NCBI RefSeq assembly: GCF_030063455.1
Contig: NZ_JASITB010000002.1
Location: forward strand, 124,001-188,000
From: Cryobacterium sp. PH31-O1
GTDB taxonomy: Bacteria; Actinomycetota; Actinomycetes; Actinomycetales; Microbacteriaceae
Direction: 5' to 3'
Length of the DNA stretch: 64,000 nucleotides
The notes beneath the pieces were generated by a model. It worked only from the letters and a program-made list of their open reading frames with translations. It was not told the origin of the DNA and did no database searches. Each line of letters starts with the position of its first letter. Positions within the stretch are counted from its first letter, which is position 1. Of this stretch, positions 1 through 64,000 are shown piece after piece. Made by a program: the position numbers and the translations under genes.

Positions 1-324
1 GTGCTCATTGAAATTCTGGTGAGCGTGGCGATCATTGCCTACTTCCGCCGCAATAAGGGTGCCGAGAACATCTTTCAAACCGTGATCGCTCCGGTGCTGG
101 CCACGATCGGCCTGCTGCTCGGCGAATACCTACTCATGAGCCACTTCGGGTTGCTGGCCGGCACCGTGGCCGACGGTGTCGACCCGACCACCACCTCGTG
201 GGGCCTCAGCACGATCGGCTGGGTGCTCGTGGCCCTGCCGTTCGTGCTGCTGATCGGCGGCTACGTCTGGTCCCGGCTGCAGAACCACGAGAACGAGAAC
301 CTCGTGCGGGACGTGCTGTCGTAG
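1..324 (+). CDS. APC-type amino acid permease, C-terminal end (truncated by window start)
   Basis: The frame is open from base 1 to a TAG at 322-324, so the GTG at base 1 is probably an internal Val codon and the gene begins before the window. The 107 visible residues hold hydrophobic stretches at about 1-14, 28-48 and 67-92, followed by a charged cytoplasmic tail rich in Asn and Glu. The segment around 'HFGLLAGT' and 'SWGLS' resembles the last two membrane helices and tail of actinobacterial APC-superfamily permeases. The substrate cannot be told from this end. A 9-bp hairpin follows the stop, and the next gene is convergent. Family assignment is by recall of similar tails, so it is moderate. 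Confidence 0.6.
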   Translation: MLIEILVSVAIIAYFRRNKGAENIFQTVIAPVLATIGLLLGEYLLMSHFGLLAGTVADGVDPTTTSWGLSTIGWVLVALPFVLLIGGYVWSRLQNHENENLVRDVLS

Positions 325-342
325 ATTTTCGAAGCCCAGCGG

Positions 343-372
343 GTGCGGCGCAGCCTTCGGGCCGCGCCGCAC
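343..372. terminator. Hairpin between convergent genes
   Basis: GTGCGGCGC at 343-351 pairs with GCGCCGCAC at 364-372, a perfect 9-bp stem with a 12-nt loop. It lies between the permease end and the convergent epimerase end. There is no T-run, so it may be a weak or bidirectional terminator. Confidence 0.45.
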
Positions 373-455
373 TGGTGTTGATTGACCGGTTGTCTGGCCG
401 TGCGCCGAGCGGTGAGTTTCATTCGAGCCGTGAGTTTCGCGCCGATTCGGACGAT

Positions 456-1409
456 TCAATGCCGTGAACGCCTGGATGAACGCGAGAAACCGGCGTGACG
501 GATGCCCCATCGCACCACCCACTGCTCCCCCGGTTGCGCCCAGTGCAGACCGGCGCCGGAGTTGAACGCGTTGGCGGGGGCCGTCATCGGCTCGATTGCG
601 ATGGCGAGGCCACGCACGGGCTCCGTTGCAGCCTGCGTGACGGGAAAGATGCGCGGAGTGAATACCTGCACGTAGCGCATGGTCTCGTCGCCCCAGAGCG
701 TGACGCTCCGGCCGTCCGAGGCGGTGAGGGTGTGCTCGCCGGCGACACCACCGAAGCCGTCATCGAGGTCGAGGTCACCGACTTTGACTCCCCCGCGCAG
801 ATCGAACCGGGTGCCGTCCACGGCGGTCTCGCCCGTCGGGTTGAGCCGCTCGTCGACCTCGATGTGGGTCGCGGCATTCACGCGCAGCACCAGGTCGCCG
901 GTGGGCACGTCCCCGATTTTCAGAAACGGATGCGCCCCCACCGCGACCGGCGCCGCCTCGCCTCCCACATTGCGTACCCGGTGTGTGACGTCGAGCCCCG
1001 TGGCCGTGAGGGCGTAGGTCACCTCGGTTTCGAGGTGAAAGGGATAGCCGGACTGCGGAAACACCGTCGCGCCGAGCGTCACCGTGTCGCTGGTTTGACC
1101 CACCGCCCGATAGGGCGCGAAGCGCAGAAGCCCGTGGCTGGCGTTGTGCTTGCCCGGCTCGGTCAGAGCAAGCTGACGGGTCACGCCGTTTTGGGTCCAC
1201 TGGCCGTCGCGAATGCGATTGGGCCAGGGCACGAGCACGATTCCTGCCGCCATCGGCGGTTGAACCAGTTCATCGAAGGTCTCCACCAGATCTATGCCAT
1301 TCAGGGAATATAACCGCAGGCCGGCCGCGACCTGGGTCACGACCACCCGGGCCAGGCCACTCGGCGTCGGGAGAGTCAGTTCGTGCTGGGTTCCGGTGGG
1401 TACGTGCAT
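456..1409 (-). CDS. Aldose 1-epimerase (mutarotase) family protein
   Basis: The product is about 317 residues with the galactose-mutarotase (beta-supersandwich) pattern: 'WPNRIRDGQW' near the N-terminus, 'HGLLRF' with the conserved His, 'GAHPFL' with a second conserved His and 'AIEPMTAPANAFN' with the catalytic-type Glu. The family interconverts alpha and beta anomers of aldohexoses in the cytoplasm; the exact sugar here is unknown. The open frame extends to 1484, but the extra 25 codons fall in a tandem repeat array, so I place the start at the ATG at 1409, before 'HVPTGTQ'. No clear Shine-Dalgarno sequence is visible. The C-terminal 15 residues are Ser/Arg-rich and unlikely to be part of the fold. 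It stands alone, convergent with the upstream permease. Confidence 0.85.
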   Translation of the reverse strand: MHVPTGTQHELTLPTPSGLARVVVTQVAAGLRLYSLNGIDLVETFDELVQPPMAAGIVLVPWPNRIRDGQWTQNGVTRQLALTEPGKHNASHGLLRFAPYRAVGQTSDTVTLGATVFPQSGYPFHLETEVTYALTATGLDVTHRVRNVGGEAAPVAVGAHPFLKIGDVPTGDLVLRVNAATHIEVDERLNPTGETAVDGTRFDLRGGVKVGDLDLDDGFGGVAGEHTLTASDGRSVTLWGDETMRYVQVFTPRIFPVTQAATEPVRGLAIAIEPMTAPANAFNSGAGLHWAQPGEQWVVRWGIRHAGFSRSSRRSRH

Positions 1410-1429
1410 CCGCCCAGTGTATGGCGGGA

Positions 1430-1704
1430 TCACCGTGTGGCCGGGTCGGGGATGCGCCAGACTCGCTGAAGCCGGGCCGGTCACCGTGTGGCCGGGTCGG
1501 GGATGCGCCGGTCACCGTTTAGTCGGGGCGGTCAGCGTTTAGCCGTGGCCGGTCACCGTCTAGTCGGGGCCGGTCACCGCGTAGCCGGGTCGGGGGTTGC
1601 GCCGGTCACCAATTAGTCGGGGCGGTCAGCCTTTAGCCGTGGCCGGTCACCGTCTAGCCAGATCGGGCCAGCGCCGGCTCAGCTCACCGTGTGACCACGG
1701 CGGG
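1430..1704. repeat. Imperfect tandem array, about 21-bp unit with 93-bp higher-order period
   Basis: At least ten units begin with TCACCG, TCAGCG or a close variant, at 1430, 1481, 1512, 1532, 1553, 1574, 1606, 1626, 1647 and 1684. The core unit is about TCACCGTNTAGCCGGGGCCGG in spirit, 20-21 bp, with some units lengthened to about 31 bp by GGGGATGCGCC. Units 2-5 (1481-1573) and units 6-9 (from 1574) repeat the same order of variants, giving a 93-bp higher-order repeat. The array lies between the divergent epimerase and carbonic anhydrase genes. Most units carry a TAG, which makes coding unlikely. Confidence 0.85.
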
Positions 1705-1815
1705 CAGCGCGCGCCGTGCAAACTCGGGCTCGAGGCTCGAGGCTCGGGCACTGCTGGGCGCGGCCCTGCGAAACCGTGCGGGCGTCTGGAGCCGAGCGGC
1801 AGCATCCGTCGGCAG

Positions 1816-1821
1816 TAGGCT
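1816..1821 (+). promoter_or_regulatory. Putative -10 box for a leaderless gamma-CA transcript
   Basis: TAGGCT ends seven bases before the ATG at 1829. No Shine-Dalgarno sequence is present, which fits a leaderless mRNA. Confidence 0.5.
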
Positions 1822-1828
1822 GACGCGT

Positions 1829-2365
1829 ATGACTGCTGACAGCGCCGCCCGAATCATCGTCCTGCCGAACACGCCGGCTCCGAGCATTGCCGAGAGCGCG
1901 TTCGTCGCTCCCGGCGCGGTGATCGTGGGCAACGTCACCCTCGCCGACCAGGCCAGCGTTTGGTACAACAGCGTGCTGCGCGCCGAACTCGAGCCGATCA
2001 TCATTGGCGCTGGCTCAAACCTGCAGGACAACGTCTCCTGCCACGTTGACACCGACTTTCCGCTCACCCTCGGCACCGGGGTCTCGGTTGGGCACGGTGC
2101 GGTGCTGCACGGCTGCACGATCGAGGACAACGTGCTCGTCGGCATGGCCGCGACCATTCTGAACGGTGCCGTCATCGGCACCGGATCACTCGTGGCTGCC
2201 GGAGCCGTCGTGCTCGGCGGAACGGTCGTGCCGCCGGGCTCGCTCGTGGCCGGTGTTCCCGCCAAGGTTCGCCGCCCGCTCACCGACGACGAGATAGCCA
2301 GCATCCGGCACAACGCCGAGAACTACCTCGAGCACACCGAGCTGCACCGCGCCGCCCTCGCCTAG
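1829..2365 (+). CDS. Gamma-class carbonic anhydrase-like hexapeptide-repeat protein
   Basis: This 178-residue protein is a left-handed beta-helix built from hexapeptide repeats ('IVGNVT', 'VLVGMAATILNGAVIG', 'VVLGGTVVPPGSLVAGVPAKV'). Three His residues sit where gamma-carbonic anhydrases bind metal: one in 'NVSCHVD' and two in 'GHGAVLHGC'. The family forms trimers with zinc or iron at subunit interfaces and hydrates CO2, although many members of the YrdA/PaaY branch have unproven activity. The length is normal for that branch. A longer frame opens at 1691, but it runs into the repeat array; the ATG at 1829 has a TAGGCT box seven bases before it, as in several other genes here. An octanucleotide array starts at the stop codon. 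Confidence 0.87.
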   Translation: MTADSAARIIVLPNTPAPSIAESAFVAPGAVIVGNVTLADQASVWYNSVLRAELEPIIIGAGSNLQDNVSCHVDTDFPLTLGTGVSVGHGAVLHGCTIEDNVLVGMAATILNGAVIGTGSLVAAGAVVLGGTVVPPGSLVAGVPAKVRRPLTDDEIASIRHNAENYLEHTELHRAALA

Positions 2366-2420
2366 CTGCCTGGCTGCCTGGCTGCTTGGCTGCTTGGCTG
2401 CTTGGCTGCTTGGCTGCTTG
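2365..2420. repeat. Octanucleotide tandem repeat, seven units
   Basis: Two GCTGCCTG units (2365-2380) are followed by five GCTGCTTG units (2381-2420) with no interruption. The array starts at the last base of the carbonic anhydrase stop codon. Its 8-bp unit makes it prone to slippage, but it lies outside the coding frame. Confidence 0.95.
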
Positions 2421-2622
2421 GCGAGCAGGTGCCGCGCCGGCCGGAACCCCGCCGTGTGGTCGTTCTGGTGCCCAATTCCGGAGTTTGATCGCGCGATTGC
2501 TTCCGGCACCCGAATTGGTGCAGGCAGACTCGCGCCCGCAGGGTCGATTCCCTGAATAAGGAACAGAAACCGCGTCTGTTGTGCCGATTCCGGGCTGAAA
2601 GTCACCCCGGTACCGGTGGTGT

Positions 2623-2703
2623 CGTTCACAACTGCGGAGATTTCCGATTCGAGCGGGCGAAACGCCTGCATTCACACGATTATTTGTGCAATCTCCGCAG
2701 TTG
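2623..2703. repeat. MITE-like element with terminal inverted repeats, copy 1
   Basis: CAACTGCGGAGATT at 2629-2642 is repeated as a perfect inverted copy at 2690-2703. The left end, extended from 2623 (CGTTCACAACTGCGGAGAT), matches the left end of a second element at 39307 in 18 of 19 bases, while the interiors differ. The rest of the gap 2421-2734 shows no gene. Confidence 0.75.
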
Positions 2704-2734
2704 CGGCCACCCACTCAGGTAGCACCCCCGGCTG

Positions 2735-3619
2735 TCAGCCCAGCAGGGTCTGCTCAGCGGCCTTGACCACGTTTGAGAGCAGCATGGCTCGGGTCATCGG
2801 GCCGACGCCGCGGGGGTTCGGCGAGAGGTGACCGGCGACCGTTGCGACGTCGGGGTGCACGTCGCCGATCAGACGGCCCTTCCCGGTCTCCTCATTGTGC
2901 ACGCGGGTGATTCCCACGTCGAGCACGGCGGCGCCCGGCTTGATCCAGTCGGCCTGGATCAGGTGCGGCACCCCGACGGCGGCCACGACGATGTCGGCTC
3001 GGCGCACCTCACCGGCCAGGTCGACCGTGCGCGAGTGGGTCAGGGTGACCGTCGCGTCGAGGCCTTTGCGGGTGAACAGCAGCCCGAGCGGGCGCCCGAC
3101 AGTGAGGCCACGGCCGACGACGACGACGTTCCTACCGACGATCGGCACATCGTAGCGGCGCAACAGCTCGACGATTCCGGCCGGGGTGCACGGCAGCGGT
3201 GAGCGCAGCTCGCCCTCGATGCCGAGTACCAAACGCCCAAGGTTGGTCGGGTGCAGCCCGTCGGCGTCCTTCGATGGGTCGATCAGCTCGAGCATGGCGT
3301 TCTCGTTGTGGCCGACCGGCAGCGGCAGCTGGATGATGTAGCCGGTCACCTCACGGCTGTTGTTGAGGTCGTTGATGGCGGCGCGCACGTCGGCGCTGGT
3401 CGCCGAGCCGGGCAGGTCGATCCGCAGCGACTCGATGCCGACCTCGGCACAGTCGCGGTGCTTTCCCGCGACGTAGAGCTCAGATCCCGGGTCGTTCCCG
3501 ACGAGCAGCGTGGCCAAGCCGGGAACGACACCGTGCGAACGCAGAGCGGCGATACGGTCGCGCAGCTCGGCCTTGATGTCGGACGCGGTCTTGACCCCGT
3601 CGAGTGTGATTGCCGTCAT
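2735..3619 (-). CDS. folD: Bifunctional methylene-THF dehydrogenase / methenyl-THF cyclohydrolase
   Basis: FolD interconverts 5,10-methylene-THF and 10-formyl-THF through methenyl-THF, using NADP+, and supplies formyl groups for purine synthesis. The 294-residue product has full family length. Visible signatures include '[14 protein letters not shown]' with the catalytic Tyr-x3-Lys, '[13 protein letters not shown]', '[11 protein letters not shown]' and the Rossmann segment '[14 protein letters not shown]'. The start is the ATG at 3619; only a weak purine stretch precedes it. It lies 197 bp downstream of glyA on the same strand, with a palindromic repeat between them, so cotranscription from the glyA riboswitch promoter is possible but not certain. 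Function is clear from sequence. Confidence 0.97.
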
Positions 3620-3657
3620 CCTGGATCCCTACTGTTGTCGTGCGGTTCAGTTCACTC

Positions 3658-3729
3658 GGACGGGGCCCGGGCCCGGAACGCGGGCCCAGGTTATAACCTG
3701 GGCCCAGGGACGGGGCCCGGGCCCCGTCC
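3658..3729. repeat. GGGCCC-type double palindrome, copy 1
   Basis: Two perfect palindromes sit side by side. One spans 3682-3705 (GGGCCCAGGTTA and its inverse). The other spans 3708-3729 (GGACGGGGCCC and its inverse). A partial third arm lies at 3658-3675. The element falls between glyA and folD, 88 bp after the glyA stop. The same consensus recurs at about 5.3, 16.0 and 19.1 kb. Confidence 0.9.
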
Positions 3730-3816
3730 AAGGTTGCGGCTGGAATGCAGCGCGCGGGCCACGATCGAGCGGATGCCGCTGGCCGAGCCGGCCAGCGGCA
3801 TCCGCCGGCTAAAGGG

Positions 3817-5109
3817 TTACTGCTGCAGGCCGTCGTACAGCGGGAAAGCCTGCGTTAGCACGCCAACGCGGGCGCGGAGCGCGGCACGGTCGGCACCGGG
3901 CTTGAGGGCCTCGGCGATGACGTCGGCGACCTCGGTGAACTCGGCGTCGCCGAATCCGCGGGTGGCCAGGGCCGGCGTACCGATGCGCAGGCCGGAGGTC
4001 ACCATCGGCGGGCGCGGGTCGAACGGTACCGAGTTGCGGTTCACGGTGATGCCCACTTCGTGCAGGGCGTCTTCGGCCTCTTGGCCGTTGATCTCGGAGT
4101 GACGCAGGTCGGCGAGCACGAGGTGCACGTCGGTGCCGCCGGTGAGCACGTCGATGCCGTGGGCACGTGAGTCGTCGGCGGTGAGACGGTGGGCGAGGAT
4201 GCTCGCACCACGCAGGGTACGCTCCTGACGTTCCTTGAACTCAGGCTCGGCTGCGAGCTTGAACGCGGTGGCCTTGGCGGCGATCACATGCATGAGCGGC
4301 CCGCCCTGCTGGCCGGGGAACACATTGCTGTTGAGCTTCTTGGCCAGGGCCATGTCGCGCGAGAGAATGAAGCCCGAGCGCGGCCCGGCGAGGGTCTTGT
4401 GCACCGTGCTCGACACGACATCGGCGTAGGGCACGGGCGAGGGGTGCAGGCCCGCGGCGACGAGTCCAGCGAAGTGGGCCATATCAACCCAGAGCAGTGC
4501 GCCGACCTCGTCGGCGATGGCGCGGAAAGCCTCGAAGTCGAGGTGGCGAGGGTAAGCCGACCAGCCGGCGATGATGACCTTCGGCTTGCTCTCGATGGCC
4601 TTGTCGCGCACGACATCCATGTCGACGCGGAAGGTCTCCGGGTCGACGCCGTAGGCGACCGGGTTGTACAGCTTGCCCGAGAAATTGAGTTTCATGCCGT
4701 GGGTGAGGTGGCCGCCGTGGGCCAGCTCGAGGCCGAGGATGGTGTCGCCGGGCGTGGCAATGGCAGAGAGCACCGCAGCGTTGGCGGTGGCACCGGAATG
4801 CGGCTGCACGTTCGCGTAGGCGGCGCCGAACAGAGATTTGGCGCGGTCGATGGCGAGCTGCTCGGCTACGTCGACATACTCGCAGCCGCCGTAGTAGCGG
4901 CGTCCAGGGTAGCCCTCGGCGTACTTGTTGGTGAGCACGGAGCCCTGCGACTGCAGTACGGCGCGCGGAACGAAGTTCTCGCTGGCGATCATTTCGAGGT
5001 AGTCGCGCTGGCGGCCGAGCTCCTGCTCGAGCACGGCGGCGATCTCGGGGTCAACGACCGAGAGCGGTTCGTTGAAGGTCGACTTGAGGACGGTGGCGGA
5101 ATCAGGCAC
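3817..5109 (-). CDS. glyA: Serine hydroxymethyltransferase
   Basis: GlyA converts serine and THF to glycine and 5,10-methylene-THF with PLP, the main source of one-carbon units. The 430-residue product is of normal length. Signatures include '[18 protein letters not shown]', '[14 protein letters not shown]' and the PLP-lysine site '[14 protein letters not shown]'. The start is a GTG at 5109 preceded by AAGGAG seven bases upstream. A ZTP riboswitch lies just before this ribosome-binding site, so expression should rise when ZTP accumulates, that is, when 10-formyl-THF is short. folD follows on the same strand. Function is clear. Confidence 0.98.
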
Positions 5110-5130
5110 GGAGTTCTCCTTATATATGGA

Positions 5131-5218
5131 TGTTGCGGCCCAGGCGTGCGGCCACTAACCGTGTCAGTCGCTCCCCGATGGTGACCCATCTTCGTGCTAC
5201 GCCAGTTGCGACTCGATT
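5131..5218 (-). promoter_or_regulatory. ZTP (pfl-type) riboswitch upstream of glyA
   Basis: Read on the minus strand, the leader contains the conserved blocks of the pfl motif in order: ACTGGCG in the first stem-loop, a small hairpin GATGGGTCACCATC, then GGGGAGCG, a variable linker and finally GCCGCACGCCTGGGC, the pseudoknot-forming 3' block. The AAGGAG ribosome-binding site and GTG start of glyA follow within about 25 bases. The class binds ZTP/ZMP and turns on one-carbon and purine genes, which matches glyA. No T-run terminator is visible, so control may be translational. The call is by motif recognition; covariance scoring was not possible. Confidence 0.87.
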
Positions 5219-5278
5219 ATCATATCAGTCGATACCGCCTCACACCGGCGCTGCCGGCCCCGCAGCCAACGGATGCCC

Positions 5279-5345
5279 AGGGCCCACCATATGCATACGG
5301 GCCCAGTTTGTATCATGGGCCCGCGTTCCGGGCCCGGGCCCCGTG
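5279..5345. repeat. GGGCCC-type palindrome, copy 2 (inverted relative to copy 1)
   Basis: An imperfect palindrome spans 5299-5322, between a GGGCCCAG arm and a TGGGCCC arm. It is followed by GCGTTCCGGGCCCGGGCCCC, which is the reverse complement of the outer arm of copy 1. A further GGGCCCACC precedes it at 5280, as in copy 4. It starts 18 bp after the mnhG stop codon. Confidence 0.85.
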
Positions 5346-5362
5346 CTGCGCGGTGGGTCGGG

Positions 5363-5707
5363 TCAGCGGGCGGCGCGACGGTCTTTCAGCTCGTCGACGA
5401 TGAGCAGGTCGGGCCGCAGGTGCTCTGTCGCATACGCGGCACGGCCCACGAGGTGCGCCGCCATGGGCGCGGTCAGTGCCTGAAAGACGACGATGGCGAT
5501 CGACAGGGTGACGGTACCGACAGAGAAATTGTTGATGGCGACATCCGCTGTCACCGCCATCAGTCCCAAGATCTGCGGTTTGGTCGCGGCATGCAGGCGT
5601 GAGAGAACATCGGGAAAGCGATTGAGCCCGATTCCGGCAGCGAGACACATGGTGGCACCGGCGAGCACGAGGATCGCCGTGAGCACGTCGATAAGAACGG
5701 CGCTCAT
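5363..5707 (-). CDS. mnhG: Mrp-type Na+(K+)/H+ antiporter subunit G
   Basis: This is the last gene of a six-gene Mrp antiporter operon. The 114-residue protein matches MnhG/PhaG: an N-terminal membrane helix, then 'LNRFPDVLSRLHAATKPQILGL', the family hallmark (shown here in part as 'RFPDVLSRLHAATK'), and two more helices. MrpG is a small membrane subunit needed for assembly and transport by the whole complex. The gap to mnhF is 37 bp and contains a duplicated CGGCGCTCATGCG (5698-5710 and 5740-5752), so the start region of mnhG and the end of mnhF share sequence. A palindromic repeat follows the stop. Confidence 0.93.
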   Translation of the reverse strand: MSAVLIDVLTAILVLAGATMCLAAGIGLNRFPDVLSRLHAATKPQILGLMAVTADVAINNFSVGTVTLSIAIVVFQALTAPMAAHLVGRAAYATEHLRPDLLIVDELKDRRAAR

Positions 5708-5744
5708 GCGGTCACTGCCAAGCGGGACCCCAGCAGAGCGGCGC

Positions 5745-6011
5745 TCATGCGCTGTCCCGAGCGGGCAGAAAACGGGCGACGCTGAGCGATCCGAGCACCG
5801 CGAACAGTGCCAGCACGAGCAGCACGGGCAGGGTGTCCGTGTGCCGGTTCAGGGCCATCTCGGCGCCCAGGGCGCAGATGATGGTCGCAACGAGCACATC
5901 GGAGGCGATGACCCGGTCGAGCAGGCTCGGGCCCACCACGATGCGGTATACCGCGAGAAGCGCCCCGGCGGCGAACATGATCGACGCGACCACGGCCACA
6001 CTCTGCATCAT
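5745..6011 (-). CDS. mnhF: Mrp-type antiporter subunit F
   Basis: This 88-residue protein is predicted to be a three-helix membrane subunit. It carries 'YRIVVGPSLLDRVIASDVLV', which contains the MrpF-typical 'GPSLLDRV' followed by Asp in the second helix, and 'GAEMALNR' later. The start overlaps the mnhE stop codon, which suggests translational coupling. It is required with A-E and G for the antiporter complex. Length is typical for MrpF (about 85-95 residues). Confidence 0.93.
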   Translation of the reverse strand: MMQSVAVVASIMFAAGALLAVYRIVVGPSLLDRVIASDVLVATIICALGAEMALNRHTDTLPVLLVLALFAVLGSLSVARFLPARDSA

Positions 6012-6622
6012 TATGATTGTCCCTTTCCCGTTGTTCCTTCGGCGCGGCGGCGGCGCTCGGAGCGGCGGTTCTCCGGTCGCACGCCGCGCATCCGCTCGAC
6101 GTCTTCGCGCGAGCCGAATCCGCGCACGATGCGACGCTCGGTGTCGAGCACCCGGCGCCGAAAACGCTCGATCTCGCCCGCGCTGTTCATGTTGAGCACG
6201 TGAAGGTACAAAATAGACGATTCCCGGTCGATGTCAACCACGATCGAGCCGGGCACGATCGACGTGGCCACGCCGGTCCAGGTGAGAATGAGGTCACTGC
6301 GAGTGCGCAGACGAATCTCCAGAATCGCGTTCGAGGTGACCAGTCGGGGCTTCACCGCCAGCCACGACACGTCGATCGACGCCCGCACGATATCCACAAT
6401 CAACCGCACGAAGAACAGCACGGCGTGCAGCGGATGCACCCGCCCGCTCTGCTGCACCGGCACCAGATAGAACGCCACGGTCACCACAATGCCCACGCCG
6501 AGCCCGACGAGCAGGTTCAGCCAGGAGAATTTGCCCCAGAGCAACATCCAGAGCACGGTCAGGGCGATCAGCGGCGGAATCTGATTGCCGACGGCTTCGA
6601 GCCGTTCGCGGGGCGTGGTCAT
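6011..6622 (-). CDS. mnhE: Mrp-type antiporter subunit E
   Basis: This 203-residue protein is a MnhE/PhaE family subunit: two or three N-terminal hydrophobic helices ('LIALTVLWMLLWG', 'LLVGLGVGIVVTVAFYLV'), then a soluble region with 'SNAILEIRLRTRSDLILTW' (conserved part 'LRTRSDL') and 'SIVPGSIVVDID', both typical of MrpE. The C-terminus has an extra basic tail of about 40 residues rich in Arg ('RRSERRRRAEG'), longer than in many homologues. Its start overlaps the mnhD stop by four bases, and its stop overlaps mnhF. Confidence 0.93.
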   Translation of the reverse strand: MTTPRERLEAVGNQIPPLIALTVLWMLLWGKFSWLNLLVGLGVGIVVTVAFYLVPVQQSGRVHPLHAVLFFVRLIVDIVRASIDVSWLAVKPRLVTSNAILEIRLRTRSDLILTWTGVATSIVPGSIVVDIDRESSILYLHVLNMNSAGEIERFRRRVLDTERRIVRGFGSREDVERMRGVRPENRRSERRRRAEGTTGKGQS

Positions 6623-8226
6623 TTCGAACCACCCTCAAAGTTGGTGCCTACGTTGCGCTGCCCGATCGACCCGGTGCCGTTCGGGAACACAGCGTCGATA
6701 TAGGTCGACGGCGAGCTGATGTTGCCGGCGGCCCGGGTGGTCAGGTCGAAGATCGGTCCGGCGAACACGGTCAGGCCGAGAGTCAGCACCAGCATGGCGG
6801 TGGTCGCACCGACCATGAGCGGGGAGATGGTCTTCTTCAGCACGATTCCCTCGTCCTGCGGATCCTCCACGAGCGAGGCGGACATCGTCGAGCTGTAGTT
6901 CTTGATCTGTTTCTTCGGCCGCCAGAAGGCCATGTTCCAGGCCCGGGCCAGGGCGTACAGCGTCAGCAGCGAGGTGAGTGCGCCGACGCCGATCAGCACA
7001 TAGATGATCGGGTCGCCCACGATGGTGCCGGCTTGGAACAGGGCGATCTTGCCGAGAAAGCCCGAGAACGGCGGGATGCCGCCCAGGTTGAGCGCCCCGA
7101 GAAAGAACAGAATAGCCACGAGCGGGGCCGACCCCAGCAGTCCGCCGAGGCGAGACAGCGAGGTGGTGCCACCGACCCGGTCGATGAGGCCAGCGGCCAG
7201 GAACAGGGTCGTTTGCACGGTGATGTGGTGCACGACGTAGAAGATGGTCGCGGCGATGGCGAGCGGGGTGCCGATCGCGATGCCGAAGAGCATGTAACCG
7301 ATATGACTGACCAGGGTGAACGAGAGCAGCCGTTTGATGTCGGCCTGGGCGAGGGCTCCCAGAATGCCAACGAGCAGGGTCAGCCCGGCCACGATCATGA
7401 GCGGCATCGAGAACTGGTTGTCGGGAAAGAACAGCGTCTGCGTGCGCAGAATGGCATACACGCCGACCTTGGTGAGCAGCCCGGCGAACACCGCCGTGAC
7501 CGGCGCGGGCGCGGTCGGGTAGGAGTCCGGCAGCCAGAACGACATGGGGAACACGGCGGCTTTGACCCCGAAGGCGATCAGCAGCAACAGCCCGAGGATC
7601 AGCTGGATGTCGGCGGGGAGGTCGGGCATCCGCTCGGCGATGAGAGCGAGAGTGACCGTGCCGGTGGCGCCGTAGATGAGGGCGATCGCGCTGAGAAACA
7701 GCAGCGAAGAGACCAGACTCACGATGATGTAGGTGATGCCTACCCGGATGCGGGCGCCGGTGCCGCCGAGGGTGAGCAGCACGTAACTCGCCGAGAGCAG
7801 CATCTCAAATCCGACGTACATGGAGAATAGGTCACCGGCGACAAAAGCGTTGAACAGTCCGGCGGCGAGTACCAGATAGGTCGGGTGAAAGATCGAGACG
7901 GGCGCTTCGGTGTCGCCGTCGACGATTCCTTGGCCCACGGCGAACAGCAGCACGCCAAGCAGCATCAGCGCCGAGATGAGCAGCATGATCGCCGACAGCC
8001 GGTCGACGACGAGCACGATGCCCCACGGGGCCTCCCAGTTGCCGATCTGCACCACGGCCGGGCCGAACCGGTCCACCTGCACGAGCAGCACGGCGCTCAG
8101 CACGGTCGCCGCGGTGAGGCTGAGCACGCTCACCAGCACCTGCAGGCGACGACGCTGGCCGAGCATCAGCGCGATCGCCGCACCGAGCAGCGGCAGGCAG
8201 ACGATGAGGGGCACGAGAGCGGTCAT
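6619..8226 (-). CDS. mnhD: Mrp-type antiporter subunit D (NuoN/ND-like)
   Basis: This 535-residue polytopic protein (about 14 helices) belongs to the proton-pumping antiporter family shared with complex I subunits. Visible signatures include 'GVKAAVFPMSFWLPDSYP' with the conserved helix-7/8 Lys, 'APAPVTAVFAGLLTKVGVYA' and 'LAQADIKRLLSFTLVSHIGY'. It forms part of the membrane ion path of the Mrp complex. The C-terminal 60 residues form a periplasmic or cytoplasmic tail. The gene overlaps mnhC by four bases upstream and mnhE by four bases downstream. Confidence 0.95.
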   Translation of the reverse strand: MTALVPLIVCLPLLGAAIALMLGQRRRLQVLVSVLSLTAATVLSAVLLVQVDRFGPAVVQIGNWEAPWGIVLVVDRLSAIMLLISALMLLGVLLFAVGQGIVDGDTEAPVSIFHPTYLVLAAGLFNAFVAGDLFSMYVGFEMLLSASYVLLTLGGTGARIRVGITYIIVSLVSSLLFLSAIALIYGATGTVTLALIAERMPDLPADIQLILGLLLLIAFGVKAAVFPMSFWLPDSYPTAPAPVTAVFAGLLTKVGVYAILRTQTLFFPDNQFSMPLMIVAGLTLLVGILGALAQADIKRLLSFTLVSHIGYMLFGIAIGTPLAIAATIFYVVHHITVQTTLFLAAGLIDRVGGTTSLSRLGGLLGSAPLVAILFFLGALNLGGIPPFSGFLGKIALFQAGTIVGDPIIYVLIGVGALTSLLTLYALARAWNMAFWRPKKQIKNYSSTMSASLVEDPQDEGIVLKKTISPLMVGATTAMLVLTLGLTVFAGPIFDLTTRAAGNISSPSTYIDAVFPNGTGSIGQRNVGTNFEGGSK

Positions 8227-8765
8227 CGCGGGTCCTCCTCACCGAAAGACGCAGCTGAAGTGGATGCGGCGGCGCGGCCGGCAGCATCCGTTTTCTGGGT
8301 GTCGGTGTCTTCGTCACTCGTAGCGCCGTCGCCACGCTCGAACTCATCGATCGACTCGGCGACCGCGTCGTCATCGTCGGAGGATGAGCGGAACGCGTTG
8401 TCGGCCTGGTCGGCGCTCTCGGCGGCGTGCTCGTCGGTGAGGGTGTCGCCCTCGTCGCCGAGCTGAGCCAGCCACCAGGACCGGTAGATCAGCGCCAGCA
8501 GCAGCGCGGTGATGCCGAAGTTGATCACGATGGCGGTGAGCATGAGCACCTGCGGAATCGGGTCGACCATGTCGTCGACGCTCGTTCCGGTGACGATCGG
8601 CGAGCTGCCGGGGCGGCCGCTCATGATGAAGATGAGCAGGTTGGTGGCATTGCCGACGAGCAGAAAGCCGATCAACACCCGGGTGAGGCTGCGCTCGAGC
8701 ATCACGTAGACCCCGGCCGCGTACATGACGGCCATCAGGATGACGAGGGTAAGGGAGGCGCTCAC
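8223..8765 (-). CDS. mnhC: Mrp-type antiporter subunit C with long acidic C-terminal tail
   Basis: Residues 1-105 match MrpC (NuoK-like): three membrane helices with 'GVYVMLERSLTRVLIGFLLVGNATNLLI' (core 'RVLIGFLLVGNATNL') and 'DPIPQVLMLTAIVINFG', including the conserved Pro-Gln-Leu-Thr-Ile region. Residues about 107-180 are an extra hydrophilic tail rich in Asp, Glu, Ser and Ala that ordinary MrpC proteins of about 110-120 residues lack. The tail probably lies outside the membrane; its role is unknown. The gene overlaps its neighbours by four bases on each side. Confidence 0.94.
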   Translation of the reverse strand: MSASLTLVILMAVMYAAGVYVMLERSLTRVLIGFLLVGNATNLLIFIMSGRPGSSPIVTGTSVDDMVDPIPQVLMLTAIVINFGITALLLALIYRSWWLAQLGDEGDTLTDEHAAESADQADNAFRSSSDDDDAVAESIDEFERGDGATSDEDTDTQKTDAAGRAAASTSAASFGEEDPR

Positions 8766-11700
8766 TGGGACCCTCCTCCGGTCGAAGTCTCGGTTTGGGG
8801 GTCGATGCGCACTCCTACGGCCGTATCGGCGGGGGGTTCGTTGCTGTCAGCCGGAGCCTCGGCATCCGGTTCGGGCCGCTGACCTATCCCGTCGGCCTCA
8901 CTCTGCCGGTCGATCTCACTGCCGAGGCTGCGCAGAATGTCGTAGGTCAGGCCGATGACGACGAGGTAGACACCGATGTCGAAGATGGTCGAGGTTCCGA
9001 ACGACAAGTCGCCGAGCACGGGCACGGTCGCCGTGAAGTACGCCGATTCCAGCGGGATGCCGTCGAAGAACAGCGAGAGCACTGCCATGCCGACGGCGAG
9101 GATGACGCCGAGTCCGAGGATCTTGCCCGGGTCGATCGGGGCCGCTTCGCTGAGCTCGTATCGTCCGCCGGCAAGGTACCGGGCCACGAGGGCCAGGCCG
9201 GCCAGCAGTCCGCCGGCAAAGCCGCCGCCGGGAAGGTTGTGACCGGCGAAGAGCAGGTAGATCGACACGATCATCGCCGGGTGGAACAACAATCGCACGA
9301 GCACTTCAATGAGAATGGACCGGCTGCTTGGGTCGTTTTTGCGCCCGGCGAGCAGAAAAGCCTGCCGGGTGACGGCGTGGCCCTCGCTGGAGAGTTCGGG
9401 GTCAGCGACAACGCGGCGCCGGTTGGCGCCCGAGCGCAGGCTGCGGGATTCCTTCAGGCGCGGCACGACCGCGTTGCGGCCCGAAACGAAGAGCAGGCTC
9501 GCAACGCCGGTCGCCACAACGATGAGCACCGACACCTCACCCATGGTGTCCCAGGCCCGAATGTCGACGAGCATCACGTTGACGATGTTGTCGCCGTGAC
9601 CGTCGTCGACCGACAGCCGGGGCAAGGCGCCCGCGATGCTCTCGAAGTCGCGCGCACCGAGCGCGATGAAACCGATTGTGCCCATGACCAGCCCCACGAG
9701 GCTGCCGATGAGCAGGCGGCGTTTGCGGCGCACCGGCTTATTGTGCTGGGCGATGTTCGCGGGCAGCCGTCGCAGTACGAGCACGAAGATCACCAGGGTG
9801 ATGGATTCGACGAGCGCCTGGGTGAGGGCGAGGTCGGGAGCGCCGTGAAAGGCGAACAGGGTGACGAGACCATAACCGGTGACACCGGCCAGGATCACCG
9901 CGGTCATACGCTGCCCAACCCGGGCCGCCATCACCGCGCAGATGGCCATGATCAGGGCAATCAGCACCTGGCCGGGGTAATCCCAGAGCACGATCGAGTC
10001 GGGCCAGGTGCGGTTAACGAAAGCCGCGAAGCCGAGGGCCACCACGAACACGCTGAGAATGGTTCCAAGGTACTGCGGCAGTCCGCCACGCTGGGCGAAG
10101 TGGGTGACCCGGGCGGCGACGCGGTCGACGCTGCGGATGGCTTTGCCGTAGCCCCGACCGGCGTCGATGTAGTCGGGCACCCTGGCTTGCAGCTTCGACA
10201 CCCCGCGGCGAGCCCGAAACAGCATCGCCCCGAGCAGCAGCACGACCGCGCTGAGGTACAGCGCCGGTTCGAGCCCGTGCCAGAGCGCGAGGTGGTACGG
10301 CGGTTCGGTGAGGGTGCCGATGCCCGGCACGGTGTCGGCGTACGGCGCGAGCAGCGGGTCGAGCACCGAGGCGAACAGCCCGAGGCCGATGGTCGCCACG
10401 GTCAGCACACCGGGAGCGAACAGCGTGTCCCATGGGCTCGCGTGCAGCACGGTGGCCGGCTGTTCCTTGCGGGTTCCAAAAGCTCCCCAGAAGAAGCGGA
10501 TGCTGTACGCCACCGTGAGCACGGATCCCACGGCCGTGCCGATGAGCGCCACGTAGCCCCAACCGGATCCCCCGACGCCGGCGTCGAGCAGCGAGGTGAA
10601 CACGGCTTCCTTGGCGACGAAACCGAACAGGGGCGGCAGGCCGGCCATCGAGGCGACCGCGACGAGCGCGATTACGGCGAGCGCCGGGGCGTTGCGGCCG
10701 ATGCCGCTGAGCTTGCGCCAGTCACGCGTGCCGGCCCGGTGGTCGATAACTCCGACCACGAGGAAGAGTGTGGCCTTGTAGAGGGCGTGCGCGAGCAGCA
10801 AGGCGGCGCCGGCGAGGGCGGTGTCGCGGGTGTTGAACCCGATCGCGATCATGAGAAAGCCAAGCTGGCTGACGGTGCCGTAGGCGAGCAGCAGTTTGAG
10901 GTCGTACTGGCGCAGCGCCCGCCAGGCGCCGACGACCATGGTCCAGACTCCGAGGGTGACCAGCACCGGCAGCCAGCCGTCGCTGTCGGCATAGCCCGGG
11001 GCGAGGCGCGCGACGATGTAGATGCCGGCCTTGACCATGGCGGCGGCGTGTAGATAGGCGCTGACCGGAGTCGGCGCGGCCATCGCGGCGGGCAGCCAGA
11101 AATGGAACGGCACGAGCGCCGACTTCGACAGCGCGCCGACCAGAATGAGCAGCACCGCCCAGGTTCCCATGGTGTCGGTCACCGGGTTAGCCACGATGTA
11201 GGCGAGGCTCGTCGTGCCGGACGCGACCGAGATCATCACGACGCCCACGAGCATGACGAGGCCGCCGAACGTCGTCACGATCAGGGCCTGCAGGGCGGCG
11301 CCGCGGCTCTCCCGTTTGTGGGTGTAATGACCGATCAGCAGGTAGGAGAGCACGCTCGTGATCTCCCAGAACATGAACATGATCACCAGGTCGTCGGCGG
11401 TGACGAGGCCGTACATGGTGCCGGCGAAGGCGAGCAGCAGGGCCGCGAACCGGCCGAGGCTGGGCTCGTCGTCGGTGAAATAGCGGGCGCAGTAGACCAG
11501 AACCAGGGCGCCGATGCCCGTGACCACGAGGGCGAGCAGCCAGGCCAAAGTGTCGACCCGAAAGGAGAGACTGATGCCGAGCTGAGGAATCCACGGGATC
11601 GACTGCTTCACGGCTCCGCCGGCGGTGACCGTGGCGGTCTGGGTCAGAGTGTACGCGAAGGCAGCGGCCGGCAGCAGGGCGATCAGATAGAACACGCGGG

Positions 11701-11770
11701 TGCCGAGATAGCGGGTGAGCCACGGTGTGAGCACTGACAGCATGACGAACGCGAGGAGAAACGGAACCAT
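8762..11770 (-). CDS. mnhA: Mrp-type antiporter subunit A fused to B
   Basis: The 1002-residue product is the first subunit of the operon. Residues up to about 790 form the NuoL-like MrpA part, with 'VPFHFWLPAAMAAPTPVSAYLHAAAMVKAG' (key 'FHFWLPAAMAAPTPVSAYL') and 'LLLAYGTVSQLGFL', followed by the MrpA C-terminal domain ('GVTGYGLVTLFAFHGAPDLALTQ', core 'FHGAPDLALTQ'). Residues about 815-960 match MrpB ('LLFAGHNLPGGGFAGGL', 'IFDIGVYLVVIGLTYDILR'). A/B fusion is common in actinobacteria and some proteobacteria. The start has GGAGG four bases before the ATG. The complex exchanges Na+ (or K+) for H+ and supports alkali and salt tolerance. Confidence 0.95.
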   Translation of the reverse strand: MVPFLLAFVMLSVLTPWLTRYLGTRVFYLIALLPAAAFAYTLTQTATVTAGGAVKQSIPWIPQLGISLSFRVDTLAWLLALVVTGIGALVLVYCARYFTDDEPSLGRFAALLLAFAGTMYGLVTADDLVIMFMFWEITSVLSYLLIGHYTHKRESRGAALQALIVTTFGGLVMLVGVVMISVASGTTSLAYIVANPVTDTMGTWAVLLILVGALSKSALVPFHFWLPAAMAAPTPVSAYLHAAAMVKAGIYIVARLAPGYADSDGWLPVLVTLGVWTMVVGAWRALRQYDLKLLLAYGTVSQLGFLMIAIGFNTRDTALAGAALLLAHALYKATLFLVVGVIDHRAGTRDWRKLSGIGRNAPALAVIALVAVASMAGLPPLFGFVAKEAVFTSLLDAGVGGSGWGYVALIGTAVGSVLTVAYSIRFFWGAFGTRKEQPATVLHASPWDTLFAPGVLTVATIGLGLFASVLDPLLAPYADTVPGIGTLTEPPYHLALWHGLEPALYLSAVVLLLGAMLFRARRGVSKLQARVPDYIDAGRGYGKAIRSVDRVAARVTHFAQRGGLPQYLGTILSVFVVALGFAAFVNRTWPDSIVLWDYPGQVLIALIMAICAVMAARVGQRMTAVILAGVTGYGLVTLFAFHGAPDLALTQALVESITLVIFVLVLRRLPANIAQHNKPVRRKRRLLIGSLVGLVMGTIGFIALGARDFESIAGALPRLSVDDGHGDNIVNVMLVDIRAWDTMGEVSVLIVVATGVASLLFVSGRNAVVPRLKESRSLRSGANRRRVVADPELSSEGHAVTRQAFLLAGRKNDPSSRSILIEVLVRLLFHPAMIVSIYLLFAGHNLPGGGFAGGLLAGLALVARYLAGGRYELSEAAPIDPGKILGLGVILAVGMAVLSLFFDGIPLESAYFTATVPVLGDLSFGTSTIFDIGVYLVVIGLTYDILRSLGSEIDRQSEADGIGQRPEPDAEAPADSNEPPADTAVGVRIDPQTETSTGGGSQ

Positions 11771-12082
11771 GCGTCCTCCAGGCTTGTCAGGTCGGGGCGT
11801 GAAGGTCTAGTGTACCCATCGACGTGCGGCACCCTGGGCGTTTTAGGCCGGGTACAACGTCAGGCACGCGACGGCGACAGCGGCGGGGGTTCGCGGAGTA
11901 GGGTTGCGCTATCCCCCGACCGACGCCGCCCGCCGCCAGAAGCGCGCGTGTGTGCAGTTTCCGGCCACTTCCCAACCCGCTTTCGAGCTGTTTCTTTGCA
12001 CACGTCATGTTCTGGGCAAACCCGTTGTTCGTAACGGAGAAACGATTCGCGAAGGGGTCGGCTAGCGAAATCGAGTACCGTT
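11771..12082. other. Intergenic region between divergent mrp operon and permease
   Basis: No convincing gene is present in this 312-bp gap. It should hold the promoters of both transcription units. A short inverted pair, TGTGCA near 11950 and TGCACA near 11997, is too far apart and too short to call a site. Confidence 0.6.
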
Positions 12083-13675
12083 TTGACCCCTAACCGCGGC
12101 CAGCAGCCCTCCTCCACCTCTCTACCAGGCGGCCAGTCCGGGGAGCCGCACGGTCACCACGACCACGCGAACCCGCCAGAGGAGACGCCGTTCGAGCACA
12201 TCGAAGACGCCCTGAGCGTGCACGAGGATGATGCCCTGCACAAGGGGCTCAAGTCTCGCCACGTGCAGATGATCGCGATCGGCGGCGCGATCGGTACCGG
12301 CCTGTTCCTCGGCGCAGGCGGACGCCTCGCCAGCGCTGGTCCCGCACTGGTATTTGTGTACGCGCTCTGCGGTTTCTTTGCTTTTCTCATTCTGCGGGCG
12401 CTCGGCGAACTGGTGCTGCACCGCCCCAGCTCTGGCTCCTTTGTGTCTTACGCGCGTGAATTCTTCGGCGAGAAGACGGCGTTTGTGACCGGCTGGCTCT
12501 ATTGGCTCAACTGGGCAATGACGGCGATCGTCGACGTGACGGCGGTGGCTCTGTACATGAATTTTTTCGCGACCTATTGGGCTCCGTTCGGCTCGGTTCC
12601 GCAGTGGCTGTATGCCCTCGGCGCGCTGAGCCTGGTCCTGTCGCTCAATCTGCTCTCGGTTAAAGTCTTCGGTGAGATGGAGTTCTGGTTCGCGCTCATC
12701 AAGGTGCTCGCCATCGTCGCCTTCCTGATCGTCGGCACCTGGATGGTAATTTTCGGCACTCCGCTCGATGGAGCCACCGCCGGGTTTGCCCTGATCGGCG
12801 AGAACGGGGGCTGGCTGCCCAACGGCCTGATCGCATCCGTTCTCGTCGTGCAGGGCGTGGTGTTCGCGTATGCGTCCATCGAGCTCGTCGGCACGACCGC
12901 CGGAGAAACCCAGAACCCCGAGAAGGTCATGCCGAAGGCGATCAATACGGTCATCATTCGCATCGCGGTGTTCTACGTCGGATCGATCCTGCTGCTCTCG
13001 CTCCTGCTGCCATACACGGCCTACAAGGCTGGCGAGAGCCCGTTCGTGACCTTCTTTGGCACGATTGGAGTCGACGGGGTCGACGTGATCATGAACCTGG
13101 TCGTGCTCACTGCGGCATTGTCCTCGCTCAACGCGGGACTATATTCCACGGGGCGCATACTTCGGTCGATGTCACTGGCCGGGTCAGCGCCACGCTTCGC
13201 GGGCAAGATCAGTCGCAACGGGGTGCCGTTCGGCGGAATCCTGCTGACCGGGGTTGTGACGTTGCTCGGAGTCGGCCTCAACGCCATCGTGCCCGATCAG
13301 GCTTTTGAAATCGTGCTCAATATGGCGGCCATCGGCATCGTCAGTGCGTGGGGCATGATCGTTCTGTGCCAGCTGAGGCTGCAGGCCTGGGCCAAGCGGG
13401 GAATTCTGGTGCGCCCGGTGTTCCGCATGCCGTGGGCTCCATACTCGGGCTACCTGACGCTCGTGTTCCTGGTCGGTGTGCTCGTGCTCATGGTGTTCGA
13501 CTGGCCGGTCGGTACGCTCACCATCAGCTCTCTCGTGCTCATCATTCCGGGGCTCATGCTCGGCTGGTATGCCTGCCGCGGTCGGATTATCGAAATCGCG
13601 GCCGCCCGCGACGGTTTCACCGGCCACGTGCCGGTCGTCGCCAACCGCCCCCTCTCCGACCGCCCCCGCGACTAG
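12083..13675 (+). CDS. L-asparagine-type amino acid permease (APC superfamily)
   Basis: The 530-residue protein has a hydrophilic N-terminal extension of about 55 residues and then a classical AAT-family core of about 12 helices: '[20 protein letters not shown]', '[20 protein letters not shown]', '[14 protein letters not shown]' and '[10 protein letters not shown]'. The combination '[12 protein letters not shown]' and '[13 protein letters not shown]' is most like AnsP-type asparagine permeases, although GABA/Phe permeases of the same family cannot be excluded. The longest frame starts at a TTG (12083) with no Shine-Dalgarno sequence, so the true start is uncertain; the conserved core begins near residue 53. 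A small hairpin (ACCGCG, three bases, CGCGGT at 13678-13692) follows the stop, before a convergent MFS gene. Confidence 0.85.
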
Positions 13676-13692
13676 CCACCGCGTTTCGCGGT

Positions 13693-14952
13693 TCAGGCGC
13701 GGGCGCGGCGCTGGGCTATTAGGTCGGTGACGATCACCAGCGCGAGTGCCACGATCAGCAGTCCCACGTAGACGATCGGCACCATCTCAAGGCCGACACT
13801 GTCGATCAGCACCGCCCCGAGCAGGGCGCCGCCGCCAATTCCGGCGTTGAACGCGGTGGTGTAGAAGGCGCTCGCGGTGTCGCGGATTTGCGGGGACGCG
13901 GCGTGCAGCATCCGGGTCTGCATGAGCGGGGGGAGCATGCCGAATGCCATCCCCCAGAGCACGAACGCGGCGATCGCGACCGGCAGGGTGGCTGTGAACG
14001 TGGCGAGCAGCGTCACGCTGAGGGCGGTGACCGCCAGGCCGAGGATCAAGCCGAGGCTGGGGCGTGGGCCGAAGACCGTGCCGACGAACACCAGGCCGAC
14101 CGCACCGGCCACGCCGTAGGCGAAGAGCAGCGGGGCGATAAGACCCAGGTCGACACCGAGGCCGTCGAGCAGAAAGGGGGCAATGTAGGTGTAAAAGCTG
14201 TAGTGACCGATCATGGTGATGCCGGTGATGATACAGATCAGCACCACTGCCGGAACGGTCGCGTCGCGCGCGGTTTTCGTCACCGACTTCGCAGCGGATG
14301 CCGGAGCCCCGGTCGAATACCGCGCCACCGGTGGTAGAAATTTATAGACCAGTACCGCGCCGACGAGCATCAGGGCGGCCAGCACGACAAAGGAGAGCCG
14401 CCAGCCGAGCAGGTGGCCACCCGCGGTGCCGAGCGGAACCCCGAAGACAAAGGCGAGCGTGCCGCCCGCCACCGTAATGGAGACGGCGCGACCGATCTGG
14501 GCTTTGGGCACGAGGTGCCCGGCGTAGGCGCCGACCACCGACCAGAACAGGCCGTGCGCGACTCCGCCGAGCACTCGCGCGGCGACGACGAATTCATAGG
14601 TCGGTGCGATGGCGGTGAGAATATTGCTCACCGCGAAGATGATGAGCACGACGATGATGAGGCCGTGCCGCGGAAAACGGCGGGTCCAGATGGCCACCGG
14701 CGCGCTCGTGAGCACGACCGTAAACGCGAACCAGGAGACGAGCAGGCCGATCTGCGACGGGGTGACATCGAGGCTGCGGCTCATTTCGGGGAGCAGCCCG
14801 GTTGGCAGCATTTCGCTCGTGACCGAAAGAAAAACGGCCGCGGAGAGGGTGATCAGCCCGACCCATGGGAACGGGGGGTCGACCCGATCAGAGCGGGGGG
14901 ACGCGACGGGAATCGACCTGGTGGGCAGAAAAATATTGGCGGTGTTTGTCAT
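13693..14952 (-). CDS. MFS transporter, DHA1 (AraJ/NepI-like) family
   Basis: The product has 12 predicted helices and about 419 residues. Signatures of DHA1 drug or sugar-efflux proteins are visible: 'TSEMLPTGLLPEMSRSLDV' in helix 1, 'APVAIWTRRFPRHG' as the loop 2-3 motif A, and 'GVAHGLFWSVVGAYAGHLVP' in helix 4. These features are shared by purine-nucleoside, arabinose and chloramphenicol exporters, and the substrate is unknown. A longer frame starts at 15000; I chose the ATG at 14952 because it leaves about 30 residues before helix 1. Neither start has a good ribosome-binding site. It is monocistronic and divergent from purU. Confidence 0.82.
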   Translation of the reverse strand: MTNTANIFLPTRSIPVASPRSDRVDPPFPWVGLITLSAAVFLSVTSEMLPTGLLPEMSRSLDVTPSQIGLLVSWFAFTVVLTSAPVAIWTRRFPRHGLIIVVLIIFAVSNILTAIAPTYEFVVAARVLGGVAHGLFWSVVGAYAGHLVPKAQIGRAVSITVAGGTLAFVFGVPLGTAGGHLLGWRLSFVVLAALMLVGAVLVYKFLPPVARYSTGAPASAAKSVTKTARDATVPAVVLICIITGITMIGHYSFYTYIAPFLLDGLGVDLGLIAPLLFAYGVAGAVGLVFVGTVFGPRPSLGLILGLAVTALSVTLLATFTATLPVAIAAFVLWGMAFGMLPPLMQTRMLHAASPQIRDTASAFYTTAFNAGIGGGALLGAVLIDSVGLEMVPIVYVGLLIVALALVIVTDLIAQRRARA

Positions 14953-15137
14953 GGCTGCATTCGAGCTGGCAAGTCGGGGTCGACCGGTGGGATCATTCAC
15001 ACCGAGATCGAAGCCACTCGACTACGCGCCGACGTGCGCGCCCGGGGCCGACTTGTTCAGTGCGACCAACACGTAGTCTACCCAAACTGGGTGGCGCGGC
15101 AAGGTGAGCGGGCCGCGGCATCCGCTCTCGTGCCGGG

Positions 15138-15143
15138 TATTCT
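15138..15143 (+). promoter_or_regulatory. Putative -10 box for leaderless purU
   Basis: TATTCT ends six bases before the ATG at 15150, with no Shine-Dalgarno sequence between. Confidence 0.5.
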
Positions 15144-15149
15144 GAGCGA

Positions 15150-16010
15150 ATGACTTCTTCGACCCCGCATCATTGGGTAATCACGCTGGTCTGTGCCGAC
15201 CAGCCCGGCATCGTGCACGCCGTCAGCGGCGCGATCGTGCAGGCGCACGGCAACATCTCAGAGAGCCAGCAGTTCTCCAGCGATGACACCGGCCGTTTCT
15301 TCATGCGACTGCAGGTACAGTCGCCGGCGACCCGGCCCGAGCTCGAACTGGCACTCGCGCCGGTGATCGAGCGCTACGCGATGGCGTCGATCATCGACGT
15401 CGTCGGGCGTCCGCTGCGCACGCTCGTGCTCGCATCGTCGGCCGGACACTGCGTGAACGACCTTCTTTTTCGCCAGCGCGGCGGGCAGATCCCGGTCGAG
15501 ATTCCGCTAGTGCTGAGCAATCACGGCACGCTGCGCGACCTGGTCGGGTTCTACGGGGTGCCGTTCGAGTCGCTGCCCATAACGGATGCCGCCAGCAAAG
15601 CCGACTTCGAGGCCCGCGTGCTTGAGGCGGTCGACGAACTCGACATTGAACTGGTCGTGCTCGCCCGCTATATGCAGATTCTCTCGCCGGAACTGTGCGC
15701 GAGACTCAGCGGGCGGGCGATCAACATCCATCACTCGTTCCTGCCGGGGTTCAAGGGCGCCAACCCATACCGCCAGGCGCACGCGCGCGGCGTGAAGCTG
15801 ATCGGGGCGACGGCGCACTTCGTGACCAGCAACCTCGACGAGGGGCCCATCATCGAGCAGAACGTGGTGCGGGTCGACCACTCGCGCACCCCGGCCGAAC
15901 TCGTGTCGATCGGGCAGGACGAGGAGAGCCGCACACTCACCCAGGCTGTGAAGTGGTTCGCCGAGAACCGGGTGCTGCTCGACGGGGCCCGAACGATCAT
16001 CTTCAAGTAG
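15150..16010 (+). CDS. purU: Formyltetrahydrofolate deformylase
   Basis: PurU hydrolyses 10-formyl-THF to formate and THF, balancing the folate pool and supplying formate. The 286-residue protein has an N-terminal ACT domain (about residues 8-90, 'WVITLVCADQPGIVHAVSGA') that in homologues senses Met and Gly, then a formyltransferase domain. Catalytic-type residues are visible in 'NIHHSFLPGFKGANPY' (Asn and His) and in 'DEGPIIEQNV' (Asp). The start is the ATG at 15150, with a TATTCT box six bases before it. A palindromic GGGCCC repeat begins two bases after the stop. Confidence 0.96.
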   Translation: MTSSTPHHWVITLVCADQPGIVHAVSGAIVQAHGNISESQQFSSDDTGRFFMRLQVQSPATRPELELALAPVIERYAMASIIDVVGRPLRTLVLASSAGHCVNDLLFRQRGGQIPVEIPLVLSNHGTLRDLVGFYGVPFESLPITDAASKADFEARVLEAVDELDIELVVLARYMQILSPELCARLSGRAINIHHSFLPGFKGANPYRQAHARGVKLIGATAHFVTSNLDEGPIIEQNVVRVDHSRTPAELVSIGQDEESRTLTQAVKWFAENRVLLDGARTIIFK

Positions 16011-16011
16011 C

Positions 16012-16092
16012 GGACGGGGCCCAGGCCCCGTCCGCAGGCCCAGGTTATAAACTTGGCCCAGGGACGGGGCCCGGGCCCCGACCGCCGTCCGG
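16012..16092. repeat. GGGCCC-type palindrome cluster, copy 3
   Basis: Three palindromes lie in series. The first is a near-perfect pair at 16012-16033 (GGACGGGGCCC and its inverse around AG). The second is centred on GGTTATAAACTTGG at about 16038-16058. The third is GGGACGGGGCCCGGGCCCCG from 16061. The element starts two bases after the purU stop codon. Confidence 0.9.
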
Positions 16093-16121
16093 GTGCGGGA
16101 TGCAGGGGTGCGGCGCATCGC

Positions 16122-16127
16122 TAAGAT
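16122..16127 (+). promoter_or_regulatory. Putative -10 box for the DUF2568 gene
   Basis: TAAGAT ends six bases before the GTG start at 16134, the same spacing as in other leaderless genes here. Confidence 0.45.
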
Positions 16128-16133
16128 TGACGA

Positions 16134-16490
16134 GTGACAGTTACGCGCGACCTGCCGAAAATCGGCCCCAACGACATGCTCCGGTTCGTGCTAGAACTCT
16201 TCGCCTTCATCAGCCTGGCAATCTGGGGCTTCGTCGCCTGGCCGCTCCCCTGGCCCGGCGTGCTGTTCGGTGTCGCCACTCCCGCCTTCGCCATCCTGGT
16301 CTGGGCATTGTTCCGCTCGCCGAAGGCCGTTTTTCGCCTCGACCCCTTCGGCAAGGCCTTCATCGAGATCGCCATTTTTGGCGCGGCCGCGATCGCCTGG
16401 TGGGACCTGGGCTTTCCCATCATCACCGTGATCTTCGCTATTGTCGCCACCGTGAGCGGCGTCATCTCGGGGCGCAAAGAGCTCCGCTAG
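16134..16490 (+). CDS. Small membrane protein, YrdB/DUF2568 family
   Basis: The 118-residue protein has four hydrophobic segments (about 16-34, 40-60, 76-92 and 95-112). The pattern 'LRFVLELFAFISLAIWGF', then 'FRSPKAVFRLD' between helices and 'FGAAAIAWWDLG', matches the DUF2568 (YrdB) family, common in Gram-positives and of unknown function. It starts with GTG at 16134, preceded by TAAGAT. It lies between purU and a convergent dioxygenase gene, 13 bp from the latter's stop. I can give no role beyond membrane location. Confidence 0.8.
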   Translation: MTVTRDLPKIGPNDMLRFVLELFAFISLAIWGFVAWPLPWPGVLFGVATPAFAILVWALFRSPKAVFRLDPFGKAFIEIAIFGAAAIAWWDLGFPIITVIFAIVATVSGVISGRKELR

Positions 16491-16503
16491 AACGCGCCGG
16501 GAG

Positions 16504-17505
16504 CTAGGCCAACCAGGTCACCGCGGCGGCAGCATCCGTTTCGGCGATGCCGGGGTTGTTCTCGGCGGGCACGCTCAGCGGCACGACCGCGTTCTCGATC
16601 GCCTCGCGGCTGGGCTCGAGCCACGGCGGAAGCTTGAGCGACCGGCCGAGCTCGAGCAGCGGCTCATCAATGTCGAATCCGGGAGTGTCGGTGGCAATTT
16701 CGAACAGAACGCCGCCGGGTTCGCGAAAATAGATCGAGGTGAAGTAGTCACGGTCGAGAATTGCCGTCACGCCGTAGCCGCGGTCAACGAGCTGCTCACG
16801 CCACACGTGTTGGGTGGCCCGGTCTGGCACCCGGAAGGCCACGTGGTGCACGGAGCCGCCAGCGGTCAGTCCGTGCTCGCCGGTAGAGTCGGCGAGCACG
16901 TCGACGAGGTTTCCGGCCGCACCATCGCCGGCACCGACGCGAATGCGACCGTCAGTTTCGAAAATGACATGCATGCCGAGGTCGGCGGTGAGCGCCTGCA
17001 CGGTCTTCGCCGGGTCGACCACGGAGAGCACCGAGGAATGCTGCCCGCGCACCGCGAACTCGGCGGGAACGGATGCGGAATCCCAGGGATTGCGCGGATC
17101 CACCGTCGACGACGCCACGAGGTCGATCTGGAGCCCGTCGGGGTCACGCAGCGAGAGGCGTTCCTCGTGCGAGGAGCGGCCCGTGATCGCGGAGTCCACA
17201 CCGATTCGCGCGAAGTGGTCCTTCCACCAGCCGAGGCTGCCGGCCGGAACGGAGAACGCGGTGATCGTCGACTGGCCGGCGCCGCTGCGTCCGGTGCGGA
17301 TTCCGGTCCACGGAAAGAAGGTGAGGAGCGATCCTGGGCGACCTGAATCGTCGCCGTAATAGAGGTGATAGGTGCCCGGGTCGTCGAAATTGACGGTTCT
17401 CTTGACGAGGCGCAGACCGAGCCCGGTCACGTAGAAGTCGATATTACGCTGGGGGGCACCCGCAATCGCGGTCACGTGGTGCAGTCCGCTGGTCTGGACG
17501 GTCAT
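16504..17505 (-). CDS. Ring-cleaving dioxygenase with two VOC domains (MhqO/LinE-like)
   Basis: The 333-residue protein contains two vicinal-oxygen-chelate halves. The first begins 'GLHHVTAIAGAPQRNIDFYV' (metal-binding His) and the second 'SVHHVAFRVPD' with 'GVLFEIATDTPGF' (metal-binding Glu). The linker region 'TVNFDDPGTYHLYYGD' is typical of the MhqA/MhqO/MhqE group, extradiol dioxygenases that open hydroquinone-type rings and protect against quinones. The ribosome-binding site is strong (GAGGAG, seven bases before the ATG). Upstream, ATGCAAACGCAT at 17542-17553 is a short palindrome that could be an operator. The physiological substrate is inferred from the family only. Confidence 0.88.
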   Translation of the reverse strand: MTVQTSGLHHVTAIAGAPQRNIDFYVTGLGLRLVKRTVNFDDPGTYHLYYGDDSGRPGSLLTFFPWTGIRTGRSGAGQSTITAFSVPAGSLGWWKDHFARIGVDSAITGRSSHEERLSLRDPDGLQIDLVASSTVDPRNPWDSASVPAEFAVRGQHSSVLSVVDPAKTVQALTADLGMHVIFETDGRIRVGAGDGAAGNLVDVLADSTGEHGLTAGGSVHHVAFRVPDRATQHVWREQLVDRGYGVTAILDRDYFTSIYFREPGGVLFEIATDTPGFDIDEPLLELGRSLKLPPWLEPSREAIENAVVPLSVPAENNPGIAETDAAAAVTWLA

Positions 17506-17724
17506 GAGATCTTCTCCTCGGCAATTGATCGCTCAATATTCATGCAAACGCATGTAGATGTCCGAGTATTCCCGCTTCAACCGTGTCGTGGCTCGGTTTC
17601 GGTGGCGAATTCAGCAAATGCGCCACCCAGGTCCATCAATCGCCGTGAACCAGCGCGGAAGCCGAGGGCTGACCGCCCGCATTTCCTGAATTAGCCACGC
17701 GCCGGGGCGGACAGGCCCGGGCCC

Positions 17725-18993
17725 TCACGCGACGACGCGACGCTCCGCCGGCATCCGCAGCGCGTAGGCGGCCGCGATGAGCAGGAACATCCCGCCGACG
17801 ACAAATCCGGCCGAGAACGAGAACGTGTCAACGAGCAGGCCGGCAACGAGCGGACCGACGATGGCACCGGCATCCGCGCACATCGAGAACACCGACACCG
17901 GGCGGCCCCCGCGGGCGCCGGCGGCATCGCCAACCGCGGCTGCCGGTGCGGTGCCCATGAACGCGGCTGCGACCCCGTAGACGCAGAGCAGCGCACCGAG
18001 CACCCAGATGTTCGGCGCGAACGCGATGGCCACAATGGTCAGGCCAGCCACGGCGAAAGCCCCGATGATGGCCGGTTTACGCCCGACGGTGTCGACGAAC
18101 CGGGCGGCCGGCGCGAGCGCGAGCGCCTGCGCCACCGCCGCGGCAGCGAGCGCGATGCCGGTCCACGAGCTCGTGCCGCCGAGCACCACGACCACGAACA
18201 GCGGAATGAGCGTGGTGCGCACCCCGAGCGAGGTCCAACCCTGCGCGAAGTTGGCGATGCAGGCCGCCCGAAAGCGCTCGTCGCGCAGTACGGTGCGAAA
18301 CGGCGTGCGCACAGCGGATGCGTCAGCGCCGGCCAGCGCGCTGCCCCGCCCGCCCGAGCGCAACAGGAACAGCCCGACCAGGCCGGCCACGGTCAGGGTG
18401 CCGGCATAGAAGAAGAACGGAGCGGTCAGTGAGATGGTGGCGAGCAGGCTGCCAATAGCCGGGCCGGCCATACCGCCGATCAGAAACCCGCCCTGGTAGA
18501 AGCCGATCGCGCGTGCCCGGCGGCCCGGCTCGGCCGTGCGCAGCAGCAGCGTCATCGCCGACACCGAAAACATGGCCGAACCGATGCCGCCCGCGCCGCG
18601 CAGCAGCAGCAGTTGCAGGTAGCTGTCGGCGGCGCCGACCAATCCGCTGGAGAGCGCCACGATGCCGATGCCGACGGCAAGCACGGTGCGTTCTCCGGCC
18701 CAGTCGATCAGGCGTCCGCAGGCAGGGCTGAACACGAAACGCATGAGCGCGAAGGCCGAGACGACGGCCCCAACTTCGAGGTTGCCCACCCCGAAGCTCT
18801 GCACGTACACCGGAAGCACCGGAACAACGACACCGAACCCGACCATCACGAAGAACGCGATGACGCCGAGCACGATCACGTCACGATTGAGTCGCGGCTT
18901 CGGGCTCCCGCCGGTCGCGCCCGCAGCGCCTATGCGGGCCCCGGGTACAGCGGATGCCCGGGGTCGCCCCCGCATCCATCCCACGAATCGCAT
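17725..18993 (-). CDS. MFS transporter
   Basis: The 422-residue protein has 12 predicted helices and a central cytoplasmic loop at about residues 205-225. The motif A region is 'RFVFSPACGRLIDWAGERTVL', and helices 4-5 carry 'GGIGSAMFSVSAMTLLLRT' and 'FYQGGFLIGGMAGPAIG'. The pattern fits multidrug-type MFS proteins such as the YfcJ/MdtG groups; the substrate is unknown. The first 35 residues are basic and Gly/Ala-rich. The start at 18993 has TAGGCT six bases upstream, the leaderless pattern. The upstream gap holds GGGCCC repeat copy 4, so this gene lies downstream of the subtilase on the same strand but probably has its own promoter. Confidence 0.85.
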   Translation of the reverse strand: MRFVGWMRGRPRASAVPGARIGAAGATGGSPKPRLNRDVIVLGVIAFFVMVGFGVVVPVLPVYVQSFGVGNLEVGAVVSAFALMRFVFSPACGRLIDWAGERTVLAVGIGIVALSSGLVGAADSYLQLLLLRGAGGIGSAMFSVSAMTLLLRTAEPGRRARAIGFYQGGFLIGGMAGPAIGSLLATISLTAPFFFYAGTLTVAGLVGLFLLRSGGRGSALAGADASAVRTPFRTVLRDERFRAACIANFAQGWTSLGVRTTLIPLFVVVVLGGTSSWTGIALAAAAVAQALALAPAARFVDTVGRKPAIIGAFAVAGLTIVAIAFAPNIWVLGALLCVYGVAAAFMGTAPAAAVGDAAGARGGRPVSVFSMCADAGAIVGPLVAGLLVDTFSFSAGFVVGGMFLLIAAAYALRMPAERRVVA

Positions 18994-18999
18994 CTCCCC

Positions 19000-19005
19000 A
19001 GCCTA
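19000..19005 (-). promoter_or_regulatory. Putative -10 box for the MFS gene at 18993
   Basis: Read on the minus strand, TAGGCT ends six bases before the ATG at 18993. Confidence 0.5.
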
Positions 19006-19054
19006 AGCTGCCGCGCCGGTTGGTCGCCCACCCTCGCCCACCCCGGGCCACCCG

Positions 19055-19166
19055 GGCCCACCTTACGAACACGGGCCCAGTTTCTAAACTGGGCCCAGGG
19101 ACGGGGCCCGGGCCCCGTCCGGATAGCTACGGGGCCCGGGCACAGAAGACCGGGGCCCGGGACGGC
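19055..19166. repeat. GGGCCC-type palindrome cluster, copy 4 (longest)
   Basis: A perfect 24-bp palindrome lies at 19073-19096 (GGGCCCAGTTTC and inverse arms), followed by a 22-bp perfect palindrome at 19099-19120. Two partial copies of the GGGGCCCGGG core follow at about 19130 and 19152, and a GGGCCCACC precedes at 19055. It starts just after the subtilase stop codon on the minus strand. Confidence 0.9.
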
Positions 19167-19171
19167 GCGGG

Positions 19172-22100
19172 CTACCGCACGATGAGCAGGTTGCGCGCCG
19201 AACTGTTCGCGGCTGCGACCGCGTCGGTTCCGGCGTAGTGCCCGACGACCTTGTACAGGCCACGACCGAGTTTGGGCAGCGTGACGCTGCCGTGCCCGTT
19301 CGCGTCGAGCGCCACCCTGAAGCTGCGCTTGTCGACGGTTACCGTAGCCGTGTCGCCGACTTCACCCTTGCTGGTCACCGTGATCGACACGGTGACCCGG
19401 CTGGAGGAGAAAACGACTCGGTGGTTGAGGCTCACCGCCACCTTGGCGGGGTATCTAACCACGACCCCGTTCGACATGGCCGTGGCACTCGGCCCGCCGG
19501 AGACCGAGGCGGTCACCACCACCGACAGCGTGGTTCCGGCGAGCGCCTTGGTCGGCGTGAATTGTGCCGCGGTTGCACCGGCAATGTCGGCGCCGTCGCT
19601 CTGCCACTGGTAGCCGAAGGCGAGGCCCTCGGTGTTCCACTGGCCGGGATCAGCCGTCAGAATCGAACCGATCTCCGGGGTGCCCGAGATGCTGGGCGCA
19701 ACCGTGTTCACCGGGGCATCCGTTTCGCCGCCTTCGCTGGCCGCAATGGCGAGAATCGTCGACGCTGCACTGTCACCGTAGTCGACCACACCGAGGTACG
19801 GCGTGTTCGGTGTCAGGCCGGCCCAGCTCAGGGTGTAGGTGATCGGAACGCCCTGCGGTCCCTGAATCGCCGGCGGGGTTGCCGTGAACCCACTCGTGGG
19901 CTCGCCCGATGCGACAGAGAAGGTGTTCACATCGAAGGCGGTCGAACCGGTGAACACGTCCGCGACGACCTGGTAGAAACCGGCCTCCGGGTCGGAGAGG
20001 TCCACCTGCTCGTCGGCCGAACCGGTGGCCGACTGCCAGCCGGCAACCGGGTTACCACCGGGGCCGTCGAGCAGGAACACGAACAGGTCGAGGTCGGTTG
20101 AATCATCGACGGCGTTCAGATCGAACCGGGCCAGCCGGCCCTCCTGAATCTCCACCTCGTAGGCGAACTGATCGCCGGTCGTGCCGGCACCGGTGTGCGG
20201 GTCGAGCGGGTCGTCGGCATTGTTCTGGTGTACCCCGCTGGCCAAACCGCTGAGGTTCAGCGCCACCGGCTCAGACCCTCCCGGGGCCACCGTCACCTCC
20301 GCTGATCCGGTCAGGCCAGCAGCGGCCACCTCGGTCGGGGCAACAACGGTGACCGGTCGCACAGCGATCGGGCTGTGCACCCAGTCGTAGAAGTCCCCAG
20401 GATCGCCCGAACCGCCGTTTCCGAAGCCCCAGTCGAGCGAACCGGTCGCGTATTCATCGAGCGGAGCATCCGTTCGCGTGAAGGTGACCGTGTAGCTCTG
20501 CTTTTCACCGACGGCACCGAAGGTCATGGTGGCCGGGGAGACCACCGCAGTAATGCCGGGAATCTCTATGGGGATGGCGGTGTAGGTACCTACCCGTACG
20601 GCAGTAACCGTGCGGGTGATGGTTTCAGGTGCGGTCAGCGCGCCAACCTGGATCGAGGGCAGGTTGAGGTTGCTGGCATCGATGGGCTCGACTCCGGCAC
20701 TGTAACCGAGGCCCTGCAGGTAGGCCAGCCAGTCGGCGGGTCCGCTCTGGTAGACCAGACCCGGGTAGCTGAACGAGGAGGGGTTGACCTGCCCCGCGCC
20801 CTGCGCAAACGGGTCGGTGACCCGATCACCGTTGGCGTCAACGGTGTCCTTCGCCGTTGTCATCATGACCGACTTGATCTCGGCCGGGGTAGCGAGTGGC
20901 CTGAAACCGAGCACCAGCGCGGCTAATCCCGCAATGTGCGGGCTGGCCATCGAGGTACCCGACAAGAACTCGAACGTCGGGTCAGCCCCTTCAGCATTGG
21001 GACCGTCGGCCAAAATACCCACTCCGGGAGCGGCAATATCGGGCTTGAGCAGGTCTCCGCCATCGGCGGTCACCGGGCCTCGGGAGGAGAAACCGGCAAC
21101 CTGGGGCACCTGGGTCGCCATATCCGTGGTGTTGTCGGGCGTGAACGTCACCGTTGCACCATCCGTCGCCGCGTAAGCGTAGACCGGATCGAAGGCGGGG
21201 GCGTCTAAGTGGATGCTCGGCACCGAGTGCTCATCGTTGTCCACGTCGGCCGGTGTGCGGTTCACCAGGAGCATGCCGCTGCCGCCCGCGCGCAAGACCT
21301 CGGCCGATTTGGCGACCCGGTCGTAGACGCCGCGCTGGCAGAAAACGACACCGCCGGCCACCTTGGCCGGATCGAGGGCGCCCGGTGCGCAGAGCAGCGC
21401 GTCGGCCGGATCGAAGCCGTCTACCGCCACGAGGTCGCCCCGCACGAGAGCGCCCGAGAGCGCAGTCGCCCCGGGCGTGCGGTCAACGGTGATAGACGCG
21501 CCGGCATACTTCGAGCCGTCGCCGAGGGTGGCGGTGGCTTCGTAGGAGGGAATGGTGCTCGCGGCCACCGTGGTGATCCACGGTGAAGCGTTTTCGACGG
21601 TGGAAGCATCGGGGCCATCGTTGCCGGCCGAAGCCGCCACAAAGATTCCCGCTGCCGCTGCGCCCAGAAAGGCCTCGTCGGTTGGCGAGAACGTGGTCTG
21701 GGCCGGGCCGCCGCCGATCGAATAGTTGATCACGTCGACACCGTCAGAGACGGCCTGGTCGATGGCCTTCAAAATATCGGTGTCGGTGCAGCCATCGTCG
21801 GTAGTGACCGTGGGGTCTGGGCCCGACCAGCACACCTTGTACGCGGCAATCTTGGCCGCCGGGGCGACACCCGAAATGGCACCGAAGTCGACGCCGTTGA
21901 TCGCGGTCGGCACGTCAATATTTCCGCCAGCCGTGCTGGCAGTGTGCGAACCGTGGCCGTCGCCGTCACGCGGTGACACATATTCTCCGGTCGCTGACGT
22001 GCCGATCTGGTCGGCGCCGAAACCGTCGAGAAAGTACCGGGCTCCGATGACCTTGGTGCTGCAGTCGCTCGCACCGAACTGTTCGCCCGTCTGGCAGGTG

Positions 22101-22846
22101 CCGGTAAAGGTGGTTCCGTCTGCCTTATTCATGGTGATCGTGTCACCGTCGAGCCACGGCTCATTTCCGGGCGTTGTCCCAAGCGCTGCGCCGGCAAACG
22201 AGGGGTTTTCCGGTGCGATTCCGGTATCGAGCACTCCGATAACCACGCCTTTTCCGGCTTTACTCGCCCCACCGAGGTCGGACCAGAGCCCGTTGGGCCC
22301 GCTCAGCCGCAAAAAATCGGTCGACGACTCTGCGGTCACGTGCCGCAGCGCGTCAGGCACGACAGAAACGACATTTCGTTTCATGGCCAATGCCGCTGCC
22401 TGCTTGCCGGTCAGCTCGGCTGCAAATCCGTTGACCGCGAGCGTGTAGGAATACCCCACTGTGGCATCAACGGATGCCGCCACCTCACGCTGGATTTGGG
22501 TGAGGTAGTCCGTATAGCTTTCGGCCGAGCGGCTCTGGGCGTTGAGCTTGGCCCCCGCGTCGGGCATGGTGGCTGCAAAACCGTTGACACCGCCCTGGTA
22601 CAGCGCAACAGCCTCGTCACTGAGGGTCACGATGTAACGTCCGGCAGTGAAATCCATTCGGGTTCCGCCAGGGGCAGTGATGCCGCCCGCCAGACCGGTA
22701 GCGGCGGGGGCAGCGCCGGCGGGAAGGGTTCCGCCAACGAGTACAGAAGCGCCCACCAGGGCGAGGGTGACGGTGGCCGCGATTGTGGCGCGGCGGCGCG
22801 AACGGGGTGTCCGCGCCGGGTTCAGCGCTGAACCCGGCGCAGACAT
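19172..22846 (-). CDS. Secreted subtilisin-like serine protease (S8) with PA domain
   Basis: The product is about 1224 residues. A basic n-region and hydrophobic stretch ('TVTLALVGASVLVGG', residues 26-40) ending near AGAA form a Sec signal peptide. An inhibitor-I9-like propeptide follows (about 68-170), then the S8 catalytic domain with Asp207 ('GVLDTGI'), His298 ('DGHGSHTAS'), oxyanion Asn409 and Ser632 ('LSGTSMASPH'). A protease-associated domain is inserted at about 450-575. The C-terminal half has fibronectin-like and Ig-like modules, including 'GYQWQSDGADI'. No membrane anchor or sortase motif is seen, so it is probably released. I start at the ATG at 22846; a GTG at 22870 is an alternative. 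The frame is open to 23185, but that part overlaps the next gene. Confidence 0.92.
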   Translation of the reverse strand: MSAPGSALNPARTPRSRRRATIAATVTLALVGASVLVGGTLPAGAAPAATGLAGGITAPGGTRMDFTAGRYIVTLSDEAVALYQGGVNGFAATMPDAGAKLNAQSRSAESYTDYLTQIQREVAASVDATVGYSYTLAVNGFAAELTGKQAAALAMKRNVVSVVPDALRHVTAESSTDFLRLSGPNGLWSDLGGASKAGKGVVIGVLDTGIAPENPSFAGAALGTTPGNEPWLDGDTITMNKADGTTFTGTCQTGEQFGASDCSTKVIGARYFLDGFGADQIGTSATGEYVSPRDGDGHGSHTASTAGGNIDVPTAINGVDFGAISGVAPAAKIAAYKVCWSGPDPTVTTDDGCTDTDILKAIDQAVSDGVDVINYSIGGGPAQTTFSPTDEAFLGAAAAGIFVAASAGNDGPDASTVENASPWITTVAASTIPSYEATATLGDGSKYAGASITVDRTPGATALSGALVRGDLVAVDGFDPADALLCAPGALDPAKVAGGVVFCQRGVYDRVAKSAEVLRAGGSGMLLVNRTPADVDNDEHSVPSIHLDAPAFDPVYAYAATDGATVTFTPDNTTDMATQVPQVAGFSSRGPVTADGGDLLKPDIAAPGVGILADGPNAEGADPTFEFLSGTSMASPHIAGLAALVLGFRPLATPAEIKSVMMTTAKDTVDANGDRVTDPFAQGAGQVNPSSFSYPGLVYQSGPADWLAYLQGLGYSAGVEPIDASNLNLPSIQVGALTAPETITRTVTAVRVGTYTAIPIEIPGITAVVSPATMTFGAVGEKQSYTVTFTRTDAPLDEYATGSLDWGFGNGGSGDPGDFYDWVHSPIAVRPVTVVAPTEVAAAGLTGSAEVTVAPGGSEPVALNLSGLASGVHQNNADDPLDPHTGAGTTGDQFAYEVEIQEGRLARFDLNAVDDSTDLDLFVFLLDGPGGNPVAGWQSATGSADEQVDLSDPEAGFYQVVADVFTGSTAFDVNTFSVASGEPTSGFTATPPAIQGPQGVPITYTLSWAGLTPNTPYLGVVDYGDSAASTILAIAASEGGETDAPVNTVAPSISGTPEIGSILTADPGQWNTEGLAFGYQWQSDGADIAGATAAQFTPTKALAGTTLSVVVTASVSGGPSATAMSNGVVVRYPAKVAVSLNHRVVFSSSRVTVSITVTSKGEVGDTATVTVDKRSFRVALDANGHGSVTLPKLGRGLYKVVGHYAGTDAVAAANSSARNLLIVR
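22813..22840. repeat. 28-bp perfect palindrome inside the subtilase signal-peptide coding region
   Basis: GCGCCGGGTTCAGC is followed at once by its exact reverse complement, three codons after the ATG at 22846. In mRNA it would form a very strong hairpin next to the start codon. Confidence 0.9.
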
Positions 22847-23078
22847 CGTGCGCCTGAAGAAAGAACTCACGTGGGTGTCCAATCCGATAAGGGTGCGAGG
22901 TGGTCTCGTTCCACAACAGGAACGCTTCGCTGTCCCGATGCGCGGGACAGTTCGCTCGTGACGGTAGCGCGCTCGCCGCCCCCCGGATAGGGGCATTCTT
23001 CCCGTTTCGGCGCACGCGCGCGCCAACCCCCAGCCTGCTATCGCGCCGCCCGGCTCCCTGGCGGCCCCGACCGCACGG

Positions 23079-24983
23079 TCAGCGGGCGATCGCCGCCGCA
23101 GATTCAGCAGGCGCCGACGCCGAGTCCACCGGAGCCCGCCGCGCCGCCGCCCGGTCTCGCCGGCCCCCGATCGCCCGCAGTGCATTCAGAATCGTCACGA
23201 GGTCCACGACCTCCTGGCTGATGGCCCCCGCGGTTGCCGGAATCAGCCCGAACGCCGCCACGACCATCAGCACGACACTCAGAGCAATGCCCAGCCAAAT
23301 GCTCTGCAGGGCCACCCGCACGGTGTCTTTCCCGATTCGCACGGCACTGACCACGCGCGAGATATCGTCGAGCAGAATGACCGCGTCGGCCGATTCGCTC
23401 GCGGCCGTCGCTCCCTTCGCCCCCATCGCGATGCCCACGTCGGCGACGGCCAGCACGGGAGCGTCATTGACACCGTCGCCGACCATGATCACCGGCCGTC
23501 GGGTGAGCGCCCGCACCGCCTCGACCTTGTCGCTCGGCAGGCAATCCGCCCGTACGTGCACGATGCCCACCTGGCCGGCCACGTGCTGGGCTGTGGCGCG
23601 CGCGTCTCCCGTGAGCATGAGATTCTCCCGCACGCCGAGGCGGGCGAGGTCGGCAACGCTCTGGCTGGCGTTGTCGCGCACCCGGTCGCTCGCCACGATA
23701 CTGCCGGCGAACCGCCCGTCCACGGCGACATACATGGCCAGCTCGCCGCCGGCGAGGTGGGTGGCCGTCGCATCCGCTGCCCCGTCGGTGATGAATGTGA
23801 GCTTGCCGACCCGCACCGTGCCGGCTCCGAATCGAGCCTCGACGCCGAAGGTCGCGGCCTCGTTCGCCGAGTCCGCCGTGTGCAGCGTCAGGCCCCGCTC
23901 GTGGGCGGCCGCAATAACGGATGCCGCCAGCACGTGACTGGAATACTGCTCGGCCGACGCCGCGAGGGTCAGCAGCTCGTCGGCGGTGAAGCCGGCTTCT
24001 GGGCGCACCTCGGTGATCGCCGGTGTGCCGTAGGTGAGGGTTCCGGTCTTGTCGAAGACAACGGTTTTGGCGCGGGAAAGCGCTTCCAGCACCCCCGCGC
24101 CCTTCACGATGATGCCGTTGCGGGCGGCGCGACTCATGCCGCCCATGAACGCTACCGGAGCGGCCAGAAGCAGCGGGCACGGTGTCGCCACCACGAGCAC
24201 CTCGGCGAACCGCACCGGGTCACCGGAGAGCGCCCAGGCGAGACCGGCGAGTGCAAGCGAGCCCGCGGTGAACGGCACGGCGTACCGGTCGGCGAGCCGT
24301 ACCACGGGGGCCTTACTGGTCGACGCCTCCTCGACCAGGGCGATGATCTGCTGGTACTGGCTGTTCGCGGCGGTCGCCGTGGCGACGATGGTGGCCGCCG
24401 CCTGTCCGTTGATTGACCCGCTGAGTACCGCGTCGCCCGCCGTGCGTTCGACCGGCAGGCTCTCGCCGGTGAGCGAGGACTCGTCGAACGCGGCGTTCTC
24501 ACTCCGCAACTGCCCGTCGACGGGCACGATCTCAGCGGGACGCACGAGCAGCAGGTCCCCGACGCGTACGTCGGTGGCGGGCACGTCGGTGGCTTCGCCC
24601 GAGTCGGAGAGCCGATGGGCGATCTGCGGGGCACGCTTGAGCAGTGCGTCGAGCTCGCGGGCGGCGCGTCCGGCGGCGTAGTCCTCGAGGGCTGCGCCAC
24701 CCGACAACATGAGCACGATGAGCAGCGTCGCCACATATTCGCCGACGAGGATCGTCGCGATGATCGCGATGATCGCGAGCAGGTCGACACCAAAGGAGCC
24801 GCGGAACAGCTGCCTGACCATCCCGACGGATGCCACCAGGGCCGCAACCACACCGAATCCGCTGAACAGCCAGCGCACGGCATCCGCTTCCCCGAGCGCG
24901 GTGAGCACAAGCCCGAGCAGGCCAACGAGCACGGTGGCGGCGACGAGCGGGTAACGACGCACGAGGGCGGGGAGGCGGGGCAT
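23079..24983 (-). CDS. Heavy-metal-translocating P1B-type ATPase
   Basis: The 634-residue protein has the P-type core: actuator 'FDESSLTGESLPVER' (TGES at 172-175), phosphorylation site 'VFDKTGTLTYG' (Asp311), and a C-terminal hinge 'MVGDGVNDAPVLAVADVGIAMG'. The metal-passage helix carries 'ATPCPLLLAAPVA', that is, TPC (267-269) rather than the CPC of copper or zinc/cadmium pumps. There is no N-terminal HMA domain. Six to eight membrane helices are predicted. The substrate metal cannot be fixed; TPC pumps are poorly characterised. I chose the ATG at 24983 because GGAG lies ten bases upstream; the frame is open to 25019. It sits alone, 208 bp from the subtilase start. Confidence 0.88.
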   Translation of the reverse strand: MPRLPALVRRYPLVAATVLVGLLGLVLTALGEADAVRWLFSGFGVVAALVASVGMVRQLFRGSFGVDLLAIIAIIATILVGEYVATLLIVLMLSGGAALEDYAAGRAARELDALLKRAPQIAHRLSDSGEATDVPATDVRVGDLLLVRPAEIVPVDGQLRSENAAFDESSLTGESLPVERTAGDAVLSGSINGQAAATIVATATAANSQYQQIIALVEEASTSKAPVVRLADRYAVPFTAGSLALAGLAWALSGDPVRFAEVLVVATPCPLLLAAPVAFMGGMSRAARNGIIVKGAGVLEALSRAKTVVFDKTGTLTYGTPAITEVRPEAGFTADELLTLAASAEQYSSHVLAASVIAAAHERGLTLHTADSANEAATFGVEARFGAGTVRVGKLTFITDGAADATATHLAGGELAMYVAVDGRFAGSIVASDRVRDNASQSVADLARLGVRENLMLTGDARATAQHVAGQVGIVHVRADCLPSDKVEAVRALTRRPVIMVGDGVNDAPVLAVADVGIAMGAKGATAASESADAVILLDDISRVVSAVRIGKDTVRVALQSIWLGIALSVVLMVVAAFGLIPATAGAISQEVVDLVTILNALRAIGGRRDRAAARRAPVDSASAPAESAAAIAR

Positions 24984-25043
24984 GTGTGTATTCTCCCGCG
25001 CGGCGGGGCCGGGCACCACCGGGTGAGGCTCGCCTGCGACAGA

Positions 25044-25078
25044 GGAAGGCCCCGACCGGTGAACGGTCGAGGCCTTCC
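25044..25078 (-). terminator. Terminator after icd
   Basis: A 15-bp stem with one mismatch (GGAAGGCC... paired with ...GGCCTTCC) and a GTGAA loop lies 16 bp downstream of the icd stop on the minus strand. Confidence 0.75.
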
Positions 25079-25094
25079 GAGACGCTGATGCTGA

Positions 25095-26309
25095 CTACGC
25101 CAGGCGGGTCTGCAGGTTCGTAGCGAGCGAGGCGAGGAACTCTTCAGTGGTCTGGTAGCCCTGGTCGGGGCCGACCAGCAGCGCGAGGTCCTTGGTCATC
25201 TTGCCGCTTTCGACGGTCTTGATGACGACGTCTTCGAGGGTCAGCGCGAACTCGGCGAGGGCCGGGTTGTTGTCGAGCTTCGCGCGGTGCGACAGACCGC
25301 GAGTCCAGGCGTAAATCGACGCGATCGGGTTGGTCGAGGTGGGCTTGCCAAGCTGGTGCTGGCGGTAGTGACGCGTCACGGTGCCGTGTGCAGCCTCAGC
25401 TTCGACGATCTTGCCGTCGGGGGTGGAGAGCACGCTGGTCATGAGGCCGAGCGAGCCGAAGCCCTGGGCGACGGTGTCGGACTGAACGTCGCCGTCGTAG
25501 TTCTTGCAGGCCCAGAGGTAGCCACCCTCCCACTTCATGGCCGAAGCGACCATGTCGTCGATGAGGCGGTGCTCGTAGGTGAGGCCGGCCGCTTCGTAAG
25601 CGGTCCTGAACTCCGCGTCAAAGATGTCTTGGAAGATGTCCTTGAAGCGACCGTCGTAGGCCTTGAGGATGGTGTTTTTGGTCGAGAGGAAGACCGGCAC
25701 GTTGCGCTCGAGGCCGTAGGCCAGGGTGGCGCGAGCGAAGTCGGTGATCGACGAGTCGAGGTTGTACATGCCCATGGCGACGCCGTCTCCGGGAGCCTCG
25801 AACACCTCGAACGTCGACGGCTCGCTACCGTCCTGCGGCGTGAAGGTCATGCTGAGCGTGCCCTTGCCCTTGAAACGAAAGTTGGTGGCCTTGTACTGGT
25901 CGCCGTAGGCGTGGCGGCTGATGATGATCGGCTTGTTCCAACCCGGAACCAGGCGGGGAATGTTGGAGATGACGATCGGCTCGCGAAAGATGGTGCCGCC
26001 GAGAATGTTGCGGATGGTGCCGTTGGGCGAGAGCCACATCTTCTTGAGGCCGAACTCTTCCACCCGAGCCTCGTCGGGCGTGATGGTCGCGCACTTCACG
26101 CCGACGCCGTGCTTCTGAATGGCGTGGGCGGCGTCGATGGTGACCTGGTCGTTGGTTTCGTCGCGCTTCTGAATCGAGAGGTCGTAGTACTCGAGGTCAA
26201 TATCGAGGTACGGGTGAATGAGCGTTTCCTTGATGGCGTGCCAGATGATGCGGGTCATCTCGTCGCCATCGAGCTCGACAACTGTTCCCTCAACCTTGAT
26301 CTTCGACAA
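25095..26309 (-). CDS. icd: NADP-dependent isocitrate dehydrogenase
   Basis: Icd oxidatively decarboxylates isocitrate to 2-oxoglutarate with NADP+. The product, 404 residues from the chosen start, is of the eukaryote-like subfamily II type: '[15 protein letters not shown]', '[19 protein letters not shown]', '[10 protein letters not shown]', '[20 protein letters not shown]' and '[12 protein letters not shown]'. The frame is open to 26354, but a GAGGAG lies six bases before a TTG at 26309, and translation from there begins [15 protein letters not shown], the usual start of this family. TTG is therefore the likely start codon. A MarR-like pseudo-palindrome and AT-rich direct repeats lie upstream, and a terminator follows. 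Confidence 0.97.
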
Positions 26310-26374
26310 AAATTTCTCCTCTTTGTTCAGTGTGGCCGGCGCAGCCATCGACAAGCTTACTAGAAGAGCACAAC

Positions 26375-26392
26375 TATCTTGACATCGAGATA
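26375..26392. promoter_or_regulatory. Pseudo-palindromic operator candidate upstream of icd
   Basis: TATCTTGACATCGAGATA is an imperfect inverted repeat (TATCT with AGATA arms). Together with flanking TAATTTA, it is closely repeated upstream of sucC at 41638. Its form recalls MarR-family operators. The site lies about 66 bases before the icd start. Confidence 0.65.
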
Positions 26393-26401
26393 AATTACGT
26401 T

Positions 26402-26447
26402 GTGAATTGAATTCAGTAGTGAATTGAATTCGCGAGTGAATTGCGGG
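26402..26447. repeat. 17-bp direct repeats in the icd/acetyltransferase intergenic region
   Basis: GTGAATTGAATTCAGTA (26402-26418), GTGAATTGAATTCGCGA (26419-26435) and a partial GTGAATTG (26436-26443) follow each other. The AT-rich run stands out from the local GC-rich DNA and may be a promoter or regulator-binding region. Confidence 0.8.
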
Positions 26448-26489
26448 TGTCCAAGCGTTGCTCGACTACCGGCTACCCCGGGTGCACGT

Positions 26490-26495
26490 TAGCCT
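26490..26495 (+). promoter_or_regulatory. Putative -10 box for the acetyltransferase
   Basis: TAGCCT ends six bases before the ATG at 26502, and no ribosome-binding site is present. Confidence 0.5.
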
Positions 26496-26501
26496 GAACA
26501 C

Positions 26502-26954
26502 ATGGGTGAGCTGACGCTGGAAGAATTATCCGCACGTAACATCGTTGCGGCCAACAACCTGAGTTTGAAGCCGGGCCAGGAGCAATTCATTGCACCGGTC
26601 TCGTATTCGGTCGCCGCGTCGGTGATCAACCCGGCCACCTCGTGGCAGCGCGTGGTGCTTCTCGACGGTGTCGTCGCTGGTTTTATCCACGGTAACTTCG
26701 ACCCCAACTCCGAACACGAAGAGTTTCGGGCCTGCATCTGGCGCATCAACGTCAACGCGGAAACACAGGGGCAGGGTGTCGGCAAGTTCGCCGCCGAGGC
26801 ACTGGCCGCTGAAGCCCGCGACCGCGGTTTCAGCCACGTCAACGTCATCTGGGAGCCCGGCGCCGACGGCCCTGAGGCCTTTTTCCACCGGCTCGGTTTC
26901 GTCGATGTCGGCGAAACCCAGTACGGCGAGGTCATCGGCTCCCTGAAACTCTAA
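26502..26954 (+). CDS. GNAT-family N-acetyltransferase
   Basis: The 150-residue protein has the GNAT fold pattern. The central beta strand region 'FRACIWRINVNAETQGQGVG' carries the acetyl-CoA pyrophosphate loop (Q-x-Q-G-V-G, slightly variant), then 'FAAEALAAEARDRGFSHVNV' as helix and strand, and 'EAFFHRLGFVDVGE' as motif B. The family transfers acetyl from acetyl-CoA to an amine; the acceptor here is unknown. The leaderless-type box TAGCCT precedes the ATG. The next gene, the ATL protein, begins eight bases after the stop and is probably cotranscribed. Confidence 0.85.
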   Translation: MGELTLEELSARNIVAANNLSLKPGQEQFIAPVSYSVAASVINPATSWQRVVLLDGVVAGFIHGNFDPNSEHEEFRACIWRINVNAETQGQGVGKFAAEALAAEARDRGFSHVNVIWEPGADGPEAFFHRLGFVDVGETQYGEVIGSLKL

Positions 26955-26962
26955 TCGTTGCG

Positions 26963-27295
26963 GTGAGTGAGCCCGACGACTTCGTGTCGCGGGTGCTCGG
27001 GGTGGTGAATTCCATCCCGCCGGGGCGCGTGATGACCTACGGCGGCGTGGCCGCGCAGCTCGGCTCCCGGGCGGCCCGCGCGGTCGGTCAGGTGATGGCG
27101 CGCTACGGCTCCGAGGTGGCCTGGTGGCGGGTCATTCGCGCCGGCGGGTATCCGCCGATCGGGCATGACGCCCAGGCGCTGCCGCACTATCGCGCGGAGA
27201 AGACGCCGTTGCTCCTGTCGAAAAACCCGTCCGCGACAGCGGATGACACCTACCGCGTCGATTACGCAGCCGCCCGCTGGTCGCCGCCCGCGTAA
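26963..27295 (+). CDS. Alkyltransferase-like (ATL) DNA-binding protein, MGMT family
   Basis: The 110-residue protein matches the DNA-binding domain of O6-alkylguanine-DNA alkyltransferases: 'VVNSIPPGRVMTYGGVAAQLG', shown in part as 'IPPGRVMTYGGVAAQLG', and 'RAVGQVMARY'. In true MGMTs the active-site motif is PCHR; here the equivalent is 'VAWWRVI', with Trp in place of the acceptor Cys. That is the hallmark of ATL proteins, which bind O6-alkylguanine and hand it to nucleotide excision repair rather than removing the alkyl group. It starts with GTG eight bases after the acetyltransferase stop. A GC-rich hairpin follows. Confidence 0.9.
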   Translation: MSEPDDFVSRVLGVVNSIPPGRVMTYGGVAAQLGSRAARAVGQVMARYGSEVAWWRVIRAGGYPPIGHDAQALPHYRAEKTPLLLSKNPSATADDTYRVDYAAARWSPPA

Positions 27296-27296
27296 C

Positions 27297-27323
27297 GGTG
27301 CCGGGCCAACCCGGCCCGGCACC
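27297..27323. terminator. Bidirectional hairpin between convergent genes
   Basis: GGTGCCGGGCC (27297-27307) pairs perfectly with GGCCCGGCACC (27313-27323) around a 5-nt loop. It starts two bases after the ATL stop and 33 bases before the end of the convergent DUF4389 gene. Confidence 0.7.
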
Positions 27324-27355
27324 GACGCATCGTTCTGACCCTGCCCCGGCGCGGG

Positions 27356-28954
27356 TCAGCCCTGGTTCAGTCCAACCCGCTCAGGAGCCGGCTCGGTTGG
27401 GCCCTGGTCCAGCCGGAACGGCGGGTAGTCGTCGCGCAGCAGCGCCGTGTAGGTGATAACGCGAAAGACCCAGCGGTTGACGCCCATGATGACGTTGAAC
27501 AGCGGCCGCTGGTACCGGCCGGTGAAGAGCAGAATCACTCCGGCGATCACAACGAGCACGCTCAGCAGCGATACCCCGTCGGCGGTCCCACCGATTCCCC
27601 CGTCACCGCGCCACGGGTAGGCCCAGGTCGACGCGCCACCGACGAGCACCGTGAGCAGTACGAGGTGCGGGATGGCGAGCAGCCAACTCTTCACGAGCAC
27701 GAGCCCGCGGGACAGGTGTTCGGGATACTCGACGTCGAAGTCGGCCGGATAGTCGGTGCGCGCGAGCGTGAATGGCGGGTACCGGTCGGTGCCGAGGGCG
27801 GAATAGGCGTAGAACGACACGCGCCAGCTCCAGCGCAGCACGCCCACGTTGAAGTGGAAGATCGAGCGCGGGTACCGACCGGTGAACAGAATCGCGAACG
27901 CCGCCACGACCGTCGTGACCAGAAAAGCGAACCACAGGCAGGCGAGCAGCACGAAGTGCGGAATGGCCAGCAGCCACTTGATCAGCCACAGGCCGCGCGC
28001 GAGCACGGGATCGAGATGACCGGTCAGCACTGCCGGATACACCGGCTTCACCGAGTCGCCCGCAATCGAAACGGATGCCGGTGGCGCGCTTAGCGACGCG
28101 GCGCCCCGCGGCGGGGTGATCGGGCCCGTCGCATCCACTCGGCCATAAGCGGGCGGCACCGGTGACGCGCCCGTGTCACCGGGCTCACGCGGGTTCGGTG
28201 TGAGCTGGCGACCGAGACCGATGGCGCCGGCCACCACGAGGAGCACACCGATCAGAAAGAGGATGCCGCCCCCGACCAGGAGCCCCACAGCGATCGGCCC
28301 GAGCAGATCCGTGTGCACGCCAGCGGAGAGGTTCACCGCGACTCCGGGGCTGCCGTCAGCGTTCATCACGACGACGGACCAGTCGCCCGCGGCGGGCTTC
28401 CAGATCATTTCCTGGGTGCCGGCGCCGGCGGCCGATTCGGTCCAGAAGGTCTGGTCGGTGGGAACGGCCGCTGTTTGGGTGCCGGGAACGTCGAGGTAGT
28501 CGACCCGGAACGGAGACGTCTGCACCTCGCGCAGCTCGCTGTGGTTCACGTCGGCGAGGTAGGTATCGACGTCGGCGCGCGGTGCGATGCCGATGAAGAT
28601 GTCCTGGTCGGTCGCCACACTGCTGGCCTGTAGGCGCAGCGTGGCGATGTCGAACCCGACCCCGGTCGGTACCCCGAAGTCCTTGCCGACGTCCAGGTTC
28701 GGCGACGTGATCGCCGAGGAATCAACCGTGAAGGTCTCGTCCTGCGACGTGAAATAGCCGTCATTCCCCTGAGCGGCGGTGGCGACGGCGAGCGCCGTTC
28801 CGCCCGAGAGCATGCCGGCACCGACCAGACCCAGCACGGTGCCCAGAATGAGCATGATGATCGGTCCAGGCCTGGCCCCCGACCGCGCACGCGGCGGGGA
28901 GGTCGGCGGGATTGCCGTTGGTGGCGTCTGCGGGGAGGGCGTGATACTGCTCAT
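27356..28954 (-). CDS. Membrane protein with two DUF4389 repeats
   Basis: The product is about 532 residues. A Pro/Ser-rich cytoplasmic head (1-32) precedes a membrane helix ('IIMLILGTVLGLVGAGML'), an extracytoplasmic region (about 55-215), a second helix ('GPIAVGLLVGGGILFLIG') and a Pro-rich linker. The C-terminal half has two copies of a DUF4389 module, each with 'WLLAIPH' and 'LFTGRYPR'/'LFTGRYQR' followed by a Trp-Arg segment and 'YPPF'. The function is unknown. I chose the ATG at 28954 (GAAAGG ten bases upstream) over the longer frame to 29080. Confidence 0.82.
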   Translation of the reverse strand: MSSITPSPQTPPTAIPPTSPPRARSGARPGPIIMLILGTVLGLVGAGMLSGGTALAVATAAQGNDGYFTSQDETFTVDSSAITSPNLDVGKDFGVPTGVGFDIATLRLQASSVATDQDIFIGIAPRADVDTYLADVNHSELREVQTSPFRVDYLDVPGTQTAAVPTDQTFWTESAAGAGTQEMIWKPAAGDWSVVVMNADGSPGVAVNLSAGVHTDLLGPIAVGLLVGGGILFLIGVLLVVAGAIGLGRQLTPNPREPGDTGASPVPPAYGRVDATGPITPPRGAASLSAPPASVSIAGDSVKPVYPAVLTGHLDPVLARGLWLIKWLLAIPHFVLLACLWFAFLVTTVVAAFAILFTGRYPRSIFHFNVGVLRWSWRVSFYAYSALGTDRYPPFTLARTDYPADFDVEYPEHLSRGLVLVKSWLLAIPHLVLLTVLVGGASTWAYPWRGDGGIGGTADGVSLLSVLVVIAGVILLFTGRYQRPLFNVIMGVNRWVFRVITYTALLRDDYPPFRLDQGPTEPAPERVGLNQG

Positions 28955-29124
28955 CGTCTGGCAGCCTTTCTCGTGCGGTGCATGCCGATGGTCCAAAGTT
29001 GCGCTATTAGCCTCCCGCACCTCTGGCGATCGCACTAGTGACGAAAGACCCGTTTCGTCGTGAGGATGCCTCGGCCGCACGCCTGACCAGCCACCACCTC
29101 CTGTGCAGGCAAGCGGCGCGGTGC

Positions 29125-29130
29125 TACCGT
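29125..29130 (+). promoter_or_regulatory. Putative -10 box for the cupin gene
   Basis: TACCGT ends six bases before the ATG at 29137. Confidence 0.45.
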
Positions 29131-29136
29131 GCTGGC

Positions 29137-29502
29137 ATGCAGAGCGATCCGGTCGTGACCAACCCGCAGTTCTACCGGGTGATCTTCGAGAACGCGCGGG
29201 TGAGAGTGCTCGAATACCTCGACCGGCCCGGCGACGAAACCGTGCCGCATCGCCACCCCGACAGCGTCATGTTCACTCTCACCGCGTTTCAGCGGCGACT
29301 CTCCGGCGGCCCAGCCGCCGGCGGCCGATTCGTCGACGTCGAGCTGCCGGAGGGAGTGGCCCGCTGGCTCCCCGCACAGGAGCATTCCGGGTTCAACATC
29401 GGCCAGACGGCCACGCACACCATCTTCGTGGAGCTCAAGGAACCGGCGCCCGTCCCGCTCCCCCCGGGTGGGACCGCCCCCCTCGGTCCCCTCCCCGACT
29501 AA
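29137..29502 (+). CDS. Small cupin-domain protein
   Basis: The 121-residue protein is a single cupin barrel. 'YLDRPGDETVPHRHPDSVMFTL' contains the cupin motif 1 pattern (His-x-His plus later Glu or Asp; core 'VPHRHPDSVMF'), and 'HSGFNIGQTATHTIFVELK' supplies the motif 2 His residues. Such proteins often act as small metal-binding enzymes or sensors, and no specific role can be given. It starts at the ATG at 29137 with a leaderless-type box; the frame is open further upstream, but that part does not look coding. It ends three bases before the convergent ABC exporter gene. Confidence 0.75.
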   Translation: MQSDPVVTNPQFYRVIFENARVRVLEYLDRPGDETVPHRHPDSVMFTLTAFQRRLSGGPAAGGRFVDVELPEGVARWLPAQEHSGFNIGQTATHTIFVELKEPAPVPLPPGGTAPLGPLPD

Positions 29503-29505
29503 CAA

Positions 29506-31311
29506 CTACACCAGGGAGTCGCGCCAGGCGGCGTGCATGGTGGCGAACCGCCCCGTTGCCGAGATGAGGTCGTTCGGGGTGCCGTCCTCGACGATGCGGC
29601 CGTGTTCCATCACGAGCACCCGGTCGGCGATCGCGACGGTCGATAGGCGGTGGGCGATGATCACGGCCGTGCGGTCGGCCAGCAGGGTCTGCAGCGCCTC
29701 CTGCACGAGCCGTTCGCTCGGAATATCAAGCGATGACGTGGCCTCATCGAGGATGAGTACCGCCGGGTTGGCGAGAAACGCCCGCGCAAATGAGATCAGC
29801 TGGCGCTGTCCGGCCGATACCCGCCCGCCCCGCTTGTTCACGTCGGTGTCGTACCCGTTCGGCAGGCTCTCGATGAACTCGTGGGCACCGACGGCGGCCG
29901 CTGCGGCGCGGATTTCGTGCGCCGAGGCATCCGGTTTGCCGATGGCGATGTTCTCGGCGACCGAGCCACTGAACAGGTACGCCTCCTGGGTGACCATGAC
30001 GATCGCCCGGCGCAGGTCCTTGGGGTGCAGATCGCGAAGGTCCACCTCGTCGAGCCTCACCCGGCCATCCGTCGGATCGTAGAACCGGCTCATGAGCTTG
30101 GCGAGGGTGGATTTTCCGGCCCCGGTCGACCCGACCAGTGCGATGGTCTGCCCGGCCGGAATGTCGAGGTCGAAGTGCGGCAGAATCTCCCGATCGGCCT
30201 GGTAGGCGAACTGCACGTTGTCGAAGCGCACCCGCCCGCGGGCCTCCCAGAGGTCGACCGGGGTAACCGGATCAGGCACCCCCGGCTGTTCTTCGAGCAC
30301 GCCCGAGATCTTCTCGAGCGCCGCCGCGGCCGACTGGTAGGAGTTGTAGAACATCGCCATCTCCTCCATCGGGTCAAAGAACCGGCGGGTGTAGAGCAGC
30401 GTCGCGAGCAGCGCGCCGATGGCGAGCTGACCGTCGGCCACCCGAAAACCACCCACCAGCAGCACGGCAGCGACCGTGACGTTTCCGATCAGCACGAGTC
30501 CGGGGTCGAACACCCCGAACAGCTGGATCACGCGGGCGTTGACCCGTCGGTAACTTTCGACGAGCGCACCGAACACCGTCTCGTTGTTCTTCTCGGTGCG
30601 AAACGCCTTGACGGCGCGAATGCCGGTCATCGTTTCCACGAAGCGCACGATGAGGCTCGCCGACGCTACCCGCGACTGCCGGAACAGGCTCTGCGAGCGC
30701 ACCTGAAACCACCGGGTCAAAATCGCAAGCGGCAGCAGGGCACCGAGCAAAACGAGACCACTGGTGCCATCGAGAAGTACGAGGGCAACCGCGGTGAACG
30801 ACATATAGAGGATGCCCTGCACCAGCTGGTTGATACCCGAGTCGAGCAGTTCCCTAATAGCGTCGAGGTCGCTGGTCTGGCGGGAGATGATGCGACCAGA
30901 GGTGTACGACTCGTGAAATTCGAGGCTCAGCTTCTGCGTGTGTAGGAACACCCGTTTGCGCAGGTCGATCAGCACAGCCTGGCTCACCCGGGCGCTCAGC
31001 ACCGTGTACCAGGCAATCAGGAGCGCACCCGACACCCCGGCAACGAGGTAGACGGCGCCGGTCGCGGCCAGCGGCATCCAGTCTTGTTGAAGCAGCGCGG
31101 GCAGGCCGCGGTCGATGCCGAAGGCGATCAGCGCCGGGCCGGCCACCTGCGCGGCGGTCGAAACGACCACTACGAGCATGGCCAGCACAACCTTGCCGCG
31201 CACCGGCAGCAGAAGCGAGCCGAGCAGCCGCAGCGATCGGGCCCGAATCTGCTTGCTTTCGGCCTTGGTGAAGTCGTGACGTTCTTCGCCCTCGACACCG
31301 GTGACACTCAC
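29506..31311 (-). CDS. ABC exporter half-transporter, subunit with canonical catalytic Glu
   Basis: The 601-residue protein has a six-helix ABC type-1 membrane domain (about 30-330) fused to an ATPase domain. Walker A is 'GSTGAGKST', the signature is 'VSAGQRQ' (a variant of LSGGQ) and Walker B is '[12 protein letters not shown]' with the catalytic Glu. Together with the gene just upstream, which it overlaps by four bases, it should form a heterodimeric exporter of the TmrAB/BmrCD type. Substrates of such pairs are lipids or drugs; none can be assigned here. Confidence 0.93.
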
Positions 31312-33167
31312 AGTGCTTCCTCCGCTCGGTTCGACTCTCGGCGTTCTTCATCTTCCAGGCTGGAGATGACGAAGGTGTAGTGCGGGCTGGTGCGCAGCAA
31401 CTCGGAATGGGTGCCGACGGCGGTGATGCGGCCGTTCTGAAGCAGCGCCACCCGGTCGGCAAGCATGACCGTTGACGGGCGGTGCGCCACGATGAGGGCG
31501 GTGGTATCGATGAGCACCTCGCGCAGCGCGTTCTCCACGAGCGATTCGGTGTTCACATCGAGCGCCGAAAGCGGGTCGTCCAAAATGAGAACGGATGGCC
31601 GCGCCGCGACCGCGCGGGCAAGCGCGAGACGCTGCCGTTGGCCGCCGGAGAGACTCATCCCCTCCTCGCCGACGAGGGTATCCACGCCCAGGGGAAGGTC
31701 GTGCACGAAGCCGGCCTGCGCGATCTGCAGGGCCTGCGCGAGCGCGGCATCCGCTTCTGGGCTTGCTTCAGTTAAATCGGCGCGGCCGAGCAGAACGTTG
31801 TCGCGAACGGATGCCGAGAACAGCGTTGCATCCTCGAACGCCATCGCGAGGTGGCGGCGCAGTTCCTCGCGACTGAGCGCGCGCACGTCAACGCCGTCGA
31901 GGGTCACCGCACCAGCGGTCACGTCATAGAGGCGGGTGGTGAGCGCTGTCAGAGTGGATTTACCCGAGCCGGTGAGGCCCACCAGCGCCATGGTCTCGCC
32001 TGGTTCGAGCACGAGGTCGATGCCGTCGAGCAGGTCGGGAAAGTGCACTGGCGAGTCCGGGTAGCGAAAGTGCACATTGTCGAATGCGAGCCGGCCGAGC
32101 GGCGCGGCCAGCGTGGCCGGGTGGGCGGGATCGGTGATCTCGTTCGGGGTGTCGAGAATGTCAAAGAATCGATCGGTGGCGGTGCGCGCGTCGAAAGTCA
32201 TTGACAGCAGGAATCCGATCGACTCCACCGGAAACCGCAACACGGTCGCCGTTGCGAAGAATGCCAGCAACTCGCCACCGCTCAAGTCGCCCTGGCTGGT
32301 GAGCCAGACGCCAACCACGAGGCAGAGTGCGAAGGCAACGTCGGGAACGAGCAGCAACCACAGCCAGATACCGGCGATGGCACGCGCCTTCTCAATCTCG
32401 GTGCCGCGCAGGCTTTCCGCCTGCGAGGCAAAGTTCTTGAGCGCGAACGAGCCGCGGCCGAAGGCTTTGAGCACGCGAATACCGTGCACCGACTCTTCGA
32501 CGGCGGTCGCGAGGTCGCCGGCCTGGTCCTGGCTGCGCCGGGCGATCACCGAGTACTTCTCCTCGAAGACATAGCCGTATATCCAGATCGGAATCGAGCA
32601 AACCACGAAGATCACGCCGAGCAGCCAGTGCATCCAGAGCAGAATGACCACGCCCACGACGATGGTGAGAAAGTTGACGACGAGCAGCACGAGACCGAAC
32701 GAGACCCAGCGTCGAATGAGGTTGAGGTCGCTGACGGCGCGGGAGAGCAGTTGGCCGCTCGGCCAGCGGTCGTGAAAACTGACCGGCAAATCCTGCAAAC
32801 GGGCGTAGAGGTGGTTGCGCATGCGCGCTTCAATGTGGGTGCCTGGGGTGAGCACGAACCAGCGGCGCAGCGCGATCATGATCGCTTCGACCACGCCGAG
32901 GGCCAGCACGACCCACACGGCCGGCCAGATTTGCGAGGCGCTGTCGCCGCCCGCTTTGCTGAGCGGTCCGTCGACCAGCCAGGCCAGTACTTGCGGAATC
33001 GCGAGGGCTACCAGCCCGGCGAGCAGCGCGGCAACCATGCCCAGGTATAGGCGCGGCAGGGCCGGTTGGGCATAGGGGTAGAGCCGTTGCAGGCTGCGGA
33101 AGGTATTGCGGCGTGCCGTCGCGCTGTCGCTGGGAGGGTGAGGTTTCGGTGGGGCAGTCGTGGTCAT
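31308..33167 (-). CDS. ABC exporter half-transporter, subunit with degenerate catalytic site
   Basis: The product is about 619 residues, with an ABC type-1 membrane domain ('[22 protein letters not shown]' begins helix 1) and an ATPase domain: Walker A 'GLTGSGKST', signature '[14 protein letters not shown]', Walker B '[12 protein letters not shown]'. The residue after Walker B is Asp, not the catalytic Glu. That makes one of the two ATP sites degenerate, as in known heterodimeric exporters whose partner subunit is canonical. The start at the ATG at 33167 is preferred; the frame is open to 33344, but the extra part is Arg-rich and unlike a protein N-terminus. A small ORF with a strong ribosome-binding site lies about 235 bp upstream. 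Confidence 0.92.
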
Positions 33168-33401
33168 GGTTCCAGTCCTGATTGTGGCGCGGCGGCGTCT
33201 GCGCTTCGCAGTGGTGCAGCGGATGTCTGTGGTCGCCGAGGGAACGGGCGACGAAATGTGCAACTGATGACCCGAATACCGGGGACGATCAGCCCGTGAG
33301 TGCGTGCCGGGATAATGTTCCGACAGGTGGCGAGTTAGTCCCACCCCACGGTCGCGCCGACGGATCGATGTCCGCGAGCCTGCGTGAGGGGAACCACGAG
33401 G

Positions 33402-33503
33402 TTAGGCGACGCGAGCTTGGCTGGCTGACACCGGGGCAAAGGCGCCAAAGTGTGCTCCGTCGCTCGCACCCGGTGCGAGCGTGATCGGTGCTGTCTTTGT
33501 CAT
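33402..33503 (-). CDS. Putative 33-residue leader peptide upstream of the ABC exporter operon
   Basis: An ATG at 33503 is preceded by AGGAGG with 5-base spacing, one of the best ribosome-binding sites in the window. The frame runs to a TAA at 33402, giving 33 residues beginning MTKTAPITLAPGASDG and ending VSASQARVA. A perfect 10-bp hairpin (CGCTCGCACC and GGTGCGAGCG, 33461-33481) lies inside the ORF. No family is recognised. The position, 235 bp before the exporter start and on the same strand, suggests a regulatory leader, but a free-standing small protein is possible. The surrounding gap 33168-33753 otherwise holds no gene. Confidence 0.45.
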   Translation of the reverse strand: MTKTAPITLAPGASDGAHFGAFAPVSASQARVA

Positions 33504-33753
33504 GTCTGCCTCCTGGGCGCCTCAAAAATATCTATCAATTGCCCCCCGGATCAGGCAGCCTTCCAGACTATGGCGAAACGGGGGCAGAACACAAGTATTT
33601 TCTGCGCTGGGGTGCGCACTGCCCGCGACTGCACCCCCGTGCAAAGCCACGCCATGCCCCGGCCCTTCCCAGCATTCAGTCCCGTAGTCTGGGTTCTGCG
33701 CCTCTGTCGGCATCGCCATGCCCCGCGCGCTCGCCCTGTTGGAAGGATTCGTC

Positions 33754-34443
33754 ATGCTGCCCACCCTGTTCGGAATCGATTTTCTAGACTCTGACTGGCT
33801 GATCCACTCGTTTGGATCGTTCGTACTATTGGGCGTCGCCGCGGTCGTGTTCATCGAGACCGGGTTCATCGTGCTGTCGTTCATGCCCGGGGATTCGCTG
33901 TTGTTCACGGTGGGGCTGCTCACCGCGACCGGCGTCGTTCCCCTGCCGATCTGGGTGACCTGCCTGGTCGTGTTCATCGCCGCCTTCGCCGGCGATCAGC
34001 TCGCCTACGTCATCGGCCGTAAAGCGGGCCCGGCTGTGTTCTCCCGGGAGAAGAACCGGTTCTTCAACCCGAAGAACGTCGAACGCACCAACGCCTTCTT
34101 TGCCAAGCACGGCGGCAAGTCCATCATTCTGGCCCGGTTCCTGCCTATTTTTCGCGCCTTCGTGCCGGTCGCCGCCGGCGTCGGCAAGATGCGCTATCGC
34201 AGCTTCGTGACCTACAACGCGATCGGTGCTTTCGCCTGGGGCGTCGGCCTCACCCTGGTCGGGTTCTTCCTCGGCCAGTTCGCGTTCGTCGCCAAATACT
34301 CCGAATTCTTCATCATCGGCATTATTCTGCTCTCCGGAATTCCGATTCTCACCGAGCTGGGCAAGGCCGCCGGCACGACGCTCAAGGAGCGCCGGGCGGC
34401 CGCCCGCGTTAAGCCGACGATTCCGGCCGACCTGCGCGACTAG
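33754..34443 (+). CDS. DedA-family (SNARE-associated/VTT) membrane protein
   Basis: The 229-residue protein has five or six hydrophobic segments and the DedA signatures 'FIETGFIVLSFMPGDSLLF' (Glu and Pro-Gly-Asp), 'GDQLAYVIGRKAG' and 'ARFLPIFRAFVPVAAGVGKM' (conserved Arg residues). DedA proteins support membrane homeostasis; recent work links them to flipping of undecaprenyl phosphate or phospholipids. I chose the ATG at 33754 because GGAAGGA lies six bases upstream. It is monocistronic; the next gene is convergent. Confidence 0.92.
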   Translation: MLPTLFGIDFLDSDWLIHSFGSFVLLGVAAVVFIETGFIVLSFMPGDSLLFTVGLLTATGVVPLPIWVTCLVVFIAAFAGDQLAYVIGRKAGPAVFSREKNRFFNPKNVERTNAFFAKHGGKSIILARFLPIFRAFVPVAAGVGKMRYRSFVTYNAIGAFAWGVGLTLVGFFLGQFAFVAKYSEFFIIGIILLSGIPILTELGKAAGTTLKERRAAARVKPTIPADLRD

Positions 34444-34501
34444 CCCGCTTTCACCCGCCAGCGGGCCCAGCCGCCCCGCGGCCGCGCCTGACCTGATCGG
34501 G

Positions 34502-35581
34502 CTACCGGGCGGCGTTCAGGCGGGTCGCGGCGAGTCGCTCGGCGGCCGCGAGTGTCGTGATCTCGTTCGCGCGGGCATCCGTGAAGATCTGGGTGAGAAC
34601 GCAGCCGATCGCCGCGACGCGTTCGGTGATCAGGTCGAGGTCGGCGTTCGGCTCGCTCGCCAGGTCGAGGTAGACGACACCGCCGGCGTTGACGACAAAG
34701 TCCGGCGCCCAGAGAATGCCCCGCGCGTCGAGGAGGGCCGCCCCGGTGGGGTTGGCGAGCTGGTTGTTGGCAGCGCCGCACACGCCGAGCACGTTGAGCT
34801 CCGCTATTACGGCTGAGGTCAGCACCCCGCCGAGGCCACACGGCACGAACAGGTCGGCGTGCACCCGGTGCGCGCCTTCGACCGACACCCAGCCGGCGCC
34901 GAGCGCGTCGGCCAGCGCGCGTTTGTCCGGGTTGATGTCGGTGACGGTGAGGGTGGCGCCGGCGGCGGCGAGTGCGGTGGCGAGGCGTCCGCCGACCTGG
35001 CCGAGGCCGGAGATCACCAGATGACGCCCGCGCACCTCGCGGCTTCCGAACAGTGCCTCCAAGGTCGATTCGATGCTCGCATACACGCCGGCCGCGGTCG
35101 CTTCCGCTGGCTCGCCGACGCCGCCGGTCGCGGCGGGCAGCCCGCAGACGTGACGCGTTCGTTCGGCGACGATGGCCATGAGTTCGGCGCTCGTGCCGAC
35201 GTCTTCGGCCGTCATGTAGGCGCCGTTCAGGCTCTCGATGGCGTCGCCGAGGTCGAGCATCGCCAGGCGCTTCTCAGCATCGGTCAGCACGGTGCCCAGC
35301 GGCAGGTAGATCACCGATTTGCCGCCGCCGCGGCTCAGGCCGGCGGCCGCGTTCTTGAGGGTCATGGCGGCCGAGAGGCGCAGCGCGTCGGCGACCGCGT
35401 CGGTCCAGCTCGCGTATTGCCAGAGGCGGGCGCCGCCGAGGGCCTGGCCGAGACGGGTGGAATGGACGGCCACCGCAATTATCAGTCCCGAGCGTACACC
35501 GGTCGTGATCAGCACTTTCTCGTGCGACAGCGCGATCTGCGCGAGAGAATCGAGGGCTGCGGCTGGGTGCGTGAGGGTCAT
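34502..35581 (-). CDS. Leucine/valine dehydrogenase-type amino acid dehydrogenase
   Basis: The 359-residue protein fits the Glu/Leu/Phe/Val dehydrogenase superfamily, Leu/Val branch by length. The catalytic region 'MTLKNAAAGLSRGGGKSVI' has the two conserved Lys residues; 'YMTAEDVGTSAELM' and the NAD-binding 'VISGLGQVGGRLATAL' followed by 'DIN' are also typical. It would interconvert branched-chain amino acids and 2-oxo acids with NAD+. GGAG lies seven bases before the ATG. Leu, Val and Phe specificity cannot be separated from sequence alone. Confidence 0.88.
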   Translation of the reverse strand: MTLTHPAAALDSLAQIALSHEKVLITTGVRSGLIIAVAVHSTRLGQALGGARLWQYASWTDAVADALRLSAAMTLKNAAAGLSRGGGKSVIYLPLGTVLTDAEKRLAMLDLGDAIESLNGAYMTAEDVGTSAELMAIVAERTRHVCGLPAATGGVGEPAEATAAGVYASIESTLEALFGSREVRGRHLVISGLGQVGGRLATALAAAGATLTVTDINPDKRALADALGAGWVSVEGAHRVHADLFVPCGLGGVLTSAVIAELNVLGVCGAANNQLANPTGAALLDARGILWAPDFVVNAGGVVYLDLASEPNADLDLITERVAAIGCVLTQIFTDARANEITTLAAAERLAATRLNAAR

Positions 35582-35671
35582 GGAAACTCCGTTGTTTCGG
35601 GCCTTGTGGGCCGGATGCGGCGGCGCCGGTGTGTGGCACCGCCTCGAACAGGATAACCGGAGTAGCTACGC

Positions 35672-35705
35672 AAAAAGCACCCCCGATCGAATATCGAGGG
35701 TGCTT
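35672..35705 (-). terminator. Rho-independent terminator after purH
   Basis: A 13-bp stem with one mismatch (AAGCACCC...GGGTGCTT) and a CGAAT loop is followed on the minus strand by TTTTT. Confidence 0.85.
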
Positions 35706-35717
35706 GTCGCGTTCGTG

Positions 35718-37385
35718 CTAGTGGAAGAAGTGGCGCTCTCCCGTGAAGTACATCGAAACACCGGCCGCAGTCGCCGCGGCGATGACCTCGGGGTCGCGTA
35801 CCGAACCGCCGGGCTGCACGACGGCTGCGATTCCGCCTTCGAGCAGCACCTCGAGGCCGTCAGCGAAAGGGAAGAACGCGTCCGACGCGGCGACCGAGCC
35901 CTCGGCCCGTTCGCCGGCGCGGCTCACGGCGAGGTGGCAGGAGTCGACCCGGTTGACCTGGCCCATGCCCACACCAACGGATGCTCCGGCGTGCGCGAGC
36001 AGAATAGCGTTCGACTTCACGGAACGGCACGACTTCCACGCGAATTCGAGGTCGGCGCGGGTAGCGGCATCCACTTCGGGGCCGGCCACGAGGGTCCAGC
36101 CGTCCGAGCTGAAGCCTTCGAAGCTGTCGGTCTCCTGCACGAGCAGGCCACCAGAGATCTGGTGCAGTTCAAGCGAGGAACGCTCGTAGTCGGCGGGCAG
36201 CTCCAGCAGTCGAATGTTCTTCTTCTTGGTCAGCAGTTCAACGGCGGCCGGTTCGAAGCCGGGGGCTACGAGCACCTCGGTGAAGATCTCACTGATGGTT
36301 TGGGCCATGTTGAACGTGACGACGCGGTTCGCGGCGATCACTCCGCCGAACGCGGAGATCGGGTCGCAGGCGTGAGCGCGCAGGTGCGCGGATGCGATGG
36401 CATCCGGTGCGTTGGGCTTGGCAAGGGCGATACCGCAGGGGTTGGCGTGCTTGACGATGGCGACGGCCGGCTCATTGAAGTCGAAGGCGGCGCGCACCGC
36501 GGCATCCGCATCGACGTAGTTGTTGTACGACATGTCCTTGCCGTGCAGCTGCCGGGCCTGGGCGATGCCGCGGCCGCCTTCGCCCACGTAGAGCGCGGCA
36601 GCCTGGTGCGAGTTTTCGCCGTAGCGCAGGATCGCCTCACGGGTGACCTCGATGCCGAGTCCCTCGGGGAACGGTGACTCGTCGTCGTCCTCCTCGTCGT
36701 CGGCTTCGAAGGTGACGTCTTCGTCGAGCGCCTCGGTGTCGTCCTGCCACTGGTCGTAGACGTTCTCGGTGAACCAGGCCGACACGCTCAGGTCGTAGTC
36801 GGCGGTGTGCTCAAAGGCGAGCGAAGCGAATTTCTGACGCAGCTTGAGGGTCGAACCGCCGGCGGTGATGGCTTCGATGATCTCGCCATAGTTGGCCGGG
36901 TCGACGGCGATGGCCACGTTGGCATGGTTCTTAGCGGATGCCCGCACCAGCGCCGGTCCGCCGATATCGATCTGCTCGATCACGTCGGCCGGTTCGGCAC
37001 CGCTCTCGACGGTTTCAACGAACGGGTACAGGTTGACCACGACGAGCTGGAATGCCCTGATACCGAGCTCGGTCAGCTGCGCTTCGTGGGATTCCAGGCG
37101 GAGGTCGGCGAGGATTCCGGCGTGCACGCCGGGGTGCAGGGTCTTGACCCGGCCGTCGAGGGACTCCGGAAAGCCGGTGACGGTCGAGACATCCGTCACG
37201 TCGAACCCGGCGGCGCGGATGGTGGCCGCCGTGGATCCCGTGGAGACGATTTCGACGCCATCCGCCTTCAGCGCTGCGGCGAGTTCGAGCAGGCCGGCCT
37301 TGTCGCTCACAGAGATGAGTGCGCGCTCGATACGGATCTGGTCTCGGTTACGGTACAAGCTGGGCGCGCTGGTGTGAGCGGTCAT
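35718..37385 (-). CDS. purH: Bifunctional AICAR formyltransferase / IMP cyclohydrolase
   Basis: PurH does the last two steps to IMP, taking a formyl group from 10-formyl-THF. The 555-residue protein has the MGS-like IMP cyclohydrolase domain ('[18 protein letters not shown]', '[10 protein letters not shown]', '[15 protein letters not shown]') and the AICAR formyltransferase domain ('LRYGENSHQ', '[12 protein letters not shown]', '[12 protein letters not shown]'). Residues about 214-237 form a highly acidic insert of Asp and Glu between the domains, which makes it slightly longer than usual. It overlaps purN by four bases, and a terminator follows. Confidence 0.98.
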
Positions 37386-37975
37386 GCGTTGGAGTTCTCC
37401 TTGAGGTTCATGTGTCCGTTGGCGATGTCGAGCACGGTCTGGATCAGCAGGCGGCGTTCGACGATCTTGATGCGATTCTGAAGGGAAGTTTCGGTGTCAC
37501 CCGGCAGAACGGCGACGCGCTCCTGCACCAGGATGGGGCCCTCGTCGACACCGTTGTCGACCACGATGATGCTCGCACCGGTCTGCACAGCACCGGCGGC
37601 GAGGGCGTCGCGCACGGCGTGCGCCCCGGGGAACTCGGGCAGGTAGGCCGGATGGGTGTTGATCAGATTCGGCGACAGTGCGGCGACCACGCGCGGCGGG
37701 AGCAAGCGCATCATTCCGCTGAGCACGACCAGGTCGGGCTGCCACTGCTGAATCTGCGCGAGCAGCTCGTCGCCCCAGGCAGCGCGGTCGGCGAAGGAAG
37801 AGAATGGGACGGAAAAAGCCGGGATGCCGAATTCGAACCCGAGCTCAAGTCCATCGGCATCGCGGTCCGCCCCGATCGCGACGACTCTGGCCGGAAACTC
37901 GGCGTCTTCTGACGCCTCCAGCAGGGCTCGCAGATTGGATCCTCCGCCGGAGATCAGCACGACAATAGACAGCAC
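37382..37975 (-). CDS. purN: Phosphoribosylglycinamide formyltransferase 1
   Basis: PurN transfers formyl from 10-formyl-THF to GAR in purine synthesis. The 197-residue protein has the N-terminal '[16 protein letters not shown]' phosphate loop and the catalytic triad segments '[16 protein letters not shown]' (Asn, His) and '[11 protein letters not shown]' (Asp). The start appears to be GTG at 37975. It lies nine bases after the DUF6350 gene and overlaps purH by four bases, the usual actinobacterial order. Confidence 0.97.
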
Positions 37976-37984
37976 GGTCTGAGC

Positions 37985-39232
37985 CTACCGTTTGACGCGG
38001 CGCACCGACGGGAGTCGCACCCGGCCGGCCAGCATGCCGAGGGCAGCAGCGACACCGATTTCGGCGGCGGCCAGCGCCCCCACCAGCAGCGGATTCGGCC
38101 CGACCTCCACGAGACGGCCCGGCCCCATCGCGCCGGCCGACCACCAGGCGAGCAGGCCGAGCAGCGCGCCGCCGACAACCCCCATGCCCAGGCCGGTGAG
38201 CACATGCTCGAGCGTGGTGCGCTTGGGTACTCCCGGGCGGTCCAAAAACTGCCGGGTCACGACCGCGAGAATAAAGCCAATCAGCACCGGCACGAGCAGG
38301 CCGACAAAACCGTAGGCCGGGGTGCCCTGCGGCAGCGCGCCGAATAGGGGCAGGCCGGGCAGGGTACCGACGACGGTGCCGATCGGCGAGACGCTCGTGC
38401 CAACGCCGAGCGCGATGCCCGGCCCGACGAACCAGGCGGCGGCCCAGATGACCAGGTTGGGAATGAGGGCGAGCTGGGCGAGGGTGATGGTGGCGCCGCC
38501 GAAAACACCGGCCTGCACCGCCTCATACAGCCCGATGATGGTTGCGTAGTTGACCGCGATGAGCACGGCCACGGCCACGGCCGACACGATCAGCACCCCG
38601 GCGGCAGCCGCTGTTCCGCCGCGCAGAGCGCCCTCGATGACGGTGCGAATGGTGTGCGGCATGCGCTGGTACCACGAGCGGATGCTGCGACTCACCCGGT
38701 CCACAGCGTCAACGGCCCCCGCAGTCTTGCGCCGCCCCAGTTCCGCCCCCACCAGAACTCCGGCGGCATAGATGAGCGTTGGCAGCACAAGCCCCTGCAG
38801 CGCATTGGGCACGACCGTTTGCGACACGGCGGACAGGGTCACCAGCGTGGTGAGAATGGCGTAGGTGCCCACGGCAACGCCGGCGCCGGTCCAGCGGTGC
38901 GGGGTTTCTGCGGCACGCCGACCGGTATGCACGCCCATGAGAACCGAGAGCATCGCAAACCCGAGCGGTACCACCGAGATCAGAAACGGGGTGTCTGCGC
39001 CGGCCAGGCCCAGCGCCGCGGCCACGTCCGGGCCGAGGTGCACCGTGAGATCGACGCCGTTTCCGAGCAGCCAGATGTCGGCCGCAGCGCGCCAGAACAC
39101 AAACCATTCCACCGACAGACCGAAGTGGGCGGCCCAGAGTACGGTGAGCGGCACCATGGCAATGCCGATACCAATGGCGACGACAAGTAATGCCTCGAGA
39201 GCGGCGAGCAGGGCGGTCGTTATGCGGTTCAT
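37985..39232 (-). CDS. DUF6350-family polytopic membrane protein
   Basis: The product is about 415 residues with roughly 9-10 hydrophobic segments. It has 'AHFGLSVEWFVFWRAAADIWLLG' near the N-terminus (part 'WFVFWRAAADIWLLG'), a feature I associate with the DUF6350 proteins that precede purN-purH in many actinobacteria. Function is unknown; the conserved linkage suggests some tie to purine synthesis or shared regulation. I chose the ATG at 39232; the frame opens at 39277. TAGGCT lies eight bases upstream of the start. Arg/Lys-rich C-terminus. Confidence 0.78.
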   Translation of the reverse strand: MNRITTALLAALEALLVVAIGIGIAMVPLTVLWAAHFGLSVEWFVFWRAAADIWLLGNGVDLTVHLGPDVAAALGLAGADTPFLISVVPLGFAMLSVLMGVHTGRRAAETPHRWTGAGVAVGTYAILTTLVTLSAVSQTVVPNALQGLVLPTLIYAAGVLVGAELGRRKTAGAVDAVDRVSRSIRSWYQRMPHTIRTVIEGALRGGTAAAAGVLIVSAVAVAVLIAVNYATIIGLYEAVQAGVFGGATITLAQLALIPNLVIWAAAWFVGPGIALGVGTSVSPIGTVVGTLPGLPLFGALPQGTPAYGFVGLLVPVLIGFILAVVTRQFLDRPGVPKRTTLEHVLTGLGMGVVGGALLGLLAWWSAGAMGPGRLVEVGPNPLLVGALAAAEIGVAAALGMLAGRVRLPSVRRVKR

Positions 39233-39306
39233 CCGTTGCGAGCCTATATCGCCGGGCCGACAATGCTCGCCACACACGCCAATGCCGGACTCCTACACCG
39301 GCCCCC

Positions 39307-39415
39307 CGTTCATAACTGCGGAGATCTCGGGCGTGCGGCGCGGCCGCGCGCGAACCTGCGCATCTTCACGCGGCCCGTCCCGGGCACCCGCTGACAATCT
39401 CCGCAGATATGAACG
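39307..39415. repeat. MITE-like element with terminal inverted repeats, copy 2
   Basis: CGTTCATAACTGCGGAGAT at 39307-39325 is repeated inverted at 39397-39415 with one mismatch. The left end matches the element at 2623 in 18 of 19 bases. The interior is GC-rich with no ORF. It sits between the DUF6350 start and the sucD terminator. Confidence 0.8.
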
Positions 39416-39435
39416 CTCACCAGCGCCGACCCGCG

Positions 39436-39470
39436 CAAAAGGGGCCCGCCGACAATCCGGCGAGCCCCTT
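39436..39470 (-). terminator. Rho-independent terminator after sucD
   Basis: A 13-bp stem with one mismatch (AAGGGGC...GCCCCTT) is followed on the minus strand by TTTT. It lies 12 bp after the sucD stop. Confidence 0.85.
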
Positions 39471-39482
39471 CAATGAAACGAA

Positions 39483-40370
39483 TTACAGCGCTGCGAGCGC
39501 CTCGCGCAACAGGGTGGCAGCCTCACTCGGCGTCTTGCCGACCTTGACTCCGGCGGCCTCGAGGGCCTCCTTCTTGCCCTGGGCGGTTCCGGCTCCATCG
39601 GAGACGATGGCGCCAGCGTGGCCCATGGTCTTACCTTCGGGGGCGGTGAAGCCGGCCACGTAGCCGATGACCGGCTTCGTGACGTGCGCCTTAATGTACT
39701 CGGCGGCCTTCTCTTCAGCGTCGCCGCCGATTTCGCCGATCATGACGATGGCCTTGGTCTCCGGGTCGTTCTCGAACGCCTCGAGCGCATCGATGTGCGT
39801 GGTGCCGATGATGGGGTCACCACCGATACCGATCGCGGTGGAGAAGCCGAGGTCCCGCAGTTCGTACATCATCTGATAGGTCAGGGTGCCGCTCTTGGAG
39901 ACGAGCCCGACCGGCCCCTTGACGGTGATGTTCGCCGGGGTGATGCCGACGAGCGCTTCACCGGGCGTGATGATGCCGGGGCAGTTCGGGCCGATAATGC
40001 GGGTCTTGTTGCCCTTGGCCTTGGCGTAGGCCCAGAACTCAGCCGAGTCCTGCACGGGAACACCCTCGGTGATGATGACGAGCAGCGGAATCTCGGCGTC
40101 GATCGCTTCGATGACGGCGTCCTTGGTGAACACCGGCGGCACGAAGATGATCGACACGTCGGCGCCGGTCTTCGCGACCGCCTCGGCGACCGTTCCGAAC
40201 ACGGGCAGCTCGACGCTGCCGTGCACGACAGTGGTGCCGGCCTTGCGGGCGTTGACGCCGCCGACGACCTGGGTACCAGCCTTGAGCATGAGGGCGGTGT
40301 GCTTGGTGCCCTCACCGCCGGTGATGCCCTGAACGATGACCTTGGAGTCTTTGTTGAGGAAGATTGACAT
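39483..40370 (-). CDS. sucD: Succinyl-CoA synthetase (ADP-forming) alpha subunit
   Basis: SucD carries the phospho-histidine of succinyl-CoA synthetase in the TCA cycle. The 295-residue product has the CoA-binding Rossmann region ('[18 protein letters not shown]', '[10 protein letters not shown]'), '[12 protein letters not shown]' and the active-site '[18 protein letters not shown]' (His). AAGGAC lies seven bases before the ATG. sucC is 12 bp upstream, so the two are cotranscribed, and a terminator follows. Confidence 0.98.
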
Positions 40371-40382
40371 GCTTGGTTGTCC

Positions 40383-41552
40383 TTACTTCGCTGCGTGGGC
40401 GAGCTCGGCGGCCTTGGCGGCGCCCTCGTCCATGGTGGCGGCCAGTGTTACGAGCGGGTGGTTCGCCTCGGCGAGGATGCGACGACCCTCCTCGACGTTG
40501 TTGCCGTCGAGGCGAACGACGAGCGGCTTGTTGGCACTCGAACCGAGCTCAGCGAGTGCGCCCACGATGCCCTTGGCGACGGCGTCACACGCGGTGATGC
40601 CACCGAAGACGTTGACGAAGACGCTCTTGACCTGAGGGTCACCCAGAATGACGTCGAGGCCAGCGGCCATGACCTCAGCGGATGCTCCGCCCCCGATGTC
40701 GAGGAAGTTGGCCGGTTTGACGCTGCCGAAGTTCTCGCCGGCGTAGGCGACGACGTCGAGGGTGCTCATGACGAGCCCGGCGCCGTTGCCGATGATGCCG
40801 ACTTCACCGTCGAGCTTGACGTAGTTGAGGCCGGCAGCCTTGGCCTTGGCTTCGAGCGGGTCAGCGGCGGCTGCGTCCTCAAGGAGGGCGTGCTTGGGGT
40901 GACGGAAGTCGGCGTTCTCGTCGATCGTGACCTTGCCGTCGAGGGCGATGATGTCGCCCTCTTCGGTGAGCACGAGCGGGTTGACCTCGACCAGGGTCGC
41001 GTCTTCACCCTTGAATACGTTGTACAGCTTGACGAATACCGGGGCGACCTTGTCGACGAGCTCGGCCGGGAACTTGGCGTCGATGGCGATCTGCTTCGCC
41101 ACGGCGAGGTCGATGCCGACGGAGGGATCGACTGCCGTGTAGGCGAGGGCTTCGGGCTTCTCGACGGCGAGAACTTCGATCTCCACGCCACCCTCGTAGC
41201 TGGCGAGCGACAGGTAAGACCGGTTGGACCGGTCCAGCAGCACGGAGAAGTAGAACTCCGCCTTGATGCGGGCTCCGCCTGCCACCATGACGCGGTGAAC
41301 GGTGTGACCCTTGATGTCCAGGCCCAGGATGTCGCGGCCAGCGGCCTCGGCGTCATCGGGGGTCTTGGCTACCTTGACGCCGCCGGCCTTGCCACGGCCG
41401 CCGACCTTGACCTGCGCCTTGACCACGACAACGCCACCGAGCTTCTCGGCCGCTGCACGTACTTCGGCGGGGGTGTCCGCGATGATGCCCGGCAGAACCG
41501 GCACACCATATTCCTCAAAGAGGTCTCTCGCTTGGTACTCGTAAAGATCCAC
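40383..41552 (-). CDS. sucC: Succinyl-CoA synthetase beta subunit
   Basis: SucC supplies the ATP-grasp nucleotide-binding part of succinyl-CoA synthetase. The 389-residue product starts '[22 protein letters not shown]' (here via GTG; core '[15 protein letters not shown]') and shows '[18 protein letters not shown]', '[19 protein letters not shown]' and '[14 protein letters not shown]'. GGAAGAG precedes the GTG at 41552. About 85 bp upstream lies the pseudo-palindrome shared with the icd promoter region. Confidence 0.98.
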
Positions 41553-41637
41553 GCTGCTCTTCCAATCCGCGTCTTGGCGATCACACCGCCGGTGAAGATA
41601 TATGAGGTTGTTGGTAACAGCAGTCGTTGTCGTAAAT

Positions 41638-41655
41638 TAGCTCGACATCAAGACA
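41638..41655. promoter_or_regulatory. Operator candidate upstream of sucC, shared with icd
   Basis: TAGCTCGACATCAAGACA matches the icd site in 14 of 18 bases in either orientation, and the flanking CGTAAATTA matches CGTAATTTA there. It lies about 85 bases before the sucC start. Confidence 0.6.
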
Positions 41656-41772
41656 TACCGGCCCATAGAAACTCTATCGCCTGAATCGAACGTCTCGGCG
41701 CACCCCGCGACCGTCAGTCAGCTACGCCGAAGGCTAGCCACACCTTGCTGGACGACAGCGGCGCCGATTGTT

Positions 41773-41778
41773 TATCGT
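41773..41778 (+). promoter_or_regulatory. Putative -10 box for the VIT1/CCC1 gene
   Basis: TATCGT ends six bases before the ATG at 41785. Confidence 0.5.
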
Positions 41779-41784
41779 AGGGCT

Positions 41785-42495
41785 ATGACTGCTCTTGCCC
41801 AAGCGGTGGAACCGCATGCCGCCGGCCTTGCCTCCCGGCTGAACTGGCTACGCGCCGGTGTTCTGGGCGCGAATGACGGCATCGTCTCCGTTGCCGCGCT
41901 CGTCGTGGGTGTTGCCGCCGCCACGACGGACTCTCACGTCATTCTCATCGCCGGTGTGGCGAGCCTGCTCGCTGGCGCCATCTCGATGGCCCTCGGCGAA
42001 TACGTCTCGGTGAGCAGCCAGCGCGACTCCGAACGTGCCCTGATCGCCAAGGAAACCTGGGAACTCGAGAACGAGCCCGAGGAGGAACTCGCCGAACTGG
42101 CCGGATTCTACGAGGCCAAGGGGCTCTCCAGCACGACGGCCCAGCAGGTGGCGATCGAGCTGACCCAGCATGATGCCCTGGCCGCCCACCTCGAAGTTGA
42201 ACTGCACATCACCGAGCAGGATGTGTCGAACCCGTGGCACGCGGCCTACGCATCCGCTATCGCTTTCACCGTCGGCGCTGCGCTCCCCCTGCTTGCCGTG
42301 CTGCTGCCGCCAGCGGAGTACCGGATCGGTGCCACGTTCGTCGCGGTATTGATCGCGCTCGTCGTCACCGGCTGGCTCAGCGCCCATCTCGGCAGCAGCC
42401 CCAAGCCGCGGGCCATCGCGCGCATCGTCATCGGCGGCATCCTCGCCCTCGCCGTTACCTATGTAATCGGGGCCCTCATCGGCGGCAGCGTCTAG
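41785..42495 (+). CDS. VIT1/CCC1-family divalent metal transporter
   Basis: The 236-residue protein has five predicted helices, two at the N-terminus and three at the C-terminus, separated by a hydrophilic metal-binding-type region rich in Glu. Typical motifs are 'LNWLRAGVLGANDGIVSVAAL', core 'RAGVLGANDGIVS', and 'GAISMALGEYVSVSSQRDSE'. The family moves Fe2+ or Mn2+ out of the cytosol against H+. The cytosolic Glu cluster 'ENEPEEELAEL' fits the metal-binding segment. The start is leaderless-type. It is followed by an independent DUF3054 gene. Confidence 0.9.
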   Translation: MTALAQAVEPHAAGLASRLNWLRAGVLGANDGIVSVAALVVGVAAATTDSHVILIAGVASLLAGAISMALGEYVSVSSQRDSERALIAKETWELENEPEEELAELAGFYEAKGLSSTTAQQVAIELTQHDALAAHLEVELHITEQDVSNPWHAAYASAIAFTVGAALPLLAVLLPPAEYRIGATFVAVLIALVVTGWLSAHLGSSPKPRAIARIVIGGILALAVTYVIGALIGGSV

Positions 42496-42543
42496 TCGAG
42501 CCGGGCTCACAGCTAACACCGGGTTACGCCCCCACCGCGTGGC

Positions 42544-42549
42544 TAGGCT
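42544..42549 (+). promoter_or_regulatory. Putative -10 box for the DUF3054 gene
   Basis: TAGGCT ends six bases before the ATG at 42556. Confidence 0.55.
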
Positions 42550-42555
42550 GAAAAT

Positions 42556-42966
42556 ATGGCATCACTGCACATTGGAGCTGGCCCCATTTCTCGATCATCA
42601 ATCATTACGGCGGGCGTGTTCGACGCGGTTCTCGTGCTCGCGTTCGCCATCATCGGTCGATTGAGCCACGGCGAGAGCCTGGCCGGTGTCGGCGTTACCT
42701 ACTGGCCCTTCCTCGGTGGGTTGATCATCGGCTGGCTGCTGGTGCGTGCCTGGCGTCACCCACGCGACACCGTCTGGACCGGCCTCGCAATCTGGATCGT
42801 GACCGTGGCCGGCGGCCTTCTGCTGCGCGTGGCCAGCGGCCAGGGAGTTCAACTGAGTTTCGCTATCGTCACGACCATCGTGCTCGGAGTGTTCCTGCTC
42901 GGCTGGCGCGCCATCGACGCGCTCCTGCGCCGCACCGCGCGCAAGCGGATGCCTGCCGCCGTCTAG
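42556..42966 (+). CDS. DUF3054-family membrane protein
   Basis: The 136-residue protein has four hydrophobic helices. 'VFDAVLVLAFAIIGRLSHGE', then 'WPFLGGLIIGWLLVRAWRHP', 'GLLLRVASGQG' and 'LGVFLLGWRAID' fit DUF3054, an actinobacterial family of unknown function. The leaderless-type box is TAGGCT. No operon partner is seen; the next stretch is a pseudogene. Confidence 0.82.
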   Translation: MASLHIGAGPISRSSIITAGVFDAVLVLAFAIIGRLSHGESLAGVGVTYWPFLGGLIIGWLLVRAWRHPRDTVWTGLAIWIVTVAGGLLLRVASGQGVQLSFAIVTTIVLGVFLLGWRAIDALLRRTARKRMPAAV

Positions 42967-43080
42967 TCGACTCATTCCGCCGCACTTTTATCGTATCTAC
43001 ATTCGATACTCAGAGTTAGATCACAGGATAAAATCTGAGCTAGTCTCGATTTTCTGTTCGATGCATGAGATAATTTAGGC

Positions 43081-43440
43081 ATGACACTACCGCCCGCAAC
43101 CTGCTCTGCGTGAGCAAACTGTTGCAGCATTCCCGGCCCGCCACCCGCGCCAAGCTCGCCAAGCTCGCCAACGGGTCGATCAGTTACCGGCACGTTAAGG
43201 TCATCGTCGACAACGTCCTATCCCCGCCCGACGAGGCCTGGGCCGAAGCCCTCACCGATGTCGACCGTGAACCAGCTGCAGACGCGGGCGATCACCGTGC
43301 GGGAACTCTCCCACCCCGCCACCCGCCTCGGACCGGGTTCGGCCGCAAGCGCCGCAGGACGTGCCGCATGAAGCGCTCGCGGCCCCACCGGGGCATCGCG
43401 CAGAGGCCCCTATCGCCGGTCCGAGCCACAGACGACGACG
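43081..43440 (+). pseudogene. Remnant of a DUF222/HNH endonuclease gene
   Basis: From about 43095 one frame reads 'RPATRAKLAKLANGSISYRH' followed by 'VKVIVDN', which closely follows the DUF222 pattern found N-terminal to HNH nucleases in Micrococcales (about 'LPATRAALAxGxISYRHAxVIVD'). The match ends near 43250; later similarity to the DUF222 middle part appears only in another frame ('QTRAITVRELSHP'). No HNH catalytic motif remains. The start and the frame are both broken, so this is a decayed copy of a multicopy family. The upstream stretch 42967-43080 is AT-rich and holds no gene. Confidence 0.6.
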
Positions 43441-43471
43441 CGCGCTGGCCCTGCGCCGGGCACGTGCGCCC

Positions 43472-43523
43472 GGCATCTGCTGCAGGCACCTGCGGTCGGC
43501 ACCTGCGGCAGGCACCTGCGGTA
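43472..43523. repeat. 13-bp tandem repeat, four units
   Basis: GGCATCTGCTGCA, GGCACCTGCGGTC, GGCACCTGCGGCA and GGCACCTGCGGTA follow each other without gaps, just after the DUF222 remnant. From 43524 to 43824 I see no gene. Confidence 0.9.
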
Positions 43524-43824
43524 GACGCTGCCGATGAGCGGTAGTAGTCTCACCGCCGAGAGTCCGAGACGTCGGTTTCTCGCGCATTTATCATTGTGAA
43601 TGTTCCCGCACTGGAGCTCGAAACCATCCGGGCACTCGACGGCGTGGCGGCAAGGTGACAGCGGGTGCCGACACCGATTAGAACCGGGGCGCCCGCCCCA
43701 CCGACCACCTGCATCGAGCGTCGCACCTCGATGTTCACACTCCGATGCTCGCACCGCCAACGCGAAAGACCTCGATGAGCAGCCCCGAGACTTCTGCCGT
43801 TCGCGGCACACGACGAGCGCGGCA

Positions 43825-45117
43825 ATGAGACTGCCCCGAGCCCTCCAGCCGTTTGGCGACCGGCAGTACCGCCTACTCGTCGGGGCGATGGCCCTGTCGC
43901 TGTTCGGGTCCGGCATGTGGATCGTGGCCGTGGTCTGGCAGGTGATCGAACTCGGCGGCAGCCCCATCGACCTGTCCGTGGTCGCGACCGGCTCAGCCGT
44001 CGGCGCCGTCGCAGCGGTGCTCGTCGGCGGGGTTGTCGCCGACCGGGTTCCCGGCCGCCGCATCATGATCGCGATCGAGATCACCAAGGTCGTGAGCATC
44101 GCCGTGGCGGCGTCGCTCGCCCTCGCCGGCACCGTGGAGATCTGGCACCTCGCCGTGGTGTCGTTTCTGCTCGGTGCCACAGAGGGCTTCTTCTACCCGG
44201 CCTATTCGGCCCTGCTGCCCGCAATCCTGCCCGCCGACCAGCTGCTCGCGGCGAACGGTGTTGAGGGTGTGCTGCGGCCGATGGTGATGCAGGCGGCCGG
44301 CCCGGCCGCGGCGAGCGCGATCGTCGGCGCAGCCTCGCCGGGGTGGGCCTTCACTTATATCGCCGCCGCCCAATTCGTGGGAGTGCTCATGCTCTGGCGC
44401 ATGCGGCCGACCCCCCTGCGCAGACCCGCGGCGGCGCCGCAACCGGAGCCGGTGCATCCGCTGATGGCGGTTCTCGCTGAGGCGAGGGACGGATTTGTCT
44501 ACATGGTCAAGACGCCGTGGCTGCTGGGCACCCTCTCCTATTTCTGCCTGCTGATCCTGGTGCTGATGGGGCCGATCGAGGTGTTGCTGCCGTTCGCGGT
44601 CAAGGACCAGGCTGGTGGCGGCGCCGGGGGGTTCGCGCTCGTGCTCGCCGCCTTCGGCATCGGCGGTGCCGCCGGATCGCTGCTCGTGGCCAGTCGGCGC
44701 CTGCCGCGGCGTTACCTCACTACCATGAACCTGCTCTGGGGCCTGGGCTGCGTGCCGCTGGCCATCATCGGCATTACCACCGAGCTCTGGGTGATGATGC
44801 TCGCCCTGTTTGCGACCGGCTTCGCCTTTCAGGCCGGTGGGGTCATCTGGGGAACCCTGTTGCAGCGGCGGGTGCCGTCCGAGCTGCTCGGCCGCGTGTC
44901 GAGCCTGGATTTCTTCGTGTCACTCGCCCTGATGCCGGTCTCAATGGCTTTGGCCGGTCCGGTCGGCGAGGCCATCGGGCTGGCGCCCGCGTTCCTCGTG
45001 GCCGGGCTCGTGCCGCCCGTGCTGGCCATCACCGCGACGCTCGCCTTTCGCATGCCGCGGGACGAGCTGGAGCATCCGCTCGAGCTGAGCTCGACGCCGA
45101 CGAAAAACGATCAATAG
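43825..45117 (+). CDS. MFS transporter, EntS/MFS_3-like
   Basis: The 430-residue protein has about 12 helices. 'GDRQYRLLVGAMALSLFGSGMW' marks helix 1, 'GGVVADRVPGRRIMIA' is motif A, and 'GATEGFFYPAYSALLPAILP' matches the MFS_3 group that includes enterobactin and tetracycline exporters. The substrate is unknown. The frame is open to 43600; I chose the ATG at 43825, just before the first helix, as the upstream part is repeat-like and not protein-like. Its last 89 bases overlap the convergent apbE gene. Confidence 0.85.
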   Translation: MRLPRALQPFGDRQYRLLVGAMALSLFGSGMWIVAVVWQVIELGGSPIDLSVVATGSAVGAVAAVLVGGVVADRVPGRRIMIAIEITKVVSIAVAASLALAGTVEIWHLAVVSFLLGATEGFFYPAYSALLPAILPADQLLAANGVEGVLRPMVMQAAGPAAASAIVGAASPGWAFTYIAAAQFVGVLMLWRMRPTPLRRPAAAPQPEPVHPLMAVLAEARDGFVYMVKTPWLLGTLSYFCLLILVLMGPIEVLLPFAVKDQAGGGAGGFALVLAAFGIGGAAGSLLVASRRLPRRYLTTMNLLWGLGCVPLAIIGITTELWVMMLALFATGFAFQAGGVIWGTLLQRRVPSELLGRVSSLDFFVSLALMPVSMALAGPVGEAIGLAPAFLVAGLVPPVLAITATLAFRMPRDELEHPLELSSTPTKNDQ

Positions 45118-45913
45118 CGGTCGTCGTTCTCGAAAGCGGCTTGCGCAGCCCCGGGGTCGCGAGCAACTGGCCGTCACGCAATACCGCGAGCACATCGATG
45201 GGGAAGCGCTCGGCGAGGTCGCCCAGCGCAGCCTCACCGCCCGCCACGATCGCTGTCGCGAGCACGTCGGCCGTGACGATGTCGGCCGCGAAGACACTCA
45301 CCTGGCGAAACGGCGACGGCTCAAAGTTTCGCGGTGTCCAAATGTGTTGGCCGCGTTCCGCACTGCCCGACGTCGCGACCGCGCGAAGCGGATGCCGCAA
45401 CGGCACGCTCGCAATCGACTCGCCCCGATCGGCCGGATCGACGATCGCGACGACCCAGTCGTGGCCCAGAGCGTCGCCGCAAACCAGAACGTCACCGCCA
45501 GCGTTGATCGACCAGTTGCGCAGGCCTCGGTCGGTCAGGGCGATGCCGGCCTCGGCGATGGCAAGGGCCTTGACCACGCCAGAGAGGTCGATCACCCCAT
45601 CACCGCGATGCGGCGTGAACACACCCTGGGTGCGATCCCGCCAGTCCAGCGCGAGGGCGTAGCAGTCGCGCAGACTCTCACTGGCCGCCGTCAAACGGAT
45701 GTCCCCGCGCGCGACCCGGCTCAGCTCCGAGTCCTCCCGGTACAAACTGAACTGCTCGTCCCACCGCCGAAACACCGTCTCGACCTGCTGCGCAGCAGCG
45801 GTCAGGGCTGTAGCGCCGTGCTCGGCATCGCCGAGTCGCAGGCTCACCATCGTGCCCATCGTTGCGAAGGTGAGCGCGGGCATCCGTTCACAGTCGCTGC
45901 GCACCGTCTGCAC
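45029..45913 (-). CDS. apbE: FAD:protein FMN transferase (ApbE family)
   Basis: ApbE attaches FMN from FAD to a Thr or Ser of target flavoproteins outside the membrane. The 294-residue product has 'FATMGTMVSLRLGD', 'DLSGVVKALAIAEAG' and the FAD-binding 'NAGGDVLVCG'. I see no clear signal peptide or lipobox. It is the last gene of a ferric-reductase operon and starts one base after the FMN-binding protein, which carries a flavinylation motif and is its obvious substrate. The last 30 residues are Ser/Ala/Arg-rich, lie in the overlap with the convergent MFS gene, and may not matter for function. Confidence 0.92.
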   Translation of the reverse strand: MQTVRSDCERMPALTFATMGTMVSLRLGDAEHGATALTAAAQQVETVFRRWDEQFSLYREDSELSRVARGDIRLTAASESLRDCYALALDWRDRTQGVFTPHRGDGVIDLSGVVKALAIAEAGIALTDRGLRNWSINAGGDVLVCGDALGHDWVVAIVDPADRGESIASVPLRHPLRAVATSGSAERGQHIWTPRNFEPSPFRQVSVFAADIVTADVLATAIVAGGEAALGDLAERFPIDVLAVLRDGQLLATPGLRKPLSRTTTAIDRFSSASSSARADAPARPAACERRASR

Positions 45914-45914
45914 C

Positions 45915-46526
45915 CTAGAACCCAGCCGTATCGAGGGCGGACTGCAGCGATCGCAGGTAGCCGTCGGTCGTGTAGGTGGCGCCGCTCACGTTCTGCACGC
46001 TAGCGCTCTGTGCGGCGAGTACCTCAGAGCGCAGGATCGGAGCAGCCTGATTGCTGATGGCGACCGATCGGCCGCCACGGTTGGTCAGCTGCAGCGGGGT
46101 AACCTCGGTGATCGCGCCGTTGGCGATCGTCACCGAAACCTGCATGTTGCCGAACTGCGTTTGAACCACCGATCCCGTGAAGGTCCCCGAAGGCGATGAC
46201 GCGGTCGCGACTGCCGCGGCGTTGGCGGCCGAAGCCGCATCAGCAGCGGCGGTGGCCGCCGCTGCCGCATCTGCTGCCACCTTCGCAGAGGCGGCGGTGT
46301 TGGCGGTGTCGGCTTGGGTCTGGGCCGCTGCCGCAGATTCGGCAGCCGCTTTCGCGGTGGCTGCGGCCTGGGCTGCGGCTTCGGTTGCGGCGGTCGAAGC
46401 GGCGGAGCCTCCGGTAGCTGCAGTCAGGTTCTGCGAGGCGTCGATCGCCTGCGTTCCGAGCTGCCAGCCGATGCCGACGATTGAAACCGAGGCCAGGGTG
46501 GCCAAGGCTACGGCGCGTGCTCTCAC
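45915..46526 (-). CDS. Membrane-anchored FMN-binding domain protein with Ala-rich linker
   Basis: The 203-residue protein has an N-terminal hydrophobic anchor (about 5-23), a very Ala-rich stretch (about 36-110) that looks like a helical spacer, and a C-terminal FMN-binding domain (about 115-203). The motif 'NVSGATYTTDGY' (Thr184) fits the consensus for covalent flavinylation by ApbE, encoded next door. It probably accepts electrons from the ferric-reductase-like protein upstream and passes them to an extracytoplasmic acceptor. It overlaps that gene by four bases. Confidence 0.9.
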   Translation of the reverse strand: MRARAVALATLASVSIVGIGWQLGTQAIDASQNLTAATGGSAASTAATEAAAQAAATAKAAAESAAAAQTQADTANTAASAKVAADAAAAATAAADAASAANAAAVATASSPSGTFTGSVVQTQFGNMQVSVTIANGAITEVTPLQLTNRGGRSVAISNQAAPILRSEVLAAQSASVQNVSGATYTTDGYLRSLQSALDTAGF

Positions 46527-47947
46527 CAGTCGAACCTTTCGTAGTGGATCTGCTTCTTCGGGACCCCGCCGGCGCGAGCGTCGCGCACGACGGCGTCGGT
46601 CCAGGGGCGTGGGCCGCAGATGTAGATGTCGGAGTACAGGAGGTCGGGCACGATCTTGCTCAGCGTGATGCCGGCCCGGGAGGCATCCGCTGGCAACCAG
46701 GTATTCACACCGGTGGGACGTTCGCCGGCGATGATGCGCAGCTCGGCGCCGCGCACCCAGCAGAGGTCGGTGAGTTCATCGACCAGGTAAGTATCGCCGA
46801 GGGAGTGTGAGCGGAGCAGCACGGTGGCGGTGCCCGGCGCGAACGATACCGTTTCGAGCAGCGAGCGGATGGGTGCGACGCCGATACCGGCCGCGATCAG
46901 AACGACGCGGGGCGAGGTGCGGGCGCTTTCGGTGAAGAGTCCATAAGGGCCTTCGAAGCTCACTCGGGTGCCGCGCGGCACCCGCGGCAGCTCGGCGGAG
47001 GCGTCCCCGAGGCCGCGTACCGTGATGCGCAGCGAGCGTCCGTTCGGCGCGGCTGACAGCGAGAACGGATGCGCCTGCCACCACAACCCAGCCGACCAAA
47101 ACCGCCAGATGAAGAACTGGCCACTCGAAGCCCCCAGCAGGTCGAGTCGACGCCCCACGAGGCTGATCGAGACGACGCCGGGCGCCACCTGCTCGATGCT
47201 GTCCACCCGCAGTTGGTGCCGCAGGGAACGAACGACCGGAAGCACGAAACGAAAAACAACAATCGCCGCAGCGACGGCCGCGTACAGGGCGAGCCAGTAG
47301 TAGCGGGCGATCGCGCCCTCGCTGAGCAGACCCCCCACACTCAACTGGTGTGGAATGGCCACGAGCACCGAGAGGTAGGCGAGCAGGTGCACAGCGTGCC
47401 ACGCCTCGTAGCGAAACTTGCGACGCACCACCAGGAGCGACGTCACGACGACACCGATCATGAGCGCGAGGCCGAGAAAGGCGAGCGGCATATCGGGCAG
47501 GGACGTGAACATGTTCCAGACCTCGACGAACACGTTGACGTTTTCGGCGAGCGCATAGCCGGTGATTAACAGCACCGCGTGGCCAAGGATGAGGTACAGG
47601 GCCGGCTTGCCGAGCGACTGGTGCACGGCCATAGCCTGGTCGTGCCCGAAGGCGCGGTCGATCGGGGGCAGCCGTGCGGCCAGCACGAGCATCACCAGCA
47701 GCAGGTCAGTTCCGACCAGCCCGGCGACGATTCCGAGCGAGGTGAAGGCGTCGGCCGGGGTGCCGAATCGGGCGGCTCCCCCGTCGGCGAGAAAGATGGC
47801 GATCACGATGGCGACCGACGCGACACAGAGAATCTGCAGGCTGTCGGCGAGGCGCATCCGCTTGCCGTAGGCCGGGTGGGGCAACGCTGCGCGAGTGCGG
47901 GGCGTTGGCACCGGACCGGACCGGGTGGTGCGCGTGTCGAGGCTCAT
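46523..47947 (-). CDS. Ferric reductase-like transmembrane oxidoreductase
   Basis: The 474-residue protein has about six helices with paired His residues for haem ('MAVHQSLGKPALYLILGHAVLL' and 'YEAWHAVHLLAYLSV'), then a ferredoxin-reductase-type domain: FAD motif 'HPFSLSAAPNG' and NAD(P) motif 'IAAGIGVAPIRSLLE'. It should carry electrons from NAD(P)H across the membrane. The operon order (this protein, flavinylated FMN carrier, ApbE) is an established actinobacterial and Gram-positive flavin electron-transfer arrangement; the final acceptor is unknown. Confidence 0.9.
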   Translation of the reverse strand: MSLDTRTTRSGPVPTPRTRAALPHPAYGKRMRLADSLQILCVASVAIVIAIFLADGGAARFGTPADAFTSLGIVAGLVGTDLLLVMLVLAARLPPIDRAFGHDQAMAVHQSLGKPALYLILGHAVLLITGYALAENVNVFVEVWNMFTSLPDMPLAFLGLALMIGVVVTSLLVVRRKFRYEAWHAVHLLAYLSVLVAIPHQLSVGGLLSEGAIARYYWLALYAAVAAAIVVFRFVLPVVRSLRHQLRVDSIEQVAPGVVSISLVGRRLDLLGASSGQFFIWRFWSAGLWWQAHPFSLSAAPNGRSLRITVRGLGDASAELPRVPRGTRVSFEGPYGLFTESARTSPRVVLIAAGIGVAPIRSLLETVSFAPGTATVLLRSHSLGDTYLVDELTDLCWVRGAELRIIAGERPTGVNTWLPADASRAGITLSKIVPDLLYSDIYICGPRPWTDAVVRDARAGGVPKKQIHYERFDW

Positions 47948-48016
47948 GAGTAGAGCATCGACCGAAGGCCCATCGAACAGCTATCGATAACCTGTGAACA
48001 GTCTGTGTGTCGTCAG

Positions 48017-48043
48017 TGCGTCGACGTACCCATCGTTGACGCA
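48017..48043. promoter_or_regulatory. Hairpin/inverted repeat between FUSC and ferric-reductase genes
   Basis: TGCGTCGACG pairs with CGTTGACGCA (one mismatch) around TACCCAT. It could be the FUSC terminator or an operator for the downstream ferric-reductase operon. Confidence 0.5.
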
Positions 48044-48062
48044 TCGGCGTGTGCACATTCAG

Positions 48063-49154
48063 CTATGCCCGCAGCGGCCGTCGCCGTCGAAGGTGTGCGC
48101 GCGCCAACAGCACAATGATGAGCGCAATTACACTGCCCAACACCGTTTCGAGCACCCGATCGAGTAACAGTTGCGGCACCGCAACCGGACTCGTGAGGTG
48201 CACCACGGTTAGGGCGAGCGGGGTAACGAACAGCAGTGCCGCCCCGTAGTGCTTCCCGATCAATATCTCGGCACCGAACTGACCGGCGGCGATCACAAGA
48301 ATGAGCACCGCCACCGGTGGCCCCGGCAGCAGCACCAGCGCGGCGATGCCGACACCGAGTGTTGTGCCGATCATGCGGTGCAAGGACCGTGACACGGAGT
48401 GTGCCGCGCCGGGTGGCGGGAGAACAGCCACTACGCTGACCACCGCCCAATACGGATGCCCAATGCCCACAGCGAATGCCACGGAACCAGCGATGAGCGC
48501 ACCCACGACGTTCTGCGCTACAGACACCCACACTGTCGCATCCGTGATGGCTCCAGGAAGAAAATCGGGATTGCGGGACAGATTCTTATAGAGGTCTGGT
48601 TCGCGCTGCCCGGCAACGCGGCGCAGCACAGCTCCCGACATAGTGAGCAACCAGGCGAACGCTGCGGAGGCGACAGCCACGAACAGGCGAGGCCAGAACT
48701 CATCCGCCGGCGTGGGAAGCTGCGCGACGACGGCGTAGCCAAACACGAAGAAGATCGGCGTGGCCGGAAAGAGGCCTGCCGTGGCTGCCACGAGAATTCC
48801 GGTCACGATCACCACGACCAGCCCGGCCGTGAGCACGAGCAGGGGCGCTTCGATAATGGCTAAGACGAGGGCGAACGCGATGATCGCGACCATGAGGGTA
48901 CCGGCAACGGTGACCGTGCGCAGGCGCACCCGGTACGGCTCGTTACGGCCAAACAGCGCCGTCATTGCACCAAACGCCGCGTAGGCGGCCCAGTCGAGCT
49001 TGCCGGTAAGCACGAGAACGGTCAGGGGCAGGGCGGTGGCAACCGCGGCGCGAGAGGCGACCTCGAACTGAAATGAACGCAGCGAGCGCACCCACTGCTT
49101 CAGGGATTCAGGCTGGTGTGATTCGGGTCCAGTCGGCTCGGCAGAGTGATTCAC
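48063..49154 (-). CDS. FUSC-family membrane transporter
   Basis: The product is about 363 residues with two sets of hydrophobic helices (about 35-155 and 230-350) around a central soluble loop, the FUSC (fusaric acid resistance/aromatic acid exporter) layout. 'AAYAAFGAMTALFGRNEPYRVRLRT' (core 'AAFGAMTALFGRN') and 'HPYWAVVSVVAVLPPPGAA' are typical. A TTG at 49187 gives a longer frame that overlaps uvrD; I prefer the GTG at 49154, ten bases after the uvrD stop, for translational coupling. The substrate is not known. Confidence 0.85.
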   Translation of the reverse strand: MNHSAEPTGPESHQPESLKQWVRSLRSFQFEVASRAAVATALPLTVLVLTGKLDWAAYAAFGAMTALFGRNEPYRVRLRTVTVAGTLMVAIIAFALVLAIIEAPLLVLTAGLVVVIVTGILVAATAGLFPATPIFFVFGYAVVAQLPTPADEFWPRLFVAVASAAFAWLLTMSGAVLRRVAGQREPDLYKNLSRNPDFLPGAITDATVWVSVAQNVVGALIAGSVAFAVGIGHPYWAVVSVVAVLPPPGAAHSVSRSLHRMIGTTLGVGIAALVLLPGPPVAVLILVIAAGQFGAEILIGKHYGAALLFVTPLALTVVHLTSPVAVPQLLLDRVLETVLGSVIALIIVLLARAHLRRRRPLRA

Positions 49155-49164
49155 GGGCTGCTCG

Positions 49165-51717
49165 CTAAATTTTTTCGATCGGGGCAATCTTGATCAACAG
49201 TTTTTTAGCACCCATGGTGTCGAACTGCACGTGCGCAATACGCTTGGTGCCTTCGCCGGTGATCTGGTTGACCCGGCCCTCGCCAAAATCGTGATGACGG
49301 ATGCGGTCGCCCGCGACCAGCTTGAGGCTGCCGTTGTCGCGAACCGTTCCGGTGATCTTGTTCGCCCACTCGGTCTTTGGCTTGCCCGGCGGCAGGCCGG
49401 CCTGCTTCGCGCTGTTGGCGTAACCGCTGCGTCCGCCATAACCGTCGCTGCTTGACCCGCCGAGCGAGTTGCCGAAGCCTCCGAACCCGCTATCCCGGCG
49501 GGCATTGAGCGCGCGCGGCTGGGTACCGCCGCGGGAGTTGGCCATACCCGGCGACTGCTTCCAGTCGATCAGCTCTGCCGGAATTTCCTGCAGATAGCGA
49601 CTGGGCATCGCTACATTGATGTCACCAAACTGCGCTCGGGTCATGGCGAGCGACAGGTAAAGCCGTTTGCGCGCGCGGGTGATGCCCACATAGAACAGGC
49701 GGCGTTCTTCGGCCGGTCCGCCGGGCTCGTTCGCTGACATCTGGTGCGGCAGCAACCCCTCCTCAACACCGGTCAGGAACACCGCCTCATACTCGAGCCC
49801 CTTAGCGGTGTGCAGGGTCATCAGTGAGACCGTGCCAGAGGCATCGTCGAGGTCGTCGGCCGCCGCCACGAGTGACACCTGGGTGAGAAAGTCCACGAGA
49901 CCACCGTCGGGATTCTCCTTGTTGAAGTCCTTGGTCTGGGCCACGAGTTCTTCAATATTCTCGGCCCGTACCTCGTCTTGCGGGTCACGGCTATTGCGCA
50001 ACACGGCGAGCAGCCCGCTGCCGTTGAGCAGAAACTCGAGCACCTCAGAGACATTCGATGCTCCGACTTCCACGCCGTCATCGGTGACCGAGGTGGGCAC
50101 GAGCATGAGCGCCGCAGCGTCCAGCAATTCGGCGAGCTTCAAAATGGCGCCGGTGACTTTGGGACCGAGGCCGAGTGCGGCCGAATTGCGCATTGCCTGC
50201 CGAAAGGTGAGCTCGTTATCGTCGGCAAAACTGGAGAGGCCGGTCTCGGTGGCTGGGCCGATCCCGCGCTTGGGGGTGTTCAGAATGCGCCGCAGGGCGA
50301 GCTCATCGACCGGGTTGGCGACGGCGATGAGATAGGCCAGGGCATCCTTTATCTCGGCCCGTTCGTAGAACTTGGTGCCGCCAACCACCCGATAGGGCGT
50401 GGCCGAGCGCACCAGAATCTCTTCGAGCGCTCGGGTCTGCGCGTTGGTGCGATAGAAGACCGCCATGTCGCGGTAAGCCATGCCTGCGGCGTGCAGCACC
50501 TGAATCTCATCGGAGACGAACTGGGCTTCGTCGTGCCCGGAGTAGGCGGTGAAGCCCACGATTTTTTCGCCGTCACCGCCCGCACTCCACAGCTTCTTGT
50601 CGGTGCGGTCGAAGTTATGGCCGATCACGGCGTTCGCGGCCGAGAGAATGTTCTGGGTGGACCGGTAGTTCTGCTCGAGCAGAATCACCTTCGCGCCCGG
50701 ATAGTCCCGCTCGAAACCGCTGATATTGCGGGTGTCGGCGCCGCGGAAGGCGTAGATCGATTGGTCGGAATCGCCGACCACGGTGAGTGACGCCCCGGGG
50801 ATGGCGCCGGTGGCGTCGCGCAGGTTGCGCACGTGCACGCCGTCTTCTTCCATCTCTTGGGCGAGCTCGGCCGTAACCGGCCGGGTGAGCTCGTGCACGA
50901 GGGCGTACTGGGCGTGGTTGGTGTCTTGATATTCGTCGACCAGGAGGTGCCGAAACCGACGCCGGTACAGGGCGGCGACCTTGGGGAACGCACGAAAAAG
51001 GTAGACGGTCTCGCCGATGAGATCGTCGAAGTCGAGGGCGCTCGCGGCGCGCAGCCGGGCCGAGTACTGCCGAAAAATCTCGACGAACATGACCTCCTGC
51101 GGGTCGCTCATGTTCGCGTTGCGTGCGTAGGAGTCGGCATCGGCGAGCTCATTCTTGAGCTTGGAGATCTTCGCGCCCGCCGAGCCAGGCGTGAACCCGT
51201 AGGTGTCAGCGTCGAGCCCCTTGATGATGCGTTTGAGGGTGACCTTCGTGTCGGCCGAGTCGTAGATGCTGAACGTGCGGGCCAGGCCGATCTTTTCGGC
51301 TTCGCGGCGCAGAATGCGCACGCAGGAAGAGTGGAAGGTGCTGATCCACATTCCGTCGGCCCCCTGGCCGAGGATGGCGTGCACCCGCTCGCGCATTTCG
51401 GCAGCGGCCTTATTGGTGAAGGTGATCGCGAGAATCTGGCTGGGCCAGGCATCGCGGGTTTCGAGCAGGCTCGCGACCCGCCGGGTGAGCACGCTGGTCT
51501 TGCCCGAGCCGGCGCCGGCGATGATGAGCAGCGCCTGGCCGCGGTATTCGACGGCCTCTTTCTGCTCGGGGTTGAGCCCGTCGAGCAGGGGGCTGTGCTG
51601 GGTGTTGCCGGTGCCCGCGTAGCCGGATGCCGCGTTTCCATTTGTATCGAGAATGATCGGCGTGGCCGAGCGGCCGGTGGTAGCGGGCGCGGATTCCGCG
51701 TTCAGAGGTGTGATCAT
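49165..51717 (-). CDS. UvrD/PcrA-type superfamily 1 DNA helicase
   Basis: The product is about 850 residues with all SF1A motifs: Walker A 'IAGAGSGKTSVLTRRVA', motif Ia 'ILAITFTNKAAAEMRERV', Walker B 'LLVDEYQDTNHAQY', 'LEQNYRSTQNIL', 'MTLHTAKGLEYEAVFLTGVE' and motif VI 'YVGITRARKRLYLS'. A PcrA-type C-terminal region ends with a Tudor-like segment 'GDRIRHHDFGEGRV'. It unwinds DNA 3'-5' in repair and replication restart. The N-terminal 60 residues are a variable extension. The ATG at 51717 is preferred (TACACT ten bases upstream); a GTG at 51744 is possible. Confidence 0.95.
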   Translation of the reverse strand: MITPLNAESAPATTGRSATPIILDTNGNAASGYAGTGNTQHSPLLDGLNPEQKEAVEYRGQALLIIAGAGSGKTSVLTRRVASLLETRDAWPSQILAITFTNKAAAEMRERVHAILGQGADGMWISTFHSSCVRILRREAEKIGLARTFSIYDSADTKVTLKRIIKGLDADTYGFTPGSAGAKISKLKNELADADSYARNANMSDPQEVMFVEIFRQYSARLRAASALDFDDLIGETVYLFRAFPKVAALYRRRFRHLLVDEYQDTNHAQYALVHELTRPVTAELAQEMEEDGVHVRNLRDATGAIPGASLTVVGDSDQSIYAFRGADTRNISGFERDYPGAKVILLEQNYRSTQNILSAANAVIGHNFDRTDKKLWSAGGDGEKIVGFTAYSGHDEAQFVSDEIQVLHAAGMAYRDMAVFYRTNAQTRALEEILVRSATPYRVVGGTKFYERAEIKDALAYLIAVANPVDELALRRILNTPKRGIGPATETGLSSFADDNELTFRQAMRNSAALGLGPKVTGAILKLAELLDAAALMLVPTSVTDDGVEVGASNVSEVLEFLLNGSGLLAVLRNSRDPQDEVRAENIEELVAQTKDFNKENPDGGLVDFLTQVSLVAAADDLDDASGTVSLMTLHTAKGLEYEAVFLTGVEEGLLPHQMSANEPGGPAEERRLFYVGITRARKRLYLSLAMTRAQFGDINVAMPSRYLQEIPAELIDWKQSPGMANSRGGTQPRALNARRDSGFGGFGNSLGGSSSDGYGGRSGYANSAKQAGLPPGKPKTEWANKITGTVRDNGSLKLVAGDRIRHHDFGEGRVNQITGEGTKRIAHVQFDTMGAKKLLIKIAPIEKI

Positions 51718-51773
51718 GTCGGTTTCCAGTGTAGGCGAGGCCACTGACAGGAGAACTGGTCAGCACGAACTGG

Positions 51774-52847
51774 TCAGCGCCGCGCGTCCCGCACGTGCAC
51801 GGCCAGATCGGGGTGGTCGGCGAACACACCGTCGACGCCCGAGTCGAGAATCAGGCGAAATTCCGACTGCCAGTGGCCGAAATCCGCCTTGCGGGTGCCG
51901 CTTCGAAACGTCTTCGCCAGAAACTTGTTCTCCGGGCGCAGGGTCCAGCAGTAGATCTCGAGTCCGGCAGCGTGGGCGTGGTCGACCAGAGCGGATGCCC
52001 CGATCACATCCCCAGCGTCATCCGCATCGAGAATGAGCGACTTGGGCACGCTGATGCCGTCGACCCCGATATCACCTGTGGCAGTGCTCGAGCCCATGCT
52101 GCTGCGGGAGCCGCCGGCCAGACGCGTGCCCGAGCGGCCCGCCGCCAGGGCCGCGAGACCGTCAGCGGTGAGGTGATCGGCGTAACTGAGGGCGCCGGCG
52201 CCGTACTCGGCCAACTGGTCGGCCGGATGTCCCTGGTCTTCGAGCAGAAAGATGCGCTTTCCGCGTATGCCCTGTGCCCGCACCTGGGCGAGCACGCTCG
52301 GTTCAAAGCTTTCGACGGTGAGCCGGTCGGTGTTCCAGCCGGCGGCGGAGACCTCGGCGGCGAACAGTTCGGGCAGCGGCAGGTCGAGGCTCGCGAAGTA
52401 GTGGCCGTGCTTAATCTCGGCGACGATTCCGAGCGCCCGGTCGGAGTGCTCGGCAGCGGCGTCAACGAGGTCGAACAGGTCGCGCAGCCGCAGAATCGGC
52501 TGCTGGTCGTCGAATGTCGTGTTGCTCTGCCGGAGGGTGGGCAGCCGTTCCCTGGCGCGCAGGGTACTTAGCTCTGCCCAGGTGAAGTCCTCGGTGAACC
52601 AGCCGGTGACCATTCGCCCGTCAACGTGTTTCTCGGTACGGCGAGCGGCGAATTCGGCGCGAGTGGCGACATCCGTTGTGCTGGAAATTTCGTTTTCGTG
52701 GCGGATGACGAGCACGCCGTCCCGGGTCGCGACCAGGTCGGGTTCGACGGCGTCGGCTCCGAGCGCGAAGGCGAGAGTGAAAGCTGAACGGGTGTGCTCG
52801 GGCCGGTGGCCGCTTGCACCGCGGTGGCCAATGACGATCGGGTGCAT
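51774..52847 (-). CDS. Glycerophosphodiester phosphodiesterase
   Basis: The 357-residue protein has the GDPD TIM-barrel signatures 'IGHRGASGHRPEHTRSAF' (HRG, with Glu and His), 'GADAVEPDLVATRDGVLVI' (metal-binding E-x-D) and 'IVAEIKHG'. It hydrolyses glycerophosphodiesters to glycerol-3-phosphate and an alcohol, which would feed glpD further along. No signal peptide is present, so it acts in the cytoplasm. A short Ser/Gly insert lies near residue 245. TAGCCT lies six bases before the ATG. Confidence 0.95.
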   Translation of the reverse strand: MHPIVIGHRGASGHRPEHTRSAFTLAFALGADAVEPDLVATRDGVLVIRHENEISSTTDVATRAEFAARRTEKHVDGRMVTGWFTEDFTWAELSTLRARERLPTLRQSNTTFDDQQPILRLRDLFDLVDAAAEHSDRALGIVAEIKHGHYFASLDLPLPELFAAEVSAAGWNTDRLTVESFEPSVLAQVRAQGIRGKRIFLLEDQGHPADQLAEYGAGALSYADHLTADGLAALAAGRSGTRLAGGSRSSMGSSTATGDIGVDGISVPKSLILDADDAGDVIGASALVDHAHAAGLEIYCWTLRPENKFLAKTFRSGTRKADFGHWQSEFRLILDSGVDGVFADHPDLAVHVRDARR

Positions 52848-52853
52848 GGTCTC

Positions 52854-52859
52854 AGGCTA
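52854..52859 (-). promoter_or_regulatory. Putative -10 box for the GDPD gene
   Basis: Read on the minus strand, TAGCCT ends six bases before the ATG at 52847. Confidence 0.5.
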
Positions 52860-53065
52860 ACCGCGCCAGCAGAACGGATGCTGGGGCGGGCATCCGCTCG
52901 CAGCGAAACGAGTGCGAAACACCGCCGATAATGCTGCAAATCGGCTGATCCCCGGCGCATTCGCCGGTGCTCTCGGGTACCGTGGAAGAAGTGCCGCACC
53001 AGGCGCTGCGTGCTGGTTCGCCTGCGCGCACCGAATACTCCAGCTGATTGTGAGTACAGCAACAC

Positions 53066-53884
53066 ATGGCATCCTCCAACCCCGCTTTCTCCCGCAACGA
53101 GGCGTTCGGCCCTCGCGGCGCAGTGGCGTCGTCGCAGGCCCTCTCTGACAACGATCTGCAGTCGATGTACAACCGGCCCGCCGCCGGTGCACAAGACACC
53201 GAACGCATGACCTACGAAGACACCATCACCAAGACCGGTCTCGGCTTTGCCCTGCTGGTCGTCGCCGCCATGATTTCCTGGGTCGCTACCCCGGTGCTTC
53301 CGTTCCTGTTCATTCTCGGTGCCATCGTCGGTTTCGTGCTCGGCCTGGTCAACACCTTCAAGAAGGAGCCGTCGGCTCCGCTTATTCTCGCGTTCGCCGG
53401 GGCCCAGGGCTTGTTCGTCGGCGGCATCTCGCGCGTCTTCGAAGAGCAGTACGGGGGCGTCGTCATGCAGGCGGTTCTCGCCACCCTCGTGGTCGTCGCT
53501 GTCACCCTGGCCCTGTTCAAGAGCGGCAAGATCCGCGCCTCGAAGAAGGCAACCAAGATTTTCTTGATCGCCATGATCGGTTACGCGGCGTTCTCGCTCA
53601 TCAACGTGGGAATGATGATTTTCGGCGGCAGCGACCAGGCCTTCGGGATGCGCAGTGCGAGCATCGAAATTCTCGGCTTCGACATCAAGCTCGGCATCCT
53701 CATCGGCCTGCTCGCGGTGCTCCTGGCCGCGTACTCGCTCGTGCTCGACTTCGACTTCATCCAGAAGGGCGTCAACAACCGCCTGCCGCGCAAGTACGGC
53801 TGGACCGGCGCGTTCGGCATCATCATGACCGTCGTCTGGCTCTACGTCGAGATGCTGCGCATCTTCGTGCTCGCCCGCGAGTAG
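53066..53884 (+). CDS. Bax inhibitor-1 / YccA-family membrane protein (DUF4870-like group, YetJ type)
   Basis: The 272-residue protein has an Asn/Ser/Ala-rich cytoplasmic head (about 50 residues) and seven hydrophobic segments. The pattern 'MTYEDTITKTGLGFALLVVAAM' (core 'MTYEDTITKTG'), 'GAQGLFVGGISRVFE' and 'LDFDFIQKGVNNRLPRKYGWTGAFG' is typical of the actinobacterial Bax-inhibitor-1/YccA proteins, membrane proteins implicated elsewhere in calcium leak. The two Asp residues in 'LDFDFI' match the pH-sensing pair. A strong terminator follows the stop. Function in this lineage is not established. Confidence 0.88.
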   Translation: MASSNPAFSRNEAFGPRGAVASSQALSDNDLQSMYNRPAAGAQDTERMTYEDTITKTGLGFALLVVAAMISWVATPVLPFLFILGAIVGFVLGLVNTFKKEPSAPLILAFAGAQGLFVGGISRVFEEQYGGVVMQAVLATLVVVAVTLALFKSGKIRASKKATKIFLIAMIGYAAFSLINVGMMIFGGSDQAFGMRSASIEILGFDIKLGILIGLLAVLLAAYSLVLDFDFIQKGVNNRLPRKYGWTGAFGIIMTVVWLYVEMLRIFVLARE

Positions 53885-53894
53885 CTCTCGAAAT

Positions 53895-53928
53895 GCGCCC
53901 TCGTTCTTTCGGAACGAGGGCGCTTTTT
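53895..53928 (+). terminator. Rho-independent terminator after the Bax-inhibitor gene
   Basis: GCGCCCTCGTTC pairs perfectly with GAACGAGGGCGC around TTTCG and is followed by TTTTT. Confidence 0.95.
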
Positions 53929-53966
53929 CGTACCCAGGGTGGGTCACACTGTGGTTGGCTTAAGTA

Positions 53967-54119
53967 ATGAGTTTCACTGACCTGCACGCGCTGCTCCCGC
54001 TCGAAGCAAACGGCCTGAACGCCGCGTTTGGTTACATCGGCAGCGCCATCGTGCTCCTCGGCCTCGCCTGGGTGGTTATCCTCGCCATCCGCCGGTACCT
54101 CAAAGCCCCTAAAGACTGA
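53967..54119 (+). CDS. Small single-helix membrane protein, 50 residues
   Basis: An ATG at 53967 opens a 50-codon frame ending in TGA at 54117-54119. The product starts MSFTDLHALLPLEANG and has one hydrophobic helix ('SAIVLLGLAWVVILAI', about residues 26-41) followed by a basic tail ('RRYLKAPKD'). It looks like an inner-membrane miniprotein with an N-out, C-in topology. It follows the terminator of the previous gene and needs its own promoter; TAAGTAATG at the start gives no ribosome-binding site. No family is recognised. Confidence 0.5.
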   Translation: MSFTDLHALLPLEANGLNAAFGYIGSAIVLLGLAWVVILAIRRYLKAPKD

Positions 54120-54146
54120 GCTGGCTTACACCGGGAATACTCGCGA

Positions 54147-54359
54147 TCAACGAAGCGAACGCAGGTAGCGCTTCCGCGCGATGAGCTGTGCCACCATTAG
54201 CAGCGGGTAGAGGTCTCGCCACGGCTGCTGCGGGGCCGCCCGGGTCAGTGAGCGCACCGTGAGACGCACCGCGTCGCCGTGCCCCACGACCTCCGTCACG
54301 TCGAAGCGGCGGTAATCTCGCGCACTCGAGGGCCAGGCAACAAGCCCAGGATTGGTCAC
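54147..54359 (-). pseudogene. Possible internally deleted DUF1990-like gene
   Basis: The 70-codon frame starts MTNPGLVAWPSSARDYRRFD and ends 'WRDLYPLLMVAQLIARKRYL' plus four residues. The end resembles the C-terminus of DUF1990 proteins, and the 'YRRFDVTEVVGHGDAV' segment resembles their early part, but about 100 residues of the usual middle are missing. It could be a remnant or a short protein of its own. It lies on the minus strand, between the 50-residue ORF (convergent) and guaA; two direct copies of ATCAGCCCCTTTGA lie just upstream at about 54365-54391. Confidence 0.35.
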
Positions 54360-54397
54360 TCTGGATCAGCCCCTTTGAATCAGCCCCTTTGACAGAT

Positions 54398-54433
54398 GAA
54401 AAGCGGGGCCGGCTCGTCTGAGCCGGCCCCGCT
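54398..54433 (-). terminator. Rho-independent terminator after guaA
   Basis: AGCGGGGCCGGCTC pairs perfectly with GAGCCGGCCCCGCT around GTCT, and TTTT follows on the minus strand. It lies 17 bp after the guaA stop. Confidence 0.95.
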
Positions 54434-54450
54434 GCCACGCTAGCGCGGGG

Positions 54451-56070
54451 CTACTCCCACTCGATGGTTCCCGGCGGCTTCGACGTGACGTCGAGCACGA
54501 CGCGGTTCACGCCGTCGACCTCGTTGGTGATGCGGTTAGAAATTTTCGCGAGCAGGTCGTACGGCAGGCGGGTCCAGTCGGCGGTCATGGCGTCTTCGCT
54601 CGACACCGGGCGCAGCACGATGGGGTGGCCGTAGGTGCGGCCATCGCCCTGCACGCCCACCGAGCGCACATCGGCCAAAAGCACGACGGGGCACTGCCAG
54701 ATCTCGCGGTCAAGACCCGCGGCGGTCAGCTCGAAGCGCACGATGGCATCCGCTTTGCGCAGCAGGTCGAGGCGCTCCTGCGTGATCGAGCCGACGATGC
54801 GAATGCCCAGGCCTGGCCCGGGAAACGGCTGGCGCTGTACGATTTCGGCCGGCAGGCCGAGTTCGGCGCCGATCGCGCGCACCTCATCTTTGAACAGAGT
54901 GCGCAGCGGTTCGACCAGTTCGAACTTGAGGTCGTCGGGCAGGCCACCCACGTTGTGGTGGCTCTTGATGTTCGCGGTCCCGCTTCCGCCGCCGGATTCG
55001 ACCACGTCGGGGTAGAGCGTGCCCTGCACGAGAAACCGGATCGGGTCTCCGTCGATTTCCTTGGCCTCTTCGATCAGTTCGGCCTGGGCCTGCTCGAAGG
55101 TGCGAATGAACTCTCGGCCAATGATCTTGCGCTTGGTCTCCGGGTCGCTCACGCCCTCCAGCGCGGTGAGAAACTGCTCGCGCACATCAACGGTCACCAA
55201 GCGGATGCCGGTGGCCTTTACGTAGTCCTCTTCGACCTGACGACGTTCGTCTTCGCGCAGCAGACCGTGGTCGACGAACACGCAGACCAGCTGGTCACCA
55301 ATGGCCTTGTGTACCAGGGCGGCGGCGACAGCGGAGTCGACCCCGCCGGAGAGCCCACAGATAACCTTGCCGGTGCCGACCTGGGCGCGAATCTTGGCGA
55401 CCTGCTCGGCAATAACGTTGCCGCTGTTCCAGTCGGCGGCGATGCCGGCGGCACGGTGCAGAAAGTTCTCCAGCACGTGTTGGCCGTTTTCGGAGTGCTT
55501 GACTTCGGGGTGCCACTGAACGCCGTAGAGCCGCTTTGCGTCATTGGCGAACGCGGCCACCGGGGTGGAAGCCGACGAAGCGAGCACGGTGAAGCCGGCG
55601 GGGGCGGTGGCGACCGAGTCGCCATGGCTCATCCACACGGTTTGGCTGTCCGGCTGGTCGGCCAGCAGCACGTTACCGTCGTTGCTCACGGTAACCGGGG
55701 TTGATCCGTATTCGCGCGCTCCGGTGTGGGCGACGGTGCCGCCCAGGGCGGTAGCCATCACCTGGAAGCCATAGCAAATTCCAAGCACGGGCACGCCAAG
55801 CTCGAAGATCGCCGCGTCGAATGCGGGCGCACCCTCGGCATAGACGCTTGACGGGCCGCCGCTCATAATAATTCCGCGCGGGTTTTTTGCCAGAACTTCG
55901 GCGGCGGTGATGGTGTGCGGAACAATCTCCGAATAAACGGATGCCTCCCGCACGCGCCGAGCGATCAGCTGCGCGTACTGCGCCCCGAAGTCGACCACGA
56001 GCACGGGGCGATCGAGCCCGGAGTCGGCGAGGGGGGCATCCGCTGTGGCGGTATTAGCGGGGGTGCTCAC
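54451..56070 (-). CDS. guaA: GMP synthase (glutamine-hydrolysing)
   Basis: GuaA converts XMP to GMP with ATP and glutamine. The 539-residue product has the class-I glutamine amidotransferase domain ('[11 protein letters not shown]' with the nucleophile Cys, '[12 protein letters not shown]' with His and Glu), the ATP pyrophosphatase loop '[14 protein letters not shown]' and the C-terminal dimerisation domain ending '[11 protein letters not shown]'. It is the last gene of a five-gene operon and overlaps the DUF3817 gene by four bases. A strong terminator follows. Confidence 0.98.
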
Positions 56071-56510
56071 GAAGCCACCGTCGCAGCTGCCGCAGCCTTC
56101 TTAGCCTCGAGCTGCTCGAGGGTTTTCTTGACGCGGCGGGTCATGGGGCCTTCCAGAAAGAACGAGAGTGTGGGGATGATGCCGCCGAGGGCGATCAGCA
56201 CGAAGAGCGGGAACGGCCAGCGCATGATGCTCCACAGGCGGAAGTCGGCGAACAGATAGAGCACATAAAACCAGCCGTGCACGATCAAAATGATGGTGCT
56301 GAGGTTGATGGCGGCGACGGTTCCGCGCGGCACCATGGCGAGGAAACCCTCGGTGCCGTTCATTTCGAGTTCGTAGCCGAGCACGAACTTGGCGTAGACC
56401 TCGGCGCAGAGCAGCAGCAGAAAGACGCCCGTGATGATGGACGACACCTGGTAGAGCCGAAGCGCACCGGGGATTCGGGAAATATCGGCGGGCTTGGGAT
56501 CAAGTGGCAT
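56067..56510 (-). CDS. DUF3817-family membrane protein
   Basis: The 147-residue protein has three or four hydrophobic helices. '[25 protein letters not shown]', core '[18 protein letters not shown]', and '[16 protein letters not shown]' match DUF3817, a small integral membrane family of unknown function (YdzA-like) common next to guaA in actinobacteria. It starts nine bases after the SURF1 stop and overlaps guaA by four bases, so translation is coupled. Confidence 0.85.
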
Positions 56511-56519
56511 GGGGTAATT

Positions 56520-57308
56520 CTATGCGCCCGCGCTGGGAGTGCTTGCAGCGGCCAATTCGAGCTCGGCTTCTTCCTGCTCGCGTTCAAGCGCGTCCCGCAC
56601 CAGCCGGTACCAGAGGAAGACCGCGAACCCAGCGAAGACGACCCACTCGATCGCGTAGAAGATGTTCAGCCAGTTCAGTGACTGGTCGACTTCGGGCACC
56701 GGGGAATCGATCACATCAAGGCCGGCCGGGGCCGTTGCGTCGACGATATAGGCGGAATAGACCGATTCATTGGTGAAATCCGCCCACAGATTGATCAGAG
56801 CGGATGGCGCGACCTTGGTTAGCTCCATCGAGTCGCCCTCCGGGTCGGGCAGCTCGGGGGCTTCGCCGGTGAGAAAACGCCCGGTCAGGGAGACTGGGGT
56901 GTTTTCCGGTTCGCTTTGGAGCGCGGCGATGACGGTCTCCGCCGTGGTTTTGTCGGGGGCCCAGCCGCGCGCGACGGCAATACTGACGGCGGCATCCGTT
57001 TGAAAGTGGCTGACCACCCAGAACCCTTCGGTGCCGCCGTTGATGCGCGTGCTGATGATCGTCTCGTCGCCGGCCACCCAGGTGCCCAAAGTGGTGACCA
57101 TCTGGCCCGTTGCGATCTGCATCACTCCGCCGTCAGGTTGGGCCACCTCGGCGAGTGGCTGCGCCTGTTCGGTGGTTCGCTCCACGACCACACCAGACTC
57201 AATGGCGCGTTCCAGCTGCCAGTTCCCCAGCAGGGCGAAGGCTGCGGCAATGCCGAGGGCAAGCAGCAGTGCGGCCACCCAGCGGGGGCGCACCATCATT
57301 CTGATCAC
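56520..57308 (-). CDS. SURF1-family protein (cytochrome c oxidase assembly)
   Basis: The 262-residue protein has two membrane helices, one at each end (about 9-29 and 215-235), around an extracytoplasmic domain, the SURF1 layout. 'RPRWVAALLLALGIAAAFALLGNWQLER' (core 'LLGNWQLER') and 'GFWVVSHF', 'VARGWAPD', 'LNIFYAIEWVVFAGFAVFLWYRLVRD' (core 'NIFYAIEWVVFAG') are conserved. SURF1 helps insert haem into cytochrome c oxidase. It overlaps the antiporter gene by four bases. Confidence 0.92.
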   Translation of the reverse strand: MIRMMVRPRWVAALLLALGIAAAFALLGNWQLERAIESGVVVERTTEQAQPLAEVAQPDGGVMQIATGQMVTTLGTWVAGDETIISTRINGGTEGFWVVSHFQTDAAVSIAVARGWAPDKTTAETVIAALQSEPENTPVSLTGRFLTGEAPELPDPEGDSMELTKVAPSALINLWADFTNESVYSAYIVDATAPAGLDVIDSPVPEVDQSLNWLNIFYAIEWVVFAGFAVFLWYRLVRDALEREQEEAELELAAASTPSAGA

Positions 57309-58780
57309 GAATAGTCACCTGTGTGGGTTTCTCGCCCGGGTTTGCGTGCCGGTGTGTCGGCCGTGTCATCGGGTTGTGGGGAATGCTGGCCGAGAGCGAA
57401 ATCAGCCATTGGATCCAGACCTGGATCGGTCGAATGCGAGCGTTTCACTGTATTGACAGTATCGGCCGCTGGGTGGGAATTGGCCGAGTCGCGTTTGGAG
57501 GCATGGCGTGCGTACTCGTCGGCGTCGGCGGCCTGGGCGGCGGTCGCCGCCTCGACGAGGGCGATCTCCTCGTCGAGCATGGGGTTGCGCGGCGCCCTGG
57601 CGGCACCGGCTGCCGGCACGCGGCGGCGCAGAGCCGACCCGATCCTCTCGGAATTCGAAGCGAACAACGGGCCGAGGATCGCCATGACGAGAACGTACAG
57701 GCCCGCGAACGGCTGGAGCCTGGGGTCGAGCCCGGCCGACACCGACAGGGTAGCCAGGATCAGCGTGAACTCACCGCGGTTTACGAAGATCGCGGCGGTG
57801 TTGAGGGCTTCGCGCGGCCCCATTTTGTGCAGCCAGGCCAACAGGGCGCCTGACAGCAGACTGAGCACAAAGGTCATCACGATGGCGATGAGTACAACGC
57901 CGATCACCGATCCGAACTGGGCGACGTCAAGGGCAAGACCGAAGTTAAGAAAGAAGAATGCCGCGAAAATATCGCGAAGCGGCACCGCGACGCGTTCGAT
58001 TCTGGCGCGATAGCTGCTCGCGCCGAGCACGACACCGATCAGGAACGCGCCGATCGCATCCGTTACGCCGATGATCTCGCCGATGCCGGCGAACAGCACC
58101 ACGAGCCCGAAGAACAATATGGTGAAGAGTTCGTCATCTTTGGTGCGCATGAGGCGCGATACCAGGCGCCCGCCCCAGCGGGCGAGCGAGAACATCGCCA
58201 CCAGAAACAGGAACGCGATGGACAGTTGCAGCACGATCGGCCAGATCTCGGTTTTGCCGCTGAGTACAACGGAAACGATCGAGAGGTAGATCGCGATGAA
58301 GATGTCGCCGACGACGGTGACGCCGAGGATCATCGGGGTCTCTTTATTGGCGAGGCGGCGCAGTTCGATGAGCAGTTTGGTGATGATCGCGCTCGAGGAG
58401 GTGCCGGTCATGCCGGCGATGACGAGCGCTTCGCGCGGGCCCCAGCCCACGAGCAGTCCGAAGATGAAGCCGGCGCCCATGTTGATGAGAATCCAGGATC
58501 CGCCGGAGATGATCAGGGTCTTGGCATTGCCGAAGAATTCTTCCTGATCGAACTCGAGGCCAAGGCTGAACAGCAGCAGGATCAGGCCGAACACGGCGAT
58601 GAGTTCAATGTCGCCGGATTGAAAGTCGAGGGGGAAGAAGTCGCTGTTCGGGCTCGCAAGAACACCGACGATCATGTAGATCGGGATGGTGGGGAGCCCG
58701 ATCAACTTACCCAGACGTCCGAGAACGTAGGCAACGACGAGCAGGATGCCAAGAACGAGGAGGTCTTCGCCCACATGCAT
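57305..58780 (-). CDS. CPA2-family cation:proton antiporter (KhtU/KefB-like)
   Basis: The 491-residue protein has about 12-13 helices (1-385), with 'FSLGLEFDQEEFF', 'GMTGTSSSAIITKLL' and 'FLIGVVLGASSYRARIERV', typical of CPA2 Kef-type exchangers. The C-terminal 110 residues are hydrophilic and lack a Rossmann (TrkA-N) domain. The upstream gene, three bases away, encodes a separate TrkA-C protein. That pairing matches the KhtTU K+(NH4+)/H+ antiporter of Bacillus, so K+ efflux for pH or methylglyoxal defence is a reasonable inference. Confidence 0.9.
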   Translation of the reverse strand: MHVGEDLLVLGILLVVAYVLGRLGKLIGLPTIPIYMIVGVLASPNSDFFPLDFQSGDIELIAVFGLILLLFSLGLEFDQEEFFGNAKTLIISGGSWILINMGAGFIFGLLVGWGPREALVIAGMTGTSSSAIITKLLIELRRLANKETPMILGVTVVGDIFIAIYLSIVSVVLSGKTEIWPIVLQLSIAFLFLVAMFSLARWGGRLVSRLMRTKDDELFTILFFGLVVLFAGIGEIIGVTDAIGAFLIGVVLGASSYRARIERVAVPLRDIFAAFFFLNFGLALDVAQFGSVIGVVLIAIVMTFVLSLLSGALLAWLHKMGPREALNTAAIFVNRGEFTLILATLSVSAGLDPRLQPFAGLYVLVMAILGPLFASNSERIGSALRRRVPAAGAARAPRNPMLDEEIALVEAATAAQAADADEYARHASKRDSANSHPAADTVNTVKRSHSTDPGLDPMADFALGQHSPQPDDTADTPARKPGRETHTGDYS

Positions 58781-58783
58781 CGC

Positions 58784-59311
58784 TTATCCCCCTGGCGGAG
58801 CGTCGACGGTCTTCGCCTTCACTTCACCGGTGCGGAAGAAGGCGAAGGCCTTGACGACCTTTTCGGGTGAGCCTGCGACGACGAGGGTGTCACCGGGGAA
58901 GACCTTGAAGTCGGCGGCGGGGGCCGGGTTGGCGGATTCGCCGCGCACGACGGCGACGACGGTGAGCCCGGCGATACCGCGGTCGGCGGGGTTGCCGAGC
59001 GCCTGCCCGGCGATGTGGTCTTCATAGTCCACGGTGAACCAGTCGATGCTGAGGCCGGGAATCTGGTCGAGGGCGCTGAGCGACTCGGTGATCTGGGTTC
59101 CGCCGAGCAGCTCGGCGAGGGTATGCGCTTCGTCTTCATTGAGCCGCAGCGAGACTTTGCTCGCGTCGGGGCCTCCCTCATCGTCGGCGAAGGTGATGAG
59201 GTCGCTGTGGCCGGAACGGTGGGCGATGACGCCGACCTTGCCGCCGTCATCCGTGATGAAGGTGTGCAGCACACCCACGCCGGGAAGTTTGACCCGCCGA
59301 ACATCAACCAT
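58784..59311 (-). CDS. KhtT-like TrkA-C regulatory subunit
   Basis: The product is about 175 residues. The N-terminal part (about 1-80) is a small alpha/beta region starting 'VDVRRVKLPGVGVLHTF', and the C-terminal part (about 90-165) is a TrkA-C/RCK-C ligand-binding domain ('GLTVVAVVRGE', 'VFPGDTLVVAGSPEKV'). KhtT proteins bind c-di-AMP or sense pH and gate the KhtU antiporter, encoded next. AGGAG lies three bases before the ATG at 59317 and nine before the ATG at 59311, so I prefer the latter. A palindrome lies between the presumed promoter and the start. Confidence 0.88.
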   Translation of the reverse strand: MVDVRRVKLPGVGVLHTFITDDGGKVGVIAHRSGHSDLITFADDEGGPDASKVSLRLNEDEAHTLAELLGGTQITESLSALDQIPGLSIDWFTVDYEDHIAGQALGNPADRGIAGLTVVAVVRGESANPAPAADFKVFPGDTLVVAGSPEKVVKAFAFFRTGEVKAKTVDAPPGG

Positions 59312-59330
59312 TGTCATGACTCCTGAGGTT

Positions 59331-59352
59331 TAGGGGCAGTTCCCCTATTGTA
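59331..59352 (-). promoter_or_regulatory. Putative promoter -10 and overlapping palindrome for the khtT operon
   Basis: TAGGGG, CAGTT, CCCCTA at 59331-59347 is a perfect inverted repeat with a 5-bp spacer. It abuts TACAAT (minus strand, 59347-59352), a good -10 hexamer. The arrangement fits a repressor site or an early transcript hairpin. Confidence 0.5.
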
Positions 59353-59467
59353 TCGGAGCCGCTTTTGCCCCCGCGCGCCCGTACCGGTGCCGGTGCCGCT
59401 TTCGCCCCCGCCGGTCGCCCGCGTCCGCCGCGGCCAACGGATGCCCCGGGTCCGCAGCGCCAAGCGG

Positions 59468-59537
59468 ATGACCGCGCCCCATTTCGGTAGCCGCTACGCC
59501 GATTACCGTAGCGCTCACCCAAACCGGGCGCGGTCAT
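59468..59537. repeat. 70-bp palindromic repeat, upstream copy
   Basis: It begins ATGACCGCGCCC and ends with the exact inverse GGGCGCGGTCAT. The interior is also largely self-complementary, with CGCTACG facing CGTAGCG. A second copy with four differences lies at 60608-60677, on the other side of the AbiEi-like gene. The remaining gap 59353-59467 is GC-rich and shows no gene. Confidence 0.92.
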
Positions 59538-59613
59538 GGCGATCGGCCGACGAGTTATGCACAGAATGGGCCAGGGCGGCCGACCAAAGCACCTCGCGTG
59601 GCACTCTCACGTC

Positions 59614-60597
59614 ATGACAGTCGCATCCGTTGATCCCCCCAGCACCCTCTTGGCCATCACTCGAACGGATGGCCTCCTGTTGCGCTGCGACGCGGCAGCG
59701 GTCGGCCTCGAGCAGGAATTGCGCCGCGGATTCTCGCAAGGGCAGCTCGTGCGCATCCGTTACGGGGCCTATGTGGGCACAAGTGTGTGGTCGAAGCTCG
59801 GCCCGAATGGCCGCTATCTGTGCCGCATTCGCGCCTTCGCGGCGATCAGTGCCGAACCGCCGGTGTTCTCGCACCATTCCGCGGCGGCGATCTGGGGGTT
59901 ACCGCGGCCCGCCGCCTGGCCGACGGATGTCCATATCAGCGTCCCCGAGGCATCCGGCGGCCGTTCGCGACCCGGGGTAGTTCGGCACACTGCTGGACCG
60001 CCGCCACTGGTCGTCGAACGCGACGGGCTCCGGGTGACAACGGTCGCTGACACCGCGGTCGAGATGGCCCGCGTTCTGCCGTTTGCAGACGCCGTCGCGA
60101 TGATGGATCGTGCCATCCATATTCCCCGGCGGGGCGTCAGCTTGACGACTCGCGAGGACCTGGATCGGTCGCTCGCGGCCCTTGCCGGTCCGGTTCGGCT
60201 GAAGGGACGGGGTGGTGCGCTGCGGGCGGCTGAGTTCGCGTGCACGCAATCAGGGTCGGGCGGCGAATCGATCAGCCGGGCCAACATCCATCTGCTCGGA
60301 TTCGAGGCTCCAGAATTGCAGGTGCGTTTCGACGACGCCGCAGGGTTCATCGCCTTCGTCGACTTCTTCTGGCGCTCGATCAGCAAGGTCGGCGAGTTCG
60401 ACGGCCTCGGCAAGTACCTCAAGGAGGAGTACACGCGCGGCCTCACAACGGCACAGGTCGTGATGGCGGAGAAGGACCGCGAGGACCGCGTGCGGGCGCT
60501 CGGTCCGACATTTGCCCGGTGGGACTGGACGATCGCCCGCGACCTGGCCGTCTTCGGCAAGTTCCTGAGCAGCCACGGAATCCCCCGTGCGCGATAG
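59614..60597 (+). CDS. AbiEi-antitoxin-like protein with a DUF559/Vsr-like nuclease domain
   Basis: The 327-residue protein has an N-terminal winged-helix-like segment of the AbiEi type ('ELRRGFSQGQLVRIRYGAYVG', core 'GFSQGQLVRIRYGAYVG', residues 39-55) and 'FSHHSAAAIWGLP', then a C-terminal domain with a PD-(D/E)XK pattern: Glu218 in 'GGESISR', Asp250 in 'FVDFFWR', Glu261/Asp263 in 'GEFDG' and Lys267. This layout is widespread in actinobacteria and of unknown function. No AbiEii toxin lies nearby. Start at the ATG at 59614; the frame opens at 59536 inside the repeat. It is bracketed by 70-bp palindromes and sits between two minus-strand genes. Confidence 0.75.
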   Translation: MTVASVDPPSTLLAITRTDGLLLRCDAAAVGLEQELRRGFSQGQLVRIRYGAYVGTSVWSKLGPNGRYLCRIRAFAAISAEPPVFSHHSAAAIWGLPRPAAWPTDVHISVPEASGGRSRPGVVRHTAGPPPLVVERDGLRVTTVADTAVEMARVLPFADAVAMMDRAIHIPRRGVSLTTREDLDRSLAALAGPVRLKGRGGALRAAEFACTQSGSGGESISRANIHLLGFEAPELQVRFDDAAGFIAFVDFFWRSISKVGEFDGLGKYLKEEYTRGLTTAQVVMAEKDREDRVRALGPTFARWDWTIARDLAVFGKFLSSHGIPRAR

Positions 60598-60607
60598 GCC
60601 GCGCATC

Positions 60608-60677
60608 ATGGCCGCGCCCCGTTTCGGTAGGCGCTACGCCGATTACCGTAGCGCGCACCCAAACCGGGCGCGGTCAT
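60608..60677. repeat. 70-bp palindromic repeat, downstream copy
   Basis: It is identical to 59468-59537 at 66 of 70 positions and lies in the same orientation, eleven bases after the stop of the AbiEi-like gene. Confidence 0.92.
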
Positions 60678-60712
60678 CCCAGAGACGCGCGGGCGGGGGC
60701 GTGCGACAGCGG

Positions 60713-62458
60713 CTAGTTGGTGACCACGATGTCGGGGGCCTCGAGGCGCACCCGGTCGGCTGATTCGTCGTTGGGTTCCTCCTGCGAGGCCCGCTCGGCG
60801 GCGACCCGGGTGAGGTAGAAGCCCACCTCGCGGTCGACGCGCTCCTGATCCCAGCCCAGCACACCCGCCATGAGCGCTGCGGCGACCGGGGCGGCCGAAA
60901 CCCCGCGATCCCACGCTTCGATCGAGATGCGGGTGCGGCGAGCGAGCACGTCTTCCAGGTGCAGCGCACCCTCGTGCGAGGCCGCATAGACGACCTCAGC
61001 ACCAATGTAGTCGTCGGCACCGGGCAACGGGTCGGCCAGCGCCGGGTTGGCGCGAATGAGGTCGAGCAGCTCATCGGTGAGGGTGCCGTAGCGGTTGAGC
61101 AGGTGTTCCACCCGCACGGTGTGCAGCCCAAACGCCCTGGCGATCTTGCCGCGTTTGTTCCACGCAGCCTGATATCCCTCAGCTCCCAACAAGGGGATGT
61201 CCTGGGTTGCCGACGCGGGAATGCGGCCGTCGAGGGCTGACACCGCGGCGTCCACGGCGTCTTTGGCCATGATGCGGTACGTGGTCCACTTGCCGCCGGC
61301 GATCACGACAAGGCCGGGTACAGAATGCCCGACGAGGTGTTCGCGGGACAGCTTGGAGGTCTGGTCGCTCTCGCCGGCCAGCAGCGGGCGCAGCCCGGCG
61401 TAGACCCCCTCGACGTCTTCCCGGGTGAGCGGAACACTCAGTACCGAGTTGATGTGCTCGAGGATGTAGTCGATGTCGGCTGCCGTCGCGGCTGGATGCG
61501 CCTTGTCGAGGTACCAGTCGGTGTCGGTCGTGCCGATGAGCCAGTGGCGGCCCCACGGAATGACGAACAGAACGCTCTTCTCGGTGCGCAGCAGCAGCCC
61601 CATCGCACTCTGGAACCGATCACGCGGCACCACGAGGTGAACGCCCTTCGACGCGCGCACCTTGAAGGTGCCGCGTTCGCCGACCATGCGCTGGGTGTCG
61701 TCGGTCCAGACGCCGGTCGCGTTGACGACCTGCTTGGCCCGCACGTCGAAGTGTTCGTCGGTCTGCAGGTCGTGGGCGCGTACGCCGACGACGCGTTCCC
61801 CCACCTTAATGAAGCCCTCGACGCGCACCCGGCTGGCCGCGTGGGCTCCGTAGAACGAGGCCGTGCGCACAAGCGACGACACATACCGGGCGTCGTCGAC
61901 CTGGGCATCGTAGTAGGTGATGCCGCCGACCAGGGCGTTGTTGGCCAGGCTCGGAATGAGCTTCTGCACCTGACTCTTAGACAGGTGGCGGTGGTGCGGC
62001 ACTCCAGGCGGGCGGCCACCGGTATAGGAGAAAATATCGTAGAGCAGCATGCCTGCACCGATATAGAGCCGTTCGGTGAACCGTTTCTTGAGCGGATACA
62101 GAAACCGTACCGGCTTCACCAGGTGCGGCGCGATGCGCTGCAGCAGCAGCCCCCGCTCCGTGAGGGCCTCACGCACCAGGCGAAAGTCGAGTTGTTCCAG
62201 ATAGCGGATGCCGCCGTGCACGAGTTTGGACGACCGGCTCGAGGTGCCAGACGCCCAGTCCCGCGCTTCAAGGATGCCGACGCTCAGGCCCCGGGTGACG
62301 GCATCGAGGGCTGCACCGGCCCCGACGATGCCGCCGCCGACGACGAGGATATCGAGTTCTTTGTCTTTGAGCTTGGCGAGAGCGGCGACCCTCTCCTCAG
62401 GCCCCAACTTTGTGGACCTCGTGACTGAATTACCAGTAACCAAATTGTGGGAGGCCAT
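60713..62458 (-). CDS. glpD: Aerobic glycerol-3-phosphate dehydrogenase
   Basis: GlpD oxidises glycerol-3-phosphate to dihydroxyacetone phosphate and passes electrons to quinone at the membrane. The 581-residue product has the FAD-binding 'LDILVVGGGIVGAGAALDA', 'SGTSSRSSKLVHGGIRYLEQ', 'KGVHLVVPRDRF', 'IPWGRHWLIGTTDTDW' and 'GGKWTTYRIMAKDAVD'. GGAG lies five bases before the ATG. The 40-residue N-terminal extension contains Lys/Arg. It stands alone between guaB3 and the repeat-flanked gene. Confidence 0.97.
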   Translation of the reverse strand: MASHNLVTGNSVTRSTKLGPEERVAALAKLKDKELDILVVGGGIVGAGAALDAVTRGLSVGILEARDWASGTSSRSSKLVHGGIRYLEQLDFRLVREALTERGLLLQRIAPHLVKPVRFLYPLKKRFTERLYIGAGMLLYDIFSYTGGRPPGVPHHRHLSKSQVQKLIPSLANNALVGGITYYDAQVDDARYVSSLVRTASFYGAHAASRVRVEGFIKVGERVVGVRAHDLQTDEHFDVRAKQVVNATGVWTDDTQRMVGERGTFKVRASKGVHLVVPRDRFQSAMGLLLRTEKSVLFVIPWGRHWLIGTTDTDWYLDKAHPAATAADIDYILEHINSVLSVPLTREDVEGVYAGLRPLLAGESDQTSKLSREHLVGHSVPGLVVIAGGKWTTYRIMAKDAVDAAVSALDGRIPASATQDIPLLGAEGYQAAWNKRGKIARAFGLHTVRVEHLLNRYGTLTDELLDLIRANPALADPLPGADDYIGAEVVYAASHEGALHLEDVLARRTRISIEAWDRGVSAAPVAAALMAGVLGWDQERVDREVGFYLTRVAAERASQEEPNDESADRVRLEAPDIVVTN

Positions 62459-62569
62459 TGCTGCTCCTGTTCAGACTCAGTGTTCAAGACGAGCGGTCAG
62501 GGGAAGTGCGACGAACAACTGCGACATCATTGTTGCGGGTAATGCTGAAAAGAACGTCTGTCTTCGACG

Positions 62570-63688
62570 CTAGTTCACTCGGTACGGCGCGACAACCACT
62601 TCAACCCGTTGAAATTCTTTGAGATCGGAGTATCCCGTGGTCGCCATCGACCGGCGCAGCGCGCCGATCAGGTTGGCCGTTCCGTCGGCGACGGGTGCCG
62701 GGCCGTAGAGAATCTCTTCGAGCGGGGCCACGGTGCCGACCTCGACCCGCTTGCCGCGCGGAAGCTGCGGGTGGTGCGCCTCGGCGCCCCAGTGGAATCC
62801 GCCGCCGGGGGCATCCGTTGCCCGGGCCAGGGCGGTACCGAGCATAACGGCGTCGGCGCCGCAGGCGACGGCCTTGACGATGTCACCCGAGGTGCCGAGG
62901 CCGCCGTCGGCGATGACGTGTACGTAACGACCGCCGGACTCATCCATATAGTCGCGACGCGCGCCGGCGACATCCGCTACGGCCGTGGCCATCGGGGCGT
63001 GGATGCCGAGGGTAGCGCGGGTGGTCGACGCGGCTCCTCCGCCGAAACCGACCAGAACACCGGCCGCGCCGGTGCGCATGAGGTGCAACGCTGCCGTGTA
63101 GGTGGCCGCACCGCCGACGATAACGGGGACATCGAGTTCGTAGATGAACTTCTTGAGGTTGAGCGGTTCCTGGTTCTGCGACACATGCTCGGCCGACACG
63201 GTCGTGCCGCGAATAACGAACAGGTCAACGCCGGCAGCTACGACGGTCTCGTAGAGTTCCTGCGTGCGCTGGGGCGAGAGAGCCCCGGCCACCGTCACCC
63301 CGCCCGCGCGGATCTCGGCGAGACGGGCGGTGACCAGCGCCGGCTGGATCGGCGCTGAGTACATGTCCTGCATGCGCGCGGTGGCTTTATCGGCGGGCAG
63401 GCTGCGAATTTCGGCGAGCAACGGCTCGGGGTTCTCGTGCCGGGTCCACAGGCCTTCGAGGTCGAGCACGCCGACGCCGCCCAGCTGGCCCATCATGATG
63501 GCCGTGGTGGGCGAGACGACGGAGTCCATGGGGGCAGCGAGCACCGGAATGGCGAACTGATAGGCGTCGATGGTCCAGCCGACCGACACGTCCTCCGGGT
63601 CTCGGGTGCGCCGACTGGGCACCACCGCGATGTCGTCGAAGGCGTATACGCGGCGAGCACGCTTAGAACGGCCGATCTCGATTTCCAT
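62570..63688 (-). CDS. guaB3: GuaB3-type IMP dehydrogenase-related protein
   Basis: The 372-residue protein has the IMP dehydrogenase barrel without CBS domains: 'AFDDIAVVPSRRTRDPEDV', 'IPVLAAPMDSVVSPTTAI' and 'VIADGGLGTSGDIVKAVA'. At the catalytic loop, where IMPDH has a nucleophilic Cys, it reads 'GFGGGAASTTR' with Ser221. The related GuaB3 proteins of actinobacteria are conserved beside guaB but are of unsettled function. The lack of Cys argues against classical IMPDH chemistry. TAAACT lies six bases before the ATG, the leaderless pattern. guaB lies 113 bp upstream on the same strand. Confidence 0.93.
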   Translation of the reverse strand: MEIEIGRSKRARRVYAFDDIAVVPSRRTRDPEDVSVGWTIDAYQFAIPVLAAPMDSVVSPTTAIMMGQLGGVGVLDLEGLWTRHENPEPLLAEIRSLPADKATARMQDMYSAPIQPALVTARLAEIRAGGVTVAGALSPQRTQELYETVVAAGVDLFVIRGTTVSAEHVSQNQEPLNLKKFIYELDVPVIVGGAATYTAALHLMRTGAAGVLVGFGGGAASTTRATLGIHAPMATAVADVAGARRDYMDESGGRYVHVIADGGLGTSGDIVKAVACGADAVMLGTALARATDAPGGGFHWGAEAHHPQLPRGKRVEVGTVAPLEEILYGPAPVADGTANLIGALRRSMATTGYSDLKEFQRVEVVVAPYRVN

Positions 63689-63694
63689 GACTTC

Positions 63695-63700
63695 AGTTTA
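63695..63700 (-). promoter_or_regulatory. Putative -10 box for guaB3
   Basis: Read on the minus strand, TAAACT ends six bases before the ATG at 63688. Confidence 0.5.
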
Positions 63701-63801
63701 GACGACCACCACCGACATCCATTTTTCAGCGGATGCGCCCGCCCGCCACTCTCCCGGTGCCAGCCACCCTGGCGGACTCCGGGCGAAGCGAACCGGCGAA
63801 G

Positions 63802-64000
<199 letters not shown>

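Follow-up and report, generated by a model that had tools for sequence, protein, structure and literature searches.

A single enzyme family, the RAYT transposases, is associated with REP palindromes. In the sections that deal with them, two papers (PMC8049555, PMC3733652) describe RAYT genes as single-copy, vertically inherited and often flanked by their repeats, and REPs as more numerous in genomes with a RAYT gene and persisting in genomes without one. The part of PMC3733652 on repeat structure gives REPs a length of 20-40 bp and an end tag of GTAG or CGTC, and it presents the CGTC REPs as a repeat class without a known enzyme. The other relevant system is AbiE, a type IV toxin-antitoxin system. 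According to the binding-site account in PMC3985639, the S. agalactiae AbiEi protein binds paired 11-bp inverted repeats, which extend to 23 bp with 4 mismatches, and represses its own promoter through them.

The locus described here lies in the window, i.e., the whole 64-kb stretch of DNA that was analysed, and has the following features:

59468..59537, plus strand: upstream 70-bp palindrome with 31-nt arms and an 8-nt middle (repeat alignment, hairpin search and folding)
59555..59564, plus strand: TTATGCACAG, a copy of a TTATCCACAG-like motif that is common upstream of family genes
59614..60597, plus strand: predicted AbiEi-VSR gene with a 327-aa product, residues ~9-210 being AbiEi-like and 215-324 a VSR-like nuclease fold (ORF, structure model and dN/dS)
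60608..60677, plus strand: downstream 70-bp palindrome, a direct copy of the first (94% identical)

The 327-aa ORF starts with an ATG at 59614, 76 bp past the first palindrome, and its stop is 10 bp short of the second. There is an additional ATG at 59536, inside the end of the first palindrome; orthologue alignments start near 59614. Compared with its orthologue in genome G013, the gene has a dN of 0.147 and a dS of 0.776. It is on the plus strand and the ORFs on either side are on the minus strand, with Na/H exchanger-like and TrkA_C ORFs (KhtU/KhtT-like) on one side and GlpD-like and IMPDH-like ORFs on the other. An earlier reading made from the letters of the DNA (the sequence-only reading) had described a lone plus-strand gene amid minus-strand housekeeping genes, with no toxin or transposase beside it. 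The ORF map and neighbour domains agree, and in the neighbour ORFs inspected, neither an AbiEii nucleotidyltransferase toxin gene nor a transposase gene adjoins the window gene.

The structure model (pLDDT 92) predicts a fusion protein, in which an AbiEi-like module is followed by a nuclease fold of the VSR/EDxHD type. Both the model and a PADLOC AbiEi match place the AbiEi-type fold in the N-terminal two thirds, and PADLOC AbiEi models match 21/21 family members scanned. The VSR-type fold carries acidic residues that are invariant in the family alignment (A4), which covers 62 of the 80 named-relative loci, the others being shorter than 285 aa or interrupted by a stop. PADLOC and the predicted fold support the AbiEi-type winged helix plus nuclease of the sequence-only reading. 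Its assignment of a PD-(D/E)XK-like domain stands as regards a nuclease fold, which is VSR/EDxHD-like, but the nuclease part of the window protein matches no Pfam nuclease family. Searches of Pfam, NCBIfam and PHROGs with the whole protein gave nothing informative except a sub-threshold AbiEi_4 match (E 0.13), and a PDB sequence search gave a single match at chance level. Family members are labelled hypothetical protein in 2/2 annotated records examined.

We rejected RAYT membership, as the AbiEi-VSR protein lacks a HUH/Y1 domain (Y1_Tnp matches neither the window protein nor its relatives) and PF01797 (Y1) was found in 0/25 genomes searched, Arthrobacter being outside this set (control rings 5/14). 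An ordinary AbiE system was rejected because no AbiEii toxin gene adjoins the gene, which also differs from AbiE in its additional nuclease domain and in having palindromes on both sides and dispersed elsewhere. Because the tested features fail membership of both, we file the gene under neither. It is further distinguished from the VSR/EDxHD homing endonucleases (I-Bth0305I) and the DUF559/MTES_1575 families by its AbiEi fusion, its palindrome partner, the lack of an intron and the lack of a Pfam nuclease match of its own.

The sequence-only reading had described the flanking repeats as two 70-bp near-palindromes with perfect 12-bp ends. They are indeed in direct orientation and identical at 66/70 positions, but only copy 1 has perfectly complementary 12-bp ends, those of copy 2 having one mismatch. 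Single-strand folding of the two copies is well beyond that of shuffles (z -6.2 and -5.2), and a 28-base core pattern (≤3 mismatches) has two matches in the window, both of them the flanking palindromes, and none in 100 shuffles. At one cut-off the window contains nine hairpins, and the four that exceed 44 nt are the two flanking copies, 3655-3732 and 16010-16085.

Palindromes are a feature of the gene family, not just of this gene. We surveyed 80 named relatives (from Cryobacterium, Arthrobacter, Frigoribacterium, Cellulomonas, Naasia and others) and found 62 long palindromes in the 78.8 kb that lie no more than 500 bp from the gene vs 3 in the remaining 382.5 kb, an enrichment of ~100-fold. 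At the strict cut-off of that survey, 13 genes have palindromes on both sides, 34 on one side and 33 on neither. A looser cut-off, applied to 71 loci (69 same-genus, 2 from other genera), gave both sides in 32, one in 22 and neither in 17. These cut-offs are self-chosen and differ between the window search, the 80-relative survey and the 71-locus survey, and the looser one misses real cases: L053 (G016) was scored as having none despite copies of the window's palindrome type (type A) on either side, and L023 likewise although elements flank the gene.

The palindromes upstream and downstream of one gene are alike in 27/32 cases (similarity >0.45, the random 99th percentile being 0.32). Chance palindromes are excluded by this matching, by the pattern shuffles and by the enrichment near the gene. 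Paralogue pairs in the same genome share a palindrome in 0/39 cases. Between genomes, sharing depends on protein identity: 26/28 pairs share at ≥75%, 25/44 at 65-75%, 21/141 at 55-65% and 1/1179 below 55%. Palindrome and protein similarity are correlated (Mantel r 0.75, 0/5000 permutations), and permuting palindromes only among same-genome paralogues reproduced the fit in 0/5000, a comparison which depends less on shared ancestry than exact p-values do. The association of the gene family with palindromes is solid, and these comparisons show the palindromes to be matched to protein lineage across the family.

Palindrome types also go with gene clades at the level of whole genomes. Among 16 same-genus genomes, the L023 type is present in 5/5 with its gene clade and 0/11 without, the L022 type in 4/4 and 0/12, and the L061 type in 2/2 and 0/14, where absence of a clade was judged among the 71 loci on the gene tree (of the 88 matches of one search, 71 were placed; L218 was left out, as were 16 others that were weaker or partial). 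G017 and G019 too carry both the L023 type and an L023-clade gene. The Arthrobacter type is present in four genomes, which were selected for having it beside the gene, and in 0/18 others. Beyond the gene flanks, the L061 type has 2 sites in G007 and 8 in G004 (hand count), and the Arthrobacter type has 1, 3, 1 and 0 sites in its four genomes, so copy numbers can be very low. The sequence-only reading had named two observations that would speak against it: genes without repeats, which do occur in part (none at the cut-offs in 17/71 and 33/80 loci), and repeats scattered without such genes. Scattered repeats do occur too, for the most part where the genome has the cognate gene clade.

In its own genome (G000), type A has nine distinct sites, a count which leaves out three weaker matches (E 0.2-0.4). 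Two of them flank the gene, so the repeats box it as first read but are not confined to it. The same genome has two further family genes, L022 and L023 (43% and 37% identity), whose palindromes are unrelated to type A and are also dispersed there. L022 has its own palindromes on both sides and three sites of its type away from the gene. L023 (G000:C11:333445-334392) is preceded by one element and followed by two, and its type has at least 32 distinct own-genome sites among the matches listed (hand count), plus 3 more found separately. L023-type elements in the window are:

3655..3732, no strand assigned: dispersed 78-bp palindrome (hairpin search and genome scan)
16010..16085, no strand assigned: dispersed palindrome (hairpin search and relatives), at a site without the element in G010
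19052..19118, no strand assigned: dispersed element, 90-93% identical amid poorly conserved intergenic DNA (four-species alignment)

By heuristic gene calls, 33/35 type-A copies and 17/20 L023-type copies are outside genes, with 19/35 and 8/20, respectively, between convergent genes. The own genome also contains two more distant paralogues, L024 and L025, which have sub-threshold MTES_1575/DUF559 matches and, at the cut-off of the window hairpin search, no long palindromes within 500 bp.

A search of 40 genomes, the window's own among them, found type A in 10, all same-genus. It occurs in 6/6 genomes of the window gene's subclade, one of which (G009) has a decayed gene, and in 4/19 remaining same-genus genomes (G003, G014, G017 and G019), none with an intact gene. 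Genomes with an intact gene have 9, 16, 10, 23 and 13 type-A sites vs 14, 2, 6, 9 and 4 in the others (hand count, matches on opposite strands being merged by hand into sites). Site counts in some genomes are lower bounds, as the scans for type A and the L023 type scored part of the candidates there (23/45 in G016 and 36/72 in G000). Intact-gene genomes have only a small excess (one-sided p 0.04 in an exact test that disregards shared ancestry), and we regard it as a weak trend.

The resemblance to REP/RAYT is one of arrangement: the gene is flanked by its own palindromes (though not in every relative), more of them are dispersed intergenically, they are matched to gene lineage, the gene is vertically inherited, and repeats remain where it is absent. 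However, the family's palindromes are longer (median 64 nt vs the 20-40 bp given for REPs in that part of PMC3733652), one genome can hold several genes with different palindromes, and copy number is mostly tens or fewer. In four reference elements with provisional ends, GTAG occurs only inside type A and CGTC near the putative L023-type ends, and the L022 and L061 elements have neither. Among the matches listed in a search of open-licence PMC papers (subscription papers and preprints being outside its scope), we found no description of an association between AbiEi-nuclease genes and palindromes. The sequence-only reading had called the locus a candidate undescribed system, and we agree.

Relatives occur beyond the genus. 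A homologue in Collinsella, which belongs to another class, aligns over most of the protein length and is flanked much as the window gene is, with four palindromes on its upstream side and two on its downstream side. Counting each strand separately, the 0.9-Mb record has this palindrome at 20 places. Of two 50-kb stretches inspected, the one with the gene gave all 13 matches, some of them partial, and every match is intergenic by the annotation. Six are gene-flanking and seven are elsewhere; the arms are conserved and the middle is variable. Arrays with ~80 bp spacing are at 6235-6456, 12003-12144, 13246-13547 and 21075-21293 of the Collinsella locus (L317). The record also has an IS200/IS605 transposase gene ~10 kb from the homologue, so a Y1 enzyme is possible there. 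A Tsukamurella homologue has no such palindromes nearby.

Conservation can be followed at individual sites. The copy at 19052-19118 is 90-93% identical across four species, vs 21-61% for adjacent intergenic DNA and 78-88% for the flanking genes. At a second L023-type site, G000 has two elements, G013 has a second that is diverged, and five relatives have one; the site is empty in two genomes without an L023-clade gene among the loci examined. The element at this site is 88-91% identical across six species; one flanking gene reaches 83-90% and the immediately adjacent DNA 68-85%, so the contrast is less marked here. Because they are more conserved than the DNA next to them, the dispersed copies look selected or homogenised, and the strong conservation of the first would also fit selection on a bound site without movement.

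Covariation was assessed with the 28/35 type-A copies that are exactly 70 nt, against shuffles that disregard relatedness. The score is 0.164 vs 0.126 for column shuffles (0/500) and two other measures also exceed the shuffles, but two of the five are not clearly above them (58/500 and 51/500). Pairing of several variable columns is limited to about half of the copies, and conserved blocks alternate with variable columns. Such blocks in an inverted array resemble those of a protein-binding site, which may fold as well.

We lean towards an enzyme-substrate pair, in which nuclease action at the palindromes spreads or maintains their copies. Its first part is the firmest: lineage matching makes it very probable that the protein recognises its own palindrome. 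The AbiEi-type module, probably as a dimer, would bind inverted half-sites of its cognate palindrome, in the manner of AbiEi at its paired inverted repeats, and this would place the nuclease on the palindrome. The nuclease may then nick or cut DNA there, a step of which we are less sure than of recognition, and host repair may copy or homogenise the palindrome at new places; we would give even chances to dispersal by the nuclease. The gene would stay put, be inherited vertically and maintain a population of short palindromes, a role that would parallel the one proposed for RAYT transposases in relation to REPs, here filled by an unrelated enzyme.

The enzyme-substrate pair has results against it. 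These are the persistence of type A in four genomes without an intact gene, the loci without a palindrome at our cut-offs, the Tsukamurella homologue, the one distant pair that shares a palindrome, the very low copy numbers, the slight copy excess with the gene, the two unclear covariation measures, the IS200/IS605 gene in the Collinsella record and the strong conservation of the 19052-19118 copy. More tentatively, AbiEi-VSR fusions may be a second, independently evolved class of palindrome-dispersing enzyme, i.e., stationary nucleases which copy cognate palindromes by cutting and repair and co-diverge with them in parallel lineages across Actinomycetota. The family would then supply a second enzyme type alongside RAYTs, offer many natural enzyme-palindrome pairs for specificity testing and account for many of the long palindromes that these actinobacterial genomes contain.

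The best of the alternatives, which we consider unlikely, is that the palindromes are operators: the AbiEi-like module would use them to repress both the gene that encodes it and a regulon dispersed in the genome, or to shape the chromosome, and the nuclease would act elsewhere or be a side function. AbiEi does repress a promoter through paired inverted repeats (binding-site account in PMC3985639), and the conservation of the 19052-19118 copy amid poorly conserved DNA fits an operator. The type-A pattern of conserved blocks with often unpaired variable columns and the conserved arms and variable middle in Collinsella are likewise as in a double-stranded binding site. However, a matching copy is often downstream of the gene too, the many copies between convergent genes are in poor places for operators, and the nuclease residues are invariant.

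Less probable again is a defence or genome-surveillance nuclease, for which the palindromes would be self-marks, decoys or docking sites, or which would destroy palindromes or cruciforms of invaders. The VSR-type fold of the structure model and the PADLOC matches suit such a role, though the latter call for caution, as AbiEi-based defence models match these genes even though the window gene has no adjoining toxin. Defence leaves the matching of palindromes to gene lineage unexplained, and the gene sits among housekeeping neighbours at one conserved locus. Moreover, relatives were found in 0/50,697 phage records (tblastn, E 1e-5) and 2/72,556 plasmid records (tblastn, E 1e-8).

The history of the khtT-glpD locus bears on mobility. 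khtT is present in 25/25 same-genus genomes, and the gene is at this locus in 16/25, in decayed form in two of them (G009 and G014). The sequence-only reading had suggested looking for empty sites here: the gene was not found there in 9/25. In G009 the decayed gene (L230) has changed nuclease-motif residues and a stop, and in G014 only a diverged part of a pseudogene is left (L233), both beside worn palindromes. G019 retains half a palindrome, G003 and G017 have no visible gene relic at the locus, and in G015 the gene is beside glpD but ~4 kb from khtT. Decay and scar point to probable gene loss in some genomes. In different lineages the flanking sequences at this locus are quite different, yet mostly still palindromes. 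The mobilised defence cassette of the sequence-only reading is not supported by this picture of one locus with flanking palindromes that vary by lineage, and we rejected a mobile cassette as the main reading given the one conserved locus and the near absence from plasmids and phages. Two gene-less loci have other contents: ~570 bp of unrelated sequence between khtT and the end of glpD replaces the gene in G017 (L232), and in G024 (L234) the khtT-glpD gap has two copies of an unrelated inverted element with AATTCGACGGAGAT arms.

That the palindromes are passive, i.e., terminators or MITEs moved by another transposase and near the genes by chance or hitchhiking, would suit the many copies between convergent genes but is very improbable given the enrichment at the gene, lineage matching even among same-genome paralogues and the lack of a Y1 transposase in the 25 genomes searched.

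One further sequence recurs near the family genes. The TTATCCACAG-like motif is present upstream in 37/77 family loci vs 4/154 control stretches (≤2 mismatches; L081-L160), mostly in the same direction as the gene, and may resemble a DnaA box.
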